Below, piece by piece: positions 1 to 64,000 of a stretch of 64,000 bases of DNA. The notes beneath the pieces were generated by a model, which saw only the letters and a list, made by a program, of their open reading frames with translations, was not told the DNA's origin and searched no databases. The position numbers and the translations under genes are program-made. The DNA lies in the NCBI RefSeq assembly GCF_000017185.1, contig NC_009635.1, positions 1,449,189 to 1,513,188 of the forward strand, given 5' to 3'. Origin of the DNA: Methanococcus aeolicus Nankai-3. Lineage in GTDB: Archaea; AGJL01; Methanococci; Methanococcales; Methanococcaceae. Positions within the stretch are counted from its first letter, which is position 1. Each line of letters starts with the position of its first letter.

Positions 1-38
1 AATATTCAAAAAAATAACTTACAACAAAAAAAATAATA

Positions 39-153
39 TGGGGATACTGGGATTTGAACCCAGGTCTAGGGATTTCTCCTGCATTAGGTTTTAGTCCAAA
101 TCCATATAGGCACTTGGAGTCCCCAATGATAGGCCAGGCTACACCATATCCCC
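39..153 (-). tRNA. tRNA-Trp (CCA) with a 40-nt intron
   Basis: On the minus strand the acceptor stem GGGGATA (153-147) pairs with TATCCCC (46-40), followed by discriminator A at 39. The T-arm is CTGGG-TTCAAAT-CCCAG. The anticodon stem GGGGA pairs with TCCCT (one G-U), and the loop reads CTCCAA, giving anticodon CCA. About 40 nt (113-74) intervene after base 37, the canonical archaeal intron site, before A38 and the 3' stem. Removing them leaves a 75-nt tRNA. No CCA is encoded. Methanococcales are known to carry an intron in tRNA-Trp; this one is short and holds no obvious box C/D guide. Confidence 0.93.
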
Positions 154-252
154 GAAAACAAATATAATTAAAACAATTATCAATTAATACAATTGTATTA
201 AACATTATTATAGAACCAATAAGATATATATATACTTTTCGGATGGAATATT

Positions 253-915
253 ATGAACGACAAAAATAATAACATAAATATTATAAAAATAGGCGGTAGT
301 TTAACATATTCGGTAAATGAATTATTGAATAAATTAAAAGATTTTTGCAACACAAGTGGTAAAAAAATAATAATTGTTCCCGGAGGAGGGCAGTTTGCAA
401 ATGTTGTCAGGGAGCTCCATGAAAAAACAGAATTAAATGAGGATGGCGCCCACATGCTTGCCACAAAATCAACTGATTTAATTGGGCTTTATTTTTCAGA
501 AATATCTGGAATCACAGCAGTAGATAATTTATATGATGCTAAAAAAATATTAAATAAAGAAAATATTGTAATAATACTACCTTCAAAAATTGTATTGGCC
601 ACCGAGGAGCTCCCCCATTCATGGGAATTAACCTCCGATTCAATATCTGCATATATTGCCAAATGTTTGGATATTCATAGCATAATTATAGCTACTGATG
701 TAGATGGTATATATACAACATATCCTGAAGGAAAACTATTAAATACTATAAATGTTAAAACCCTTAAAGGCTTTACTTCTGTTGATAGTTATATATCGAC
801 AATGTTATTGAAACACAATATTGAGTGCTTTGTAGTTAATGGGAAGCACCCAATGAGAATAATAAATATTTTAAAAAACAACAGTGATATATGCACAAAA
901 ATTACAATTGATTAA
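253..915 (+). CDS. mfnE: [5-(aminomethyl)furan-3-yl]methyl phosphate kinase (methanofuran biosynthesis)
   Basis: A 220-residue amino acid kinase family protein. The N-terminal KIGGS (residues 12-16) and PGGG (43-46) loops form the nucleotide and phosphate site, and TDVDG lies in the C-terminal half. From recall it matches the MJ0458 family, shown to add a second phosphate to the furan phosphate F1-P, giving the diphosphate that MfnF condenses with tyramine-glutamate in methanofuran synthesis. In M. jannaschii the same gene sits beside aEF-1beta and the L22-S3 cluster, as here, which supports the call. No strong Shine-Dalgarno is visible (ggatggaatatt precedes the ATG). A role as another amino acid kinase is less likely. 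Confidence 0.85.
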   Translation: MNDKNNNINIIKIGGSLTYSVNELLNKLKDFCNTSGKKIIIVPGGGQFANVVRELHEKTELNEDGAHMLATKSTDLIGLYFSEISGITAVDNLYDAKKILNKENIVIILPSKIVLATEELPHSWELTSDSISAYIAKCLDIHSIIIATDVDGIYTTYPEGKLLNTINVKTLKGFTSVDSYISTMLLKHNIECFVVNGKHPMRIINILKNNSDICTKITID

Positions 916-1106
916 CATAAATTAATCGGGTAATTATCATATATGTTGTTATATAATTGTGCATATGTCAGGGACATAAAACACACTATAAATTAACTTA
1001 TTTGCTCGTTAGTAGTATGTCTATTGATGATTACGAACTATAAAATATACATAAATATATCTAACATATTGATATAAAAAATATAAAAAATACCATTGGT
1101 GATTAT

Positions 1107-1271
1107 ATGAAATATAAATGCACATCTTGTCATGCAGAGATTGCTCCAAGGGAACATGCCGCAAGGTTTTTATGCCCGAACTGTGGAGAAGTAGAATTAG
1201 TAAGATGCGAAAAATGTAGAAAATTAAGTAATCCATATAAATGTGGAAAATGTGGATACGAAGGACCATAA
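1107..1271 (+). CDS. small zinc-ribbon protein
   Basis: A 54-codon gene with GGTGATTAT before the ATG. Four CxxC knuckles (C5/C8, C23/C26, C34/C37, C46/C49) fill most of the chain, so it should bind two zinc ions. This is the archaeal family of very short double zinc-finger proteins often found next to the aEF-1beta gene, which follows 84 bp downstream. The position beside a translation factor suggests a ribosome- or RNA-associated role, but that is inference; no catalytic feature is visible. Confidence 0.85.
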
Positions 1272-1355
1272 AATAGAGAAATGGGATATTTAATAAAATG
1301 GATATAATAATATTAAATATATTGTCGATATTGAAATAACTTAGATGGTGAAAAC

Positions 1356-1625
1356 ATGGGAATTGTTATGGTAAAATTAAAAGTAATGCCTGTAAGTCCA
1401 GAAGTAAATAAAGATGAATTGTCTGCTAAAATAAAAGAAACCGTAGAAAGCATGGATATAATATGTAGAAACATAGAGGTAGAACCATTGGCTTTCGGAT
1501 TATATGCAGTATTTCCACTTATAGAAATGGAAGAAAAAGAAGGGGGAACAGAACCTGTTGAGGAAGCACTGGCTAACTTAGATGATGTTGAAAGTGTAGA
1601 ATCTGTGGAAGTTTCATTAGTATAA
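1356..1625 (+). CDS. ef1b: translation elongation factor aEF-1beta
   Basis: An 89-residue protein of the length and sequence type of archaeal EF-1beta, the guanine-nucleotide exchange factor that reloads aEF-1alpha with GTP. It has a small alpha/beta fold starting VKLKVMP, with an acidic middle and the C-terminal VESVEV strand typical of the family. The start is the first ATG, preceded by GGTGAAAAC; a second ATG four codons later is less well placed. The order zinc ribbon then aEF-1beta is conserved in Methanococcales. Confidence 0.93.
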   Translation: MGIVMVKLKVMPVSPEVNKDELSAKIKETVESMDIICRNIEVEPLAFGLYAVFPLIEMEEKEGGTEPVEEALANLDDVESVESVEVSLV

Positions 1626-1812
1626 TTTTAAAATTAAAATTTGCATATTTGTAGTCTATGGTTTTTTATTGGATATATTAATATTTTATTAAAAAATTAT
1701 AATTCGAAACATTTATTCTAAATCTGTAATTATATGTGGTGTTTGCCATTATACTACTATTTAGCACTATATATGATATAATAACTCATTATATTAACCA
1801 TATAGGAAAAAT

Positions 1813-2034
1813 ATGATAACACATATAAACAAGATTGAGCATATAAAAGAAGTTGTTAAATTTGTGGAAAATAGTGGATACACCATAAATATCCATACAA
1901 ATAATAAACTAATTATGGAGATTGGGACTGATAGGCCTGATTTTCTATCAAAAAACACGATAGGGAATGTAAAAATTCACTATATAAACAGCACCAAATT
2001 AATGGCAAAAATAGGCATTGAATTGTTGAGGTAG
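1813..2034 (+). CDS. small hypothetical protein upstream of rpl22
   Basis: A 73-residue ORF that I do not recognise. It has a mixed alpha/beta pattern with a hydrophobic strand near the end (VKIHYIN) and no Cys, membrane segment or signal peptide. Its stop lies 5 bp before the ATG of rpl22, and the rpl22 ribosome-binding site (GAGGTA) lies inside its last codons, so the two are probably co-transcribed and translationally coupled. Its own start has only a weak AGGA upstream. The tight packing and ordinary codon use favour a real gene over a chance ORF. Confidence 0.6.
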   Translation: MITHINKIEHIKEVVKFVENSGYTINIHTNNKLIMEIGTDRPDFLSKNTIGNVKIHYINSTKLMAKIGIELLR

Positions 2035-2039
2035 TAAAA

Positions 2040-2501
2040 ATGAGTAAGTTAAATTATAAAGTAGAAACAGACCCTAATAAAACTGCAAGAGCTATGGGTA
2101 GATCATTGAGAATTTCAAGAAAACATACCATTGAAATTTGTAGGGAAATAAGTGGTATGAAATTAGATAAAGCTATTGCATACCTAAATAGAGTAATTGA
2201 GTTAAAACAAGTTGTTCCATTTAAAAGGCATGGAAAAGATGTTCCGCATAAAAAAGGAAAATATGGATGGACAGCAGGTAGATTCCCTCAAAAAGCATCT
2301 ACACAAATATTAAGTGTTTTAGAAAATGCAAAGAAAAATGCAGAATACAAAGGTATGAATACAGAAAAATTGAGAATAAAACACATATCCTCAAATAAAG
2401 GATTTACAATAAAAAGACACATGCCAAGAGCATTTGGTAGAGCTTCGCCAAAAAACCAAGAAACAGTTCATGTTCAAGTTATATTGGAAGAATTTTACTA
2501 A
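2040..2501 (+). CDS. rpl22: 50S ribosomal protein L22 (uL22)
   Basis: A 153-residue archaeal L22, which lines the peptide exit tunnel. Recognisable features are the N-terminal ARAMGRSLRISRKHT region, the HKKGKYGWTAGRFPQKA segment and the tunnel beta-hairpin with KRHMPRAFGRAS near the C-terminus. It begins the ribosomal operon in this window; rps3 follows after 54 bp. The start is set by GAGGTAG a few bases upstream. Confidence 0.97.
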   Translation: MSKLNYKVETDPNKTARAMGRSLRISRKHTIEICREISGMKLDKAIAYLNRVIELKQVVPFKRHGKDVPHKKGKYGWTAGRFPQKASTQILSVLENAKKNAEYKGMNTEKLRIKHISSNKGFTIKRHMPRAFGRASPKNQETVHVQVILEEFY

Positions 2502-2555
2502 TAAACATATATATACACATGATACAGGATTATTTTAAATCGATAGGTGAATTAA

Positions 2556-3182
2556 ATGATTGAAAGAACATTTATAAAAGAAAATGTCATGGAAACCTTG
2601 GTTGATGAATACTTAAAAAATAAATTACCAAGAGCAGGATACAGCCACATGGATGTAAAAAAGACTCCAATAGGAACAAGAATAACAGTATTTGCTGAAA
2701 AACCGGGTTTCGTAATTGGAAGAAAAGGTAAAATGGTAAAAGAATTAACCGAAACAATTGCAACAAAATACGGCGTAAATAAACCTCAAATAGAAGTAAA
2801 ACAAATAGAAAGCCCTGATTTGGATGCAGGAGTTGTAGCTCAAAAAATAGCTTCCTCCCTTGAAAGAGGAATGCATTTTAGAAGAGTAGCACATTCAGCT
2901 ATTAGAAGAGTTATGGCACAAGGTGCAAAAGGTGTTGTTGTAATTGTTTCTGGAAAATTAACCGGGGAAAGGTCAAGAACAGAAAAATACATGGAAGGAT
3001 ACATGAAACACTGTGGAGAGCCATCAGAGGAATTAGTAGACCAATGTCATAAAATTGCAAAATTAAAACTTGGTGTGGTTGGAGTTACAGTTAAAATAAT
3101 GCCTCCAGAAATTACACTTCCTGATGAAATTGTTATAAAAGATGTGCCAAGTAAAACCACCGTAGAAACAGTGGAAGAATAA
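2556..3182 (+). CDS. rps3: 30S ribosomal protein S3 (uS3)
   Basis: A 208-residue archaeal S3 located at the mRNA entry channel. A type II KH domain in the N-terminal half is marked by [14 protein letters not shown]. The C-terminal domain contains [19 protein letters not shown] and a short acidic tail. The start follows GGTGAATTAA. It lies between rpl22 and rpl29, the usual archaeal order. Confidence 0.97.
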
Positions 3183-3214
3183 ATAAAATATAATTAACTA
3201 TTATTGGTGAGAAT

Positions 3215-3412
3215 ATGGCTATATTAAGAGCAAGCGAAATAAGAGAAATGTCTGCTTCTGAACTCAACGACAAATTAGTTGAAATAAAAAAGGAATTGAT
3301 GAAGGAAAATTCCAACAAAGCAACTGGTGGAGCTCCTTCAAATCCTGGTAAAGTTAAAGAGTTAAAGAGAACAGTAGCAAGAATTAAAACAATAATGAAT
3401 GAAAAGAAATAA
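3215..3412 (+). CDS. rpl29: 50S ribosomal protein L29 (uL29)
   Basis: A 65-residue, mostly helical L29 with the usual start [12 protein letters not shown] and the lysine-rich C-terminal helix [13 protein letters not shown]. It lies near the peptide exit and helps dock SRP and nascent-chain factors. GGTGAGAAT precedes the ATG. The SUI1 gene begins 36 bp downstream. Confidence 0.96.
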
Positions 3413-3448
3413 GCAATGCAATTATGCATTGTATCAAGGGGTGCAGTA

Positions 3449-3757
3449 ATGCCTGAAATTTGTCCAGTATGTGGGCTACCAACAGAATTGTGCGTATGTG
3501 AAGAAATTGCAAAAGAAGAGCAAAAAATAAAAATATATGTTGCAAAAAGAAGGTTTGGAAAATTAATGACGGTTGTTGAAGGATTTGACGCAACTTTAAT
3601 TGATGTTAAAGACCTTGCTAAAAAATTAAAAGATATTTGTGCCTGTGGCGGAACTGTGAAGAAAGATTCCATTGAATTACAGGGAGACCACAGAAGAAAA
3701 GTTGAACAGGCCCTTATAAAAATGGGATTCTCAAAGAATACCATTGAAGTAAGGTAA
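3449..3757 (+). CDS. sui1: translation initiation factor aIF1 (SUI1 homologue)
   Basis: A 102-residue SUI1/eIF1-family protein that helps start-codon selection on the 30S subunit. An N-terminal zinc-binding segment [13 protein letters not shown] precedes the SUI1 core, which has [13 protein letters not shown], the CACGGTV loop and a C-terminal [13 protein letters not shown] helix. The frame is open from 3416, but I chose ATG 3449: a GGGGTGC ribosome-binding site stands just before it and the product then begins directly at the zinc segment, the usual length for this family. Confidence 0.95.
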
Positions 3758-3817
3758 TAATATTAAAATTAGTAAAAATATTTATGTGGTGTGTTCGGAG
3801 CTCCATGAAGAAAACTA

Positions 3818-3842
3818 CGATATATGCGTAGGCTAAATATCG
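3818..3842 (+). promoter_or_regulatory. hairpin with GCGTAGGCTAA loop (copy A)
   Basis: Stem CGATAT (3818-3823) pairs perfectly with ATATCG (3837-3842) around a loop holding GCGTAGGCTAA. The same 11 bases occur in a second hairpin at 4390-4415 with a different stem. It lies between sui1 and rnp1, about 40 nt after an AT-rich possible TATA element near 3772-3782. The function is unknown; an RNA leader element is my inference. Confidence 0.5.
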
Positions 3843-3908
3843 AACAAACTTTGAACGCACTCCATATATTATATTCTGTATAATTATTTAGTCGTCATAA
3901 TCATAAAG

Positions 3909-3916
3909 TTTATATA
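3909..3916 (+). promoter_or_regulatory. putative TATA box for rnp1
   Basis: TTTATATA preceded by AAAG resembles a euryarchaeal box A. Transcription would start about 25 nt downstream (near 3940), giving rnp1 an 80-nt leader that contains the alternative hairpins described separately. Confidence 0.45.
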
Positions 3917-3968
3917 TGACCACCATATATGTAGGTTTTATACTATTTGATTACTTGATTATATACGA

Positions 3969-4020
3969 CCTAAGGATGCTTAGGCACACCCTAAGGTTTA
4001 TGCTGGGTAGAGGGACACCC
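3969..4020 (+). promoter_or_regulatory. two-state structured leader of rnp1
   Basis: CTTAGG (3979-3984) can pair with CCTAAG upstream (3969-3974, loop GATG) or with an identical CCTAAG downstream (3990-3995, loop CACAC). Likewise GGGT (4005-4008) can pair with ACCC at 3988-3991 or with ACCC at 4017-4020, the latter one base before the start codon. The two sets of pairings exclude each other, as in an attenuator or riboswitch expression platform. No known riboswitch class is recognised. Confidence 0.45.
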
Positions 4021-4021
4021 A

Positions 4022-4312
4022 ATGATTACTCCATACAATATATTAAGACATGAATTAATCGGATTAGATGTAGAAATTACTCAATCAACCAATAAGTCTC
4101 TGGTTGGACTAAAAGGAAAGATTGTATATGAAACTCGAAATACTATTAATATTGAGAGATTCGACAATTCCAAAGAGGTAATGATACCAAAAGATATCGC
4201 TGTATTCAAGTTTAAATTAAACGAAGAATACATTGAGGTTATTGGTGAATTACTGATGGGGAGACCAGAAGATAGGTTGAAGAGGAAAATTAAAAACATA
4301 TATCCATATTAA
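4022..4312 (+). CDS. rnp1: ribonuclease P protein component 1 (Rpp29/Pop4)
   Basis: A 96-residue Rpp29-type subunit of RNase P, which with the catalytic RNA trims tRNA 5' leaders. The Sm-like barrel is visible as HELIGLDVEITQS, GLKGKIVYETRNT and the MIPKDIAVFKF strand, followed by a basic C-terminal helix (RPEDRLKRKIKN). It occupies the same place as in M. jannaschii, between SUI1 and S17. The ATG follows AGAGGGACACCCA, where the possible ribosome-binding bases lie in a foldable leader. Confidence 0.93.
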   Translation: MITPYNILRHELIGLDVEITQSTNKSLVGLKGKIVYETRNTINIERFDNSKEVMIPKDIAVFKFKLNEEYIEVIGELLMGRPEDRLKRKIKNIYPY

Positions 4313-4389
4313 TCCTATTTTAAAGTCCCAACTATAATTCAAATTTCATTATATAGTATGCTTTCAAGATAAACAGTTATATCATAAAT

Positions 4390-4415
4390 ACATAATCGGC
4401 GTAGGCTAATTATGT
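4390..4415 (+). promoter_or_regulatory. hairpin with GCGTAGGCTAA loop (copy B)
   Basis: ACATAAT (4390-4396) pairs with ATTATGT (4409-4415) around a loop containing GCGTAGGCTA. Copy A at 3818-3842 has the same loop on an unrelated stem, so the stem pairing is kept while its sequence is not. It is about 40 nt downstream of a TATA-like element (TATATAG near 4350) and roughly 105 nt before rps17. Confidence 0.5.
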
Positions 4416-4519
4416 TATTTTTAGTATAATTCAAAGCACTATATTATTTATTAAATTAGATGCATAGATATTTAGTATATTATTATAATATATATTTTCT
4501 ATATTTTAGGAGGAATATT

Positions 4520-4849
4520 ATGAGAAACATAGGAATTGATGTAAAATCTCCTGAAAATGAGTGCAACGACAATGACTGTCCATTCCACGGCAATTTGCCT
4601 GTGAGAGGACAGGTATTTGAAGGAATTGTAGTCAGTGACAAAGGACATAATGCAATTGTAATTAAAAGAGATGTTGTAAGATACATCCCAAAATACGAAA
4701 GATACGAAAAAAGAACCACCACAATGGTTGCTCATTGCCCATCCTGTATTGACGCAAAGATTGGCGATAAGGTAAAAATTGCTGAGTGCAGACCAATAAG
4801 TAAAACTAAATCGTTCGTAGTTATTGAAAAAATAGAGCTTTCAGAATAA
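4520..4849 (+). CDS. rps17: 30S ribosomal protein S17 (uS17)
   Basis: A 109-residue archaeal S17, an OB-fold primary 16S rRNA binder. It shows PFHGNLPVRGQVFEG near the N-terminus, the YERYEKRTTTMVAHCPSC strand region and the IAECRPISKTKSFVV motif. The frame is open from 4460, but AGGAGG sits 6 bp before ATG 4520 and the family starts at this point. rpl14 follows 9 bp after the stop. Confidence 0.97.
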   Translation: MRNIGIDVKSPENECNDNDCPFHGNLPVRGQVFEGIVVSDKGHNAIVIKRDVVRYIPKYERYEKRTTTMVAHCPSCIDAKIGDKVKIAECRPISKTKSFVVIEKIELSE

Positions 4850-4858
4850 GGTGATTAG

Positions 4859-5257
4859 ATGAAGGGATTTGGTTCAAAAGTCATAAGGTCATTACCTAAT
4901 GGGGCAAGACTAATATGCGCCGACAACACAGGAGCAAAAGAGCTTGAAATAATAGCTGTTAAAGGCTATAAGGGTGTTGCAAGAAGATTACCTGCTGGCG
5001 GTGTTGGAAGTTTAGTATTTGTTTCTGTTAAAAAGGGAACGCCTGAAATGAGAAAACAGGTATTACCTGCGATTATCATTAGACAGAAAAAAGAATATAG
5101 GAGACCAGACGGTTCAAGAGTTAAATTTGAAGATAATGCCGCTGTAATCGTAACTCCCGAAGGAAGCCCAAAAGGTTCAGAAATTAAAGGACCAGTAGCA
5201 AAAGAAGCTGCGGAAAGATGGGCAGGAGTTTCAAGATTGGCTAAAATAATACATTAA
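4859..5257 (+). CDS. rpl14: 50S ribosomal protein L14 (uL14)
   Basis: A 132-residue L14 that sits at the subunit interface. Family marks are [17 protein letters not shown], the glycine-rich [19 protein letters not shown] and [17 protein letters not shown], with [22 protein letters not shown] closing the protein. GGTGATTAG precedes the ATG. It is packed 9 bp after rps17. Confidence 0.97.
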
Positions 5258-5277
5258 AAAGACATGTGGTGAATATT

Positions 5278-5637
5278 ATGGTTTTGACAACTTCAAAACA
5301 GCCAAGAAAACAGAGGAAAGCATTATATAATGCTCCACTCCATGCAAGAAACAAATTGATGAGTGCAATGCTCTCAAAAGATTTGAAAGAAAAATATAAC
5401 AAAAATGCACTTCCCGTAAAAACAGGAGACACTGTAAAAATACTCAGAGGAACCTTCAAAGGAATAGAAGGGGAAGTATCAAAAGTAGATTACAAATCCT
5501 ATAAGATATATGTTGAAGGAGCAGTAAATAGAAAACAAGATGGAAATGAATCTCTCTATCCGATACACCCATCAAATGTTATGATTGTTAAGATGGACGA
5601 TTCTGACGATAGAAGATTTAAATTTTCAAATAAATAA
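5278..5637 (+). CDS. rpl24: 50S ribosomal protein L24 (uL24)
   Basis: A 119-residue L24, an assembly initiator of the large subunit. The central KOW motif reads [15 protein letters not shown], preceded by the archaeal N-terminal extension [20 protein letters not shown]. An ATG four codons upstream (5266) is in frame, but GGTGAATATT immediately before 5278 decides the start. Confidence 0.96.
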
Positions 5638-5671
5638 TTGATGAATTGAAGAATTATATGAAGGTGCGAAT

Positions 5672-6406
5672 ATGGCAAATAAAGGACCAAGGAAGCATTT
5701 GAAAAGACTACCCGCTCCAAAAAACTGGCAAATTTCAAGAAAAACCAATAAATATACTACAAGACCATCCGCAGGACCTCATGCAATGGGGAGCTCCTTG
5801 CCGTTATTGTTGGTTCTTAGAGATTTATTAGGTTATGCCGATAATGCAAGAGAGGCAAAAAAAGTTATTAAAATGGGTAAAGTGTTAGTTGATGGAGTAA
5901 AAAGAAAAGACCACAGATACCCGACAGGTTTAATGGATGTAATATCATTACCTGATGCAAATGAAAGCTTTTTGGTAGTATTGGATGAAAAAGGTAGAAT
6001 TAAATTAAATAAAATAAAAGATAACACTAAAAAGTTATGTAAAATTGAAAATAAAACTGTTATAAAAGGCGGACACATTCAGTTAAACCTTCACGATGGT
6101 AGAAATCAAATAGTAAAACTTGCCGATGCTACAAAAGCTGAGGAAGATATTTATAAAACAGGAGATTGTGTTATTCTCTCTATTCCAGAACAGAGCATAG
6201 TAGGACATGTTCAGTTTGGTGAAGGAAAATTGGCATACATCACAGGCGGTAAACACGTAGGCGATTTTGCAAAAATAATAGGTATAGAGAAAAAACAATT
6301 ATATCCTGATATAATTACACTTGAAACAGAAAACGGAGAGCAGTTCAAAACCATTAGAGACTATGTTTTCATAGTTGGTGACGACAAACCTGTTATTTCA
6401 ATGTAA
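5672..6406 (+). CDS. rps4e: 30S ribosomal protein S4e (eS4)
   Basis: A 244-residue eukaryote/archaea-specific S4e. It begins GPRKHLKRLPAPKNW, then has the S4 RNA-binding segment (AREAKKVIKMGKVLVDG), the central S4e domain and a KOW-like C-terminal region. AAGGTGCGAAT precedes the ATG. The position between L24 and L5 is the conserved archaeal order. Confidence 0.97.
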   Translation: MANKGPRKHLKRLPAPKNWQISRKTNKYTTRPSAGPHAMGSSLPLLLVLRDLLGYADNAREAKKVIKMGKVLVDGVKRKDHRYPTGLMDVISLPDANESFLVVLDEKGRIKLNKIKDNTKKLCKIENKTVIKGGHIQLNLHDGRNQIVKLADATKAEEDIYKTGDCVILSIPEQSIVGHVQFGEGKLAYITGGKHVGDFAKIIGIEKKQLYPDIITLETENGEQFKTIRDYVFIVGDDKPVISM

Positions 6407-6449
6407 TGAAGTGAATATAAAATATATACAATAAATATACGGTGGAAAC

Positions 6450-6995
6450 ATGAACTTCCAAGAAGCATGGGAAAAACAGCCTATGAGTAAGCCTAGAATA
6501 GAGAAGGTTACTGTGAATATGGGGGTAGGTGAGAGTGGGGATAAATTACTCACTGCTGAGAAGGTTGTTAGTGAAATTACCGGTCAAAAACCCGTAAGAA
6601 CATTGGCAAAACAAACAAACCCTGCGTTTAACATTAGAAAAAAACTTCCAATTGGTTTAAAAATCACATTGAGAGGTAAAAAAGCAGAGGAGTTTTTAAA
6701 AGATGCTTTTACGGCATTTACAGCATCAGGAAAACAACTATTCACCTATTCATTTGACAAAAGAGGAAATTTCTCATTTGGTATTCCAGAACATATAGAC
6801 TTCCCAAATCAAAAATATGACCCATCAGTTGGAATCTATGGTATGGATATATGTGTAACCTTTGAAAAACCAGGATACAGTGTTAAAAGAAGAAAAGCTA
6901 AAAGAGCAAATATTCCAGCGAAACATCTAGTAAGCAAAGAAGAAGCTATTAATTATATCGAAACTATATATGGTATAAAGGTAGAGCAGGAATAA
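6450..6995 (+). CDS. rpl5: 50S ribosomal protein L5 (uL5)
   Basis: A 181-residue L5 that binds 5S rRNA and contacts P-site tRNA. PRIEKVTVNMGVGESGD, the TGQKPVRTLAKQTNPAFNIR segment and the C-terminal YDPSVGIYGMDICVTFEKPG are typical. GGTGGAAAC precedes the ATG. rps14 follows after 66 bp that include a GGAGCTCC palindrome. Confidence 0.97.
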   Translation: MNFQEAWEKQPMSKPRIEKVTVNMGVGESGDKLLTAEKVVSEITGQKPVRTLAKQTNPAFNIRKKLPIGLKITLRGKKAEEFLKDAFTAFTASGKQLFTYSFDKRGNFSFGIPEHIDFPNQKYDPSVGIYGMDICVTFEKPGYSVKRRKAKRANIPAKHLVSKEEAINYIETIYGIKVEQE

Positions 6996-7061
6996 TTTTG
7001 AGTAATCTCTTATATTGTAAAAAGGAGCTCCTCGGAGCATAAATAAAAAGTTGGTGAAACG

Positions 7062-7223
7062 ATGGCAAAAACACCATTCAAGAAGAAATACGGATATGGT
7101 TCAAAAATATGCAAGAGATGCGGTAAAAATGGACCAGGAATTATAAGTAAATATGGAATAAATATGTGCAGACAATGCTTTAGGCAGTTAGCATCGGAAT
7201 TAGGATTTAAAAAGTATGATTAA
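7062..7223 (+). CDS. rps14: 30S ribosomal protein S14, zinc-binding type (uS14)
   Basis: A 53-residue S14 of the compact zinc-ribbon type. Four cysteines in two pairs (CKRC and CRQC) bind zinc; the ending [11 protein letters not shown] is typical. It binds 16S rRNA in the 30S head. GGTGAAACG precedes the ATG. It lies between rpl5 and rps8, as expected. Confidence 0.96.
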
Positions 7224-7244
7224 ATAAATTAAGGAGGTATCAAT

Positions 7245-7637
7245 ATGAGTCTAATGGACCCACTTGCGAATGCATTGAACCACCTATCCAACTGTGAAAG
7301 AGTAGGAAAGGATGTGGCATATGTTCAGCCAGCATCAAAGCTCATAGGTAGAGTATTTAAAGTTATGCAGGATAAAGGATATATGGGAAACTTTGAGTAT
7401 ATTGAAGATGGTAAAGCAGGAATCTACAAGGTAGAATTAACAGGACACATTAATAAATGTGGAGCAGTTAGACCAAGATATGCTGTTAAAAAAACCGAAT
7501 TTGAAAAATTCGAAAAAAGATATTTGCCTGCAAAAGGATTTGGTTTATTGATTGTAAGTACGCCAAAAGGATTAATGACCCATGACGAAGCAAAAAGTAA
7601 TGGATTGGGTGGAAGATTAATATCCTATATATACTAA
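7245..7637 (+). CDS. rps8: 30S ribosomal protein S8 (uS8)
   Basis: A 130-residue S8, a primary 16S rRNA binder. It starts [20 protein letters not shown] and ends with [19 protein letters not shown], the conserved rRNA-binding C-terminal motif. AAGGAGG lies 8 bp before the ATG. rpl6 follows. Confidence 0.97.
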
Positions 7638-7672
7638 AATTAAAGTTATAATACTAAGGAGGTATGGTTAAT

Positions 7673-8224
7673 ATGCCAGTAGCCGCTATTATAAGGGAAG
7701 AAATAGAAATTCCTGAAAGTGTGACCATTGAAGTAATTAACAACGAAGAAGTAGTTGTTAAAGCTGGTGGGAAAGAACTTAGAAGGATACTATCGTACCC
7801 TGATGTAGTTATAAAAAAAGAAGACAATAAAGTAGTAGTTGAAAGTCTTTACCCAAGGAAGAAACAAGCTGCAATTATTGGAACTTTCGCATCCCACATA
7901 AAAAATATAATTACAGGAGTAAGCGAAGGATTCGAATATAAGATGAAAATAAGATATGCCCACTTCCCTATGAAAATCAGTGTTAAAGGTAATGAAGTAA
8001 TTATCGATAACTTCTTGGGAGAAAAACACCCAAGAAAAGCCACAATTATGGAAGGAGTTAAAGTTAAAGTTAGCGGAGAAGATGTAATTGTTACTGGAAT
8101 AGATAAGGAAAAAACAGGACAGACCGCTGCAAACATTGAACAAGCAACAAGAGTTAGGGGAAGAGATACCAGAGTATTCCAAGATGGTATCTACATAGTG
8201 GAAAAAGCAGGCAAAGTATTGTAA
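7673..8224 (+). CDS. rpl6: 50S ribosomal protein L6 (uL6)
   Basis: A 183-residue L6 near the factor-binding site, with two repeated alpha/beta domains and the ending [21 protein letters not shown]. The frame also offers ATG 7664, but that codon almost touches AAGGAGGT; ATG 7673 is correctly spaced and gives the usual start [15 protein letters not shown] hairpin followed by T residues lies 47 bp after the stop. Confidence 0.95.
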
Positions 8225-8270
8225 GATTAGTGAATCTACATAAAATGTGCATAACCAAGTTATAGTATGC

Positions 8271-8311
8271 CCAATATCCCCAATAATAATTAAACGATAT
8301 TGGTTTTATTT
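8271..8311 (+). terminator. possible transcription terminator after rpl6
   Basis: CCAATATC (8271-8278) pairs perfectly with GATATTGG (8296-8303), followed by TTTTATTTAT. The gap of about 200 bp to rpl32e holds this hairpin and an AT-rich stretch before rpl32e that could carry a new promoter. In archaea T-tracts alone can terminate, so the role of the stem is uncertain. Confidence 0.4.
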
Positions 8312-8431
8312 ATCCTTGGTAGAGTGTAATTCGTTCGTAGATTTGCTACAAATAATATGTGTAAATTAAAGATAAATAATAAATATATAATAAATCTTTG
8401 ATTTGCCTAGTATCGAAAAAACGGTGGTCTC

Positions 8432-8899
8432 ATGAGTAAAAAGAGATTAATGAGATTAAAACTCAAAATGAAACAGAAAAAACCTGATTTCAAGAGACAG
8501 GAATGGTTCAAATGTAAAAGAATCGGAACAAGTTGGAGACGAACAAAAGGTCTTCACAGTAGTATGAGGAAACAATTGACCCATAGGTCTGCTATTGTTA
8601 AAATTGGATACAGAAGTCCTGTTGAAGTTAGAGGATTACATCCATCAGGTTTGGAAGACATAATTATACACAATGTAAAGGAATTAGAAGCATTAAACCC
8701 TGAAATTCAAGGGGCAAGAGTAGCTTCAACTGTTGGTAAAAGGAAAAAAATAGACATAATAAAGAGAGCAGAAGAATTGGGAATCAAAATATTCAATATA
8801 TCCAAAAAGAAACAGGATGAATTATTGAATCCTAAGGCAGAGGAAGTAGCGGAAAATCCTGAAACCGAAACAGAAGAAACAGAAACAGAAGAAAATTAA
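8432..8899 (+). CDS. rpl32e: 50S ribosomal protein L32e (eL32)
   Basis: A 155-residue L32e. The core with RQEWFKCKRIGTSWRRTKG and HPSGLEDIIIHN is typical. The last 20 or so residues are an acidic low-complexity tail of alternating E and T, longer than the usual family end. CGGTGGTCTC precedes the ATG. rpl19e starts 33 bp downstream. Confidence 0.95.
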   Translation: MSKKRLMRLKLKMKQKKPDFKRQEWFKCKRIGTSWRRTKGLHSSMRKQLTHRSAIVKIGYRSPVEVRGLHPSGLEDIIIHNVKELEALNPEIQGARVASTVGKRKKIDIIKRAEELGIKIFNISKKKQDELLNPKAEEVAENPETETEETETEEN

Positions 8900-8932
8900 T
8901 AATAAAATATTATTATTCTTATAGGTGGTATA

Positions 8933-9379
8933 ATGGATATATCAACCCAAAGAAGAATTGCATCCGATGTATTGGATTGCGGTATTGATAGGGTATGGAT
9001 AGACCCTGAGAATTTGGACAAGGTTAAATTTGCCATAACCAAAGATGACATCAGGGCATTAATAAAAGACGGTATTATTGTTAAGAAACAGAAAAAAGGG
9101 ATTAGCTCAGGAAGAGCTAAAAAATTGAAAGAACAGAAGAGGAAAGGAAAGAGGAAAGGACAGGGTTCAAGAAAAGGGGCAAAAGGTGCAAGAACACCTA
9201 AAAAGAGGAAATGGATAAACACAATAAGACCATTAAGATGTATGTTAAAGGAGCTCCGAGAAGAGGAGTCAATTGAAGTATCATCTTATAGAAAATTATA
9301 TAGGATGGCAAAAGGTGGGGCATTCAGAAGTAAAAATCACATGAAATTATACATGGAAGACCACGACCTTCTTAAATAA
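8933..9379 (+). CDS. rpl19e: 50S ribosomal protein L19e (eL19)
   Basis: A 148-residue archaeal L19e. It opens DISTQRRIASDVLDCG, has a very basic middle helix (GKRKGQGSRKGAKGARTPKK) and ends with YRMAKGGAFRSKNHMKLY. TAGGTGGTATA precedes the ATG. It lies between L32e and L18 as in other euryarchaea. Confidence 0.96.
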   Translation: MDISTQRRIASDVLDCGIDRVWIDPENLDKVKFAITKDDIRALIKDGIIVKKQKKGISSGRAKKLKEQKRKGKRKGQGSRKGAKGARTPKKRKWINTIRPLRCMLKELREEESIEVSSYRKLYRMAKGGAFRSKNHMKLYMEDHDLLK

Positions 9380-9396
9380 ATAATTGAGGTGCAAAT

Positions 9397-9981
9397 ATGG
9401 CACACGGTGCTAAATATAGGGTCCCTTTTAGAAGAAGAAGGGAAGGAAAAACGAATTTCAGATTAAGATTAAAGTTATTATTGTCAAGAACACCAAGATT
9501 AGTTGCGAGAAAATCATTAAATAATATAGTAGCTCAAATTGTTGAATATGATGAAGTTGGAGATAAAATTGTTGTTTCTGCACATTCCAAAGAAATTGTA
9601 AAATTGGGATATAAAGGACACTGTGGAAATGTTCCAGCAGCATATTTAACTGGATTGTTATTGGGTAAAAAAGCACTTAAAGAAGGAAATGAAGAAGCAA
9701 TTCTTGATTTAGGACTAAACAGTGCTACAAAAGGAGCAGCTGTTCTTGCTATCTTAAAAGGAGCTGTTGATGCAGGTATGGATATTCCACACAGTGAGGA
9801 AATACTTCCTGGAGAAGATAGAATAAATGGTTCCCATGTGAAAGAATACGCGGAGCTCCTTAAAGTAGAAGACGAAGAAAAATATAATAAACAGTTTTCA
9901 AAGTATTTGAAAAACGGATTAAATCCAGAAGATTTGCCAGAACACTTTGAAGAAATAAAAGAGAAGATTCTCAGCTTATAA
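9397..9981 (+). CDS. rpl18: 50S ribosomal protein L18 (uL18)
   Basis: A 194-residue archaeal-type L18, longer than bacterial L18, that binds 5S r[23 protein letters not shown] opens the protein, and [17 protein letters not shown] is the conserved core. GAGGTGCAAAT precedes the ATG. The stop codon abuts the rps5 region. Confidence 0.96.
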
Positions 9982-9992
9982 TGGTGATTACA

Positions 9993-10658
9993 GTGGCGGC
10001 TGAAAAAAAGAAATTTAATGTAGATGCTTGGGAACCTAAAACCCAGGTTGGAAAAAAGGTAAAAGAAGGAACCATTACAGATATAGATTATATAATTGAT
10101 AATGGCCTTCCTTTATTGGAGCCTGAAATTGTTGATGCCCTTTTACCTGACCTTGAAGAACAAGTTTTGGATGTATCTCTTGTTCAAAGAATGCATAAAT
10201 CAGGTAGAAGAGCAAGATTTAGGGCTACGGCAGTAGTTGGAAACAGAAACGGGTTTGTCGGAGTAGGAATGGGCAAATCAAAAGAAGTAGGTCCTGCTAT
10301 TAGGAAAGCTATTGCCCATGCAAAACTATCACTGATTAAAGTAAGAACTGGATGCGGTTCATGGGAATGCGGTTGTGGAACAGCTCATTCAATTCCATTT
10401 GCAGCAAAAGGTTCATGCGGTAGTGTAAAAGTTGAATTACTCCCTGCACCAAGGGGAGTAGGATTAGTAGCAGGAAATGTTGCGAAAGCAGTGTTGGGTC
10501 TCGCAGGTATAAAGGACATTTGGACCAAAACATTTGGAGACACAAGAACAACCTACAACTTCGCCATTGCTACATTTGATTCACTCAATAATCTTAACTT
10601 TGTTGGGTATTTGCCAGAGCATAAAAAGACTTTGGGAATTAACGAAGGAAGAGTATAA
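9993..10658 (+). CDS. rps5: 30S ribosomal protein S5 (uS5)
   Basis: A 221-residue S5 with the double-stranded-RNA-binding-like N domain ([20 protein letters not shown]) and a C-terminal GHMP-like fold ([23 protein letters not shown]). An ATG at 9981 overlaps the rpl18 stop, but GGTGATTACA stands right before GTG 9993 and the family begins AAEKK, so I chose the GTG. The cysteine-rich [11 protein letters not shown] loop is the archaeal form. Confidence 0.93.
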
Positions 10659-10937
10659 TCAATTGAAAAAAATATATCTTCCTTAAATGTTTATAATTTA
10701 TGGATATATTTTTATTTGCATTTAATTGAATTTTAATGTAAAAACCCTTCAATTGATATTGTATGTTAGATCTATATTATAATTAAAATATAGATTATAA
10801 TTCATAACATATTATTTTAATAATATTGATGTTGGATTTGCTAATAGTGGAAAAATATATTAGATTATTATTTTATATGTGCTGGATAGATATGTATAAA
10901 ATAATATTTTATCTTTAATAATAAAGGTGATTAATTT
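10659..10937. other. AT-rich gap between rps5 and rpl30
   Basis: About 280 bp, almost all A and T. I see no RNA gene, ORF or GGAGCTCC palindrome. The AT-rich stretch just upstream of rpl30 (around 10885-10920) probably contains its promoter, but no single TATA box stands out. It splits a gene order that is contiguous in many archaea. Confidence 0.5.
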
Positions 10938-11402
10938 ATGGCTTACGCAGTTGTAAGAATCAGGGGTAGCGTAGGTGTCAGAGGGAGTATTGCAGATACT
11001 CTTAAAATGTTAAGGTTACACAAAGTAAATCATTGTGTAATAATCCCAAACACCGAAACATACAATGGTATGATAAATAAAGCAAAAGATTTTATTACCT
11101 ACGGTGAAATCGACAAAGACACCCTCATAAAAATGATATTAAAAAGAGGAAGATTATCCGGAAATAGGAGAATCGACCAAGAAACAGTTAAAGAATTAAT
11201 GGGCATGTCAGTTGAAGAATTGGCTGAAAAAATCGTAAACGAAGAAATTCTTTTAAAAGATACACCCATAAAACCAGTATTCAGATTACATCCTCCAAGA
11301 AAAGGACATAATAAAGCAGGAATTAAAAAGTCCTTTACAGTAGGTGGAGCTTTGGGATACAGGGGAGAAAAAATAAGCGAATTATTGAAAAAAATGATTT
11401 AA
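10938..11402 (+). CDS. rpl30: 50S ribosomal protein L30 (uL30)
   Basis: A 154-residue archaeal L30 (bacterial L30 is about 60 residues). It begins [16 protein letters not shown], with the L30 core [15 protein letters not shown], and ends with [33 protein letters not shown] precedes the ATG. rpl15 follows after 76 bp. Confidence 0.96.
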
Positions 11403-11478
11403 TATTTATTTTTTTTTCGTTATATCCCGTATCGTAAGATATGGTTAATAACCATTTCATACATCAGGTGATTACCCT

Positions 11479-11910
11479 ATGATAAGAAAAAGTAAAAAAA
11501 TAACAAAATTAAGAGGAAGTAGAACCTGTGGTTATGGAGCTGCTAAAAAACATAGAGGGGCAGGCCATAAAGGAGGTAAAGGTTTAGCTGGTGTTACAAA
11601 ACATAGATGGATTCACACAGTTAAATACATGCCAGACCACATAGGTAAATATGGTTTCAAAAGACATTCCAGTTTAATAAAAGAGTTAAAAGTAATTAAC
11701 TTGGGGCAGTTGGATGAAATCGTATCTAAAAACAAAGAATCCTTTGAAATAGTAGATGGAAAAATTGTAATTGACATTACCACATTAGACTATGAAAAGG
11801 TTTTAGGAAAAGGTAAAATAACCTGTCCTATGATAATAAAAGCAGTAGAATTCTCAGAAAGTGCAAAAGAGAAAATAGAATCTGCTGGTGGAGAATTTGT
11901 TGAATTATAA
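11479..11910 (+). CDS. rpl15: 50S ribosomal protein L15 (uL15)
   Basis: A 143-residue L15. The glycine/lysine/histidine-rich N-terminus (RGSRTCGYGAAKKHRGAG) wraps 23S rRNA; the C-terminal globular part ends ESAGGEFVEL. AGGTGATTACCCT precedes the ATG. A T-rich stretch after the stop could terminate transcription. Confidence 0.96.
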   Translation: MIRKSKKITKLRGSRTCGYGAAKKHRGAGHKGGKGLAGVTKHRWIHTVKYMPDHIGKYGFKRHSSLIKELKVINLGQLDEIVSKNKESFEIVDGKIVIDITTLDYEKVLGKGKITCPMIIKAVEFSESAKEKIESAGGEFVEL

Positions 11911-12258
11911 TTTATTAAAAAAAATTCCCATTTTTTTATTATTATTTATCATTTTTAACGATGATAAATATTATAATTCTAATATTATTATTTTTAAATT
12001 TAATGTATTTAAATATGTCGAAACATCTTTTTTTAATATTTGTCCTTTTTTTAATATTTGTCGCTATTTTTATTTAATTTTACACGATTTACGATTGTGG
12101 CGCTGTTCAAAAAGCTTTTAAGTTTTGTAAGTATGAAAAGATTAGTTTATTATGTATTTCAATTAGCTAGGGCTCCATGCAGGGAGCTCCTTAACAGGCA
12201 TCATATATTTATATTATATTTTCATATTTCTATTTAATAATTAATATTGGGTGATAAT
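11911..12258. other. T-rich gap between rpl15 and secY
   Basis: About 350 bp. The first 100 bp carry several T-runs, suitable for archaeal termination. GGAGCTCC lies at 12181, part of an imperfect repeat with GGGCTCC just upstream. TATTTATATTATATTTT near 12205-12220 may be the secY promoter. Open frames here are AT-rich noise. Confidence 0.45.
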
Positions 12259-13590
12259 TTGGAAGAATTTCTAAAAAAAATAAGACCAATTCTTGAATAT
12301 ATTCCCGAGGTGCAAAGACCTATACGGGAAATAACATTTAAAGAAAAATTAAAATGGACGGCTTTGGTCTTAATAGTTTATTTTTTGATGGGAACCATTG
12401 ACATATATACCGCAGGGGCAACAATTCCAGCCCAATTTGAATATCTACAAACAATATTTGCATCAAAAATAGGAACATTAATTACGCTAGGTATTGGACC
12501 TATTGTTACAGCAGGTATTATAATGCAGTTATTGGTAGGTTCTGAGCTTATAAAATTAGATTTATCAAAACCAGAAAATAGAGCCTCATTCCAAGGACTT
12601 CAAAAATTATTTGGTATATTTTTATGTTTTATGGAAGCAATAATGTTTGTTAGTGTTGGAGCATTTGGAGCATTATCTGGGAGCACAATGTGGTTAGTAA
12701 TAGCCCAAGTTGCACTTGGTGCCATATTGGTAATATATTTAGACGAAATAGTTTCAAGATATGGTATTGGTTCGGGTATTGGATTGTTTATTGCAGCGGG
12801 AGTTTCTCAAACAATATTTGTTGGGGCTTTTGGGCCTGGCGGGTATCTTTGGAAATTCTTTGATGCCATGGTTCAAGGGGCAATTGGAACAGCATTTGAG
12901 TTTTTACTTCCAATATTGGGAACAATAATAGTTTTCCTAATAGTAGTATATGCTGAAAGTATGCGGGTTGAAATTCCACTTGCACACGGTAGAGTTAGGG
13001 GTGCAGTTGGAAAATATCCTATAAAATTTATATATGTATCAAATTTGCCGGTAATTCTTGCAATGGCATTATTTGCAAATGTCCAATTAGTTGGGTTAAT
13101 GGTGCAAAGTAAATTGGGTTACCCATTACTTGGTAGTTTTGTAGATGGTAGGGCAGTAAGTGGGATTGCCTATTATTTTGCTACTCCCTATGGATTAACA
13201 AGCGTTCTTGCAGACCCGATTAGGGCAATAATATATACAATATTAATGATAATATTTTGTATAATATTTGGTATGTTCTGGGTTGAAACATCTGGATTAG
13301 ATGCAAAATCCATGGCAAAAAAAATGGGAAGTATGAATATGGCAATTAAAGGATTTAGAAAATCCAATAAATCAATTGAAAATAGATTAAAAAGATATAT
13401 ATTGCCAATAACTGTAATGAGCTCCGCATTTGTTGGGCTGTTAGCATCGGGTGCAGATTTTATGGGGGCATTAGGTGGGGGAACAGGGGTATTACTTACA
13501 GTATCTATTGTATATAGAATGTATGAACAGCTTGTTCAGGAGCAAGTATCGGAGCTCCACCCCGCACTTGGAAAATTCTTGAAAAAATAA
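12259..13590 (+). CDS. secY: protein translocase subunit SecY
   Basis: A 443-residue SecY, the channel of the archaeal Sec translocon, with about ten membrane segments. Clear marks are the first TM and plug region (YFLMGTIDIYTAGATIPAQF), TLGIGPIVTAGIIMQLLVG, YGIGSGIGLFIAAGV and the C-terminal GGGTGVLLTVSIVYRMYEQL. No ATG fits. TTG 12247 is in frame, but GGTGAT lies 3 bp before TTG 12259, which I take as the start. Sec61beta is encoded at 20654. Confidence 0.93.
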   Translation: MEEFLKKIRPILEYIPEVQRPIREITFKEKLKWTALVLIVYFLMGTIDIYTAGATIPAQFEYLQTIFASKIGTLITLGIGPIVTAGIIMQLLVGSELIKLDLSKPENRASFQGLQKLFGIFLCFMEAIMFVSVGAFGALSGSTMWLVIAQVALGAILVIYLDEIVSRYGIGSGIGLFIAAGVSQTIFVGAFGPGGYLWKFFDAMVQGAIGTAFEFLLPILGTIIVFLIVVYAESMRVEIPLAHGRVRGAVGKYPIKFIYVSNLPVILAMALFANVQLVGLMVQSKLGYPLLGSFVDGRAVSGIAYYFATPYGLTSVLADPIRAIIYTILMIIFCIIFGMFWVETSGLDAKSMAKKMGSMNMAIKGFRKSNKSIENRLKRYILPITVMSSAFVGLLASGADFMGALGGGTGVLLTVSIVYRMYEQLVQEQVSELHPALGKFLKK

Positions 13591-13699
13591 ATTTTAATTA
13601 AAAATATAAATATTTTAATATTTAATATTTAATATTTAATATTTTTAAAATGAATTCCATGAAAATATGATGTTTTCAAAGGAAATTATAGTAAATTTC

Positions 13700-14599
13700 C
13701 TAGTGGAAATGATTATATAATATTGCAATTAATCCGCATAACATAGATAAAAACCACACAACAAATACAATATTGTATTCTTTCATTGGTTTTTTCATTA
13801 AAAGGCATCTCATAATAGATAAATATCCTCCATCAACGAATAATTTTCCCTCTTTATTGATTTTAGTTGGGCTTTGTTTTTCTCTGTTTGTAAATCCAGT
13901 GGATAACTTTAATAGTGCATCAATGAAATGTGGCAACATAATTATAATAAGTTCGGGAATAAGATTTTTCCAAATTGCAACAGTTGCCAAAAATGCACCT
14001 ATTGGCAGAGTTCCGACATCTCCGGGAAATACTTTCGCAGGATATTTATTTAATAAAAATAATCCAAAATAACAGGATACAAATATCATAACAACATTAA
14101 ATCCAGAAATATCCCCATTTAATAACAAAATAAGCCCTAAAAATATTGCAGAAATTATTCCTACTCCAATTTCAAGCCCATTAAATCCTGCAAGCATATT
14201 TGTAAAATTTGAATATATTGCAATCCCCAACATAGCTATTATCGTATGAATAACATCTAAACCCAAAAATAGGCTAACTGGAATACCAACAAGACTCATA
14301 GCTATAAATTTTACCTTCGAGGACAATTTATAAATGTCGTCCAATGTTCCAATTATTCCAGATAATAACAATACAATTGATAACAATGGGGCATAGGCCA
14401 ATAAAATTAATGAACTCAACGATACAGGAATAATTCCTCCCATTTCTGCAATTTTCTTGTTATTTTGTTTATGCAAATCAATACCATATTTATAATTTAC
14501 CATTGTTTTTATAAAAATATTTATAAATATATATGACAATAATCCAAATAATAAATAAGATATAATATAATATGCATAACTACCAATATCATAAATCAT
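13700..14599 (-). CDS. aglH: MraY/Alg7-family sugar-1-phosphate transferase, AglH candidate
   Basis: A 299-residue polytopic membrane protein of the UDP-sugar:polyprenyl-phosphate transferase family (MraY, WecA, Alg7). Family signatures are GGIIPV near the N-terminus, LDDIYKLSSKVKF, NMLAGFNGLE and the FPGDVGTLPIGA loop; about ten TM segments alternate with them. It faces away from aglB across about 320 bp. AglH of M. voltae is the Alg7 homologue proposed to put the first sugar on the dolichol carrier, so the pairing fits N-glycosylation. Start: ATG 14599 follows GTGATTATT; an in-frame ATG at 14641 lacks this. Confidence 0.78.
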   Translation of the reverse strand: MIYDIGSYAYYIISYLLFGLLSYIFINIFIKTMVNYKYGIDLHKQNNKKIAEMGGIIPVSLSSLILLAYAPLLSIVLLLSGIIGTLDDIYKLSSKVKFIAMSLVGIPVSLFLGLDVIHTIIAMLGIAIYSNFTNMLAGFNGLEIGVGIISAIFLGLILLLNGDISGFNVVMIFVSCYFGLFLLNKYPAKVFPGDVGTLPIGAFLATVAIWKNLIPELIIIMLPHFIDALLKLSTGFTNREKQSPTKINKEGKLFVDGGYLSIMRCLLMKKPMKEYNIVFVVWFLSMLCGLIAILYNHFH

Positions 14600-14627
14600 A
14601 ATAATCACAATATAAATTTTATCTAGT

Positions 14628-14641
14628 ATGTTCGAGAACAT
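14628..14641. promoter_or_regulatory. palindrome ATGTTCGAGAACAT upstream of the aglH candidate
   Basis: A perfect 14-bp palindrome between a possible minus-strand TATA (TATAAA near 14645) and the start of the AglH-like gene. Related GTTC-N2-GAAC sites occur at 17583-17592 and 60289-60298, all intergenic. It could be an operator; no regulator is identified. Confidence 0.3.
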
Positions 14642-14837
14642 CTTTATAGCTAATCTTTGATTTGCTTAACTTTGTATTAATGGATGTCATAGGTAATTAT
14701 TATGGGTATTTTAAGAATATTACATTTAATCATTTTGACCCATAATAAACAAATTTTCGAACACACTAATTTTAATATAATTAGTATATATTTTATTAAA
14801 TAAAAACCATATGCATATAGTATGTTTGGGGGCAGTA

Positions 14838-14856
14838 AAAATTCCAAAGGAATTTT
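14838..14856 (+). repeat. hairpin AAAATTCC-AAA-GGAATTTT in the aglB leader
   Basis: A perfect 8-bp inverted repeat with a 3-base loop, 65 bp before the aglB start. It has the same design as hairpin modules found elsewhere in the window (for example near 41840 and 60165). Confidence 0.55.
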
Positions 14857-14920
14857 GACACTACTCGAAATGGAAAAGTTTGATTTTTCAAACATGCCCT
14901 ATATAAAATTAGGTGGCACA

Positions 14921-17536
14921 ATGGAACAAATTAAAAAAATAGCAAAATTCATAAACAATCACAGCTATTTAAAAACAATATTGATTGTATTGGTTATAGC
15001 ATTAATGAGTTTTCAATTAAGAGCTCAACCTGCTGACATGGGATTTACAGACAATCAGCAATTAAAAGAGATGTTTGCTGATGAAAATGGTAGAATGTAT
15101 TTAATTGCATTAGACCCCTATTATTATCTTAGATTGGCAGAAAATTATAATAATAACGGACATTTGGGAGAAACACTAAAAGAAATTAATGGGGAGAAGG
15201 TTCCGTATGATACAATTCAATATGCTCCACCGGGACACCCTGCACCAAAAGATGTTCCTACAATTACAATGGTAACGCTGGCAGTTTATGATATTTGGCA
15301 TTCATTTGATTCAACTGTGTCTATAATGAATGCGGCATATTGGGTTCCAGCATTATTGAGTATGCTGTTGGGAGCTCCTGTATTTTTCATGATTAGGAGA
15401 ATTACCCAAAGCAATATTGGAGGAATTGTTGGAGCAACAATTATAAGCACAAGCCCAGCTTTATTATATAAAACATCAGCAGGATTTGCAGATACGCCGA
15501 TATTTGAGGTTTTACCTATATTATTTATAATATGGTTTATTATGGAGGCAATCCACAACCAAAATAATTTAAAAAAATCTTTAATATTTGCATCACTGGC
15601 AACCATTGCAATGACTTTGGCAACTAAAATGTGGGCAGGTTGGTGGTATGGTTATTATATCTCCGCTGGATTTTTATTGATATACTCAATATATTCTATA
15701 ATAATTAAAAAATATGACATAAAATCAATAGTAAAAGCTGAAAATATAAAAAGTATCCTTTCAATTGCAGGAATATTTATTATTGGAAGTGCATTATTAA
15801 TATCATTATTATATGGCGTGGATACACTTATGGGGGGGATAATGTCTCCTATTGGTCAGCAAGCCGCCCTCACAACAACGGAACATGCATCAGGTTGGCC
15901 TAATGTATATACTACTGTTGCGGAATTAAATAAGGTAGATATGAACACAATAATAGGGAGCTCCGCAGGAAGTAAATATTTATTTGTGGCAGGAATTATC
16001 GGAGTATTGGCATCATTTGTATCTATGAGATATCGAGGTAAAAAAGAAGATAATATAATTAAATTTGATGTAAAATATGCCCTTATATTGGCAATTTGGT
16101 TGGCAATAACATTTTATGCGGCAACAAAAGGAAATAGGTTTATTGGATTAATGGTTCCACCATTATCAATAGGTATCGGAGTATTTGCGGGACAACTTGA
16201 TAATATTATTAAAATAAGAAATGATGATTTAACAAAATGGATTTTATATCCGATAATTGGATTATTGGGGCTTATTAGTATTATCGGAATAAAGTCTGAA
16301 ATATTAAATATATTATTGCCTACAACCTATGTTCCTATTGCGGCATATGGGTTTTTGGCATTAGTGGCAATACTTGCTATTTATAAAATGGTAGATATAA
16401 TAGCTTCAAATAAAGATATGCAAATTAAAAAATTAATTAGTATATTGTTGGCAATAATATTGGTAGTTCCATCACTGGCAAGTGCAGTTCCGCTAGCAAC
16501 TGTTCCAACTTATAATGATGGCTGGAAAGAAGGATTAGACTGGATAGCAACAGAAACACCAGATAATTCAGTAACTACCTGTTGGTGGGATAATGGACAT
16601 ATATATACATGGGCTACTCGAAAAATGGTTACATTTGATGGAGGAAGTCAAAATTCACCACGGGCATATTGGGTAGGAAAAGCATATTCTACTTCTGATG
16701 AAAAATTGGCAACAGGGATATTAAGGATGATTGCTACAAGTGGAGATAGTGCCTTTGATGGAAGTAGCATATTGATGAAAAAAACAAATGGCAGTGTTAA
16801 AGAAACCACCACAATATTAAATAAAATATTGCCATTAAATAAATCTTCGGCATATGCGGTATTAACTAACCAATATGGATTAACCGACGAAGAAACAAAA
16901 GAAGTATTGAATTTAACACATCCGGAAAATCCAAATCCTGATTATTTAATTACATACAATAGAATGACAGATATTGCATCTGTATGGAGTATGTTTGGTA
17001 ATTGGGATTATGGTCTTCCAGCAGATACACCAAATGACAAAAGAGAAATGGGATTCTTCGCTAAAACTAATGGAGAGGGATATATGGTAAATGATACCTT
17101 AGTTGTAAAGGTTGTATCTCAAAATGATGGAAATTATATGGCAATGGATGCGATATTAATTCAAAATAATACAATGGACTCATATAATTTGGTGTATGAT
17201 TTAAAAACACAAAAGCTTGTTAGTCAAAAACCATCACAATATCATAAAATAATAATTTATGATGGAACAAAGATACAAGAAAAACAATTCAACGAAAACG
17301 GAACATACAGTTTATTGATTAGACTAAATCCTGTTGGAAATAATAAATATTCTGCAAATGCTTGGATATCTTCGAAAAATCTTGAAAATAGTGTATATTC
17401 AAAATTGCATTTCTTTGATGGTGCAGGATTGGAAAATATGGCTCTTATTAAAGCCTCAATTGACCCAACAAATCAAGGAGTTCAACCAGGATTTAAAATA
17501 TATAAAGTAGATTATGGAACTGAATATTTAAAATAA
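14921..17536 (+). CDS. aglB: dolichyl-phosphooligosaccharide-protein glycotransferase (oligosaccharyltransferase)
   Basis: An 871-residue STT3/AglB protein that transfers the completed glycan from dolichol phosphate to Asn in sequons of exported proteins. The N-terminal half has about 13 TM helices, with a conserved acidic loop (LDPYYYLR) after TM1. The soluble C-terminal half begins with the hallmark TTCWWDNGHIYTW (the WWDYG-type motif, here WWDNG). Start: AGGTGGCACA precedes ATG 14921; the frame is open 33 codons further up but without a ribosome-binding site. Likely clients in the window include the sequon-rich secreted protein at 62434-63234. Confidence 0.95.
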   Translation: MEQIKKIAKFINNHSYLKTILIVLVIALMSFQLRAQPADMGFTDNQQLKEMFADENGRMYLIALDPYYYLRLAENYNNNGHLGETLKEINGEKVPYDTIQYAPPGHPAPKDVPTITMVTLAVYDIWHSFDSTVSIMNAAYWVPALLSMLLGAPVFFMIRRITQSNIGGIVGATIISTSPALLYKTSAGFADTPIFEVLPILFIIWFIMEAIHNQNNLKKSLIFASLATIAMTLATKMWAGWWYGYYISAGFLLIYSIYSIIIKKYDIKSIVKAENIKSILSIAGIFIIGSALLISLLYGVDTLMGGIMSPIGQQAALTTTEHASGWPNVYTTVAELNKVDMNTIIGSSAGSKYLFVAGIIGVLASFVSMRYRGKKEDNIIKFDVKYALILAIWLAITFYAATKGNRFIGLMVPPLSIGIGVFAGQLDNIIKIRNDDLTKWILYPIIGLLGLISIIGIKSEILNILLPTTYVPIAAYGFLALVAILAIYKMVDIIASNKDMQIKKLISILLAIILVVPSLASAVPLATVPTYNDGWKEGLDWIATETPDNSVTTCWWDNGHIYTWATRKMVTFDGGSQNSPRAYWVGKAYSTSDEKLATGILRMIATSGDSAFDGSSILMKKTNGSVKETTTILNKILPLNKSSAYAVLTNQYGLTDEETKEVLNLTHPENPNPDYLITYNRMTDIASVWSMFGNWDYGLPADTPNDKREMGFFAKTNGEGYMVNDTLVVKVVSQNDGNYMAMDAILIQNNTMDSYNLVYDLKTQKLVSQKPSQYHKIIIYDGTKIQEKQFNENGTYSLLIRLNPVGNNKYSANAWISSKNLENSVYSKLHFFDGAGLENMALIKASIDPTNQGVQPGFKIYKVDYGTEYLK

Positions 17537-17724
17537 TAAATAATATAACATCTTTTTATATTTTAAATTTTATCATATGTATGTTCTGGAACTTTTTACA
17601 TTATAGTTTGGGAAATAATATTATATTTTATTATTTTACAGCGTATTTTTAAAATGGATTATTTTTATTTTTAAATTATATATATTTAAATTATCTCTAA
17701 ATTTTCCAGGGAAATATTTATACG

Positions 17725-17752
17725 ATCGTAAAAATCGCTTTGCGATTTTAAG
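17725..17752 (+). repeat. hairpin module upstream of trm56
   Basis: AAAATCGC-TTT-GCGATTTT, a perfect 8-bp stem, preceded by ATACGATCGT. The ATACGA/TCGTA linker recurs beside hairpins at 28373, 41830, 55846 and 59948. It belongs to the dispersed hairpin modules. Confidence 0.55.
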
Positions 17753-17818
17753 ATATTGGCCTTATTATTAATATTATTATATTACTTGGTATTGTTATTA
17801 TTATATTATGGTGATTTT

Positions 17819-18361
17819 ATGGTAGTCGAAGTTTTAAGGTTAGGCCATAGGTGGGGCAGAGATAAAAGAATATCCACTCATGTAGCCCTCACATCCAGAG
17901 CTCTGGGGGCCGATAAAATATTATTTGTAAGTAATGATGACCATGTAAAAGATAGTGTAAATAGAATAGTCGAACAATGGGGCGGTGATTTTAAGTTTGA
18001 TGTGGTGGATTCTTGGAAACAATATATATGGTCATTCAAAAAAAACAATGGAATAGTAATTCATTTAACTATGTATGGAGAAAACATAAATGAAATAATG
18101 AAAAAAATAATAGAAAAAAGACAAGAAGGCAAAGACAGTAAAAATATATTAATAATTATTGGTGCGGAAAAAGTTCCAAAAGAGGCTTATGAATTGGCAG
18201 ATTACAATGTATCGGTTGGAAATCAACCCCATTCAGAAGTTGCCGCAATAGCCATATTATTGGATAGATTATTTGAAGGGAGCTCCCTATATAAAGAATA
18301 TCCAGATGCAAAAATAAAAGTTAATCCTTCGGATAGATATAAATCGGTCGAAATACGGTAA
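17819..18361 (+). CDS. trm56: tRNA (cytidine(56)-2'-O)-methyltransferase
   Basis: A 180-residue SPOUT-class methyltransferase of the archaeal aTrm56 type, which 2'-O-methylates C56 in the T-loop of tRNA. It begins with the family signature EVLRLGHRWGRDKRISTHVALTSR split over two strands and ends with the knotted SAM-binding region (IIIGAEKVP, VGNQPHSEVAAIAILLDR). The frame is open from 17756, but GGTGATTTT precedes ATG 17819. dcd follows after a hairpin-containing 50-bp gap. Confidence 0.92.
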   Translation: MVVEVLRLGHRWGRDKRISTHVALTSRALGADKILFVSNDDHVKDSVNRIVEQWGGDFKFDVVDSWKQYIWSFKKNNGIVIHLTMYGENINEIMKKIIEKRQEGKDSKNILIIIGAEKVPKEAYELADYNVSVGNQPHSEVAAIAILLDRLFEGSSLYKEYPDAKIKVNPSDRYKSVEIR

Positions 18362-18367
18362 AAAATT

Positions 18368-18391
18368 ATCTCAAAAAATCCAAAGATTTTT
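18368..18391 (+). repeat. hairpin between trm56 and dcd
   Basis: AAAAATC-CAAA-GATTTTT followed by ATACGATTT, the same linker as in the other hairpin modules. It could act as an intercistronic stem-loop. Confidence 0.45.
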
Positions 18392-18411
18392 ATACGATTT
18401 TGGGTGAAAAT

Positions 18412-19017
18412 ATGATGTTAAGCGATAATGATATAATTAAAGAAATTGATTCAGGAGGTTTGGTAATAGAACCTTTTAATAAAGAATTTGTTGGACCCTG
18501 CTCCTACGATATTACACTTGGAGATGAATTTATAGTATATACAGATGAAGTTTATGATTTAAAGAAAGAATTAAATCATAATAAGTTTAAAATAGAAAAC
18601 TCCATAATGGTATGCCCATTATGTTATGAATTAGACGATGAAAAAATAGAATATTTTAAAAATAAATACGGCGTTGATGTTGTAGTTAAAGGTGGATTGC
18701 TTGGAACCACAACTGAATTTGTGGAGCTCCCCAATGATATATGTGCCCAGTATCAAGGTAGAAGTAGTTTTGGTAGGGTGTTTTTACAATCACACCAAAC
18801 AGCGGGATGGATTGACGCAGGTTTTAAAGGTAAAATAACTCTTGAAATAGTGGCCTATGATAAGCCGGTAATTCTTTATAAAAATCAAAGGATAGGACAA
18901 TTAATATTCTCTAAAACCCTAACGCCTGCAAATATTGGGTATTGTGATAGAAAAGGCTCTAAATATGGGGGACAAAATTCTGTAAATGCATCACTTATAC
19001 ACAAAGATGAAATATAA
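18412..19017 (+). CDS. dcd: bifunctional dCTP deaminase/dUTP diphosphatase
   Basis: A 201-residue trimeric dUTPase-fold enzyme. GPCSYDITLGDEF and YQGRSSFGRVFLQSHQTAGWID carry the active-site residues. The closest known relative by recall is MJ0430, which converts dCTP directly to dUMP. GGTGAAAAT precedes ATG 18412; TTG 18400 in the same frame overlaps that site and is unlikely. Confidence 0.9.
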   Translation: MMLSDNDIIKEIDSGGLVIEPFNKEFVGPCSYDITLGDEFIVYTDEVYDLKKELNHNKFKIENSIMVCPLCYELDDEKIEYFKNKYGVDVVVKGGLLGTTTEFVELPNDICAQYQGRSSFGRVFLQSHQTAGWIDAGFKGKITLEIVAYDKPVILYKNQRIGQLIFSKTLTPANIGYCDRKGSKYGGQNSVNASLIHKDEI

Positions 19018-19120
19018 ATAATATATTATAATATATCTAACATATTCTTGGTACTAAAAAAGAATAATAATATTTAATAGATATTTAACAGAAAATAAAA
19101 AATAAAATAAAGAGGATAAA

Positions 19121-20497
19121 ATGTTTAACTCAGCGGAAATAATAGAAACAATTACAATGATAGAGCATGAGCACTTAGATATAAGGGCAACTACAATTGG
19201 AATTAATTTAATGGATTGTATTAGTGAGGATATTGATAAACTCAACGAAAATATATACAATAAAATAGTGGATAAGGCAGGAACGCTGGTGAAAACTGCT
19301 GAAACCGTATCAAAAAAATATGGTATACCGATAGTAACAAAAAGGGTATCCGTCACACCAATAGGTTCAATTATTGGAAGTGCAATAAAAAATCTAGAAC
19401 AGGAGGATGCAATTAACTGCTGTGTAGAAGTTGGAAAAACACTTGATAAAGCAGCAAAAGATATAAATATTGATTTTATCGGAGGATACTCCGCATTAGT
19501 TCAAAAAGGAATGACAAAAGGAGAATTAGCTTTAATAGAGTCTATTCCTTTAATGATGAAAGAAACTAGCACAGTCTGTTCTTCAATAAATGTGGCATCT
19601 ACGAAGGCAGGTATAAATTTAGATGCTGTTAAAAAGATGGGGGAAATAATAAAAGAAACCGCTACCACAACAAAAGATGCTCTTGGATGTGCAAAACTTG
19701 TAGTATTTGCAAATGCACCAGAGGATAATCCATTTATGGCTGGGGCATTTCATGGTGTAGGGGAAGGAGATGCCGTTTTAAATGTTGGGGTATCTGGTCC
19801 GGGTGTAGTTCGTGCAACAGTGGCAAGATTAGACAACAAAGATATCGGAACTGTATGCAATGAAATCAAAAAAACAGCATATAAAATTACGAGAATGGGG
19901 GAATTAATTGGAAGAGAAGTTGCAACTGATTTAAATATACCATTTGGAATTGTGGATTTGTCATTAGCTCCGACACCTGCACCAGGGGATAGTATAGCAA
20001 ATATATTGGAGGAAATAGGGCTTGAAAGATGCGGAACACATGGAACAACAGCTGCACTGGCACTATTAAATGATGCCGTTAAAAAAGGTGGGGCAATGGC
20101 GGCTAGTTATGTGGGCGGTCTCAGTGGTTCATTTATTCCAGTTAGTGAAGATGCAGGAATGATAAGGGCCGTAAATGATGGGGCCCTAAGTATAGACAAA
20201 CTTGAAGCTATGACCTGTGTATGTTCTGTTGGATTGGACATGATAGCAATTCCGGGAAAAACACCAGCTTCAACAATATCTGCCATAATCGCAGACGAAA
20301 TGGCAATAGGAATGGTTAATAAAAAAACTACTGCGGTTAGGGTAATTCCAGTTCCTGGTAAAGATGTTGGTGATTTCGTTGAATATGGTGGATTATTGGG
20401 AACAGCTCCAATTATGCCTGTAAATGAGTATTCCTCAGAGGAATTCATAAACAGAGGAGGAAGAATACCTGCTCCAATTCAATCAATGTTAAATTAA
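19121..20497 (+). CDS. UPF0210 (DUF711) family protein
   Basis: A 458-residue member of the PFL-like UPF0210 family, widespread in archaea and some bacteria, with no established function. Glycine-rich loops ([36 protein letters not shown]) and the C-terminal [17 protein letters not shown] are conserved. The fold is related to glycyl-radical PFL-like proteins, but no glycyl-radical motif is visible. GAGGATAAA precedes the ATG. Confidence 0.88.
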
Positions 20498-20653
20498 AAA
20501 TAAAATCTCAATAAAAAAAATAAATATATAATATGTAATGAAATATATATAATAGTAAAATAATATTTCATTACAACTAAATGAATAATCATATAAACCA
20601 AGGTTTTAAGATTATTTAATATATTTATTTAATATATATTATGGGTTGATAAT

Positions 20654-20818
20654 ATGTCAAAAAATAAACAGGATGCAGGATTAAGCACAAGTGCAGGACT
20701 TGTTAGATATATGGATGAAGATGCATCAAAAATAAAAATAGCTCCTGAAAAAGTATTGGGAATTACAATTTCGATAATGGTTCTACTGTTTATATTAAAT
20801 TATGGGTTGTTGGCATAA
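20654..20818 (+). CDS. secG: preprotein translocase subunit Sec61beta (SecG-equivalent)
   Basis: A 54-residue protein: a polar N-terminus with LSTSAGLVRYMDED (the conserved archaeal Sec61beta box), then PEKVLG and a single TM helix at the C-terminus. It is the peripheral subunit of the SecYE-beta channel. The ribosome-binding site (GGTTGAT) is weak. A GGGAGCTCCC palindrome lies 7 bp after the stop, between this gene and the convergent cfbE candidate. Confidence 0.93.
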   Translation: MSKNKQDAGLSTSAGLVRYMDEDASKIKIAPEKVLGITISIMVLLFILNYGLLA

Positions 20819-20847
20819 ATATTTTGGGAGCTCCCGGGGTTCCAATA

Positions 20848-22092
20848 TTAACATATTTTTTTACGATATATTTTTAACAAATTACCATTATATTTATCAT
20901 AATCAATATTATCAATATATTCAAAATCAAAATATTTTTTTAATTCTTTTCCAAGGTCGCCAGACAATATAAATTTAATATTTTTATTGGAAAGATATTT
21001 TTTAATGACTTTTGACAATTTTTCAATATTTATTTCTTCGCAAGTGCAACCAAAATCTCCGCCAATTAAAATATATCCATTTTTATTATCAAAATCATTT
21101 ATAAACTCGTTTATAAAATCATTAATTGTATTATCTATTGATTTTACATTTAACCCAGGATTTATATTTTCAATTAAATAACAATTATTTTCTTTTTTAA
21201 CAACATTCATTCTACCATTTATTTTAAATGATTTTATTTTATCGACAATGGTATCAATATCCATAAAATTTTTACAAATTTCAATCCCAAATAATGAATT
21301 TTCAATAAAATGACTTCCAAAAATGTTGTTATTAAATTCAACTATTTTATTATTATATTCATAACGAAGCGGATATTTTGATAATAACTCTGTTTTATTT
21401 ATATCAATTACAGTATCTATATTTTCAAAGATATCTGATTTTAGTAAATTTTTATTAACGAATTTTTTATTTGCATTTTTTAGTGTGGAACATTTAGCCA
21501 TAAAAGCATCTTTCCTTCCTTTTGCAATGGGATAATTTTCAAGTATATTTGTAATTGCACCATATTCGCAAGAAGTTAGCCCCAAAGATACTTCAAAAAT
21601 GAAAATATCGTAAAAATCAATTTTATTTATTTCATTTAAGTAGTTAATACAATTTAATATTGAAACTGGTGCAATAGAACCTTTATTGCTGTTATTTAGA
21701 TATGTGTTATATTCTTCCCTTAATATATGGTTAATTAGCTCCGTTGTTGTGGTTTTTCCTTTTACTCCTGTAATTTCTATAAATTTTTTATGTATGCTTC
21801 CATATTTTTCTTTTATTATTTCAGATGTGGCATCATGAAATGACATAAAATCCACATCTATGGGGCAGTGAATGGGGGCTATAATTTTATCATAATTATT
21901 AAATTTTGGTTCTTCTGTGGATTTTAAAATATTTATTTTATTAATTTCTTTGAAATTAATATTATTTAAAAAATTTTTTTCTTTATCTAATTTTCCGTAT
22001 ATGTCCCATATTGACACACCATAACCTAATTCAATATACTCTTTTGCCAACTCGGGAGCTCCGTGATTAACATCGATTATTAGCATAGACAT
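20848..22092 (-). CDS. cfbE: Mur ligase-family protein, coenzyme F430 synthetase candidate
   Basis: A 414-residue Mur-ligase-like protein. The ATP loop is GVKGKTTTTE (about residue 108). The middle and C-terminal domains follow MurD/MurF organisation, including NGRMNVV and GGDFGCTCEEIN. Methanococcales have no murein or pseudomurein, so the best-supported role is CfbE, which closes the last ring of coenzyme F430 of methyl-coenzyme M reductase. That identification is by family knowledge and is not proven by context. GGTATCATT precedes the ATG. A PHP-domain gene lies 10 bp upstream in the same operon. Confidence 0.72.
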   Translation of the reverse strand: MSMLIIDVNHGAPELAKEYIELGYGVSIWDIYGKLDKEKNFLNNINFKEINKINILKSTEEPKFNNYDKIIAPIHCPIDVDFMSFHDATSEIIKEKYGSIHKKFIEITGVKGKTTTTELINHILREEYNTYLNNSNKGSIAPVSILNCINYLNEINKIDFYDIFIFEVSLGLTSCEYGAITNILENYPIAKGRKDAFMAKCSTLKNANKKFVNKNLLKSDIFENIDTVIDINKTELLSKYPLRYEYNNKIVEFNNNIFGSHFIENSLFGIEICKNFMDIDTIVDKIKSFKINGRMNVVKKENNCYLIENINPGLNVKSIDNTINDFINEFINDFDNKNGYILIGGDFGCTCEEINIEKLSKVIKKYLSNKNIKFILSGDLGKELKKYFDFEYIDNIDYDKYNGNLLKIYRKKIC

Positions 22093-22102
22093 AATGATAC
22101 CT

Positions 22103-22756
22103 TTAAATTTTTTTAAGGAGCTCCTTTGGATAATCCGATAATGATTTCATCGTTCTATTGAGCCCCATCCCACAACCCAATCCAACTTTTTTTGCAAATT
22201 CTATGTCTATTAAATCGCTTGGAGCATGGGTATCGGTATTTATTACCGTTGGTATGTTGTATTTTTTGGCAATATTTTGAACGAATCCATTTGTTAAAGA
22301 ATGTCCCCTTCTTGCCGTAATCTCTAAAAATATATTATTTTCTACAAGATTTTTAGCTGTTTCGTCGTCAATAAATCCGCCGTGTGCTAAAATATCCACA
22401 TCGCCACATAATGAGGCATAATAATTAGTTTTTTCCTCAACTGGTTCTACTGGGGTTTCACCATGAACAACCACAATTTCAGCACCAATATCTTTACATT
22501 TTTTTGCCATTGTTTCAATTGATTTTGGAGGTATATGTGTGAGCTCCACACCAACTATTAATTGAATATCCCAGTATTTTTTTAGCTCCTCTTTTGCAAG
22601 GGTGGTTTTTTCAATCAATTCTTTATAATTACTTGCATCGGCATGGTCGGTTATTGCGATTGTTTTATGGTTTAAAACTATTGCCCTTCTAAGGAGCTCC
22701 GAAGGAATTAATTCACCATCACTAAAAACTGTATGGGTATGGAAGTCGTATCTCAT
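22103..22756 (-). CDS. PHP-domain phosphoesterase
   Basis: A 217-residue PHP domain enzyme. HTHTVFSDG near the N-terminus, ITDHAD, VVHGETPVEP, LAHGGFIDD and NTDTHAP supply the metal-binding His and Asp residues of the trinuclear site. Close relatives are annotated as histidinol phosphatase-like; the substrate is unknown here. Start: ATG 22756, preceded by AAGGCGATATA; an in-frame codon at 22783 would fall within the upstream inverted-repeat element. Operon with the cfbE candidate. Confidence 0.85.
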   Translation of the reverse strand: MRYDFHTHTVFSDGELIPSELLRRAIVLNHKTIAITDHADASNYKELIEKTTLAKEELKKYWDIQLIVGVELTHIPPKSIETMAKKCKDIGAEIVVVHGETPVEPVEEKTNYYASLCGDVDILAHGGFIDDETAKNLVENNIFLEITARRGHSLTNGFVQNIAKKYNIPTVINTDTHAPSDLIDIEFAKKVGLGCGMGLNRTMKSLSDYPKELLKKI

Positions 22757-22774
22757 TATATCGCCTTGATAAAG

Positions 22775-22881
22775 TATAGTCAATCTTCGAACTGTTTCAC
22801 TATATTTTCGTAAATAGGACTATATTCTATCCAACTAATTATTTGGACAAATAAAGGGACAGTTTTTGAAGATTAACTATA
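22775..22881. mobile_element. MITE-like element, copy A (107 bp)
   Basis: Starts TATAGTCAATCTTC and ends GAAGATTAACTATA, inverted repeats of each other with one change; ACTGT/ACAGT extends the match. It lies 18 bp before the PHP start codon and so makes up the leader or promoter region of the PHP-cfbE operon. It is the shortest copy and has no internal hairpin modules. Confidence 0.7.
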
Positions 22882-22995
22882 ATGATTAATTATTTATAAT
22901 GATATTTTTATATTATTTTCCATATTATTTTATATTATTATTTCCTATTTATAATATATATTAATATTTATTTTAATCAAAATCAAGGTGAAATT

Positions 22996-23988
22996 ATGCA
23001 TAAAATTTGTGTTATAGAAGGAGATGGAATTGGTAAGGAAGTAGTTCCAGCAGCAGTATCCATATTAAAGGCAACAGGCGTAGATTTTGAATTTATAAAT
23101 GCAGATGCAGGGGACGAAGTATTTGAAAAAACAGGAGTTGCTTTGCCAGAGGAAACAGTGAAATCCGCAAAAGAATGCGATGCCGTATTTTTTGGTGCAG
23201 CGGGAGAAACAGCCGCCGATGTAATCGTAAAATTAAGAAAAATATTAAATACTTATGCAAATGTTAGGCCTGTAAAGGCATACAAAGGTATAAACTGTTT
23301 AAATAGCGATATTGATTATATAATTGTAAGGGAAAACACAGAAGGATTATATAAAGGAATAGAGGCAGAAATAGCAGATGGAGTTTATACGGCTACAAGA
23401 GTAATTACAGAAGAGGCATGCGAAAAAATATTTAAATTTGCATGTAATATGGCAGAGGATAGGAAAAAACAAGGTATAAATAACGGCGAAATAACATGTG
23501 GTCATAAAGCTAATGTGTTAAAATTAACCGATGGAGTATTTAAAAATAAATTTTATGAAGTTGCTAAACAATACTCAGTAAAACCAGAGGATTATTATGT
23601 TGATGCCTTAAATATGTATCTAATAACAAGACCAGAAACATTTAATGTGGTTGTTACCTCAAACCTTTTTGGAGATATTTTATCAGATGGTGCAGCTGGA
23701 ACTGTTGGAGGGCTTGGTATGGCTCCATCGGCAAACATCGGAGATGAATACGGATTATTTGAACCGGTTCATGGTTCAGCACCAGACATAGCAGGTAAAG
23801 GAATAGCTAACCCAACAGCTACAATTTTAACGGCAATATTAATGTTAAGATATTTAAATGAAAATGATGCAGCTGATAGGGTGGAAAAGGCACTTGAAGA
23901 AGTTCTTGAAAACAAATTAACCACGCCAGATTTAGGGGGAAGCTTAACAACGACACAAATGGCAGAAGAAGTTGCTAAAAGAGTTTAA
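22996..23988 (+). CDS. leuB: 3-isopropylmalate/3-methylmalate dehydrogenase
   Basis: A 330-residue beta-decarboxylating dehydrogenase. It shows CVIEGDGIGKEVVPA, YANVRPVKAYKG, the catalytic VRENTEGLYKG and HKANVLKLTDG motifs, and GDILSDGAAGTVGGLG. Compared from memory it is closer to MJ0720 (LeuB) than to MJ1596 (AksF, homoisocitrate dehydrogenase): GAAGETAADVIVKLR matches the former. It acts in leucine and, in methanogens, citramalate-route isoleucine synthesis. AAGGTGAAATT precedes the ATG. Confidence 0.88.
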   Translation: MHKICVIEGDGIGKEVVPAAVSILKATGVDFEFINADAGDEVFEKTGVALPEETVKSAKECDAVFFGAAGETAADVIVKLRKILNTYANVRPVKAYKGINCLNSDIDYIIVRENTEGLYKGIEAEIADGVYTATRVITEEACEKIFKFACNMAEDRKKQGINNGEITCGHKANVLKLTDGVFKNKFYEVAKQYSVKPEDYYVDALNMYLITRPETFNVVVTSNLFGDILSDGAAGTVGGLGMAPSANIGDEYGLFEPVHGSAPDIAGKGIANPTATILTAILMLRYLNENDAADRVEKALEEVLENKLTTPDLGGSLTTTQMAEEVAKRV

Positions 23989-24025
23989 TTTATTCCAATA
24001 AATAAAAAATATAAATGGTGATTAA

Positions 24026-24277
24026 ATGTATAATGCTACAATAATTATAAAATTGAAAAAAGGAGTATTAAACCCAGAAGGTAGAACAGTATTAAGAGCT
24101 TTGAACCATTTGGGATATGACGGCGTAAAAGATGCAAAAACCTTTAAATGCGTTGAATTAACACTTGACGGAGATAATGAGGAAGAAGTATATAATAAAG
24201 TTGATGATATGTGTAAAAAGTTATTGGCAAATCCTGTTATTCATGATTATGAAATAACATTAAAAAAAGTTGAATAA
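24026..24277 (+). CDS. purS: phosphoribosylformylglycinamidine synthase subunit PurS
   Basis: An 83-residue PurS, the small subunit that bridges PurL and PurQ in purine synthesis. NPEGRTVLRALNHLGYDGV is the family signature. TGGTGATTAA precedes the ATG. It is 37 bp downstream of leuB. purC is also in the window (52839), but purL and purQ are not. Confidence 0.93.
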   Translation: MYNATIIIKLKKGVLNPEGRTVLRALNHLGYDGVKDAKTFKCVELTLDGDNEEEVYNKVDDMCKKLLANPVIHDYEITLKKVE

Positions 24278-24403
24278 ATTAATATTTTTTTATTTTTTTT
24301 AAAATGTTTTTTGGGAGCTCCCTTATAACAAAATGGAAACTCCTTCTAAAATGATAAAAAGATTAATTTTAAACATTAAAACAAACAAGATGACTTTATA
24401 TTA

Positions 24404-24661
24404 TTATTCGGCTTTATCTATTTTTAATAATACGGCATCTTCTGGTGAATAGTGCTTATATAGTAAATAAGCTAAGTTAAAGAACCCGGCAGAGATAATA
24501 AACAATATAATATGCAATAATATACCCCCATAATTTCTTTTCCAAACTTCCGCACTATCCTCCTGTCTTCTTTTTATATTATACCCCATTGCAAGATAAT
24601 CGCTTATTTTATCCTCTAATTCAGTTTTATTTTTTACTCTCTGTATTCTTAAATTTGCCAT
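24404..24661 (-). CDS. small membrane protein of unknown function
   Basis: An 85-residue protein I do not recognise. The first 45 residues are charged and polar; one or two hydrophobic stretches follow (GILLHIILFIISAGFFNLAYLL). A good ribosome-binding site (AAAGGCGAT) precedes the ATG, supporting a real gene. It faces purS across 126 bp containing a GGGAGCTCCC palindrome (24313). Confidence 0.7.
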   Translation of the reverse strand: MANLRIQRVKNKTELEDKISDYLAMGYNIKRRQEDSAEVWKRNYGGILLHIILFIISAGFFNLAYLLYKHYSPEDAVLLKIDKAE

Positions 24662-24801
24662 AATATATCGCCTTTTATTTTTTATACTATTAAAAAAGAA
24701 AAATAGTTTTTTATTTTATACTATTTTTAAAGTGATATATGCTTTGAAAGTACATATATATCGAAAAAAATAAAATAAGAATTTATAAATATTATTTATT
24801 A

Positions 24802-25947
24802 TTATATGCCTTTGAATTTCTTTTTAATAATTAAATTTATTCTTTCACACAAAACCCTAAAATCCTCCTCACTATGTCCAACGGTTATACTAACTCTTAA
24901 CCTCTCCATACCTTTTGGAACTGTTGGATATCTAATTCCTACACAGAAGATATTATTTTTTATTAATTGTTCTGCAATATCCATAGTTTTTTCTTTAAAA
25001 ATGAACGGATAAATAGGCGTTAAATTATTTTCCTCTATTAAATTATGTTCTTTAAAAATTTTATTTGCAAGCCCTATATTTTTTTGCAATTTTTTTGTTG
25101 GAGCTCCTTCTTCTATGAGCTCAAAACTTTTAATACATCCACTAACAACAGACGGCGGAAGGGAAGTAGAATATATAAAACTTCTGGAAGTATTTATAAG
25201 GTATTCAATCACTTCCTCAATACCACACACAAAACCCCCCAATCCACCAACAGCCTTTGACATCGTTCCTATTTGGATTATATTATCTGATGGTTTTAAA
25301 TTAAAATGTTTTAACGAGCCTTTTCCATTTCCTAAAACCCCAGTGCCGTGAGCGTCGTCTATTATCAATATCCCATTGTATTCATCGGCAATCTTTTTTA
25401 ATTTATCCAGTGGAGCAATATCTCCATCCATGGAAAATACTCCATCTGTGATGATGAATAAATTATTGTAGGAGCTCCTATTCTTTTCAATTAAATCAAT
25501 TAAATTATCCATATCGCAGTGGTTATAAATTAAAACGGCTGATTTACTTAATTTGCACCCGTCTATTATGGAGGCATGATTTAATTTATCGCTTAAAATC
25601 AAATCTCCCTTTTTACATAATGCACTAATTACCCCAACATTTGTGGCATAACCTGAAGAATAAATTAAACTTCTTTCTGTTCCTTTAAATTCAGCTATCT
25701 TATGCTCTAATAATTGATGGTTTATATCTCCCGCCGTTAATCTTGAACCCGTTGAACCAAAACCATATTTTAATCCTCCCTCTTTTATGGCATCTATTAT
25801 TTCCTTATTGGTTGATAAACATAAATAATCATTTGAAGAAAAATCTAAATAATTTTTGTTATTGTATGAATTATTTTTTCTTAAAAATCTGTATAAATTA
25901 TTATCTTTTAATTTTTTTAATTGTTGTTGAAGCTGTGATTTTAGCAT
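24802..25947 (-). CDS. bioF: 8-amino-7-oxononanoate synthase
   Basis: A 381-residue PLP-dependent alpha-oxoamine synthase. FSSNDYLCL, GSTGSRLTAGD, DDAHGTGVLG and the PLP-lysine motif TMSKAVGG are present. It condenses pimeloyl-CoA with alanine in biotin synthesis. bioW, which makes pimeloyl-CoA, lies 25 bp upstream in the same operon. That neighbour separates it from glycine C-acetyltransferase or serine palmitoyltransferase. Confidence 0.93.
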   Translation of the reverse strand: MLKSQLQQQLKKLKDNNLYRFLRKNNSYNNKNYLDFSSNDYLCLSTNKEIIDAIKEGGLKYGFGSTGSRLTAGDINHQLLEHKIAEFKGTERSLIYSSGYATNVGVISALCKKGDLILSDKLNHASIIDGCKLSKSAVLIYNHCDMDNLIDLIEKNRSSYNNLFIITDGVFSMDGDIAPLDKLKKIADEYNGILIIDDAHGTGVLGNGKGSLKHFNLKPSDNIIQIGTMSKAVGGLGGFVCGIEEVIEYLINTSRSFIYSTSLPPSVVSGCIKSFELIEEGAPTKKLQKNIGLANKIFKEHNLIEENNLTPIYPFIFKEKTMDIAEQLIKNNIFCVGIRYPTVPKGMERLRVSITVGHSEEDFRVLCERINLIIKKKFKGI

Positions 25948-25972
25948 GATTTTTCCCTATGTCCGCTTTTAA

Positions 25973-26683
25973 TTATTTAATAATATATGGTTTATTTTCC
26001 AATTTATAAATTAAATCCTCAATATTTGTATCATTTTTAACAAAAAATACCCTCCCCCCATTTTCGTTTTCTTGTTTTAAATTGGTAATTCTAAAATATC
26101 CGTTCTTTGTAGCCACATATCCTGTGGTATATGAATTATTATCAGAGGTGCATAACTCTGCAATTACTCCTAAATTTATTACCTTAGATGCTATTGCAAT
26201 GGCATCAACTGTTCTATCTGTTCCAATATTGTTTTTTAAAATTTTTTCTTTTAATTCCTCTGTTGTGGAGATGTTTTTAACCCTTACACCTCTTTCTTTA
26301 TCGGGCTCTAATCTTTCCCCATTTAAATTTAAAATGGGAGCTCCCCTCATTCCCCCATCATCTATTATTTTAAATGATTTTTCTATTAATTTATCGCTTA
26401 TTCCTTCGTTTTTTAATAGGTTTTTTGCCACCCGCCTTGCATCCTCTTTATTTTTGCAGTTTATTGTTTTTATGGGCAATGCATCAATATAAATTATATC
26501 TTTTTTATTTATTTTATCAATCTTTATATTTATAAAATCGGGAGCTCCCAACTCATGCTCCAAAGCTCTTTTAATATATCCAGCGGTAATATTTTCAATA
26601 TTTTCTTTTTCCATTACTATCGTTTCCGCCCCTGAAATGTGTTTATCTCCTTTTGATGCTCTCATTTTAATAGAGAATGCCAT
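25973..26683 (-). CDS. bioW: 6-carboxyhexanoate-CoA ligase (pimeloyl-CoA synthetase)
   Basis: A 236-residue BioW, which activates pimelate with ATP and CoA. It starts [18 protein letters not shown] and contains [10 protein letters not shown] and [12 protein letters not shown]. It shares an operon with bioF. The rest of the biotin pathway (bioA, bioD, bioB) is not in the window. The 226-bp divergent region upstream holds a palindrome, ATGATTAATCAT (26744-26755), and an opposite TATA box. Confidence 0.92.
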
Positions 26684-26909
26684 ATTATCACCATTGTTAT
26701 TTTTATTATATCATTATTCATTATATGATATAATATAATTGTCATGATTAATCATTATACTAAATAAGCCCAATCTGTCATTATTTATCATTAAAAACAT
26801 TTGTAATGATTTATAATGAGCAAAAAGGTATATATATTAGTTTGTTAATAGTATAATATACAAGAAAAAGAATAATTGGGAAAAAACAAATATATGAGTG
26901 GGTGATTAT

Positions 26910-27080
26910 ATGGATGCAAGAATTACAAAACCTATGACAAATAGCGTTGTATTAAATAAAATCGTAAAAGATACAGAACTTATATCAAATGATATTAAAA
27001 GACCGTTTAGAGGGGACGCTTTAGTTAGTGTTATGGGTATGGTTGTAGGAGCTCTAACAATAGCTTCAATATTATTGTAA
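26910..27080 (+). CDS. small single-TM protein of unknown function
   Basis: A 56-residue protein: a polar basic N-terminal part, FRGDALVSVMGM, then one C-terminal membrane helix (MVVGALTIASILL). GGTGATTAT precedes ATG 26910 and a TATATATAT box lies about 75 bp upstream, so it is expressed from its own promoter. The size and topology recall the small Mtr/Eha membrane subunits of methanogens, but I cannot match it to any. Confidence 0.65.
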   Translation: MDARITKPMTNSVVLNKIVKDTELISNDIKRPFRGDALVSVMGMVVGALTIASILL

Positions 27081-27090
27081 GATTATATTA

Positions 27091-27108
27091 TTATTAGGGA
27101 GCTCCCTA
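27091..27108. terminator. perfect 18-bp palindrome ATTAGGGAGCTCCCTAAT at a convergent junction
   Basis: It centres on GGAGCTCC and lies between the convergent small TM gene and modC. Similar 8-10 bp versions lie at three other convergent junctions (20825, 24313, 58680). A bidirectional stem-loop terminator is possible, but no T-tract follows directly. Confidence 0.4.
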
Positions 27109-27135
27109 ATAGAGAGATGGACTATATTACTGTGA

Positions 27136-28257
27136 TTATTTATTTGAGGGGTCATATATAATCATGGCATTATTTATACAAAAAGTTATTTTTGAACCTA
27201 TTTTAAGTTTCATTTTATCCACATGGCATTTAACTACTTCACATATCAAATTTAAATTATTGGCATCTATTATTATTTGATAGGTGCATAAGCTTGAATG
27301 AAATATTTCTATTATTTTTCCAGAATACATATTTTCATTTCTATAATGGCATTTGCAGTTATTTATTATCATTATTTCTTCAGGCCTAACTCCAAGCAGT
27401 GCTTTTTTATATATTTGATTTTTGCTATTATCAATAAATTTGGTGATTCGTTTATCATTACCATTCAATTGAATGGTTATATTTTCATTTTTAAACAGAT
27501 ATATTTCTTCATTTTCATTTAATTGTTTTATAACCCTTCCATTTAATAAATTCCTTAAACCAGTAAATTTTGCCACAAATTCAGATTTTGGATATCGTAA
27601 TATTTCTTTTATATTTCCCATTTGTTCGATTTTTCCCTTATTTAATATCGCTATATTGTTAGAAAGAGCAATAGCTTCATTAAAATCATGGGTAACATGA
27701 ATAATCGTAGTTGTGGTATTGTTGGAATTATGGTATATTTCCCTTAATTCATATAATAATTCTTCATGTATCAATCTGTCCAATGAGCTTAATGGTTCAT
27801 CAAGAAGTATTATTCTTGGTTCCATTGCAAGGGCCATTGCAAGAGATACGCGCTGTCTTTCGCCCATACTTAGATTTTTTGGATATCTGTTCAATAAATG
27901 TTTTATTTTTAATGTTTTTGCTATATTTTCGATAATTTCTATTTTATCATTTTTATTGCTATTATTTTTAATACCCAATTCAATATTTTTACTTATGGTT
28001 AAATGTGGAAATAAATATTTTCCATTACATAATGCAATATTTCTTTTATTTATTGGTTTGTTTGTGATGTCTTTCCCATCAAGAAGTATCGTTCCACTAT
28101 CTGCTTTACTAAATCCCGCCATAATTTCCAATAGCGTAGTTTTCCCGCTACCACTTAGTCCAAGAAATATAAAATAATCATCATCTTTAATGGTAAGATT
28201 ATCAATTTCCAAAGTAAAATCATTTAATTTCTTTTTTAAATTTTTTATTTCAAGCAT
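27136..28257 (-). CDS. modC: molybdate/tungstate ABC transporter ATP-binding protein
   Basis: A 373-residue ABC ATPase of the ModC/WtpC type. Walker A GLSGSGKTT, signature LSMGERQR, Walker B IILLDEP and the His of VTHD are all present. The C-terminal 130 residues form a TOBE-like regulatory domain that in this family can bind oxyanion. It is the last gene of the modA-modB-DUF364-modC order but is separated from the others by a 252-bp MITE-like element. Whether it imports Mo or W cannot be told from sequence; the nif neighbourhood favours Mo. Confidence 0.82.
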   Translation of the reverse strand: MLEIKNLKKKLNDFTLEIDNLTIKDDDYFIFLGLSGSGKTTLLEIMAGFSKADSGTILLDGKDITNKPINKRNIALCNGKYLFPHLTISKNIELGIKNNSNKNDKIEIIENIAKTLKIKHLLNRYPKNLSMGERQRVSLAMALAMEPRIILLDEPLSSLDRLIHEELLYELREIYHNSNNTTTTIIHVTHDFNEAIALSNNIAILNKGKIEQMGNIKEILRYPKSEFVAKFTGLRNLLNGRVIKQLNENEEIYLFKNENITIQLNGNDKRITKFIDNSKNQIYKKALLGVRPEEIMIINNCKCHYRNENMYSGKIIEIFHSSLCTYQIIIDANNLNLICEVVKCHVDKMKLKIGSKITFCINNAMIIYDPSNK

Positions 28258-28280
28258 AATTTCCGCTCTTTTTCATTATA

Positions 28281-28532
28281 TATAGTTAATCTTCAATACT
28301 GTTCCTAATCCGTCCAATTATAATTGTTTCCTTTGGAAGCGATTTAAATCTCTAAATTTTACCTGTAAAATTTATACGACCTCATTAGGAGTTTTGAGAA
28401 ATTATTAAATAAAATCTCTTCGAGATTTTATACAAAAGCATAGCGTTTGTAGATGAATTTCTCTGTTTTTAGTAATTATCGTAGATTTTAGCTTTTAATC
28501 GTAGCACTGAAAAAGACCGAAGAATTACTATA
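28281..28532. mobile_element. MITE-like element, copy B (252 bp)
   Basis: Begins TATAGTTAATCTTCAATACT and ends GACCGAAGAATTACTATA. The core holds hairpin modules, including ATCTCTTCGAGAT and AAAGCATAGCGTTT, also seen in copies E and F. It sits in the gap between the DUF364-like gene and modC, so it interrupts an otherwise compact operon. Confidence 0.7.
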
Positions 28533-28586
28533 CTTACCATTCCTACTGCCCTGCTTTTATTTTTCCTGCCGTTTTTTATTATTTTA

Positions 28587-29309
28587 TTATTTTCCTAATT
28601 CGCAAAATCTCTCTATATTAAATAAATTTGCAACTCCTGCAATGGTGGTCCCATAAAATATTATTCTTTTATTGTATTTTTCTGCCAATTGCACTATTTC
28701 ATTAAGAGTTCCATTTGCCGCTGTGCTACCTGTGCATAACACAATATCGGAGCTCCCAATTATGTGTTCATTCATATCTCCATGATAAATTATAGTTCCA
28801 TGCTTTATCCTACCTACGGTTTCAAAATTTAAATCTGATACAAGAACGGCTTCGGCCCCAAATGTTTCAACCATCTGTTTTATAAATGCAGGTTGATATC
28901 CTATTATTCCAATTTTTATTTCGCCAATGTTTTTTTCAGGGAGCTCCTTTATTAAAAATTCCGAAAGTGCTTTGCCACATTTCTCAGGTTCATTACAGAT
29001 GCAATGTTCGGTTCTATCAATTTTTTTTAAATATCTCATTATCGCATTAAGTGTGGCTATAATTTGGGGCATATTGTTGTTATCCAATACTTCCTTAATA
29101 GTTCCCTTAAATTCTCCGGTATTGCCTGTAAAGGCATCACCAACACAGCCTTTAAAAAATGCTCTTAATAGTGATTCTTTTGCATTTAATAATGGATAAT
29201 CGTTTATATTTGTAGTATCTAGCTCCACATTTACGGGCTTTATTTCAATATTTTCATTTAATAGATTGTTTTCTTTTACAATTTTTTCAAGCTTTTCTTT
29301 AATTTGCAT
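28587..29309 (-). CDS. DUF364-like Rossmann-fold protein (putative metal-related)
   Basis: A 240-residue protein with GNTGEFKGTI in the first third and a C-terminal Rossmann-like half (KIGIIGYQPAFI, VLVSDLN, DIVLCTGSTAANGT). It resembles the DUF364 group linked to heavy-metal chelation. Cysteines lie in CICNEPEKCGKA in the middle. The start is ATG 29309 with GGTGAAATT; the open frame continues upstream only because it overlaps modB. It overlaps the modB 3' end by 34 bp, so the two are translationally coupled. A role in Mo/W handling is inferred from position. Confidence 0.7.
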   Translation of the reverse strand: MQIKEKLEKIVKENNLLNENIEIKPVNVELDTTNINDYPLLNAKESLLRAFFKGCVGDAFTGNTGEFKGTIKEVLDNNNMPQIIATLNAIMRYLKKIDRTEHCICNEPEKCGKALSEFLIKELPEKNIGEIKIGIIGYQPAFIKQMVETFGAEAVLVSDLNFETVGRIKHGTIIYHGDMNEHIIGSSDIVLCTGSTAANGTLNEIVQLAEKYNKRIIFYGTTIAGVANLFNIERFCELGK

Positions 29310-30097
29310 AATTTCACCATATCCCCATTCATTTTCATTATTGTTTTTATCGACATTATTATAATTATAGCCATCACAAGAAATATAAATGCTATTGACA
29401 ATGCTAAATCCACATTTCCAATGGATATATTGAGAAATACGGCAATAGGCAGGGTTTCGGTTTTCATCTTTGTAGCTCCTGCAAGCATAAGAGTTGCACC
29501 AAATTCCCCCATAGCTCTTGCCCACGCAAGAATTATCCCGGCCATAACTCCATTTTTTGCCATTGGAAGCACTATTTTAAAGAAACTTTTAGTTTTACTT
29601 AATCCTAAACTTTGGGCAGTATATTCATATTTTTCATCTATTTCCTCAAATATGGCTTTTGATGTTTTTATTATAAATGGAGAGGCGACAAAGAATTGGG
29701 CAACCACTATTCCCGCGGGGCTAAATATTATATTAAATATATTGTCTGATATTGTCCTTCCAATTATCGTATCTCCAAAAAATACCAAAAGGGCAAATCC
29801 GGATACAAGCGGAGGAAGAATTACGGGCAAATCTATCAAGCTATCAACTACAATTTTACCTTTAAAATCATATCTTGCAAGATAATATGCCGAAGGAATT
29901 CCAATAATTGCTCCCATAATTGTAGCAATTGATGCCGTTCCAAGACTTAACTTAATGGCAAACCGTATTTCTTCAGATAATAATGCAGTTACAATGCTAT
30001 CTGGTGTGGTTTTACCAACAATAGCCAAAATAATAAATAAAATTAAAGTAATAAAAATAAATAATAAAAACGACGATATTATATTAATTATATTCAT
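29276..30097 (-). CDS. modB: molybdate/tungstate ABC transporter permease
   Basis: A 273-residue permease with six TM segments. The conserved EAA loop reads ARAMGEFGATLML, typical of ModB/WtpB. It carries oxyanion delivered by the lipoprotein ModA. GGGGATATT precedes the ATG. It lies 90 bp downstream of modA. Confidence 0.88.
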   Translation of the reverse strand: MNIINIISSFLLFIFITLILFIILAIVGKTTPDSIVTALLSEEIRFAIKLSLGTASIATIMGAIIGIPSAYYLARYDFKGKIVVDSLIDLPVILPPLVSGFALLVFFGDTIIGRTISDNIFNIIFSPAGIVVAQFFVASPFIIKTSKAIFEEIDEKYEYTAQSLGLSKTKSFFKIVLPMAKNGVMAGIILAWARAMGEFGATLMLAGATKMKTETLPIAVFLNISIGNVDLALSIAFIFLVMAIIIIMSIKTIMKMNGDMVKLCKLKKSLKKL

Positions 30098-30187
30098 AAT
30101 ATCCCCTATTAATTATATGTTATTTATGCATATTTCCCCGTTATGAGGATATTCTAACTAGATATGTATGATTTAAATCAATAATGG

Positions 30188-30997
30188 TTAATTGTCAATT
30201 ATTTCAAATCCATATTTTTTAAATATCGCTTTTCCTTCGTTATTTACGAAATTATAAAATAATTCTGCATTTTTTCTATTTTCGGTCAGGCTCAATATTC
30301 CAATGGGGACGGTTTTTATCTTATTGTATTTCGAATCTATTGGAATTATGTCTACTTTATCGCTTGCAATGGCATCGGCCCTCCAAACAACGGCGGCATC
30401 GGCTTGATTTAACTCAACATACATTAACGCCTGTTTTACTGTGGCCCCCCTAACTACAACATTTTTTTCTATTTTTTGAGTCATATTTGGATTGTCATTT
30501 TCTGCATTTTTCAAAATCTTTTTAATCGTTCTACCAATTGCAATATTTTCTTCTCCAAGTGATATTTTTACATTTTCTTTTTCCAAATCCTTAATTGAGG
30601 TTATATTTTTTGGATTTCCATTTTTAACGACAATTACAGGAATATGTTTGGTTATATTGGTATAGTTGATTATTTTTCCTTCTTTATCTAATTTTTCAAT
30701 ATAAAAATATGCTCCGGGCATATATATGTCCCCTTTATTTGAAGCAGTTATTTTTGAATATAATGCCCCACTACCGCTGTAATCATAATTAACTTTAATA
30801 TTGTATTTTTTTTCAAATTCTACTGCTATTTCGTCCATTGGCTGTTGCATTCCAGCCCCCACATAGGCATGTATTGAAGCTAGGGCGTTTTCGTTTTCTG
30901 TATTATTTACACAGCCTGACAATGAAATAACAGATATAATTAACATCATCAAAACCGAGCCAATAATAAAATTATTTTTTTTGGTATTATTTTTCAT
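30188..30997 (-). CDS. modA: molybdate/tungstate-binding lipoprotein
   Basis: A 269-residue substrate-binding protein. A basic N-terminus and hydrophobic stretch end in the lipobox LSGC (Cys about residue 29), so it should be lipid-anchored outside. The mature part shows HAYVGAGMQQPMDEIA, YSGSGALYSKI and ADAAVVWRADA, as in ModA/WtpA oxyanion binders. GGAGATTCT precedes ATG 30997; an ATG seven codons upstream lacks such a site. It follows nifN after 270 bp. Confidence 0.87.
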   Translation of the reverse strand: MKNNTKKNNFIIGSVLMMLIISVISLSGCVNNTENENALASIHAYVGAGMQQPMDEIAVEFEKKYNIKVNYDYSGSGALYSKITASNKGDIYMPGAYFYIEKLDKEGKIINYTNITKHIPVIVVKNGNPKNITSIKDLEKENVKISLGEENIAIGRTIKKILKNAENDNPNMTQKIEKNVVVRGATVKQALMYVELNQADAAVVWRADAIASDKVDIIPIDSKYNKIKTVPIGILSLTENRKNAELFYNFVNNEGKAIFKKYGFEIIDN

Positions 30998-31268
30998 AGA
31001 ATCTCCTTTTTTTATCATTTATGACAAATTAAAAATATTAATGGTACTAAAATAATATAAAATACATCTACAAATTATATTAATATTTTAATTAAAAGTT
31101 AATATAATGTAATAATATCTAATAATAATATATAAAACTATTATCACTGGGCTATATTAGGGAGTTTAAAAATGAGGGTCTCAAAATCGCAAATCATAGA
31201 TTTGATTGGGAATTTGACTCTATTCAAAAATAAAAAATAAATTTAATATTTCTTCAATATGGTGGGGG

Positions 31269-32564
31269 CTATAAATTTGCCATTTCATTTATAAGATTTA
31301 AAGCACCATTATATCCAAGCATGACTTTTTTAGGGTGTCCATACACATCAATTACAGGGAATCCGACTTTTAATGATGGAATATTTAAAGAATTTGCAAT
31401 ATATTTACTTCTATAGTCTCCAATAATAAAGTCTATATTTTTATCTTTTAAAGATTTTCCAAAATCATATAAATCTCCCGATATAACTTCAATATTTCGG
31501 TTTAATTTTTGTATGGTTTCAGCAAAATAATTGGTTTTTGTATTGGATAGCACTGCCACAACCTTTAATCCAATTTCATTTGCCAAATCCACAAGACCTA
31601 TAACTTGGTCGGGAGCTCCATATATTGCAACTTTTTTATTTTTTAATTTGGCATTAGTATTTGCCATAGCATCAAGGGCATAGCCCCTATCGTCCAATAA
31701 CGGTTCTGGTATGTTTGATATGTCCGATATATCATTTTCCCCTGCGGTATCCAATAGATTTAATATAAACTTGTCTGTATTTTTAATACCAATTGGATAT
31801 TTTAGATTACACGATATAACCCCATATTTTTCCAAATATGATGCACCATCTACGCCTTCCATTCCAAAAGATACGGTAGCTTTTGAGTATATTGAATTTT
31901 TAATATTGTCTATTGTGGTATCGCATTTAGGATATTCCTCTTTTGGAAGTCTTAGTGGTCTATCCATTGATTTTATGTCATTTAATAAATTATATTGTAT
32001 GCCAAGATTATTAAATATATGTTGGAGCTCCCTAACATCACCGGGATTTACTACGCCGTGAATTAGGTTTATTTTATTATTTTTTTCTTTTTTAATCTCT
32101 ATTTCATTATCTTTTTCTAAAATACCACTGATTATACTATACATGGCATTGTTGTATCCATCAATATGACTTCCACTGTATGATGGCGTATTTATTGCCA
32201 CAATATTTTTGTTGTTGTAGTTGTTTTTAATGTCTAATTTTATATTTTCTCCAATGGTTTCACTAAGTCCTGTTGTGCATATTCCTATTAATTCAGGATT
32301 TTTACTAACTTCAATATTTTCAATTGCTTTAATGATATTTTCAATACCTTCTCCCTGTATTGCAGAATATTCATGAAATCCAGTTGTAGCTATATCTGTG
32401 GGCTCTTTAAAATGTTCTACAATTATATGTTTTATATAATTTGCACATCCTTGGGAGCCATGCACTAATGGAATACATTTATATATGCCAATAAGGGCGA
32501 AAACTCCACCTATGAGCTGGTTCATATATGGAGGATTGACTGTTAATGATTTTTTTGAGATAAT
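31269..32564 (-). CDS. nifN: nitrogenase cofactor scaffold subunit NifN, probable non-AUG start
   Basis: NifN-family protein that with NifE holds the maturing FeMo-cofactor. The first ATG (32525) would cut off the conserved start. Reading upstream in frame gives SKKSLTVNPPY before MNQLIGG, which matches the family's N-terminal NP...QPIGA region leading into PLVHGSQGC. A strong GGAGGGAT (32572-32565) sits just before an ATT (32564) and ATC (32561) codon, with no ATG, GTG or TTG between. I extend the gene to ATT 32564, giving about 431 residues. It lies 61 bp downstream of nifE. Confidence 0.82.
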   Translation of the reverse strand: MISKKSLTVNPPYMNQLIGGVFALIGIYKCIPLVHGSQGCANYIKHIIVEHFKEPTDIATTGFHEYSAIQGEGIENIIKAIENIEVSKNPELIGICTTGLSETIGENIKLDIKNNYNNKNIVAINTPSYSGSHIDGYNNAMYSIISGILEKDNEIEIKKEKNNKINLIHGVVNPGDVRELQHIFNNLGIQYNLLNDIKSMDRPLRLPKEEYPKCDTTIDNIKNSIYSKATVSFGMEGVDGASYLEKYGVISCNLKYPIGIKNTDKFILNLLDTAGENDISDISNIPEPLLDDRGYALDAMANTNAKLKNKKVAIYGAPDQVIGLVDLANEIGLKVVAVLSNTKTNYFAETIQKLNRNIEVISGDLYDFGKSLKDKNIDFIIGDYRSKYIANSLNIPSLKVGFPVIDVYGHPKKVMLGYNGALNLINEMANL

Positions 32565-32625
32565 ATCCCTCCATTTTTATTTTTTTAATTAATATTAATA
32601 TTGTTTAATTTTTTTAATAATAATC

Positions 32626-34035
32626 TTATTTTACTAATTTCCATATGTTGGAATTAATGGCACCATAAACATCTTTTGCAAAATTGACAAATCCATCAAA
32701 TCCTATATATACTGTGGAAGGAGCCCTGCCATTTATATATGGAATTCCTAACTTATGAACTAACTCCTTTGTTTTACTGTCGGAGATAAATATGTCGGGT
32801 TTGCAGTCTATTATGGCATTTTCAAGCTCGTATGTATTTGGATTATCGATAATTACTGCACCTTTTGGAAGTTGTTTTACAATTTTTTCGTAATTTTCTT
32901 TATTTGCAAAATAAGTTGCTACTCCAACTACTTCCATTTCAAGTTCTTCCATTGTCGGACCCATATAATTTAATGCCCTCTGGGCTCCATGACATATGAA
33001 AACTTTTTTCCCTTTTAATTCTTTTTTATAGTATTCTAATTCTTTTTCATTTTTATTTAAATAATAATCAATGGTATTATCCACAACTTTTTTATCGATG
33101 TCCAATATTTTTCCAATATTTTCCAAAGCATCACAGCAATTTTGTATTCCAAAGAAATTTGAAACAATATATGGCACTTCATAAACCTTTTCCATCATAT
33201 TTGCAAATTGAATGGAACTTTTCATACAATGTACAATATTTAATTTTGCACTGTCCATAATTCTAATTCTATCAATTGTGGCATTTCCTGTAAATGAACA
33301 TAATACTCTAACTCCCATTTTATTAAATATTTGCTCTATTGAGTTGGAGCTCCCTGTGCTAAAATCACCAATTATATTTACATCATATGGAGTAGGGGGT
33401 TGTTCCAGCACTTCCTCAACTTCTTTTGTGGCAATTAATTCAAAAAGTTTTTTGTTTGCTATCATATGCCCTTTATTTTGGGTTTTACCTTTAAATCCAG
33501 CACATTCAAATGCTAATATTGGTGTGTCCTTATTTTTATGGTTTGTATTTTTTAATTTCTTTTTTACTTCCTTTACAACCGCAGAAATATCGTCTCCAAT
33601 TAATGCCGTTTGACAGGTTTCATATACAAATATGGCATCGGGGTTAAATTCTTCGCATATTTTAAGTATTGCATCGTATAGCTTCTTTTCACCACCAAAT
33701 ACTACATCTTCTTCTTTAATGTCTGTTGTGAAGCAGAATGAATATGTATCGGGTCGATAGTCCCATGAATAATATGCACAACTTGCAGGAGAATGAATAA
33801 GATGGATTACATTTTTTATATGGCTGTTAATAATAATCTTACTTCCATGAAATGTGCAAGACCGTTCGGAAAAATCTCCTGGTTGTGTAAATTCAGCACA
33901 TGCTGGAAGTGTATTATTATCATTTGTTATACAGTGGCCTATCCTATCGATTCGCCCTTTAACATTTTTATTTGTTGAATTGGCGTTTATATCGCTTATT
34001 ATATTGGTATCCCCTGCATTTTGTGTTTTTTCCAT
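32626..34035 (-). CDS. nifE: nitrogenase cofactor scaffold subunit NifE
   Basis: A 469-residue NifD-like protein without the full NifD active-site set. RSCTFHGSK, HSPASCAYYSWDYR and ETCQTALIGDD carry the cluster-binding cysteines, and NIVHCMKSS corresponds to the NifD cofactor-Cys region. GGTGGAG precedes ATG 34035; GTG 34047 overlaps that site. It follows the ferredoxin gene after 175 bp and leads into nifN. Confidence 0.9.
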   Translation of the reverse strand: MEKTQNAGDTNIISDINANSTNKNVKGRIDRIGHCITNDNNTLPACAEFTQPGDFSERSCTFHGSKIIINSHIKNVIHLIHSPASCAYYSWDYRPDTYSFCFTTDIKEEDVVFGGEKKLYDAILKICEEFNPDAIFVYETCQTALIGDDISAVVKEVKKKLKNTNHKNKDTPILAFECAGFKGKTQNKGHMIANKKLFELIATKEVEEVLEQPPTPYDVNIIGDFSTGSSNSIEQIFNKMGVRVLCSFTGNATIDRIRIMDSAKLNIVHCMKSSIQFANMMEKVYEVPYIVSNFFGIQNCCDALENIGKILDIDKKVVDNTIDYYLNKNEKELEYYKKELKGKKVFICHGAQRALNYMGPTMEELEMEVVGVATYFANKENYEKIVKQLPKGAVIIDNPNTYELENAIIDCKPDIFISDSKTKELVHKLGIPYINGRAPSTVYIGFDGFVNFAKDVYGAINSNIWKLVK

Positions 34036-34210
34036 ATGCTCCACCACTTATATAAATTAATAAATATTCATTTTAAATTTTCATGTTTGTTAAAGTTAGT
34101 TATATAATAGTAAAAAAATGCCAATAGTAAAAAAATTAATAAGTAATGAATTGGCTAAATTTGGCAATAAATAATTAATAAGAATTAAATTAATAATAAT
34201 TAATAATAAA

Positions 34211-34396
34211 TTAATTCTTAACTTTTACTGCATCAGCAGGACATAAATCTTCACACATCATACAGAAAGTGCATTCGTCGGCATTAGACACAACAATTTT
34301 GCTACCTTCAACACCGAATACATCTGTAGGGCATGCATCTTTACAGCCTGAACAATCTATTCCATCACAGTTATTATAATCGATTTCTACAACCAT
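34211..34396 (-). CDS. 2[4Fe-4S] ferredoxin in the nif cluster
   Basis: A 61-residue ferredoxin. The second motif is canonical (CTFCMMCEDLCP). The first has an expanded spacing, CDGIDCSGCKDACP, that is Cx4Cx2Cx3C. It probably binds two 4Fe-4S clusters. Its place between nifK and nifE suggests electron supply to nitrogenase or to cofactor assembly. GGTGAATAAAA precedes the ATG. This gene is not part of the nifH-I1-I2-D-K-E-N-X set I know from M. maripaludis. Confidence 0.9.
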   Translation of the reverse strand: MVVEIDYNNCDGIDCSGCKDACPTDVFGVEGSKIVVSNADECTFCMMCEDLCPADAVKVKN

Positions 34397-34487
34397 TTTT
34401 ATTCACCAGTAAATAATAAAGTATATAATATATTCAAAAAGTATGTTGATGGGGAATAAATTTAGTATATTACAACATACTAGGTAT

Positions 34488-34808
34488 TTAAATCCAATCG
34501 ATACCTTTGGAAACTCCTATTTCTTTTAATTCGGGAATTAATTCTTTCAAAGATTCAAATTTTTCCCCAGCTTCTTCTATTGTAGGCAAATCCCAAGGTC
34601 TCCCGAAATTTCCACCAAATTCATTGTCTCCATATTCTGCAATTATTACAGGAGCTCCTTTAATTTTTGAGAATTGAACAAACAAATCTCCATCTACGGG
34701 GTTAGCATCTTTACCGATATTAAAAGTAATATATGTAAAGTCATTTTCGTCTGCTTTTTTTCCAACTTTATCATAATAGCCAGTTCTAATAATTTTTAAT
34801 TCTGACAC
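34488..34808 (-). CDS. uncharacterised nif-cluster protein (106 aa)
   Basis: A 106-residue acidic soluble protein I cannot assign. It has no cysteine, no signal peptide and no membrane segment. FTYITFNIGKDANPVDG and EYGDNEFGGNFGRPWDLP stand out. It starts at GTG 34808 after GAGGTGAAATT. It lies between nifK and the ferredoxin on the nif strand, so it is probably co-transcribed. It might be a small nitrogenase accessory protein; it does not resemble NifX or NafY closely enough for me to say so. Confidence 0.7.
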   Translation of the reverse strand: MSELKIIRTGYYDKVGKKADENDFTYITFNIGKDANPVDGDLFVQFSKIKGAPVIIAEYGDNEFGGNFGRPWDLPTIEEAGEKFESLKELIPELKEIGVSKGIDWI

Positions 34809-34869
34809 AATTTCACCTCTTCATAGTCAATCGACGGACTTTTTACTTATGCTAATTAAATAGTAATAT

Positions 34870-34989
34870 TATAGTTAATCTTCAATAATTGTCCCTTATC
34901 CGTCCCAAACTTTGAACGAATTTCCCTAGTTAATACAAATAACGATTTGTGTATTGAATAGTAATGAAATTGTCCGAAGATTAACTATA
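34870..34989. mobile_element. MITE-like element, copy C (120 bp) inside the nif cluster
   Basis: Begins TATAGTTAATCTTCAATAAT and ends CCGAAGATTAACTATA, so the termini are inverted repeats of each other. It fills the gap between nifK and the 106-aa gene. The core has one imperfect hairpin around AATACAAATAACGATTTGTGTATT. Confidence 0.72.
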
Positions 34990-35004
34990 TCTATATTTTT
35001 CAAC

Positions 35005-36423
35005 TTACTGTTGGAGTCGAGTCTCTGGCACACTAGTACTTAATATAGTATTTACAAGCTCATCAAAGAATCTTAAACTCCCCATGTATCCCATTATTGG
35101 CCATCTGGAATATCCGACTCTATCATATACTGGGAATCCAGTTCTTAAAAGTCCTATTCCCATATCTTTTGCTATTGCAGTTCCCCCTCTTGGGTGTCCA
35201 ATAATTAAATCTACTCCTATTTCTTTTACTTTCTTTTCAAAGTCCCAGAGGTCAGAGAATTGAACTTCAATATCCACATTAAATTCTTTTGCAATTTTTT
35301 CCATTTCTTTTTTATATATTCTTGAAGGTGTTTGGGTGCTAACTACAACAGGTTTCATACCAATTTCACAGCAGAATCTTGCCACAGCTATTACATGGTC
35401 AGGGTCTCCGAATATACCTACCTTTTTATCCATTGTATAGTGGACTGTATCGGCAATAGCATCTATTAATTTACCTCTTTCATCAAGGAGCTCATCAGGT
35501 ATTCCTTTGCCTGTAAGTTGGGCTACATTTATTAAAAATTCATCTGTATTTTTAACTCCAATTGGTTGTCCATAGAAATCAGGTATTTTAAATTTCTTTT
35601 TTAAGAATAAGGCACCAGCCCCTCCTGCGGATTGACATAATGCAAAAGTTGCCTTACCATTTCCAGCATCTACAAATTCTTCAATGGTAGTTCCAGCGTC
35701 TGGGTAATATGGCACTTCATCAAGAGGTTCTCTCAAAGGTTTGTAAAGATTTTCACTAATATCGAATATGATTGAGAAATCTTTTCCTTCCTCTAAGCCC
35801 ATCATTTTAAGCATTCTTTTTATTTCCAATATATCTCCGGGGTTAGTTCCAAATCCAGATATGATATTTATTTTATGTGGTTCAACTTCTGGGTCTTTTT
35901 TAGCCAAATATTGGAAATATGCTTTTGAAGCATTGTCATATCCTGTTGCATGACTTCCTTTATATGCTGGACAGTGAACTGGAATAATTGGTAATTCTGC
36001 TTTTTCTTCTCCAACTTCCTTTGCAATATTTTTTCTTGCAGCCCTAATAAATGATTCAATATCGTCTCCAATTGTTTCAGAGGAGCATGTTGTAATTACG
36101 GCTATTAGGTTTGGATCATATCTTGATACAAGGTTTGTTAATCCATCAACCAGGTTTTTCATTCCCCCATATACCGCAGCATGTTCGTGAAATGATGCAG
36201 ATGCAATGGGTGATGGTTCTCTAAAATGTCTTGCAAATTGATATCTTGCATAAGTTGTGCAACCTTGACCACCTTGAACAAATGGGACGCCTTCGCAAAC
36301 TCCCAATGTTGCCCACATTGCCCCAATTGGCTGACATATTTTATTTGGGTTTATGGTACTTTTCCTTGTTTTTTTCATGTAGTTTATTTCGCCGCAATTG
36401 CTACATTCTGTATGGTCACTCAT
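35005..36423 (-). CDS. nifK: nitrogenase molybdenum-iron protein beta chain
   Basis: A 472-residue NifK. P-cluster cysteines are visible in NKICQPIGA, VQGGQGCTTYAR and TTCSSETIGDD. An extra CSNCGEIN pair near the N-terminus precedes the usual start and may be a small metal site. The ATG overlaps the nifD stop by one base (TAATG), so translation is coupled. Confidence 0.96.
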   Translation of the reverse strand: MSDHTECSNCGEINYMKKTRKSTINPNKICQPIGAMWATLGVCEGVPFVQGGQGCTTYARYQFARHFREPSPIASASFHEHAAVYGGMKNLVDGLTNLVSRYDPNLIAVITTCSSETIGDDIESFIRAARKNIAKEVGEEKAELPIIPVHCPAYKGSHATGYDNASKAYFQYLAKKDPEVEPHKINIISGFGTNPGDILEIKRMLKMMGLEEGKDFSIIFDISENLYKPLREPLDEVPYYPDAGTTIEEFVDAGNGKATFALCQSAGGAGALFLKKKFKIPDFYGQPIGVKNTDEFLINVAQLTGKGIPDELLDERGKLIDAIADTVHYTMDKKVGIFGDPDHVIAVARFCCEIGMKPVVVSTQTPSRIYKKEMEKIAKEFNVDIEVQFSDLWDFEKKVKEIGVDLIIGHPRGGTAIAKDMGIGLLRTGFPVYDRVGYSRWPIMGYMGSLRFFDELVNTILSTSVPETRLQQ

Positions 36424-37850
36424 TATTTCACCTTATATTCTTCAAATTTGTCCTCTTTTTCATGTATTGTATTCCAAATTGGATGACAAACCGCTTTATA
36501 AATATCTCTTGCAAAATTGACAAATCCTCTGTATCCTGCATAAGGTCCTTCTTCATAACTGTGTGAATTTACTGTTGGAATTCCGAATTTTCTAAATAAA
36601 TATCTTTCTTTTAATCCTACAAGCATGAAATCAGGTTTATATATTTCTGCCGCCTCTTCCAATTCTGGTTCATTTGGTGAATCCATTACAAGAACATTAG
36701 TTAATCCAGCTTTTTCAAGATTAATATTCATTTTTTCGTAATCATCCTCATGGGAGAATGTACAGCATGCAACCACATAATCAATTCCCAATTCCTTCAT
36801 AGCCATAATCCAGTGCCAGGTTCTTGGACCTCCAACATAAACCATGCACTTTTTACCGTTAAGTTTTGATTTATAGAATTCCAATTCTTCGTTTATTGGT
36901 TTTAATTCTTTTTCAATTACTTCATCCACTGTTTCTTTTGGTATATTCAATCTTTCAGCTACATCATATAATGCTTCAGAAGTTTTAGTAATTCCAAAGA
37001 AAGAAACCCTTGTGAATGGCACATTAAATCCATCTTGAACCATGTGAGCAATATATTCAGCAGACCTTTGACAGTGAACAACATTTAATTTTACATCTGT
37101 TAATTTAAACAAATCATCCATTGCAGCATTTCCTGTAAATGTCACTACATTTCTTACTCCAATTTTTTCAAATAAATCATTAATTACAGCAACATCCCAA
37201 TCCATGTTGTAGTCCCCGATTAATGCAATATCATATGGAGTTTTATTTTCTTCTTTTAGACATTTTTCAGGATATTGTTCCTTTTTCTTCTTTAACCATC
37301 TGTAAAACATCGTGTTAAATACATGGTGTCCTTTTGACTGGGATACTCCTGCAAATCCAGGACAATTCACTGGAAATACTGGTTTTTTCATATATTCTTC
37401 AACTTTATTACCTACTGCATCAATATTGTCTCCAATAAGTGCCGTAGGACAGTTGGTATATATCATCATACCATTAGCTTCTGGGAATTCGTCAATTGCT
37501 TCCATACACGCTTTTTCAAGGGTTTTTTCCCCTCCATATACAATGTCTGATTCCTGTAAATCTGTTGTCCAACAGTATCTTCTATGAAGTTCATTGTCTG
37601 ACAAAGCTCTTCTTGATCCCCAGGTATAAAATGCACATCCCACAGGACCATGCACCATGTGTATAATATCTTTAACAGGTCCTCCAACTACACCCCTAGC
37701 TCCTGCAAAGGCACAACCTCTTTCAGTCATGTCTCCTGGAACTGTGTTTATATTGGATGCAGGTATTATCTTTTCTTCGGGGTCAAACACATAGGTATGT
37801 TTCATTCTTTCGGGGATTGGGTTATCGCAATCCAATAATACATATGGCAT
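36423..37850 (-). CDS. nifD: nitrogenase molybdenum-iron protein alpha chain
   Basis: A 475-residue NifD. P-cluster ligands lie in ERGCAFAG and HGPVGCAFYTWGSRR. The FeMo-cofactor Cys is in NVVHCQRSAEYIA and the cofactor His in the C-terminal NSHSYEEGPYAGYRGF. These two residues and the absence of an anfG/vnfG gene point to the Mo enzyme. GGTGAAATA precedes the ATG. Confidence 0.96.
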   Translation of the reverse strand: MPYVLLDCDNPIPERMKHTYVFDPEEKIIPASNINTVPGDMTERGCAFAGARGVVGGPVKDIIHMVHGPVGCAFYTWGSRRALSDNELHRRYCWTTDLQESDIVYGGEKTLEKACMEAIDEFPEANGMMIYTNCPTALIGDNIDAVGNKVEEYMKKPVFPVNCPGFAGVSQSKGHHVFNTMFYRWLKKKKEQYPEKCLKEENKTPYDIALIGDYNMDWDVAVINDLFEKIGVRNVVTFTGNAAMDDLFKLTDVKLNVVHCQRSAEYIAHMVQDGFNVPFTRVSFFGITKTSEALYDVAERLNIPKETVDEVIEKELKPINEELEFYKSKLNGKKCMVYVGGPRTWHWIMAMKELGIDYVVACCTFSHEDDYEKMNINLEKAGLTNVLVMDSPNEPELEEAAEIYKPDFMLVGLKERYLFRKFGIPTVNSHSYEEGPYAGYRGFVNFARDIYKAVCHPIWNTIHEKEDKFEEYKVK

Positions 37851-37951
37851 TATTTCACCTTAAATTATTAATTATAGTAATTAAATGGTATTTGCAAATA
37901 TTAATTAAATTAAATACCAATAATTGCAATACCTAGATTTAAATTCCTTAT

Positions 37952-38338
37952 TTAGTTTCCAATGGCAATGTCTCCTGATTCGCCTGTTCTAATTCTTATG
38001 GCATCTTCGGTAGGCATTACAAATATTTTACCGTCTCCAAATCTTCCAGTTCTATTAACTTTCATAATTAATCCTACTACAAGTGGAACATCGGCCTCTT
38101 CGGCAACTACGGAAATCATTCTTTTAGGGATATATTTTAAATGTAATCCTAGGGCTTCTCCTTCTTCTCTTATTTTATCTAAATCTACCAAATCAGGCAT
38201 ATTTAGTGCAAAATAACCTTTCTGTTTTCCCCTTCCAAAGCACTCACACATAGTCATGGCAGGAAATCCTACACTAGAAAGTGCCTCAGCAGTTTTTCTA
38301 ACTGCATTTGGTCTTATTATTGCTATTATTTCTTTCAC
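37952..38338 (-). CDS. nifI2: nitrogenase regulatory GlnB-like protein NifI2
   Basis: A 128-residue PII-family protein. In methanococci NifI1 and NifI2 form a complex that senses 2-oxoglutarate and blocks dinitrogenase when ammonia is present. KEIIAIIRPNAV opens it, and the C-terminal GRFGDGKIFVMP box is typical. The T-loop is longer than in NifI1. I start at GTG 38338 after AGGTGAAAATT; the GTG three codons upstream overlaps that site. Confidence 0.93.
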   Translation of the reverse strand: MKEIIAIIRPNAVRKTAEALSSVGFPAMTMCECFGRGKQKGYFALNMPDLVDLDKIREEGEALGLHLKYIPKRMISVVAEEADVPLVVGLIMKVNRTGRFGDGKIFVMPTEDAIRIRTGESGDIAIGN

Positions 38339-38352
38339 AATTTTCACCTGTG

Positions 38353-38673
38353 TTATTTGGTTTGTTTTTCGCCTGTTCTAATGGTGTATAATTCCTCCAA
38401 TGGCTGAATAAAAATTTTCCCATCTCCGAAATTTCCTGTTAATGCAGAGGACTTTATTAATCCTACAACTTCATCAACTTCATCATCGCCAACAGCAAGT
38501 AATAATAGTGTTTTAGGTAATTCGTCGTAATATATTTCTCCAACTTGTAATCCGCCCTGTTTTCCTCTTCCTACTGTATTTAATTTTGTAAATGCAGGAT
38601 ATCCTGCGTTTTCAAGAGCATCTACTACATCATCTACTTTTTCAGGTCTAACAATCGCTTTTATTAATTTCAT
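38353..38673 (-). CDS. nifI1: nitrogenase regulatory GlnB-like protein NifI1
   Basis: A 106-residue PII-family protein with KLIKAIVRPEKV at the start and GNFGDGKIFIQPLE near the end. The T-loop region contains VGRGKQGGLQVG. It is the partner of NifI2, encoded 14 bp downstream. GGTGAAATA precedes the ATG. Confidence 0.94.
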   Translation of the reverse strand: MKLIKAIVRPEKVDDVVDALENAGYPAFTKLNTVGRGKQGGLQVGEIYYDELPKTLLLLAVGDDEVDEVVGLIKSSALTGNFGDGKIFIQPLEELYTIRTGEKQTK

Positions 38674-38739
38674 TATTTCACCGCATATTTTTTAATTATA
38701 ATTATAGTGAATCACAAATGTTATTTAATGGCCTATATA

Positions 38740-38758
38740 GTTAAGAGAATCTCCTAAC
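38740..38758 (-). promoter_or_regulatory. stem-loop between nifH and nifI1
   Basis: On the minus strand GTTAGGAG pairs with CTCTTAAC (one G-U) around a 3-base loop, 108 bp after the nifH stop. No T-tract follows. In other diazotrophs a stem-loop after nifH raises nifH mRNA relative to downstream genes; the same role here is inferred. Confidence 0.4.
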
Positions 38759-38866
38759 CGTGTTATTAATTATTCTGTTATCTACTTTATAGGCATATCA
38801 ATAAATGTCGTCGATTTACTATCTCTAATTTATTAAAATAATTAAATAGGATTAATAATTATAGAA

Positions 38867-39718
<852 letters not shown>

Positions 39719-39770
39719 TTAACACACCTTATTATTTTTTTTAAATTTTAATTTTACTAATTGTTATATT

Positions 39771-39784
39771 GGAATAATACTTCC
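39771..39784. promoter_or_regulatory. NrpR-type operator (second site) of nifH
   Basis: GGAATAATACTTCC, an exact GGAA-N6-TTCC palindrome, in the nifH leader downstream of the first operator. In M. maripaludis two tandem sites of this form bind the repressor NrpR, which is released by 2-oxoglutarate under nitrogen limitation. Confidence 0.85.
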
Positions 39785-39803
39785 TATTTTATTGTAGGTA
39801 TAC

Positions 39804-39817
39804 GGAAATATATTTCC
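39804..39817. promoter_or_regulatory. NrpR-type operator (first site) of nifH
   Basis: GGAAATATATTTCC, flanked by C and G to give a 16-bp perfect palindrome. It lies just downstream of the predicted nifH transcription start, where repressor would block initiation. It is the stronger-looking of the two sites. Confidence 0.88.
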
Positions 39818-39845
39818 GCTTCTAAATTATAGTAGGTTATTATAG

Positions 39846-39853
39846 TATATAAA
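39846..39853 (-). promoter_or_regulatory. nifH TATA box
   Basis: TTTATATA on the minus strand within CTTTATATACTATAA. A start about 25 nt downstream (near 39822) would put the first operator immediately after the start site, the arrangement known for the M. maripaludis nif promoter. The rest of the 270-bp gap holds the leader and a GGGAGCTCCC palindrome (39922). Confidence 0.7.
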
Positions 39854-39988
39854 GATTTTTATTTTAATAATCTAAATAAATATATAAAAGAATATATAAT
39901 AATAAATAAAAATATGTTAAAGGGAGCTCCCAACTTAAATTCCCAACTTAAAAACAAAAGAAAATATTATTAAAAAAAGATAAATTTA

Positions 39989-41494
39989 TTATTTAAACCA
40001 AAATTTTAAAAACAATTTTCCAAATTCAGTTATTTTTACAGTAGCGCGGTCCTTTTCAGCAAATCCACATTGAAGAAGCGGTTCAACCCTATCATATGCC
40101 GTTCTCCTATGAATGCCAAGCTCTTTTGCAAGTTCTTCTATTTTTACAGCACCTCCCATAGTATCAATTTTAAGCATCGTTTCCTTTGTAGCGGGATACT
40201 TAGTAATCATGTGAATACCTTCTTTTGCACTTATTGAAATTAAATCTGGGACTATTGAGCACATTGATACTGTATAATTCATATATTTACTAAATATAGC
40301 TTCACCATAAGGAGTAAATCCAAATAATGGGTTTGATGTGTATTCTTTTAAACATTCTTTTATGGTTGTTTTGGATATTTCGGTTAAAAATAGGGAGGTT
40401 AAACAGAAAGTTAATGGTGAAATATGTTTGGTATATTTTGGTGGCGTATTTACCGTGGAGCTAATGGCATCATCAAATAGTTTTTTTATGGTTTCGTCAT
40501 TAATATCGACTAATTTTAGTTCATTTCCTTTCATAACATTTGAACCACATATCAATATATCATTTTTTATGGAAATTGGACCTTTTATATGTATATTTCC
40601 ATTTGAATCCACTAATCCAAAAGGATGTGATAAATAATATGCCCTATCTTTTTGGAGCTCCGTATTGGATCCCTCATAATTTAAAATATTCTTATAATAT
40701 TTCAATGAATTAATATAATTTAAGGAATATATATAACGCTTATTTGCATCTGTAATTATAGTTTTATTATCATTGTAGTTTATAGTTTGCTGTTTTCCTT
40801 CTGTTATGTCTCCCTTTTTATTGTTGCCGTCGGATGACATATATTCTGTATTTTCATTGTTTTTAGTATGGTCCATTAGAGAACGGCTACTACTATATGA
40901 TATCTTGGGTATTATGTCTCCTCCAATTGCAACACAAACTACACTATCAAAATATGCATCATTGCAGTATTGGTATGTTTCTTTAAATTTAAAGTCATCT
41001 GATGTAGTTCCGCCAAAAATTGGGGTGGTTATCCCCAATACATCAACAATACCGTTTAAAACTTCTTCTTCAAATTTGCAATAATCCATAAAAACCATCA
41101 TCAATTTGGGCATCATTCCAAGGTCATCCATTGCAGCACTAGCGGCTTTTTTCCCTGCATCTCTGGGATTCATAGAAATACCTAATCCAACACCGGCACC
41201 AACATTGAAGTATTTTGAAGCTAAAATGCCCACAAAAACCGAATTTTCACATAAATTATTATTTATTATTCCATATTTTGAGCTTCCTCCTACAATAGTA
41301 GTTTTTTCCCCAAGAATTAGATTAACTCCGTTTAAAACTTCCTCTGGGTTGTAATCTGGATGGGAGAATAAAAACACTACATTGGGCATAGAGGATTTGC
41401 TTAAATTTTTTAATGCATCTGATGTGGCATGAGCTCCGGCTTTTAATGGATTGTCATCCTTAGATGCCCCATACCCAAATTCTATAAACTTCAC
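39989..41494 (-). CDS. FIST sensor domain fused to a winged-helix DNA-binding domain
   Basis: A 501-residue protein. The first 400 residues carry FIST N and FIST C sensory domains: GASKDDNPLKAG, IVGGSSKYGI, FGGTTSDDF, then SHPFGLVDSNG and FGFTPYGEA. FIST domains are thought to bind small ligands such as amino acids. A linker rich in N, K and S (about residues 210-245) separates the two parts. The last 70 residues form a winged helix-turn-helix (VKIEELAKELGIHRRTAYDR). The combination suggests a one-component regulator. Start: GTG 41494 after GGTGTTAGT. It is divergent from a receiver/histidine kinase pair. Confidence 0.82.
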   Translation of the reverse strand: MKFIEFGYGASKDDNPLKAGAHATSDALKNLSKSSMPNVVFLFSHPDYNPEEVLNGVNLILGEKTTIVGGSSKYGIINNNLCENSVFVGILASKYFNVGAGVGLGISMNPRDAGKKAASAAMDDLGMMPKLMMVFMDYCKFEEEVLNGIVDVLGITTPIFGGTTSDDFKFKETYQYCNDAYFDSVVCVAIGGDIIPKISYSSSRSLMDHTKNNENTEYMSSDGNNKKGDITEGKQQTINYNDNKTIITDANKRYIYSLNYINSLKYYKNILNYEGSNTELQKDRAYYLSHPFGLVDSNGNIHIKGPISIKNDILICGSNVMKGNELKLVDINDETIKKLFDDAISSTVNTPPKYTKHISPLTFCLTSLFLTEISKTTIKECLKEYTSNPLFGFTPYGEAIFSKYMNYTVSMCSIVPDLISISAKEGIHMITKYPATKETMLKIDTMGGAVKIEELAKELGIHRRTAYDRVEPLLQCGFAEKDRATVKITEFGKLFLKFWFK

Positions 41495-41799
41495 ACTAAC
41501 ACCACATGGTTGTTATTTTATTATCTATAATTGTTTTATTTTTTTATTTGGTCCTGCTTAGCAATTTATATTTATATATTTAGTTTATCATATATATGTT
41601 ATTAACTTTTTAGACATACACATATAGATAAATAACCATATAATTTTTCCTCATATGATTGATATATATACCACATAGTAAATTGACGAACACTCTTAGT
41701 AAATAGTGTATATAAATTGAAGTATTTATTTTGTCTAAATAGTCCTTAATTATTTTGGACAATAAACGAACACATATGCCAATTCACCATAATCTCTAT

Positions 41800-41988
41800 T
41801 ATAGTTAATCTTCAATAACCGTCCTTTATTTGTCCTATCGTAAAAAAATTCCTCTGGAATTTTGAGGTCGTAAAAACTCCTTCGGAGTTTTGAGAAATTA
41901 TTATGGGCATATTTACTTCGTTTTTAGTAATATATATTTTGGCTTTTTAATTATGGCATATTTATGAAAACGACCAAGATTGACTATA
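41800..41988. mobile_element. MITE-like element, copy D (189 bp)
   Basis: Begins TATAGTTAATCTTCAATAAC and ends GACCAAGATTGACTATA. The core has hairpins AAAATTCC-TCT-GGAATTTT and AAACTCC-TTC-GGAGTTT joined by TCGTAAAA linkers, and a 3' part (GGCATATTTATGAAAACGACC) shared with copy E. Confidence 0.75.
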
Positions 41989-42219
41989 AACTATTTTAAT
42001 AATCTTCCATGTTTATATGGTAGCATATACAATTTTAAATATATATAACTATGTTCATAATGGTTATAAAGGTTTGATATAATTTTAAATTAAAATATCT
42101 ATGGCAAAAACACCCATGTTGATGGAACTAATATTATAATATATGGTGGGTCAAAAGAGAAATGTCGACCATAATAAGAAGAACATACACCTATAAAAAA
42201 GAATGGACTCAGGGAGGAT

Positions 42220-42417
42220 TATAGTTAATCTTCAATAACGGTCCTTATCCGGCTTATTATTAAATAAAATCTCTTCGAGATTTTATACAAAAGCATAGCT
42301 TTTGTAAACAAAATCCTTCTAGGATTTTGTAAACAAATTTCTATGTTTTTTAGTAATGTAGTGGTGATTTTGGATTTAATCGTGGCATATTTATGAAAAC
42401 GACCAAGATTGACCATA
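42220..42417. mobile_element. MITE-like element, copy E (198 bp)
   Basis: Begins TATAGTTAATCTTCAATAAC and ends GACCAAGATTGACCATA. Three hairpin modules in a row (ATCTCTTCGAGAT, AAAGCATAGCTTT, ATCCTTCTAGGAT) are separated by ATAC and GTAAAC linkers. Its right third matches copy D. Confidence 0.75.
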
Positions 42418-42655
42418 GATAAAATATTATGTTATAATATGTTTTTGAATCAGAGGAAAATTTCTAGAAACAGAAATAGCAGAATGACAATAAATTAATA
42501 TTAAAATTAGTGATATACAGTATTATATGTAAGTGTTAAATGGTATAATTTATATACACTATAAATACTAAACATATCAAAAAATCTATAATTAATAAAT
42601 ATTATCTTATTAATACGCCCATATTTATTAAAATATTAATTGTTAGGGTGACAAA

Positions 42656-43045
42656 ATGGTCAAAATACTTGTAGTTGAGGATAATGATGACATACTAAAT
42701 CTTATAAAAATTATACTTGAATTAAATAATTATGAAATTGTTATGGCGTCAGGCGGGCATGAAGCCTTGAATTTATTAAAAAATATGCAAGAATTACCTG
42801 ATTTAATATTGTTGGATATAATGATGCCAGAAATTAGTGGATGGGATGTATTGGATATTATGAAATCGAATAAAAATTGGAAAAAAATACCAGTTATAAT
42901 TTTAACGGCATTGGCACAAGAAAAAGATATTAAAATAGGAAAGGAAAAACAAGTTGATGGATATATAACTAAACCTTTTGAAAAAAAATATCTTTTGGAA
43001 CAAGTAAATGAGTTAATATTAAAAATGCAAAAGGGCAATAAATAG
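42656..43045 (+). CDS. single-domain response regulator (receiver)
   Basis: A 129-residue CheY-like receiver with no output domain. VEDNDD is the acidic pocket, LILLDIMMPE contains the phospho-acceptor Asp, and TKPF has the conserved Lys. AGGGTGACAAA precedes the ATG. The histidine kinase gene follows 57 bp downstream, so they form a pair. Without an output domain, the receiver must act through protein contacts. Confidence 0.94.
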   Translation: MVKILVVEDNDDILNLIKIILELNNYEIVMASGGHEALNLLKNMQELPDLILLDIMMPEISGWDVLDIMKSNKNWKKIPVIILTALAQEKDIKIGKEKQVDGYITKPFEKKYLLEQVNELILKMQKGNK

Positions 43046-43102
43046 GATAAATAAATAGGATATTTAGGTAGATTACTAAATTAATAATATATAGGTGTAA
43101 AT

Positions 43103-45025
43103 ATGGGGGAAATACCCAAAATAAGAAAATTTGGAACTAAATTAACGATTTATTCTATTATTGTCGCACTTATCCCCGTGGTTATTCTTGGAGTGGTGTC
43201 CTCACATACTATTACACAAACCATGAATGAGCAGGCACAAGACAAAATAAACACCGACTTATATGCTGCGGAAGAGTTTATGGGGCACAACCTTGATAAA
43301 TTGTCTTCTATATGTGAATATACCGTCAATTCTCCCGATTTACTGGAGAACATGAAAAATAAGAATATTAAAAATTTAAAAAATATACTATTATTGACAA
43401 AAAAATCTAGTGATGCTGATTTTGTTACTTTATTTGATAATACTGGAAATGTAGTATTGAGGTCAAATAACAATAACTATGGAGATAAAGAACTTTCAGA
43501 CCATATAAAAAAGGTTTTAAATGGGAGTAATGTCACAGCCACCATAATATTGGATGAAAATACTGTTAAAAAAGAGAATCTTGAAAATAAAACAATTATT
43601 TATATATTTGATAAGGGTGATTTTGTACCTCTTGATATGGAGAATAAATCCATTGAATATAGGGGTCTTGCACTGGTATCGATAAAACCAATATATGATA
43701 ACAATACTGGCGAAATAATGGGGGCCCTGATGATATCAAAAGTGCTCAATAAAGATACATATATTGTAGATAAAATTAAAGCAACTACAAAGGACACCTC
43801 CACCATATTTTTAGGAGGGCTTAGAATATCTACAAATGTTCAAGAAAATCACGAACGGGCAATAGGGACCTTTGTATCGCAGAATGTATATGAACAAGTA
43901 ATAAAAAAAGGAGAAATATACTATGGGCGTGCATTTGTTGTTGATGATTGGTATTTAACAGCATACAAACCAATTAAAGATGATAACAATAATATTATCG
44001 GAATGATATATGTTGGAGTTCCAGAAAAGCCCTTTATCGCACTCCAAGATAAAATAAAACACATAATTTTATGGGTTGGTTTAGTAGCCTTTTTAATGGC
44101 CTTGGTGGTTTCGGTAATTATTAACAGCACCATTACAAGACCAATAAAGAAGCTGAAAAAAGGAGTAGAAATGATGGGAAAGGGGGACTATAATTTCAGA
44201 GTTAATATTAATAGCAATGATGAATTTGAAGAACTTGCACATGCATTCAACAAAATGGCCGATGAAATTAAAAGCTCACAAGAAAAATTAAAAAAACAAG
44301 CCGAAAAGCTGGAAATATCATACAATGAACTGAAAAAACTGGATAAATTCAAATCCGAAATAATATCCATAGTTTCGCATGAGTTAAGAACGCCACTGAC
44401 CTCAATAAAAGGGTATGTAGAGCTTGTATTAGATGGCACAATGGGCACCATAAACGAATCTCAAAAAAGATGTCTTGAAATTGCCAATGAAAATATTGAC
44501 CGGTTAAAAAGGTTGATAGATAATATGCTTGATTTATCAAAAATAGAGCGTGGAGAGCTAAAAATGGACATATCCAAGGTGAATTTAAATGATATCGTTC
44601 AAAATGTGGTTCATTCATTAAAGCCATTGGCTGATGGAAAGAATATAAAAATAATAAATAAAGTAGAGCCCATAACTGCAAATTTGGATAAAGATAAAAT
44701 AACAGGTGTGCTAACTAATTTAATAGAGAATGCCATAAAATTCTCCCCCGTAAACGAAAATGTAACTATTGAGGCATTTAAAGAAAATAATATGGTACAT
44801 ATAACTGTAAAAGATAACGGTCCAGGTATACCAAAATCTGAATTAACTAAAATATTTGATATATTCTATCAAGTTAATTCTTCTGCAAAAAGAATAAAAA
44901 GTGGTTCGGGTCTTGGTTTAGCGATATGTAAAAGTATCGTGGAATCCCATGGTGGAAAAATATGGGTAGAAAGTAAGTTTGGAAAAGAAAGTACATTCCA
45001 TATATTGCTCCCATTGGATAAATAA
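43103..45025 (+). CDS. membrane sensor histidine kinase with Cache-type sensor
   Basis: A 640-residue kinase. TM1 lies at about residues 18-40 and TM2 at about 320-342; the outside loop between them looks like a Cache sensor. A HAMP domain (ITRPIKKLKKGVEMMGKGDY) and a short coiled coil follow. HisKA carries SHELRTPLTSIKG with the phospho-His; HATPase boxes are NLIENAIKF, DNGPGIP and GSGLGLAI. Histidine kinases are rare in Methanococcales, so horizontal gain is possible; the stretch also lies among repeat elements. GGTGTAAAT precedes the ATG. Confidence 0.94.
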   Translation: MGEIPKIRKFGTKLTIYSIIVALIPVVILGVVSSHTITQTMNEQAQDKINTDLYAAEEFMGHNLDKLSSICEYTVNSPDLLENMKNKNIKNLKNILLLTKKSSDADFVTLFDNTGNVVLRSNNNNYGDKELSDHIKKVLNGSNVTATIILDENTVKKENLENKTIIYIFDKGDFVPLDMENKSIEYRGLALVSIKPIYDNNTGEIMGALMISKVLNKDTYIVDKIKATTKDTSTIFLGGLRISTNVQENHERAIGTFVSQNVYEQVIKKGEIYYGRAFVVDDWYLTAYKPIKDDNNNIIGMIYVGVPEKPFIALQDKIKHIILWVGLVAFLMALVVSVIINSTITRPIKKLKKGVEMMGKGDYNFRVNINSNDEFEELAHAFNKMADEIKSSQEKLKKQAEKLEISYNELKKLDKFKSEIISIVSHELRTPLTSIKGYVELVLDGTMGTINESQKRCLEIANENIDRLKRLIDNMLDLSKIERGELKMDISKVNLNDIVQNVVHSLKPLADGKNIKIINKVEPITANLDKDKITGVLTNLIENAIKFSPVNENVTIEAFKENNMVHITVKDNGPGIPKSELTKIFDIFYQVNSSAKRIKSGSGLGLAICKSIVESHGGKIWVESKFGKESTFHILLPLDK

Positions 45026-45062
45026 TGCTGGTTAAGAATTTTATCTTAATGCCGATGGCGAA

Positions 45063-45271
45063 TATAGTTAATCTTAAAAACTATCTCTTTATTGTCCAAA
45101 ATAATTAAATAAAATCTCTTCGAGATTTTGTACAAAAGCATAGCTTTTGTAAATAAAATCCTTTTAGGATTTTATACAAAATCGAAGATTTTGTAAACGA
45201 ATTTTATTATTAAAAGCAAAATATGGGGTTGGAGAATATGATTTAGTGAAACAGTTCGAAGATTGACTATA
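45063..45271. mobile_element. MITE-like element, copy F (209 bp)
   Basis: Begins TATAGTTAATCTTAAAAACT and ends GTTCGAAGATTGACTATA. Four consecutive hairpin modules (ATCTCTTCGAGAT, AAAGCATAGCTTT, ATCCTTTTAGGAT, AAAATCGAAGATTTT) fill the left half. It occupies the junction between the histidine kinase and the convergent radical SAM gene. Confidence 0.72.
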
Positions 45272-45285
45272 AACAGAAATTATGG

Positions 45286-46839
45286 TTAAATTATTGCCCG
45301 TCCTGTAATAGAACGGCGACCATAACCTGTTATTTCAACATCTACAAAACTATTTAATTTTAAATCTTTATTTTCTATTCCAATTAACAACGGATAACTA
45401 CCAAATTGTCGCCCAAAATAAAGATTTTCTTTTTCTTTCAATTCTATAAATACATTTTTTAATATGCTCCCAATCGGCAGCATTTTTCTTAACATATTAT
45501 TGTCAATATCTTTTCTAACTTTTTCCTTAAAGCTTTTAAATATCGTTTTTCTTTTTTCTGCTTTTTTAACATCTTTTTCAGTAATATCTGTGCCAAAGAA
45601 TGGAACAACCTGCCTTATATTTATTCTTCTTATTAATAGGTTATCATTTTGTATTTCTTTTAAATAACTATAATTTATCTCAAAAGTTTCTTTTGTTTCG
45701 CCTTTTAGTCCAAACAATAAATTTATTCCAGGCAATAAATAAGGCATACCTGTGGAGCTCCTTAATCCACCTACTTCATTTAATAATTTTGTGGCATTCA
45801 ATACATCTTCGGGAGTGGTAAATAAATTATTTTTTTTAATAACATTTTCGTCAAAACTTTCCACTCCAAAAGCTGCCACATTTCCGCCTGTGCAATATCT
45901 TACCAATGTTTTAGCTATTTCTCGGCTTTCTATGGGATGGTGAGAAATTACAGCTGGATTTGCATTATCAATATGTAATACCTCCGGATTTACCGAGGAA
46001 ATACCTTTAAATAATTTTTCAACTGTTTCTACATTTGGTTTAGGAACATCGTATTGTTCGCTTTCTTTTGCACCATAGGAAAACATACATGGTTGCCTTC
46101 CTATTCTATAATATTTAGCTCCTTCTTTTGATAGTGCCTTTACCTCATTTATTATGTCTTTGGGATTTCTATATGTGGGAGCTCCGAACCTTCTGGGCTC
46201 TGTGCAAAAACTACAACCGCCGCTCATATTTCTGGAACAACCTCTGTATGTTTCAATCTCATTAACAATATATGGATAATTAGGGTGCTGTTTTATTATT
46301 TTTGCCCCCTTTATAGCATAATCCTTTATATCTTTGTAATAATTATCAATATTATCAATCGCATTTATATCTATATTATTAATTTTTTCTAAATTAAACT
46401 TATTTTCAATTAAATCTTTAATGGTTAATTCAAGGTTTTCTTCCGCTACAACATCAAAAAAGTATTTTAATTTACTATCGTCTTTTATTTTGCCCCCTTC
46501 CATAGAAGAACCAAATTTTGTAGCAACAGGGCCGCCTAATATCTTTAACCCATTAAAATCGTATAAAATAGATACAATTTCCCGAAGTGTTGCAGGATTT
46601 GCATTTAAATATTTTCCGGGGGTATGAAAACCACAAATACTAATTATTACATCGAATTTATTGAAGTCAAATCCTTTTGATTTTATAAGGCTTCGTAGTT
46701 TATCGATAGTTATATAATATACATCATAGTTATAATTATACAACACACCTGCTGTATATCGCGGATATGTCCCAAAATATGGGGGAACTCCAAGACCAGC
46801 AGGTTCGTCTGTATATGCATCAAGAATTAAAAATTTCAT
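45286..46839 (-). CDS. radical SAM protein with unusual Cx7Cx2C motif and C-terminal TRAM-like domain
   Basis: A 517-residue protein. The N-terminal 180 residues resemble a B12-binding/MiaB-type Rossmann region. The cluster motif reads GCSRNMSGGCSFC, that is Cx7Cx2C instead of Cx3Cx2C. The barrel continues with INLLFGLKGETKETF and ends in a TRAM-like segment (FVDVEITGYGRRSITGRAI). A TRAM domain suggests an RNA substrate. I know similar archaeal proteins but not their reaction. AGGGATAAT precedes the ATG. Confidence 0.8.
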   Translation of the reverse strand: MKFLILDAYTDEPAGLGVPPYFGTYPRYTAGVLYNYNYDVYYITIDKLRSLIKSKGFDFNKFDVIISICGFHTPGKYLNANPATLREIVSILYDFNGLKILGGPVATKFGSSMEGGKIKDDSKLKYFFDVVAEENLELTIKDLIENKFNLEKINNIDINAIDNIDNYYKDIKDYAIKGAKIIKQHPNYPYIVNEIETYRGCSRNMSGGCSFCTEPRRFGAPTYRNPKDIINEVKALSKEGAKYYRIGRQPCMFSYGAKESEQYDVPKPNVETVEKLFKGISSVNPEVLHIDNANPAVISHHPIESREIAKTLVRYCTGGNVAAFGVESFDENVIKKNNLFTTPEDVLNATKLLNEVGGLRSSTGMPYLLPGINLLFGLKGETKETFEINYSYLKEIQNDNLLIRRINIRQVVPFFGTDITEKDVKKAEKRKTIFKSFKEKVRKDIDNNMLRKMLPIGSILKNVFIELKEKENLYFGRQFGSYPLLIGIENKDLKLNSFVDVEITGYGRRSITGRAII

Positions 46840-46879
46840 ATTATCCCTTATATTACTCTTATATTACTTATTATTGTTC

Positions 46880-47072
46880 AAAACGAACGAAGTGAGTTTT
46901 GAATTTTGGTCCGAACCTTTTCGAGCGATAGCGAGAAATCAGAAGAAATCCAAAGGATTTCTTTACTGCCTACGGCATCGTATAACTTGACAAAACCTTT
47001 TCAAGGTTTTGTAAGTCAGCTAATCCAAAGGATTAGCTTCGAATTCACAAAGTGAATTTTAAGATTTTTAAA
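46880..47072. repeat. cluster of hairpin modules
   Basis: About 190 bp made of consecutive inverted repeats, among them AAATCCAAAGGATTT, AAAACCTTTTCAAGGTTTT, GCTAATCCAAAGGATTAGC and AATTCACAAAGTGAATT. Imperfect ends GAACCTTT and AAAGGTTTGGTTC bound the cluster. It has no TATAGTTAATC termini, so it is either another element type or a recombined core. Confidence 0.6.
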
Positions 47073-47158
47073 GGTTTGGTTCTGCCATGCATAAAAATTA
47101 TATTTATTAATAGCATTGTTATATTATTAGCTATATATTTTATTATATTAATACATAT

Positions 47159-47238
47159 AATATGTCGGTGATGATTTAGATATTATTGTCTGATATAGAA
47201 CATATAAATGAAGAACCGTATGAGCTCTGAGACATATT
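47159..47238 (+). ncRNA. box C/D guide sRNA
   Basis: C box GTGATGA (47168-47174), D' CTGA (47190-47193), C' ATGAAGA (47208-47214, one mismatch) and D CTGA (47227-47230) are in the right order and spacing. AATATGTC (47159-47166) pairs over 8 bp with GACATATT (47231-47238), forming the terminal stem that closes the C/D kink-turn. The guide regions are 47175-47189 (D' guide) and 47215-47226 (D guide, ACCGTATGAGCT). It should direct fibrillarin to 2'-O-methylate targets; I could not identify them. It is free-standing between the radical SAM gene and pdxT. Confidence 0.8.
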
Positions 47239-47313
47239 ATTTTTTTATTAATTATATTAATTATTTTTTTTATATGCCAATATTTTAATTTTATAATTTA
47301 AAAAGGTGAGAAT

Positions 47314-47874
47314 TTGAATATAGGAATATTAGGAATTCAGGGAGATATTGAAGAACATGAGGAAATGATTAAAAAAATAAACCATGCCCCAAAAAGAATA
47401 CGAACAATAGAGGATTTAAAAAATATTGATGCTCTTATTATCCCCGGAGGAGAGAGCTCCACAATGGGCAAATTGATGAAAACCTATGGATTTATTGAAG
47501 CTTTAAAAAATGCCGATTTGCCCATATTGGGAACTTGTGCGGGTATGGTGCTATTATCAAAAGGAACTGGAAAAGAACAACCACTATTGGAGTTAATGGA
47601 TATTACAATAAATAGAAATGCCTATGGCAGTCAAAAATATAGTTTTGAATCAGAATTGGAGTTAAATGGCATAAAAATAAATGCAGTATTTATCAGAGCT
47701 CCCACAGTAGATAAAATATTAAGCGATGAAGTGGAGATAATAGCAAAAGAAGGAGGCAATATTGTCGGTGTTAAACAGGGAAAATACATGGCAATAGCTT
47801 TCCATCCAGAACTATCAGAAGAAGGATATAAATTTTATGAATACTTTTTAAATGAAGTGGTAAAAAATGACTAA
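47314..47874 (+). CDS. pdxT: pyridoxal 5'-phosphate synthase glutaminase subunit
   Basis: A 186-residue class I glutaminase. [12 protein letters not shown], the nucleophile elbow GTCAGMVLL and the His-Glu of FHPELSEE form the catalytic triad region. It delivers ammonia to PdxS, which is not in this window. The start is TTG 47314 after AAAGGTGAGAA. The 3' end overlaps the next gene by 8 bp. Confidence 0.94.
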
Positions 47875-48619
47875 AATAATAGCAGTTAGTGGAAAAGGTG
47901 GCACAGGAAAAACAATGTTTTCTACTCTATTGGTAAAGGCAATATCTCAAAAAACAAATAATTTATTGGTAATTGATGCCGACCCAGATTCAAACCTTCC
48001 AGAAACGCTGGGGGAACCTGTTGAAACTACTATTGGAGATATAAGAGAAGAATTAAAAGAGCTAACTCAAAAAGATAATATCCCCTCTGGAATGTCAAAA
48101 CAAGATTATTTAAAAAGTAGGATTTTTGAAATAGTTGTAGAAGCTGAGGGGTTTGATTTATTGGTGATGGGGCGACCAGAAGGTAGCGGATGTTATTGTA
48201 GTGTAAATAGCTGGTTAAGACAGATAATAGACAATTTTTCAAAGGATTATGATTATGTGGTGATTGATACAGAGGCAGGATTGGAGCATTTAAGCAGGAG
48301 AACCACTAAAAATGTAGATACAATGATAGTAGTTAGCGATGCTTCAAAAAGAGGATTAGGAACAGCAAAAAGAATAAAAAAACTTGCAAATGAGTTGGAA
48401 ATAAAATTCAAAGATATATTTGTTGTAGCTAACAAAATAAACGAGGAAAATAAATCAATAGTGGAAAATAATGCCAAAGAATTGGAATTAAATCTTATAG
48501 GAAAATTGCCATTTAATGAGGAAATTGCCCAGTATGATTTAGTTGGAAAGCCTCTTTTTAATATTGACAAAAATAATGAAGTATTTTTAGAAGTAAATAA
48601 AATAGCTGATAAATTATAA
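47867..48619 (+). CDS. CooC-like nickel-enzyme maturation ATPase
   Basis: A 250-residue deviant Walker A ATPase: [37 protein letters not shown] and [16 protein letters not shown]. The CYC motif after GRPEGSG marks the CooC group, which loads nickel into CO dehydrogenase. It overlaps pdxT by 8 bp, and larB, another nickel-cofactor gene, follows 73 bp downstream. The client (CODH/ACS or other) is not in view. Confidence 0.85.
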
Positions 48620-48692
48620 TATTTTAATAAATTAATATAATGGACAGGGAGCTCCATCAAAAAAATGGAATTTCATCAAAAAATGGGATATA

Positions 48693-49490
48693 ATGAGAGA
48701 AATATTAAATGAGTTATTAAATAAAAATATCACTGTGGAAGAGGCTGAAAGCCTTCTAAAAGTCCATCATATAGAAGAAATTGAAGAAAAAATAAAAATG
48801 GATATAAATCGAGAGGCTAGGACTGGAATTCCCGAAGTGGTTTATGGAAAAAATAAAAAATTTGAAGATATTATTTTAGCATTAAATGAGTTATTAAATA
48901 AAAATAATATTGCACTTGCTACAAAATTAAAAGATGAACATATTTTAAAATTAAAATCAGATAAAAATAATATTATTGAAGACTATAATATTGATAACAA
49001 TACAGAAATAATAATAAATGAAGTTGCCAATGCCGTTATATTTAAGAAAAAAGATTATAATTCTAAAAAAATCGGAAAAATCGGAATATTGTGTGGGGGG
49101 ACAAGCGACATACCGATAGCGGAGGAGGCAAAACTTACGGCAGAATTTATTGGTTGTGAGGTAATTACAGCATATGATGTAGGCGTTGCAGGAATACATA
49201 GATTATTTAATCCATTAAAAAATATGATAAAAAATAATGTATGTTGTATCATCGTTCTTGCAGGTATGGAGGGAGCTCTCCCCTCGGTGGTGGCAGGTTT
49301 GACAGATGTGCCTATTGTTGGTGTGCCTATTTCTGTTGGTTATGGTGTGGGTGCTAGTGGGAGCTCCGCATTAAATTGCATGTTGAGCTCATGCTCTCCG
49401 GGTTTAACTGTGGTAAATATAGATAATGGATTTGGTGCGGCATGTTTTGCATCATTGATAGCAAAGCAAGTTAAAAAATCCCAAAAATAA
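48693..49490 (+). CDS. larB: LarB-family nickel-pincer-cofactor biosynthesis protein
   Basis: A 265-residue LarB. The C-terminal half is an AIR-carboxylase (PurE)-like fold with CGGTSDIPIAEEAKLTA, GMEGALPSVVAGL and GASGSSALNCMLSSC. LarB carboxylates and hydrolyses nicotinic acid adenine dinucleotide, the first step to the nickel pincer nucleotide. REARTGIPEVVYG at about residue 42 is the family's N-terminal signature. LarC and LarE genes are not in this window. GGGATATA precedes the ATG. Confidence 0.9.
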   Translation: MREILNELLNKNITVEEAESLLKVHHIEEIEEKIKMDINREARTGIPEVVYGKNKKFEDIILALNELLNKNNIALATKLKDEHILKLKSDKNNIIEDYNIDNNTEIIINEVANAVIFKKKDYNSKKIGKIGILCGGTSDIPIAEEAKLTAEFIGCEVITAYDVGVAGIHRLFNPLKNMIKNNVCCIIVLAGMEGALPSVVAGLTDVPIVGVPISVGYGVGASGSSALNCMLSSCSPGLTVVNIDNGFGAACFASLIAKQVKKSQK

Positions 49491-49569
49491 CCTATATCTA
49501 AATTAAAAATAGAAAATATATTAAAATAGATTAAATAGAAAAAGAATAAAAAAATATTATTTTTATAAT

Positions 49570-50454
49570 TTATTGTTTATGGAGTATATCATAGGCATCT
49601 GTTGGCCCATATGGAATTGGATTTCCAGGCAACAAATGGCTATTATTTTCCGCAGAAGCATATATTTTTACTTTTTTATTGCCTCTACATGCTGTATCTC
49701 CTGCAAATTTATAGTATTTACCATCTACTGCCCCATAATTCTTTATTTCTGGGTTTTCCACTGTTTCAGTGTATAGATATGAAACAGATCCTATGTGTAT
49801 TTTTCCTTTTACAATGATTGTTCCTCTTCCTTCTGCACTTTCTCCCACTCTACCATCTGCATCTCCTTCAACAATAATAATTCCTTTTTGCATGTGGATA
49901 CCACATAATATGTCCACATTACCTTTTACAATGATTGTTCCTCCACTTAGGTATTCTCCAACTTCTGTTCCAGCATCTCCTTCAACAATGATTGTTCCTC
50001 CTTTCATACCTACAATGTCTCCCCTGTATGAAGAGCCAAGATAATCTCCTGCATTTCCTTTTATTATTAATTCTCCTCCAAGCATTTCCTGCCCTGCAAA
50101 AGAATCAACATTTCCATTTACTGTTATTTTTCCCCCTTTCATCTGTGCTCCAACATACATTCCAGCATTTCCATCTATTACAATTTCTCCTGCTGTCATA
50201 CCTAAACCTATCCTTTTAACCATACTCACATTACCTTTTATGATAAGCTTGGTTTCTTCGGGGGTTTCTCCAACTTCCCCGGATACTTCAAAAAATTCAG
50301 ATACTGGTTTCTTTTTTCTACCTATCTGAATTTCCATATTTTTAATTTCCTCAACAGATTTTCCAGCAACTGCATCGGGGGTAAATACTCCTTCCACATC
50401 AAGAACATGAGGTGTTTGGGTTATTTCTAAGGTTAACTCTTTAACTGATGTCAT
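49570..50454 (-). CDS. fwdC: formylmethanofuran dehydrogenase subunit C
   Basis: A 294-residue FwdC with the expected run of glycine-rich repeats (such as GGTIIVEGDAGTEVGEYL) forming a right-handed beta-helix related to the glutamate synthase alpha C domain. Fwd reduces CO2 to formylmethanofuran in the first step of methanogenesis. The ATG directly follows the fwdA stop codon (TAAATG), with GGAGGTGGT upstream. Confidence 0.95.
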   Translation of the reverse strand: MTSVKELTLEITQTPHVLDVEGVFTPDAVAGKSVEEIKNMEIQIGRKKKPVSEFFEVSGEVGETPEETKLIIKGNVSMVKRIGLGMTAGEIVIDGNAGMYVGAQMKGGKITVNGNVDSFAGQEMLGGELIIKGNAGDYLGSSYRGDIVGMKGGTIIVEGDAGTEVGEYLSGGTIIVKGNVDILCGIHMQKGIIIVEGDADGRVGESAEGRGTIIVKGKIHIGSVSYLYTETVENPEIKNYGAVDGKYYKFAGDTACRGNKKVKIYASAENNSHLLPGNPIPYGPTDAYDILHKQ

Positions 50455-52203
50455 TTATTGACCACCTCCTAAGTCATTTCCTGCTTTTATTACTTTTCTA
50501 TGTGGCACATATTCATATCCTGTGTAGTATGTGCTCATTTGCATTGCATAGTATCTCTTAAATAATCTTTCAACATCTTCAAGCATACTACTATATACTT
50601 CTTTGTCGTTGAATTTTGACTCGGTAACATATGTTTTACCCATATTTGTGGAATTTACAATTTTTCCATCTTTAACAACAACTTCTCCATCTTTGATGGT
50701 GTATTTTGTTTTTGTAAATGCCTTTTTAATCGTTGGAGCATCATTTAACTTATCATTTTCAGGATCCAATTCATATATTGCAATATCTGCTTCTGCACCA
50801 AGTCCAAGATGTCCTTTTTCTTTTAATCCCAATACTTTTGCATTGGCTGCTCTTGTAACTGTGGCAATGTCGTATAATGAGTATTCTCTATCTAAGCTCT
50901 CAATTATTGTTCTACTTTTAACTTTTTTATTAAGTTTTTCATCAATAATTCTCTGTCTTTCTTTACTACTCATTAACCATGAAATTACATCAGGATATCT
51001 AATAAATGGTCCTGCATTAGGGTGGTCAGTTCCAAATAGTGCTTTCCAAGGGTCATCAATTAAAAGAGCTAACTCTAAACCAGCAGCCCACTGAATAGCA
51101 TTTACGAGATTTTTACCTTTATAATGGAATGGTGTAATACCACTACCACATTCAATACCTATATCATTATTTGCCCACTTCCTATTGGTAATTGCATAAA
51201 GATGGTATTCCATAGGTCCATCTCCTGTCATTGTTGTGGTTTCATCCAATGTTAAAAATCCTACATCTATTGTAATTGGGTTGCTGTTTATGAACTTAGC
51301 CACATCTTCGGCTCTTGAATCAATATCTTTCATTGATTCTCCGCCATATGTATAAAATTGAACATGTGTAGCATGAACTGATGTGTCTCTTTCAGATACT
51401 GTATTAACTTGTGACCTTAATGCTGCTTTTGCATTATCCATAAATGTTTCATAGCTTCCAGGACTTCCTAAATTATTACCGTGCAAATGCACCGCATGAG
51501 GCATATTTAACATTTCGTTTACATCTGTTAGTCCGCTTATAATTTCATTTGGCGATAAATTGAAGTATGGTACTGGGTCTTGTCCATTTTCAATGTTTTG
51601 TCCCCAACTCCATGCTTCTACTCCTCCTGGATTTACTAACTTAATAGCATAAGCTTTGGTTTGGTCTAATAACCAAGATACATAAGCTGCTGCTTTGTCT
51701 AATTCTCCATCGTGGATATATTTTAATATCATCCAGTTATTACTTGATAAAAACATACATCCATTATCTAATAATGGCATTCTTTCAAATTCTTCATGAA
51801 CGTGTTTAGCACCACTTGGAGCAAAAGCTGGGTCAAAGGCTGTGGTATATCCCATTTGAGCATACCTATATCCTGTTGTCCAGGTGCTCATTAATGAGTG
51901 TCCTCCCCCGCCTCTTTTTACTCCCATTACTCTGTCTTGGTGTTCAAATAATACCATTGGGTCTGGGTTTTTCCTTATGTCTTCTGGTCTAAGCATTCTA
52001 CCAGTACATACTTTTGTTCCCGCAATGTGGGTATGGTGGTCAACCCCTCCGGGCATTACAACCATATTTTTAGCATCAATTACAGTAGCATCTTTTGAAA
52101 CTTTATCGACAATTATTCCGTCTTTAACCATAATGTCTTTAACTTCTCCATCTATGCCATTTTTTGGGTCATATACATACCCATTTTTAATTATTAGTTC
52201 CAT
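50455..52203 (-). CDS. fwdA: formylmethanofuran dehydrogenase subunit A
   Basis: A 582-residue metal-dependent amidohydrolase that moves the formyl group from formate to methanofuran. GGVDHHTHIAG near residue 60 starts the metal site, HLHGNNLG and DHPNAGPFIRYPDVI carry further ligands. The start is ATG 52203 after GGTGAAATA; an ATG five codons earlier is poorly placed. fwdB and fwdD are not in this window. Confidence 0.95.
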   Translation of the reverse strand: MELIIKNGYVYDPKNGIDGEVKDIMVKDGIIVDKVSKDATVIDAKNMVVMPGGVDHHTHIAGTKVCTGRMLRPEDIRKNPDPMVLFEHQDRVMGVKRGGGGHSLMSTWTTGYRYAQMGYTTAFDPAFAPSGAKHVHEEFERMPLLDNGCMFLSSNNWMILKYIHDGELDKAAAYVSWLLDQTKAYAIKLVNPGGVEAWSWGQNIENGQDPVPYFNLSPNEIISGLTDVNEMLNMPHAVHLHGNNLGSPGSYETFMDNAKAALRSQVNTVSERDTSVHATHVQFYTYGGESMKDIDSRAEDVAKFINSNPITIDVGFLTLDETTTMTGDGPMEYHLYAITNRKWANNDIGIECGSGITPFHYKGKNLVNAIQWAAGLELALLIDDPWKALFGTDHPNAGPFIRYPDVISWLMSSKERQRIIDEKLNKKVKSRTIIESLDREYSLYDIATVTRAANAKVLGLKEKGHLGLGAEADIAIYELDPENDKLNDAPTIKKAFTKTKYTIKDGEVVVKDGKIVNSTNMGKTYVTESKFNDKEVYSSMLEDVERLFKRYYAMQMSTYYTGYEYVPHRKVIKAGNDLGGGQ

Positions 52204-52211
52204 TATTTCAC

Positions 52212-52493
52212 CTAACAAAAAGTTCTATTTGTTGCAGGTAGTGCTATATCTTTATGGCATTTTGGACACTGCACTATTGCTCTATGGGAATCAACATGTT
52301 TAATCAAAGATTTACAGTGTGGGCAAAACCATATTTTATCCCCCGTAGTTTTGCAAATTCCAGCTTCACAAACCACAGGAGTTCCATCAAGTGCCGTATT
52401 CTTCCTTCTCTTGAAATTTTCCTGTGTCGTTAAATAGAATTCAATAATATATTCATCAACACAATCTTCTTTATTACAATATGGGCACTCCAT
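52212..52493 (-). CDS. small multi-CxxC protein upstream of fwdA
   Basis: A 93-residue protein with CPYC at the N-terminus, CEAGIC in the middle and two further knuckles (CPHC, CPKC), so it likely binds two zinc ions or iron-sulfur. It ends 8 bp before fwdA and starts the transcript behind the fwd promoter. ATG 52493 is better spaced from AGGTGTT than ATG 52496. I do not recognise a family; assembly or regulation of Fwd is a guess from position. Confidence 0.75.
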   Translation of the reverse strand: MECPYCNKEDCVDEYIIEFYLTTQENFKRRKNTALDGTPVVCEAGICKTTGDKIWFCPHCKSLIKHVDSHRAIVQCPKCHKDIALPATNRTFC

Positions 52494-52544
52494 CATAACA
52501 CCTACACATTAAATCACACCGTATAAATAATACGCCTTGGACAG

Positions 52545-52553
52545 TATATAAAA
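52545..52553 (-). promoter_or_regulatory. TATA box of the fwd operon
   Basis: TTTTATATA on the minus strand, about 55 bp before the first gene. Transcription would start near 52520. Confidence 0.5.
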
Positions 52554-52804
52554 TTTTCCATTTGATTTAAGCCGAAAATGTAGTATAACTAATATTAATT
52601 ACTTTTTTTTAAATTCTGTAATCATTACATATATTAATAATGATATAAAGCATTTTTAGTAATTATATTTAATTATTATTTTACTGATTTAGTAATGTAA
52701 TTTAAAAATATAAATATATAAATTTAAATAATTGAATGGGCCTATTTTTAAAATAAAAATAAGTCGATAATAAAAAAATTTTAAAATAATATGATTTAAA
52801 TTGC

Positions 52805-52820
52805 GCAGGGAGCTCCCTGC
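52805..52820. repeat. 16-bp palindrome GCAGGGAGCTCCCTGC after purC
   Basis: A perfect palindrome built on GGAGCTCC, 19 bp beyond the purC stop. It could form a stem-loop at the purC 3' end, though no T-tract follows on the purC strand. Confidence 0.5.
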
Positions 52821-52838
52821 AAAATACATCGTTTGGGA

Positions 52839-53567
52839 TTATAAACATCCCATTTTTTTAGCAACTATTTCGTATTTTCCAACAACATCTCCCATACTTT
52901 TTCTATAAACATCTTTGTCCATAGCTTCTTTTGTTTCTTTATCCCATAATCTCATGGTATCTGGGCTAACTTCGTCGGCAATTACTAATTTTCCGTCTGT
53001 TGTTTTCCCGATTTCAATTTTAAAATCTACGAGGGTAATTCCTATTTCATCAAAGTATTTATATAATATTTCATTTACTTTTAAACCCAATTGTTTTAAT
53101 TGTTTTAATTCTTCCTTTGTAGCAATTTTTAAAGCAAGGGCTATGTCGTCATTTAACATTGGGTCTCCATAATCATCGTTTTTATAATCAAACTGAACTA
53201 TTGGATTTTCTAATACTGTTCCATCTTCGAACGGGAATCTTCTGCACAAACTACCTGTTGCAATATTCCTAACTATTACTTCTATCGGGATTATTTCAAC
53301 ATTTTTTGCTATCATCTGGTTTGGTTTTATGTATTCTATAAAGTGAGTGGGAGCTCCTTGTTGTTCCAACACTTCAAATAATTTCGAGGATATCAAGGCA
53401 TTTAAATATCCTTTTCCAGACTTTACATCGTGCATTTCTCCATTTCCAGCAGTTATATCATCTCTAAAATCAATTAATACTTTTTCATCATCTATTTTAT
53501 ATATCGATTTTGCCTTTCCACTGTATAATGGTTCATTTTTCATTATCTCTTTTACATTTATATCCAT
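52839..53567 (-). CDS. purC: phosphoribosylaminoimidazole-succinocarboxamide synthase
   Basis: A 242-residue SAICAR synthetase. YSGKAKSIYKID, DFRDDITAGNGE, EVIVRNIATGSLCRR and DEVSPDTMRLWD are the classical signatures. It joins aspartate to CAIR in purine synthesis. AAGGTGACAGT precedes the ATG. Confidence 0.95.
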   Translation of the reverse strand: MDINVKEIMKNEPLYSGKAKSIYKIDDEKVLIDFRDDITAGNGEMHDVKSGKGYLNALISSKLFEVLEQQGAPTHFIEYIKPNQMIAKNVEIIPIEVIVRNIATGSLCRRFPFEDGTVLENPIVQFDYKNDDYGDPMLNDDIALALKIATKEELKQLKQLGLKVNEILYKYFDEIGITLVDFKIEIGKTTDGKLVIADEVSPDTMRLWDKETKEAMDKDVYRKSMGDVVGKYEIVAKKMGCL

Positions 53568-53703
53568 ACTGTCACCTTATATTTATTTTATTTATTTTTA
53601 TATATTAGATAATATTTTAAATAATATTTAATAATTATTTATAATATTATATTATTATATTTTGGTTATGATTTTATAATTTATATAATATTATGGTGGT
53701 CAA

Positions 53704-54543
53704 ATGTATTTTGAAGATTTTTCTAAATTTATATGCGCTTATGATGATTTTGAAGATAGTTTATATACAATATTCGGAGCTCCATATGATGGTACAACAT
53801 CATATAAGCCAGGGGCAAGATTTGGAGCAGATGAGATAAGAAAAGCATCATGGGGATTGGAGACATATAGCCCAATATTAAAAAAGGATTTGGTTGATGT
53901 TCCCATATGTGATTTACACAACATATCCGTAGATGGAACTCAAAAGGATATTATGAAGTATATATATGAGGCATCAAAAAATTCAATGAAAAACAATAAA
54001 ATACCAATTATGCTGGGAGGAGAGCATTCTATAACTTACCCAGTAGTAAAATCGGCAAAAAAAAAATATGATGATATATTATTAATTCAATTTGATGCCC
54101 ACTGCGATTTAAGGGAGAATTATTTGAATAATAAATATTCTCATGCAAGTGTGATAAGAAGGTGCTTTGATTTAACAAAAGATATATATCAATTTGGAAT
54201 AAGAAGTGGAGATGAAGAGGAATGGGAATTCGGAGAAAAAAACACAAATATTAGTATGGAGCTCCCAACAAAAGAAGACATAAATATAATAAAAGAATTA
54301 GATAAAAAAATATATATAACAATAGATATAGATGTTTTAGACCCTGCCTTTGCCCCGGGAACTGGAACACCAGAGCCATGCGGATTTTCTTCAAAAGAAT
54401 TAATGAATTCATTATATTTATTTAAAGAATTAAAAGACAATATCATAGGTTTTGATGTTGTTGAGGTTTCACCGCATTATGATGCTGGAAATATTACTTC
54501 AATTATGGGGGCAAAAATAGTGAGAGAATTAATTTTATTATAA
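53704..54543 (+). CDS. speB: agmatinase family ureohydrolase
   Basis: A 279-residue ureohydrolase. The binuclear Mn site is formed by GGEHSIT, FDAHCDLR, SHASV and TIDIDVLDPAFAPG. It would convert agmatine to putrescine and urea in archaeal polyamine synthesis. GTGGTCAA precedes the ATG. A DUF2117 gene follows 9 bp downstream. Confidence 0.92.
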   Translation: MYFEDFSKFICAYDDFEDSLYTIFGAPYDGTTSYKPGARFGADEIRKASWGLETYSPILKKDLVDVPICDLHNISVDGTQKDIMKYIYEASKNSMKNNKIPIMLGGEHSITYPVVKSAKKKYDDILLIQFDAHCDLRENYLNNKYSHASVIRRCFDLTKDIYQFGIRSGDEEEWEFGEKNTNISMELPTKEDINIIKELDKKIYITIDIDVLDPAFAPGTGTPEPCGFSSKELMNSLYLFKELKDNIIGFDVVEVSPHYDAGNITSIMGAKIVRELILL

Positions 54544-54552
54544 GGCGATAAA

Positions 54553-55731
54553 ATGGACAATAATAAAGATAAAAATAACAAAACAGAAAGCACCGTAAAT
54601 ATAGGAATAGTAGTTCATGGACCAGAAATAATTGATTCAGGTAGTGCTAAAATGATTTTTGATTTATTAAATGATTTTAAATATAATTCCACAAAGATAA
54701 AACTAATGGCAAAGTTGGGGGGCACAATTGGAAGGGTGGCAGTTATAGACAACAATTTAGAAAATACAATTGATATCTCGGAAAAATTAGTTCCATCTGA
54801 AAGCTTAAAAAAATTAAATAAACACAATGATATATTATTTTTAATAAATTATGGAAAATCAAAAGAAACAGGGCACACATTCGGTAAAATCGTTGTAGAA
54901 CGAAGCAATATAAAAAATAAAATAGTCATACAAATAGAAAGACCAAAGGAGAAAGACGGCACAATATTAATATGGAATACTCCAAAAAATGATTTTGAAA
55001 ATAAATTAATAAATTATTTATCGGATAAATTAAATCTTCCCGTTGAAAATTGCGTAAGTAAGGGGTTGACAGTTTGGGAGGAAAACAACAATATATACAG
55101 GGAGCTCCATGGAGTAGATAAAGGGGAGGCCATTATGTTAAATGGCATTGTGGTAGGTAGAGCTATTGGAGCTCCTGTAATTTTAGTATCTAACAACAAA
55201 TTAATAGATATAATCAATGGAGAAATAAAATGGCATGGAGTTGAAAAACTTGGAGAGATTGATTTAAATAAGGTTATTATAAAAACAGGTGTTTTAAGAA
55301 GGCATCCATCTAATATAAATAAAAATAAAATAAATAAGATGAATACTAGCCCATCTAACGATATGGGGGAAATAATTATTATAAATCATGCGGGAGAGGA
55401 TGTTTTAGAATCTGTAAAAAATAAGGGAGCTCCCATTGTAATTACTATCGGGGACGATACAACAACCATTTGCGGAGACATTTTAGCCAGATTTAACATT
55501 AAAATAATAGGTATTACAGATGGAGACAGGGACGACATTTTAAAAAATCCAATAATTACAGAAGGTTCAAATATATTTTTAATAAAAAACTATAAAGATG
55601 ATGATGTAGGGAAGATGTTGGAAGAAAAATTGAAAAATAGAAATAAAAAATTTACTTATGATGCAGTATTAAATTATATAAAAGAACTTCTAAATAAAAA
55701 TAAAATTGATTATGATATTGAGCATTATTAA
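54553..55731 (+). CDS. DUF2117 family protein
   Basis: A 392-residue protein of the methanogen-specific DUF2117 group. The N-terminal part has GIVVHGPEIIDSG and LGGTIGRVAVID; the middle GEAIMLNGIVVGRAIGAP; and a C-terminal Rossmann-like half with IVITIGDDTTTICGDI and GITDGDRDD. That last region suggests nucleotide or phosphate binding. It probably shares a transcript with speB. Function unknown. Confidence 0.8.
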   Translation: MDNNKDKNNKTESTVNIGIVVHGPEIIDSGSAKMIFDLLNDFKYNSTKIKLMAKLGGTIGRVAVIDNNLENTIDISEKLVPSESLKKLNKHNDILFLINYGKSKETGHTFGKIVVERSNIKNKIVIQIERPKEKDGTILIWNTPKNDFENKLINYLSDKLNLPVENCVSKGLTVWEENNNIYRELHGVDKGEAIMLNGIVVGRAIGAPVILVSNNKLIDIINGEIKWHGVEKLGEIDLNKVIIKTGVLRRHPSNINKNKINKMNTSPSNDMGEIIIINHAGEDVLESVKNKGAPIVITIGDDTTTICGDILARFNIKIIGITDGDRDDILKNPIITEGSNIFLIKNYKDDDVGKMLEEKLKNRNKKFTYDAVLNYIKELLNKNKIDYDIEHY

Positions 55732-55734
55732 TTA

Positions 55735-55891
55735 GTTTCCATCCTTGTTTTAATGGATGTGTCTTTTAGACTTATATCTATTAATTTGTTGTTGTTAGAT
55801 ACATTTCCATCCTTGTTTTAATCTCAAAATTCACTTCGTGAATTTATACGATTTCCTTCGCTTCGCTCGGAAATGGATATGTCTTTTAGAC
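55735..55891 (-). CRISPR. CRISPR relic: two repeats, one spacer, second repeat interrupted
   Basis: Repeat 1 is 37 nt (55735-55771); on the plus strand it begins GTTTCCATCC and ends TCTTTTAGAC, so on the minus strand it has the canonical GTC...ATGGAAAC form. A 31-nt spacer (55772-55802) follows. Repeat 2 is split: its left 20 nt are 55803-55822 and its right 17 nt 55875-55891, with 52 bp inserted. The halves join to 37 nt and differ from repeat 1 at two positions. No cas genes are in the window and no third repeat is visible. Confidence 0.75.
55823..55874. mobile_element. hairpin insert within CRISPR repeat 2
   Basis: A 52-bp insert with two inverted repeats: AATTCACTTCGTGAATT and ATTTCC...GGAAAT. 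It is bordered by AAT on both sides (55820-55822 and 55872-55874), a possible 3-bp target duplication. TATACGAT between the two hairpins is the linker seen in other hairpin modules. Confidence 0.6.
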
Positions 55892-56060
55892 CCCCTTATA
55901 TTTCTTACTTTTTTTATGATTTTTCTCTTTTATATGCTTTTCGATTTTGAGTGATTTTTCTTACTGGTTGATTATTAAAGAGTATATAATAGCAAGTGTC
56001 ATTTTACCTATTCTTTAAATATCAATACGCAATTATTATAGAATAATAAATCCAAAAATT

Positions 56061-56210
56061 ATGGAATTTGAAAATAGAAATAGGAAAAATAGTAATAGTA
56101 ATAATAAAAATAATAAAGAAAGTAATAGTATTAACAATAATAAAAAAGACAATGATAACAACATTCAACAAACAACATTAACAAATATATTTAATGGGAT
56201 TAAGGGATAA
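56061..56210 (+). CDS. small low-complexity ORF with PIP-box-like C-terminus
   Basis: A 49-codon ORF, rich in N, K and S for its first 34 residues, then QQTTLTNIF, which fits the PCNA-interacting Qxx(L/I/M)xx(aromatic/aliphatic)F pattern. Its stop is one base before the ATG of the ThDP gene, whose ribosome-binding site lies in its last codons. It has no ribosome-binding site of its own; a TATATAAT box lies about 78 bp upstream. It may be a real micro-protein or just an open leader. Confidence 0.35.
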   Translation: MEFENRNRKNSNSNNKNNKESNSINNNKKDNDNNIQQTTLTNIFNGIKG

Positions 56211-56211
56211 A

Positions 56212-57735
56212 ATGAACTTTACAGACGAGATATTAGATTTTTTAATAAAAAAGAATATAAAAACAGTTTTTTCATATCCTGGGGAACAAATTCTTCCATT
56301 ATACAACGGTTTAAATGAATCACCCATAAAAAATATAATGGTAAGAAGCGAACAGGGAGCTTCACATATGGCGGACGGATACAGCAGAATTACAAATCAT
56401 GTTGGAGTATGTTTAGCAACTGCGGGACCTGGTGCAACAAATTTAATGACTGGAATAGCTACGGCATATAAAGATTCCTCCTCTGTGATAGCAATTACAG
56501 GGAGATGTAAAAAAGAATATATTAATAAAAACTATTTTCAAGAAATAAATATGGATTTTTTAAATTTGCAAAATGGATATTTTGTAGATGCCCCGGATAT
56601 AAAATATTTTGAAAAGGCATTTAATGAATCAATAAATACCAAAAAGCCCATTCACTTAAATATCCCGTATGGCGTATTATTGGATAGCAATGACGACAAT
56701 AACCGTAATAATAATGAAAATAACTATAAAGATGAAAAAAATAATAAAAAAGACAATACATCTATATTAAATAACATAGATTATAACACCACAGGTAAAC
56801 CATTGTTGTTGATTGGCCAGGGTATTTATGGGAATTTATCTTATAATGACATATTAAAAATAAATGACATATTAAAAAATAGCCACATTCCAATAGCCAC
56901 AACATATCCTGCAAGGGGAGTTATTGATGAAAATAACCCAATCTGTCTTGGTTTAGTTGGGGGAAGAGGCACAGAAAAAGCAAACCAATATATTTTAAAT
57001 TGTGATACTGTGTATTGCTTAGGAGCCTCTTTATCATACAATACATTACCTCCCCTAATTAGAGATAAAATAATACCTAAAATAAAAGATATACCAATAA
57101 ATATTAATAATTTAGAGGATATTGAATTATTAATAAATACATTAAACTACAAATATAATAATGTATATATTAATAATATCGGCAATAATATTAATCCCAA
57201 TAATAAATTATGTGGAGATTATTCTTTAAAAATTAATGAAATATTAAATAATTTGCCAGATGATACCATAATTACGACAGATGCAGGAAATCATACAGTT
57301 TTTGTATCATTATTAAAAACTTGTGGAGCTCCGAAAAATATTATTTCTTCCCACAGCATGGGGACTATGGGATTTGGGCTTCCTGCATCAATTGGAGTTA
57401 AATTTGGATGTTTGGATAATAATATTGATAGGGAAGTAGTTTCGATAAATGGAGACGGCGGGTTTCAAATGAATATACAAGAATTAGCTACCGTTTCCGA
57501 AAACAACTTAAAAATATTAATAATTATAATGAAAAACAACAGATTAAACATATTTGGAGATATTAAAAATCCAGATTTCAATAAAATAGCAGATGGATAT
57601 AATATAGATAATATATATATCTCAGATATTGATGAAATAGAAAATAACATAAAATATTATTTAAATAACAACAAACCTTATTTAATGGTAGTTGAATGTG
57701 AAAATGAGTCATTGCCAAAAAAATCATTTAATTAA
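56212..57735 (+). CDS. thiamine diphosphate-dependent enzyme, acetolactate synthase-like
   Basis: A 507-residue three-domain ThDP enzyme. The catalytic Glu is in SYPGEQILPLYNG, and TAGPGATNLMTGIATA follows. The ThDP motif is GDGGFQMNIQELATVSEN...KNN. An Asn/Lys/Asp-rich insert (about residues 165-190) joins the first two domains. It resembles the second IlvB-like paralogue of Methanococcales. True acetolactate synthase, or another decarboxylase or ligase, cannot be told apart here, and no regulatory subunit follows. Start: ATG 56212 after AGGGATAAA. Confidence 0.8.
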   Translation: MNFTDEILDFLIKKNIKTVFSYPGEQILPLYNGLNESPIKNIMVRSEQGASHMADGYSRITNHVGVCLATAGPGATNLMTGIATAYKDSSSVIAITGRCKKEYINKNYFQEINMDFLNLQNGYFVDAPDIKYFEKAFNESINTKKPIHLNIPYGVLLDSNDDNNRNNNENNYKDEKNNKKDNTSILNNIDYNTTGKPLLLIGQGIYGNLSYNDILKINDILKNSHIPIATTYPARGVIDENNPICLGLVGGRGTEKANQYILNCDTVYCLGASLSYNTLPPLIRDKIIPKIKDIPININNLEDIELLINTLNYKYNNVYINNIGNNINPNNKLCGDYSLKINEILNNLPDDTIITTDAGNHTVFVSLLKTCGAPKNIISSHSMGTMGFGLPASIGVKFGCLDNNIDREVVSINGDGGFQMNIQELATVSENNLKILIIIMKNNRLNIFGDIKNPDFNKIADGYNIDNIYISDIDEIENNIKYYLNNNKPYLMVVECENESLPKKSFN

Positions 57736-57795
57736 TAACTAATAATTACAAAATAACTAAATAACAAATAATACGGATTAATGGAGTGAAAATAT

Positions 57796-58662
57796 ATGAA
57801 TAAATTATTTAAGATTTTAACTGGGAATATACACTTTAATGCAACAAAATTAGATAATGAAAACTTTAATCAAAATTGGGAAGTTCCAGAAGCGTTAATA
57901 TCAATAATTGGATTAAAAAACGGAAAAAAGCCAATATTTTATTATGGAGTTAAGAGAGATTGTGAAGAACGATATAATTTAATAAAGGGAACTTCCGACA
58001 ATGGAAATAAATTTATAAATGCAAGATTATCTTTTAAATTCGATAAACAAAAGATTATAGAAAATGAAAAATATATTGTAGCAAATGGATTTGATGGTCT
58101 TTTATTGACTATAAATATTGATAAAAATAAATTTATATCTACATTTGAAGAAATAATTATGGAAGGATATAATTCTGGAGATGAACACATAATAGATGTT
58201 CTTGATAGAATGAGAGAAAGAAATGCTTTCGATACAGTTGAAGAAAGTGCAAAATATATTGCAAATAGGGATTATAACTGGTTATTGGGTAGATTAAAAT
58301 ACACAGCTGGATTATTTAATTATTCTGGTTGCGGATACTGGTTAATACCATTGAAAACTAAGATGGAGCTCACAAGGGGACTAATAATTAATGGTAATGA
58401 AATTACAATTAATTTGGAAAATACAGAGCTCTTTAAAAGTTATATGGTATATATAGATACCAAAGTTAATTTAGTTAGATATAATGTATTTAGATTATGC
58501 AAAAAAGAATATTCTTTAATGGACGAAGTTAAAAAACAGATGAAAGATGATATCTGTCCATGGTGTGGGGAAAAATTGAGAACCATTAGAACAAGGAAAG
58601 GAGAATTTTTAGGATGCACTGGTTATCCAACCTGTTTATATAGAAGATTTTCAAAAAAATAA
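57796..58662 (+). CDS. uncharacterised protein with C-terminal topoisomerase-type zinc finger
   Basis: A 288-residue protein. I do not recognise the first 245 residues: mixed alpha/beta, with ISIIGLKNGKKPIFYYGVK and YNWLLGRLKYTAGLFNYSGCGYW. The end is a topoisomerase I-type C4 zinc ribbon: CPWCGEKL, then GCTGYPTCLY. Such ribbons bind single-stranded DNA or RNA, so a nucleic-acid role is likely. GGAGTGAAAATAT precedes the ATG. Confidence 0.75.
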   Translation: MNKLFKILTGNIHFNATKLDNENFNQNWEVPEALISIIGLKNGKKPIFYYGVKRDCEERYNLIKGTSDNGNKFINARLSFKFDKQKIIENEKYIVANGFDGLLLTINIDKNKFISTFEEIIMEGYNSGDEHIIDVLDRMRERNAFDTVEESAKYIANRDYNWLLGRLKYTAGLFNYSGCGYWLIPLKTKMELTRGLIINGNEITINLENTELFKSYMVYIDTKVNLVRYNVFRLCKKEYSLMDEVKKQMKDDICPWCGEKLRTIRTRKGEFLGCTGYPTCLYRRFSKK

Positions 58663-58717
58663 ATAATAAAAAATATTTTGGGAGCTCCCCTCCCATATAT
58701 AAATTATATAATAATAA

Positions 58718-59899
58718 TTATGCCGCTGATACTATTTTTATTACATCTTTTTCTTTTAATTCTTGGTCGGCTCCAATTCTTATTTTTTTCTTTGCATCTA
58801 CGGCATATATGAATTTATCTCCTATGTCTGTATGTATTTTATATGCCAACTGTTTTGCAGTTGTGCCTTTTTTAACTAAATGAGCATCTGGGAGAACATT
58901 TCCTTTTTTATCGCAATATTTGTTTTCGTCCTCCACAGGATAAACCACAATCATATTTAATAATTCAAAATAAGCATTATTCAATAAATCTCTCACACCT
59001 GTCCCATTATTCTTTTTTAAATATTCTTTAATATAATTTAAAGCATTTTTTTGGGCATCATTTAATGAATCATTTATTATCTCAAAATCATTGTTAGCTC
59101 TATCATATTTTATTATATTTCCTGCTTCTGCTCTTTTTAAGGTTAATTCTATTTCTGCGGAGGTAGGTATTACAATATAATCTTTAAATTCTTCTTTTAA
59201 TTTTTTTATGTTGTTTTCAGCATTTGGATGGTCTGCCTTATTGGCACAAATTAACATTGGTTTTGAAATTTTTCTAAGGGTTTGGGATAGCGTTAAAAGG
59301 TCTTCCTCTGTCCATTTAATGGGGCTTTCGTCCATATTTCTAGTTGAATTATGAACATGGTCTTCGGTAATATTCAATCCACTTAATTGTTCTGATATTA
59401 TCTTTGCCGTATTTTTCTGCTGTTGGGCTTTTCTCGATAATTTATCCCAGTTTTTTGTAATTATTCCGTAAATCCACATATCTATTTCATTTAACAAAAA
59501 TTTTACATCTTCGGTGGGGTCGTGATTTTCTGCTGGATTTCCTTCTATATCCGTTGTTCCACTTGCATCAACCACCACTATAAAGGCATCAGCCTGCCTT
59601 AAATCGTCTAAAAATTTATTTCCCATACCTTTTCCTTTATGTGCCTCTGGAACCAAACCAGCTACATCAATTATTTCAACTGGGACATATCTTGTTCCAT
59701 CAATACATTTTGAATTATTTGGGTTGCACTGAATATCTAATTCAACGCAAGGGCATTCTGAACTTACAAATGATGTTCCTACATTTGGGTTTATTGTTGT
59801 GAATGGATAATTTCCAATGTCTGCTACTTTTTCGGTCATAGCATTAAATAAAGTGCTTTTTCCTACATTCGGTTTTCCTACAATTCCTAATATTGCCAT
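58718..59899 (-). CDS. ychF: YchF-like redox-regulated ATPase/GTP-binding protein
   Basis: A 393-residue Obg-family P-loop protein. G1 is GKPNVGKST, G3 DVAGLVPEAHKGKG and G4 NKAD. A helical insert follows G3, and the C-terminal TGS domain ends the chain. This is the archaeal YchF/Ola1 type, associated with ribosomes. AAGGCGAAAAT precedes the ATG. The convergent junction with the zinc-finger gene holds a GGGAGCTCCC palindrome (58680). Confidence 0.9.
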   Translation of the reverse strand: MAILGIVGKPNVGKSTLFNAMTEKVADIGNYPFTTINPNVGTSFVSSECPCVELDIQCNPNNSKCIDGTRYVPVEIIDVAGLVPEAHKGKGMGNKFLDDLRQADAFIVVVDASGTTDIEGNPAENHDPTEDVKFLLNEIDMWIYGIITKNWDKLSRKAQQQKNTAKIISEQLSGLNITEDHVHNSTRNMDESPIKWTEEDLLTLSQTLRKISKPMLICANKADHPNAENNIKKLKEEFKDYIVIPTSAEIELTLKRAEAGNIIKYDRANNDFEIINDSLNDAQKNALNYIKEYLKKNNGTGVRDLLNNAYFELLNMIVVYPVEDENKYCDKKGNVLPDAHLVKKGTTAKQLAYKIHTDIGDKFIYAVDAKKKIRIGADQELKEKDVIKIVSAA

Positions 59900-60337
59900 A
59901 TTTTCGCCTTTTTTCTTTTTTAATTAAAACTCTTCGAGTTTTAATTTCGTAAAATTCCCGTAGGAAATTTTAGATAGTGAAAATATTCAAATCGCCTGAT
60001 TTTGCGTATTTTTCCTATAATCTCACTATACGGTATTCTCAAATCAATAATTATTATCAATTACAAACATTATTTAATATATTATATAAAGATATATAAA
60101 AAAATAAAGAAAAAATAAAGGAGCTCCATGTAGTAGGTATTCAAAAAGTCAAATTCCAAAGGAATTTGAGTAATGAAAATCACGAAGTGATTTTCATCTG
60201 ATCTGTTCTCCATTAGTCAAAAAGATTACGGAGAGGCATATAATATATCCGTAATATTTTACATACAATGGTGTTTATTAATTAAAAAGTTCTTGAACAT
60301 ACTATAATATCTATAATTTATTAAACTTGGTGAAATG
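59900..60337. repeat. non-coding region with hairpin modules upstream of ABC exporter
   Basis: Contains the perfect hairpin ATTAAAACTC-TTC-GAGTTTTAAT (59923-59945), an imperfect AAAATTCC...GGAAATTTT (59951-59971), GGAGCTCC at 60120, CAAATTCC-AAA-GGAATTTG and GAAAATCAC-GAA-GTGATTTTC (about 60155-60197), and GTTCTTGAAC at 60289-60298 just before the exporter. No gene is seen. Confidence 0.6.
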
Positions 60338-61138
60338 ATGGATGGTGTAGTATTGAAACAGATATCAAAATACTATGGCAATAAACTGGCACTAAATAAT
60401 TTATCATTTAATGTAAAAAAAGGGGAAATATTTGGATTGTTAGGACACAATGGAGCAGGAAAAACCACCACACTACGAATTATAAGTGGAATTATTGACA
60501 ATTACAACGGGGAAGTATTGATAAATGGAAATATTGGGTATTTGCCAGAGGAGCGGGGGCTTTATAAAGATGAAAAAGTAAAGGATATTTTAAAATTCTT
60601 TGGGGAGCTCCATGATATACCTACTTCAAAATTAAAGGAACAAATTGATTATTATTTAAATAAATTAAATGTGTCCCAATATAAAAATAGCAAAATAAAA
60701 ACTCTTTCAAAAGGAAACCAGCAAAAAATTCAGTTTATTGTATCAATTATCCATAATCCCGACATAATTATACTTGATGAGCCATTTACTGGGCTCGATA
60801 TTGTAAATTTGAATTTAATAAAGGATATAATTTATGGGCTCAAAGAACAGGGGAAAACCATAATATTATCCACCCACCAGCTGGAAAAAATTGAAAGATT
60901 TTGCGATAGAATATTAATTTTAAAAGAAGGAAAAGCTGTTAAATATGGTAGATTAGATGAAATATGCAAAAAAACGGCATATATTGAATATTTGGAAGAT
61001 AATAAGCTAATAAAATATAATTTGTCCCATGGCGAAGCATTGCAATTATTAAATGATGAAAATATAAAAAATAATATTGTTAAATTTGAAGTAAGGAGCT
61101 CCTTGGAAGAATTATTTATGGAGGATAATAATGGATAA
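60338..61138 (+). CDS. ABC-2 type transporter ATP-binding protein (NatA-like)
   Basis: A 266-residue ABC ATPase. Walker A GHNGAGKTT, a Q-loop replaced by GYLPEERGLY, signature LSKGNQQK, Walker B IIILDEPFTGLD and STHQLEK. The C-terminal domain is of the NatA/CcmA type. It pairs with the permease that overlaps it by 8 bp. ATG 60338 is better spaced from GGTGA than ATG 60335. The substrate is unknown; Na+ extrusion is one option for this family. Confidence 0.9.
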   Translation: MDGVVLKQISKYYGNKLALNNLSFNVKKGEIFGLLGHNGAGKTTTLRIISGIIDNYNGEVLINGNIGYLPEERGLYKDEKVKDILKFFGELHDIPTSKLKEQIDYYLNKLNVSQYKNSKIKTLSKGNQQKIQFIVSIIHNPDIIILDEPFTGLDIVNLNLIKDIIYGLKEQGKTIILSTHQLEKIERFCDRILILKEGKAVKYGRLDEICKKTAYIEYLEDNKLIKYNLSHGEALQLLNDENIKNNIVKFEVRSSLEELFMEDNNG

Positions 61139-62366
61139 AGATAATATCAAGAAAATTTACAAAAATCAAAGATTTTTGAATTCTCTAACAAAAATAAAGG
61201 CAATAGCAAAACGAGAAATATTAAGCAATATCAAACGGAAGCAGTTTATTTTAATGATTTTACTTGTTCCGGTTGTGATGATATTAATTACAATGGCTAC
61301 GGCATATTTTACAGCGGAAGTTGAAGACCAAAAAATAGGATATATTGATAACTTTGGAATGGATATTCCGCCCCTGTTTAAATCATTTAATCCACTTAAA
61401 CAGGAAAATATCACGATGCAATTTATAAAATATAATAATACGGAAATCGGAAAAAATGCCGTAATAAATGGGGATATCAATGCATTTATAATAATTCCTA
61501 AAAATTATCTTGAAAATGAACCTATGACTATTTATTCAAAATCAAAAACAATCCCCTCAATTATAAGGAGCTCCATAAAAGATATTGTATTATCCACAGT
61601 ATTAAAGGACAAAGTAGATGAAAAAACATATAATATTGTAAAATCACCGATTAATCTTGAAATATACAGTATAAGCAAAAAAGGAGAGGAAAAAGAAAAT
61701 ATAATTTCTCAAATGATGCCATTTGGCTTTGCCATGCTTTTATATATTGCCATAATTTCCGTATCTGGACTATGCACCAACAGTGTAATTGAAGAAAAAC
61801 AGCATAGAATCATGGAACTCCTGCTTACAACAACAAATTCAACAAATATATTGATTGGAAAAATAATTGGAATATCATTTTTAGGATTAATTCAAATGAG
61901 TATATGGATTTTATTTGCCCTCCCAATTATATCTATGGTAGCATTGAAAATTCCGCCGTTTTTAATGGTTTCCGCGGTTGTGTTCTTTGTAATGGCATAT
62001 TTATTTTATGTGTCATTGTTAAGTGGGCTATCCTCATTATTTACGACTCAAAAAGATGCGGGGCAGATTATAAGTCCGATTATAATGGTGCAAATAATAC
62101 CTTTATTAATTCTTACGCTAATTCAATCTAATCCAAATCATTACATTATTAAAATATTGTCATTTGTTCCTTTCACAGCTCCGCAAGTTATGCTTATGAG
62201 AATGAGTATAACTCACATAGAACCTTTGGAGGTTTATTTATCTATGGGTGTTATGTTTATATTTACGGTATTATCTTTCATATCAGCCGTGAAATTATTT
62301 AAAATAGGTTCTATGATTTACGATGAGGAAATGACAATTAAAAAAGTAATTAAAATTATCAAATAA
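61131..62366 (+). CDS. ABC-2 type transporter permease (NatB-like)
   Basis: A 411-residue membrane protein: TM1 at about residues 40-62, a large external loop (residues 65-190), then five TM segments. SGLCTNSVIEEKQHRIMELLLTT crosses the conserved ABC-2 region. The overlap with the ATPase gene indicates one operon. Confidence 0.9.
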   Translation: MDKDNIKKIYKNQRFLNSLTKIKAIAKREILSNIKRKQFILMILLVPVVMILITMATAYFTAEVEDQKIGYIDNFGMDIPPLFKSFNPLKQENITMQFIKYNNTEIGKNAVINGDINAFIIIPKNYLENEPMTIYSKSKTIPSIIRSSIKDIVLSTVLKDKVDEKTYNIVKSPINLEIYSISKKGEEKENIISQMMPFGFAMLLYIAIISVSGLCTNSVIEEKQHRIMELLLTTTNSTNILIGKIIGISFLGLIQMSIWILFALPIISMVALKIPPFLMVSAVVFFVMAYLFYVSLLSGLSSLFTTQKDAGQIISPIIMVQIIPLLILTLIQSNPNHYIIKILSFVPFTAPQVMLMRMSITHIEPLEVYLSMGVMFIFTVLSFISAVKLFKIGSMIYDEEMTIKKVIKIIK

Positions 62367-62433
62367 AAAATATTAAATAAAAAAATATTCAATTAATATT
62401 TTCCCATTTTTAAAGCAATATAGGGAATTATAA

Positions 62434-63234
62434 CTAATAACAACAATACGATATTAATGGAATCGGTGTTTTAGTAGTAGTTCCGCTTCCACTGTTGGTA
62501 TTGTTAATATATTCTACTTTTACGGATATGGTATTAACCTGTATTTTATCATCATTACCAATATTACTTTTATCAACTTTAATTGATATTACTCCATCGC
62601 TAAGAATATTTGTAGCATTATCTCCATCTATTGTAAATTGGGTATTTTCATTTTCTGCGTCCAATATTCCAATATAATCTCCATCAACACTTACAAAATC
62701 CCCTCCAAATCTTTTTCTAACTGTGATTTCTATTTTAGAGATATTGTCAGGACTCCAATTAAGTATCCAATTTTTTTTATTACTTCCTATTGTATCATTT
62801 ATCTCTTGTGTTCCTCCTGTGATATTATATATTACAATATTTAGATTATTACTCTTATATGGAGTATTACCTTTTAAGGCTAATCTGTCATGTCCCTGAG
62901 AATAATATGTGTTATTTATAATATCAGTGATTATAAATTTTCTAAATGATGTTCCAATAGGGAGCTCCCCCAATAGATTATAATTACTGCTTGTATTGTA
63001 AATATATATTGTTTCGTCATAATCGCTACCTCCAACATCTACGTCATTTGCATTAACTTCCACAATCATATTTTGAATGGTTATGTCATCTAAATCATAA
63101 GGAAAGTTAAATGTTTCCGTAATGTCTGTTGTGGTTTTACTATCTTCAATATTTGTAATATTATCCTCCCACAATTCGCCAGATACACCGAGGATAAAGT
63201 ATAGTAATAAAACTACAAAAAATATCTTTTTCAT
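62434..63234 (-). CDS. secreted sequon-rich surface protein, probable 3' frameshift
   Basis: A 266-residue protein with an N-terminal signal peptide (KKIFFVVLLLYFILGVSG) and many N-X-S/T sequons (such as NIT, NDT, NIS, NAT), as in a glycosylated S-layer-associated or pilin-like surface protein. It ends TPIPLISYCCY without an anchor. In another frame the next bases encode NIVLLLLVIIPYIALKMGKY and stop at 62393, a good C-terminal anchor. One extra base near 62450 would join them. AGGAGAGATT precedes the ATG. Confidence 0.7.
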   Translation of the reverse strand: MKKIFFVVLLLYFILGVSGELWEDNITNIEDSKTTTDITETFNFPYDLDDITIQNMIVEVNANDVDVGGSDYDETIYIYNTSSNYNLLGELPIGTSFRKFIITDIINNTYYSQGHDRLALKGNTPYKSNNLNIVIYNITGGTQEINDTIGSNKKNWILNWSPDNISKIEITVRKRFGGDFVSVDGDYIGILDAENENTQFTIDGDNATNILSDGVISIKVDKSNIGNDDKIQVNTISVKVEYINNTNSGSGTTTKTPIPLISYCCY

Positions 63235-63361
63235 AATCTCTCCTAATATTATAATGTTTATAATATAATATATGAAATTTAAACTATATAAAACATTATT
63301 TATAGAATATATATAAATATTAAATAAAAAAATATATCATAAATAAAATGAATAAACTTTT

Positions 63362-64000
63362 TTATTCAATCCTCTCCAAATAATTATTTAAAAATTCTTC
63401 TTTTTTCAAATACTTCAAAAATTGCACTGGTTTATTATATTGTTCTATAATCTCCCCTAAATCACTATCTCCACGACATAAAACACATTGCACAATCATA
63501 GAATTAAAATTCTCATAAGATACTTTTATATTTGATTTTTTTAACGATTTTTCAATATATTTTATTGTATTTTTTGAGTTTAAATCAAATGGTTCATTTT
63601 CAAATTCAGTTTTAGGTTTTGGTATGAATGGATTTACACTAACTTCAACCTTCCTAAAATCTTTTTTAACTATTTGAGATAATTTTATGATTTCTTCAAT
63701 GTCCTCTTCTGTTTCATTGGGTAGTCCCACCATATAATAAAGCTTTACTTTATCTATTCTGTTATCTTTTGCTATATTTAAGGCATTAAAAATATCGTCT
63801 TCCGAAATATCTTTTTTAATAAATTTCCTTAAACTCTCACTTCCGGCTTCTGGTGCTATTGTGAGAGTTTTTAGGTCAAGGATTTTTAATAATTCTTCTG
63901 TTATGGTGTCGGCCCTTAATGAGGAGGGAGATATTGATATATTTTCTTTTATATCTTTTATATGATGACATAAATCAACTATATATTTATAATCTCCAAC
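63362..64000 (-). CDS. radical SAM protein, C-terminal part (runs off window)
   Basis: 213 codons open from the right edge; the start and the iron-sulfur CxxxCxxC motif lie outside. APEAGSESLRKFI, YYMVGLPNETEEDIEEI and the C-terminal CVLCRGDSDLGEII are typical of the radical SAM family often preceded by a B12-binding domain. The reaction is unknown. An internal ATG at 63733 is not the start, because conserved barrel sequence continues upstream. Confidence 0.85.
   Translation of the reverse strand, partial: VGDYKYIVDLCHHIKDIKENISISPSSLRADTITEELLKILDLKTLTIAPEAGSESLRKFIKKDISEDDIFNALNIAKDNRIDKVKLYYMVGLPNETEEDIEEIIKLSQIVKKDFRKVEVSVNPFIPKPKTEFENEPFDLNSKNTIKYIEKSLKKSNIKVSYENFNSMIVQCVLCRGDSDLGEIIEQYNKPVQFLKYLKKEEFLNNYLERIE

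Follow-up and report, generated by a model that had tools for sequence, protein, structure and literature searches.

In the window, as we call the whole stretch of DNA analysed here (64,000 nucleotides of the Methanococcus aeolicus Nankai-3 genome, C1:1449189-1513188), positions 55735-55891 resemble a very short CRISPR array, in which one of two repeats is broken by a hairpin-forming sequence. This raises the question of whether the locus really belongs to a CRISPR system and, if so, where its only spacer was taken from and what happened to it afterwards. We consider it probable (about 0.7) that the locus is a retired self-targeting CRISPR array, whose memory was acquired before the repeat was broken.

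Anatomy of the mini-array and its relation to the cas genes

Reading the minus strand from 55989 to 55735, the mini-array consists of a leader, a split repeat (R2), a 31-nt spacer and an intact repeat (R1), with 3 bp between R1 and the stop codon of a DUF2117 gene. The features of this region are the following.

54553-55731, plus strand: DUF2117 gene (392 aa; Pfam PF09890, E 8.8e-112), the self target.
55186-55213, plus strand: putative former protospacer in the DUF2117 gene, which lacks one AAC codon with respect to the spacer; TTA at 55183-55185 as 5' flank.
55735-55771, minus strand: R1, intact 37-nt I-B repeat, leader-distal (terminal), identical to the main-array repeats; Rfam CRISPR-DR7.
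55772-55802, minus strand: spacer GTATCTAACAACAACAAATTAATAGATATAA, 31 nt, apparently DUF2117-derived (28/31 positions match 55186-55213, with one 3-nt gap).
55803-55891, minus strand: R2, leader-proximal repeat of 37 nt in two halves (55803-55822 and 55875-55891) plus a 52-bp insert.
55892-55989, minus strand: CRISPR leader, homologous to the main-array leader (84/101 alignment columns identical).
55927-55943, minus strand: putative BRE/TATA element of the leader (CGAAAAGCATATAAAAG), conserved in the main, mini and orphan leaders.

The minus-strand sequence of R1 is exactly GTCTAAAAGACACATCCATTAAAACAAGGATGGAAAC, which scores 53.6 bits against Rfam CRISPR-DR7 (gathering score 37). The genome, a single contig of 1,569,500 bases, contains the same 37-mer in a main array of 19 regular repeats at C1:1121706-1123032 (18 exact copies and one with a single mismatch, which is the first repeat of the array); zero copies were found in the reversed control. 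On one side of the main array lies a complete I-B set (Cas6b, Cas3, Cas5b, Cas7/Csh2, Cas8b, Cas1, Cas2 and Cas4), and on the other side a csm (III-A) operon with Cas10/Csm1 and Csm3; the mini-array is about 380 kb away from these cas genes. The mini-array leader lies upstream of the first repeat, on the minus-strand side facing R2, and is 83% identical to the main-array leader over 101 columns of the pairwise alignment (85% over 117 nt in the genome search). Within this alignment, CGAAARGCATATAA is a plausible BRE/TATA element that may serve as promoter. The same leader-repeat unit is present in a relative of a sister genus, G033 (three arrays, 85-88%).

Since the same 37-mer forms an array, this array is linked to an I-B cas set and the leaders are homologous, the sequence identifies the locus as a real satellite type I-B CRISPR array and not as a different dispersed repeat. 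The original prediction had recognised 37-nt repeats around a 31-nt spacer, and this is confirmed by the 19-repeat array and by the Rfam match; it would have lost its ground if the genome had no other copy of the repeat and no cas genes, or if the 37-mer were another kind of dispersed repeat, and the search returned both other copies and full cas loci. It was also right that the locus is no longer a normal array, given that R2 is split by 52 bp and carries two substitutions (C to T at the 3'-terminal base, read in the minus form, and ATATCC in place of ACATCC). The mini-array is therefore filed here as a degenerate remnant of a type I-B array, not as a functional one.

Some further observations concern the main locus. 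In the main array a four-spacer block is duplicated and one more spacer is present twice, and the substitution in the leader-proximal repeat was not inherited by the others, which suggests that no acquisition has occurred since. A solo degenerate repeat at C1:1133001, with 6 mismatches and nearer to the G033 repeat variant, adjoins the csm operon.

Origin of the spacer

All 14 unique spacers of the genome were compared by BLAST with its own chromosome and with 35 relatives. The sole clear match outside the arrays in the own chromosome was that of the mini-array spacer to the adjacent DUF2117 gene (E 2e-4, genome-wide). It covers 28/31 positions with one 3-nt gap and is perfect except for the number of AAC codons, which are two in the gene and three in the spacer; 14 PAM-proximal bases pair contiguously before the 3-nt shift. 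The alignment score is 24, the best score among 1433 random 31-mers being 19. The next best match of the spacer is the orthologous DUF2117 site of relative G029, ungapped, with 27/31 identities. The TTA flanking the self target also occupies the PAM position of two protospacers, independent of each other, from relatives that share the repeat type (TCA in one ortholog), a small sample (n=2) with which the self target agrees.

The original prediction had proposed a search of the spacer against methanogen viruses and plasmids. No match was found in phage, plasmid and IMG/VR collections, so that a viral or plasmid origin is rejected in favour of the neighbouring DUF2117 gene; the phage matches returned by one spacer search concern other sequences than this spacer and appear to be low-complexity matches due to chance. 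Two spacers from the G029 and G033 arrays match conserved Methanococcales chromosomal sequences (an intergenic stretch and an nrdD-like gene) and no known viruses. A search for local self-acquisition in the relatives' arrays gave no spacer that matched the fetched flanks of G033 or G029.

The alignment of DUF2117 proteins indicates on which side the difference arose. In 28 of 29 relatives the protein is longer here by one residue than that of the gene in the window (VSENNKLID vs. VSNNKLID); the spacer, whose translation is VSNNNKLIDI, therefore represents the ancestral length, and it is the chromosome that underwent the deletion. The spacer could also have been taken from the allele of a sister strain. 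More generally, it may come from another strain or a mobile element with a longer DUF2117 allele, in which case it was never self-targeting and the codon difference is ordinary polymorphism. That the spacer equals the longer, ancestral-length allele and that relatives' spacers also match conserved chromosomal sequences of other Methanococcales would suit this explanation, which we nonetheless regard as unlikely: the array lies only about 0.5 kb from the matching gene, as local self-acquisition would have it, and the match to this genome is perfect bar the AAC codon, with respect to 27/31 in the best relative.

The insert and its module family

The 52-bp insert in R2, with AAT on both sides, is located exactly where it had been predicted. 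Two copies of the corresponding module in the window are relevant here.

55823-55874, plus strand: 52-bp insert in R2, a two-hairpin module that folds and has dispersed relatives.
18370-18411, plus strand: stand-alone module copy with the same CTCAAAA start and a TTTATACGATTT linker, before a dcd-like gene.

The insert (CTCAAAATTCACTTCGTGAATTTATACGATTTCCTTCGCTTCGCTCGGAAAT) is composed of a first hairpin (55827-55845), the linker TTTATACGA and a second hairpin (55851-55874). Separate folds give a stem for the first hairpin in most copies, with stem lengths that differ between copies. Nine copies of the second hairpin (22 nt) are present in the genome, most of them in the left end of a tnpB (IS200/IS605-type) element or of its remnant; in G023 and G029 the left ends of tnpB elements contain the whole module, including the CTCAAAA start. 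An nnr-like gene (NAD(P)HX epimerase/dehydratase-like) of G000, G023 and G029 contains an in-frame 48-bp copy that adds 16 residues, and the module is absent from the nnr-like gene of the other relatives.

These homologous modules at dispersed sites uphold the idea that a hairpin module inserted in R2. The insert could instead be a palindrome that arose on the spot when replication or repair erred at the inverted repeat of the CRISPR repeat. Its position within the repeat's loop and the general abundance of hairpin pairs in the window are what such an origin would predict; this is very improbable, considering the homologous copies at unlinked sites, which include tnpB-element ends and the nnr-like gene of three species, in frame. 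As a separate observation, adjacent hairpin pairs are present at 41845-41891, 42264-42330, 45111-45175, 46990-47058 and 60149-60197 of the window, and 5-6 such pairs are counted in the window vs. 0-0.2 in shuffles, which defines a dispersed two-hairpin repeat class.

With regard to how the module moves, the only TnpA detected in the genome is frameshifted (two frames), and no intact Y1 transposase was found. The module corresponds to a stretch inside the left end of tnpB elements, and the ends of the module differ from the IS ends, which led us to reject the notion that it is a complete IS605 element of which only the two ends are left. We infer that an IS200/IS605-type (Y1/tnpB) system that acts on hairpin DNA mobilised the module, and that the module probably prefers single-stranded, AT-rich loops like the one in the repeat.

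The 3-bp duplication suggested by the original prediction is not supported in that form. All copies end with GAAAT or GAAAAT and are preceded by AAT, AAAT, TAT, TGT or AATC. AAT flanks both sides in the mini-array and in the nnr-like gene; the copy at 18370 is preceded by TAT and that in an orphan repeat by TGT, which contradicts a strict AAT target with a 3-bp duplication. Since the module ends with AAT even after bases other than AAT, a duplication is not required to explain the AAT on either side: the second AAT can belong to the module's own stem, and within CRISPR repeats both readings look alike at the sequence level.

Inserts in other CRISPR repeats

An orphan leader at C1:733022-733095 (minus strand), between two gene clusters, is followed by a single repeat and zero spacers. 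This repeat is split by 31 nt with a CTCAAAA start and a GAAAT end, in module orientation. In G033, multi-hairpin inserts interrupt the leader-distal repeat of both array 1 and array 2 at CATCCATT^AAAACAAGG, where ATT stands on either side; after array 3 comes the remnant of a repeat that contains, at the same site, a module very similar to that of the window. None of the internal repeats of the G033 arrays is split, and the G035 arrays show no clear hairpin inserts. The events in G033 are not all independent, because the array trailers share sequence.

In both this genome and another genus, most inserts thus occupy one and the same repeat loop, and the defined insertion site that had been proposed is supported as a preferred site. 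Two non-exclusive reasons are plausible, namely a preference for the loop and survival only in repeats that are no longer under selection. A broader reading is that hairpin modules of Methanococcaceae preferentially enter the CRISPR repeat loop and thereby fix or retire arrays, as they would have done at both non-main leader loci of this genome and in the terminal repeats of the three G033 arrays, one of the inserts falling on a self-targeting memory; we find this generalisation doubtful.

Proposed history and present state of the locus

The original prediction missed the leader, the source of the spacer in the neighbouring gene and the origin of the module; taken together with the broken repeat, these suggest the following sequence of events. 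Cas1-Cas2-Cas4 very probably acquired the spacer from a 31-bp protospacer in DUF2117, flanked by a TTA PAM and about 0.5 kb away, which would have resulted in a self-targeting crRNA bearing the AUGGAAAU handle and the 31-nt spacer. The chromosomal gene would then have lost an AAC codon inside the protospacer, the residue being kept by the spacer and by nearly all relatives, and this loss would remove full R-loop formation and hence self-cleavage. As the anatomy suggests, the two-hairpin module would have entered the loop of the leader-proximal repeat after acquisition, which would freeze acquisition and impair crRNA maturation.

During CRISPR adaptation, the new repeat is a copy of the leader-proximal one. 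R1 is of consensus sequence, and both the insert and the two substitutions are confined to R2; the simplest order is therefore that the insert came after the spacer, and the mini-array contains no later spacer. The sequence is compatible with either order of the codon deletion and the insert. That the codon loss ended targeting is likely from the behaviour of a well-studied I-B system, in which interference and priming are gone with 24-nt spacers (PMC10989794). The loss may have been selected as an escape. Chance overlap of an indel with the protospacer is not negligible, considering that DUF2117 of this genome has about half a dozen other lineage-specific indels; we estimate it at some 5-15%, and (AAC)n is prone to slippage.

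The mini-array is most likely inactive today. The predicted fold shows that the repeat stem still closes around the insert, and crRNA processing may survive since the insert is in the loop; with stem, leader and promoter-like elements in place, some residual crRNA and a weak CreA-like repression of DUF2117 may persist. A working regulatory mini-array, in which partial PAM-proximal complementarity guides Cascade to repress DUF2117 without cleavage, is a different matter and seems to us quite unlikely. It would account for the degenerate first and intact second repeat, the 14-bp seed match with its TTA flank, the retained leader with BRE/TATA and a repeat stem that can form around the insert; moreover, in the H. 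hispanica I-B system creT is repressed by CreA by way of an 11-bp seed (PMC10989794), and of the CreTA repeats it is the first that is more degenerate (PMC9458426). On the other hand, the target is in the middle of the ORF (about codon 212 of 392) and not at a promoter, and the spacer is a better fit to the ancestral allele than to today's, the reverse of what tuning would produce. In the four relatives examined, the repeat motif was not found beside DUF2117, and spacers of 16-20 nt repress only weakly in the H. hispanica system (PMC10989794).

Comparison with known systems

A retired self-targeting array has its closest counterpart in the self-targeting spacers with escape by mutation of target or array reviewed in PMC6990116, with which it shares a chromosome-derived spacer and a survival ascribed to target and/or array mutation. 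The difference is that here both lesions are at one locus, about 0.5 kb apart, and that the array lesion is a hairpin insert in a repeat, not the loss of spacer or cas genes. Natural self-targeting spacers are usually caught with their survival route unexplained. In the present case the spacer is a dated copy of the neighbouring gene, so that the states of the target before and after can be compared base by base and the autoimmunity-escape scenario is directly testable; as the spacer retains the pre-deletion allele and both lesions are at one locus, the order of events is partly readable.

The mini-array resembles CreA of the type I-B CreTA in having two repeats, the first of which is damaged, and a spacer-like segment with partial seed complementarity beside its target. 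It differs in its full leader, undegenerated R1 and target within a coding sequence; furthermore, no toxin gene was identified, and the match is a decayed near-perfect one.

Like REP/REPIN with RAYTs and the miniature elements derived from IS200/IS605, the inserts are short double-hairpin modules with a mosaic arrangement and an association with IS605-type tnpB. Unlike them, the module does not have both ends in common with an autonomous IS605-type element, lacks an intact Y1 partner among the genes found in this genome, and shows no GTAG-type tag. Such modules recur in one particular loop of the repeat in two genera, which suggests that this class of small mobile DNA, whose movement is poorly understood, has a preferred site.

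Rickettsia palindromic elements are known for in-frame insertions in coding sequences. The 16 residues in the nnr-like gene are a similar case of a palindromic module in frame within a protein gene; the module described here is unrelated to them in sequence, is archaeal and also splits CRISPR repeats.
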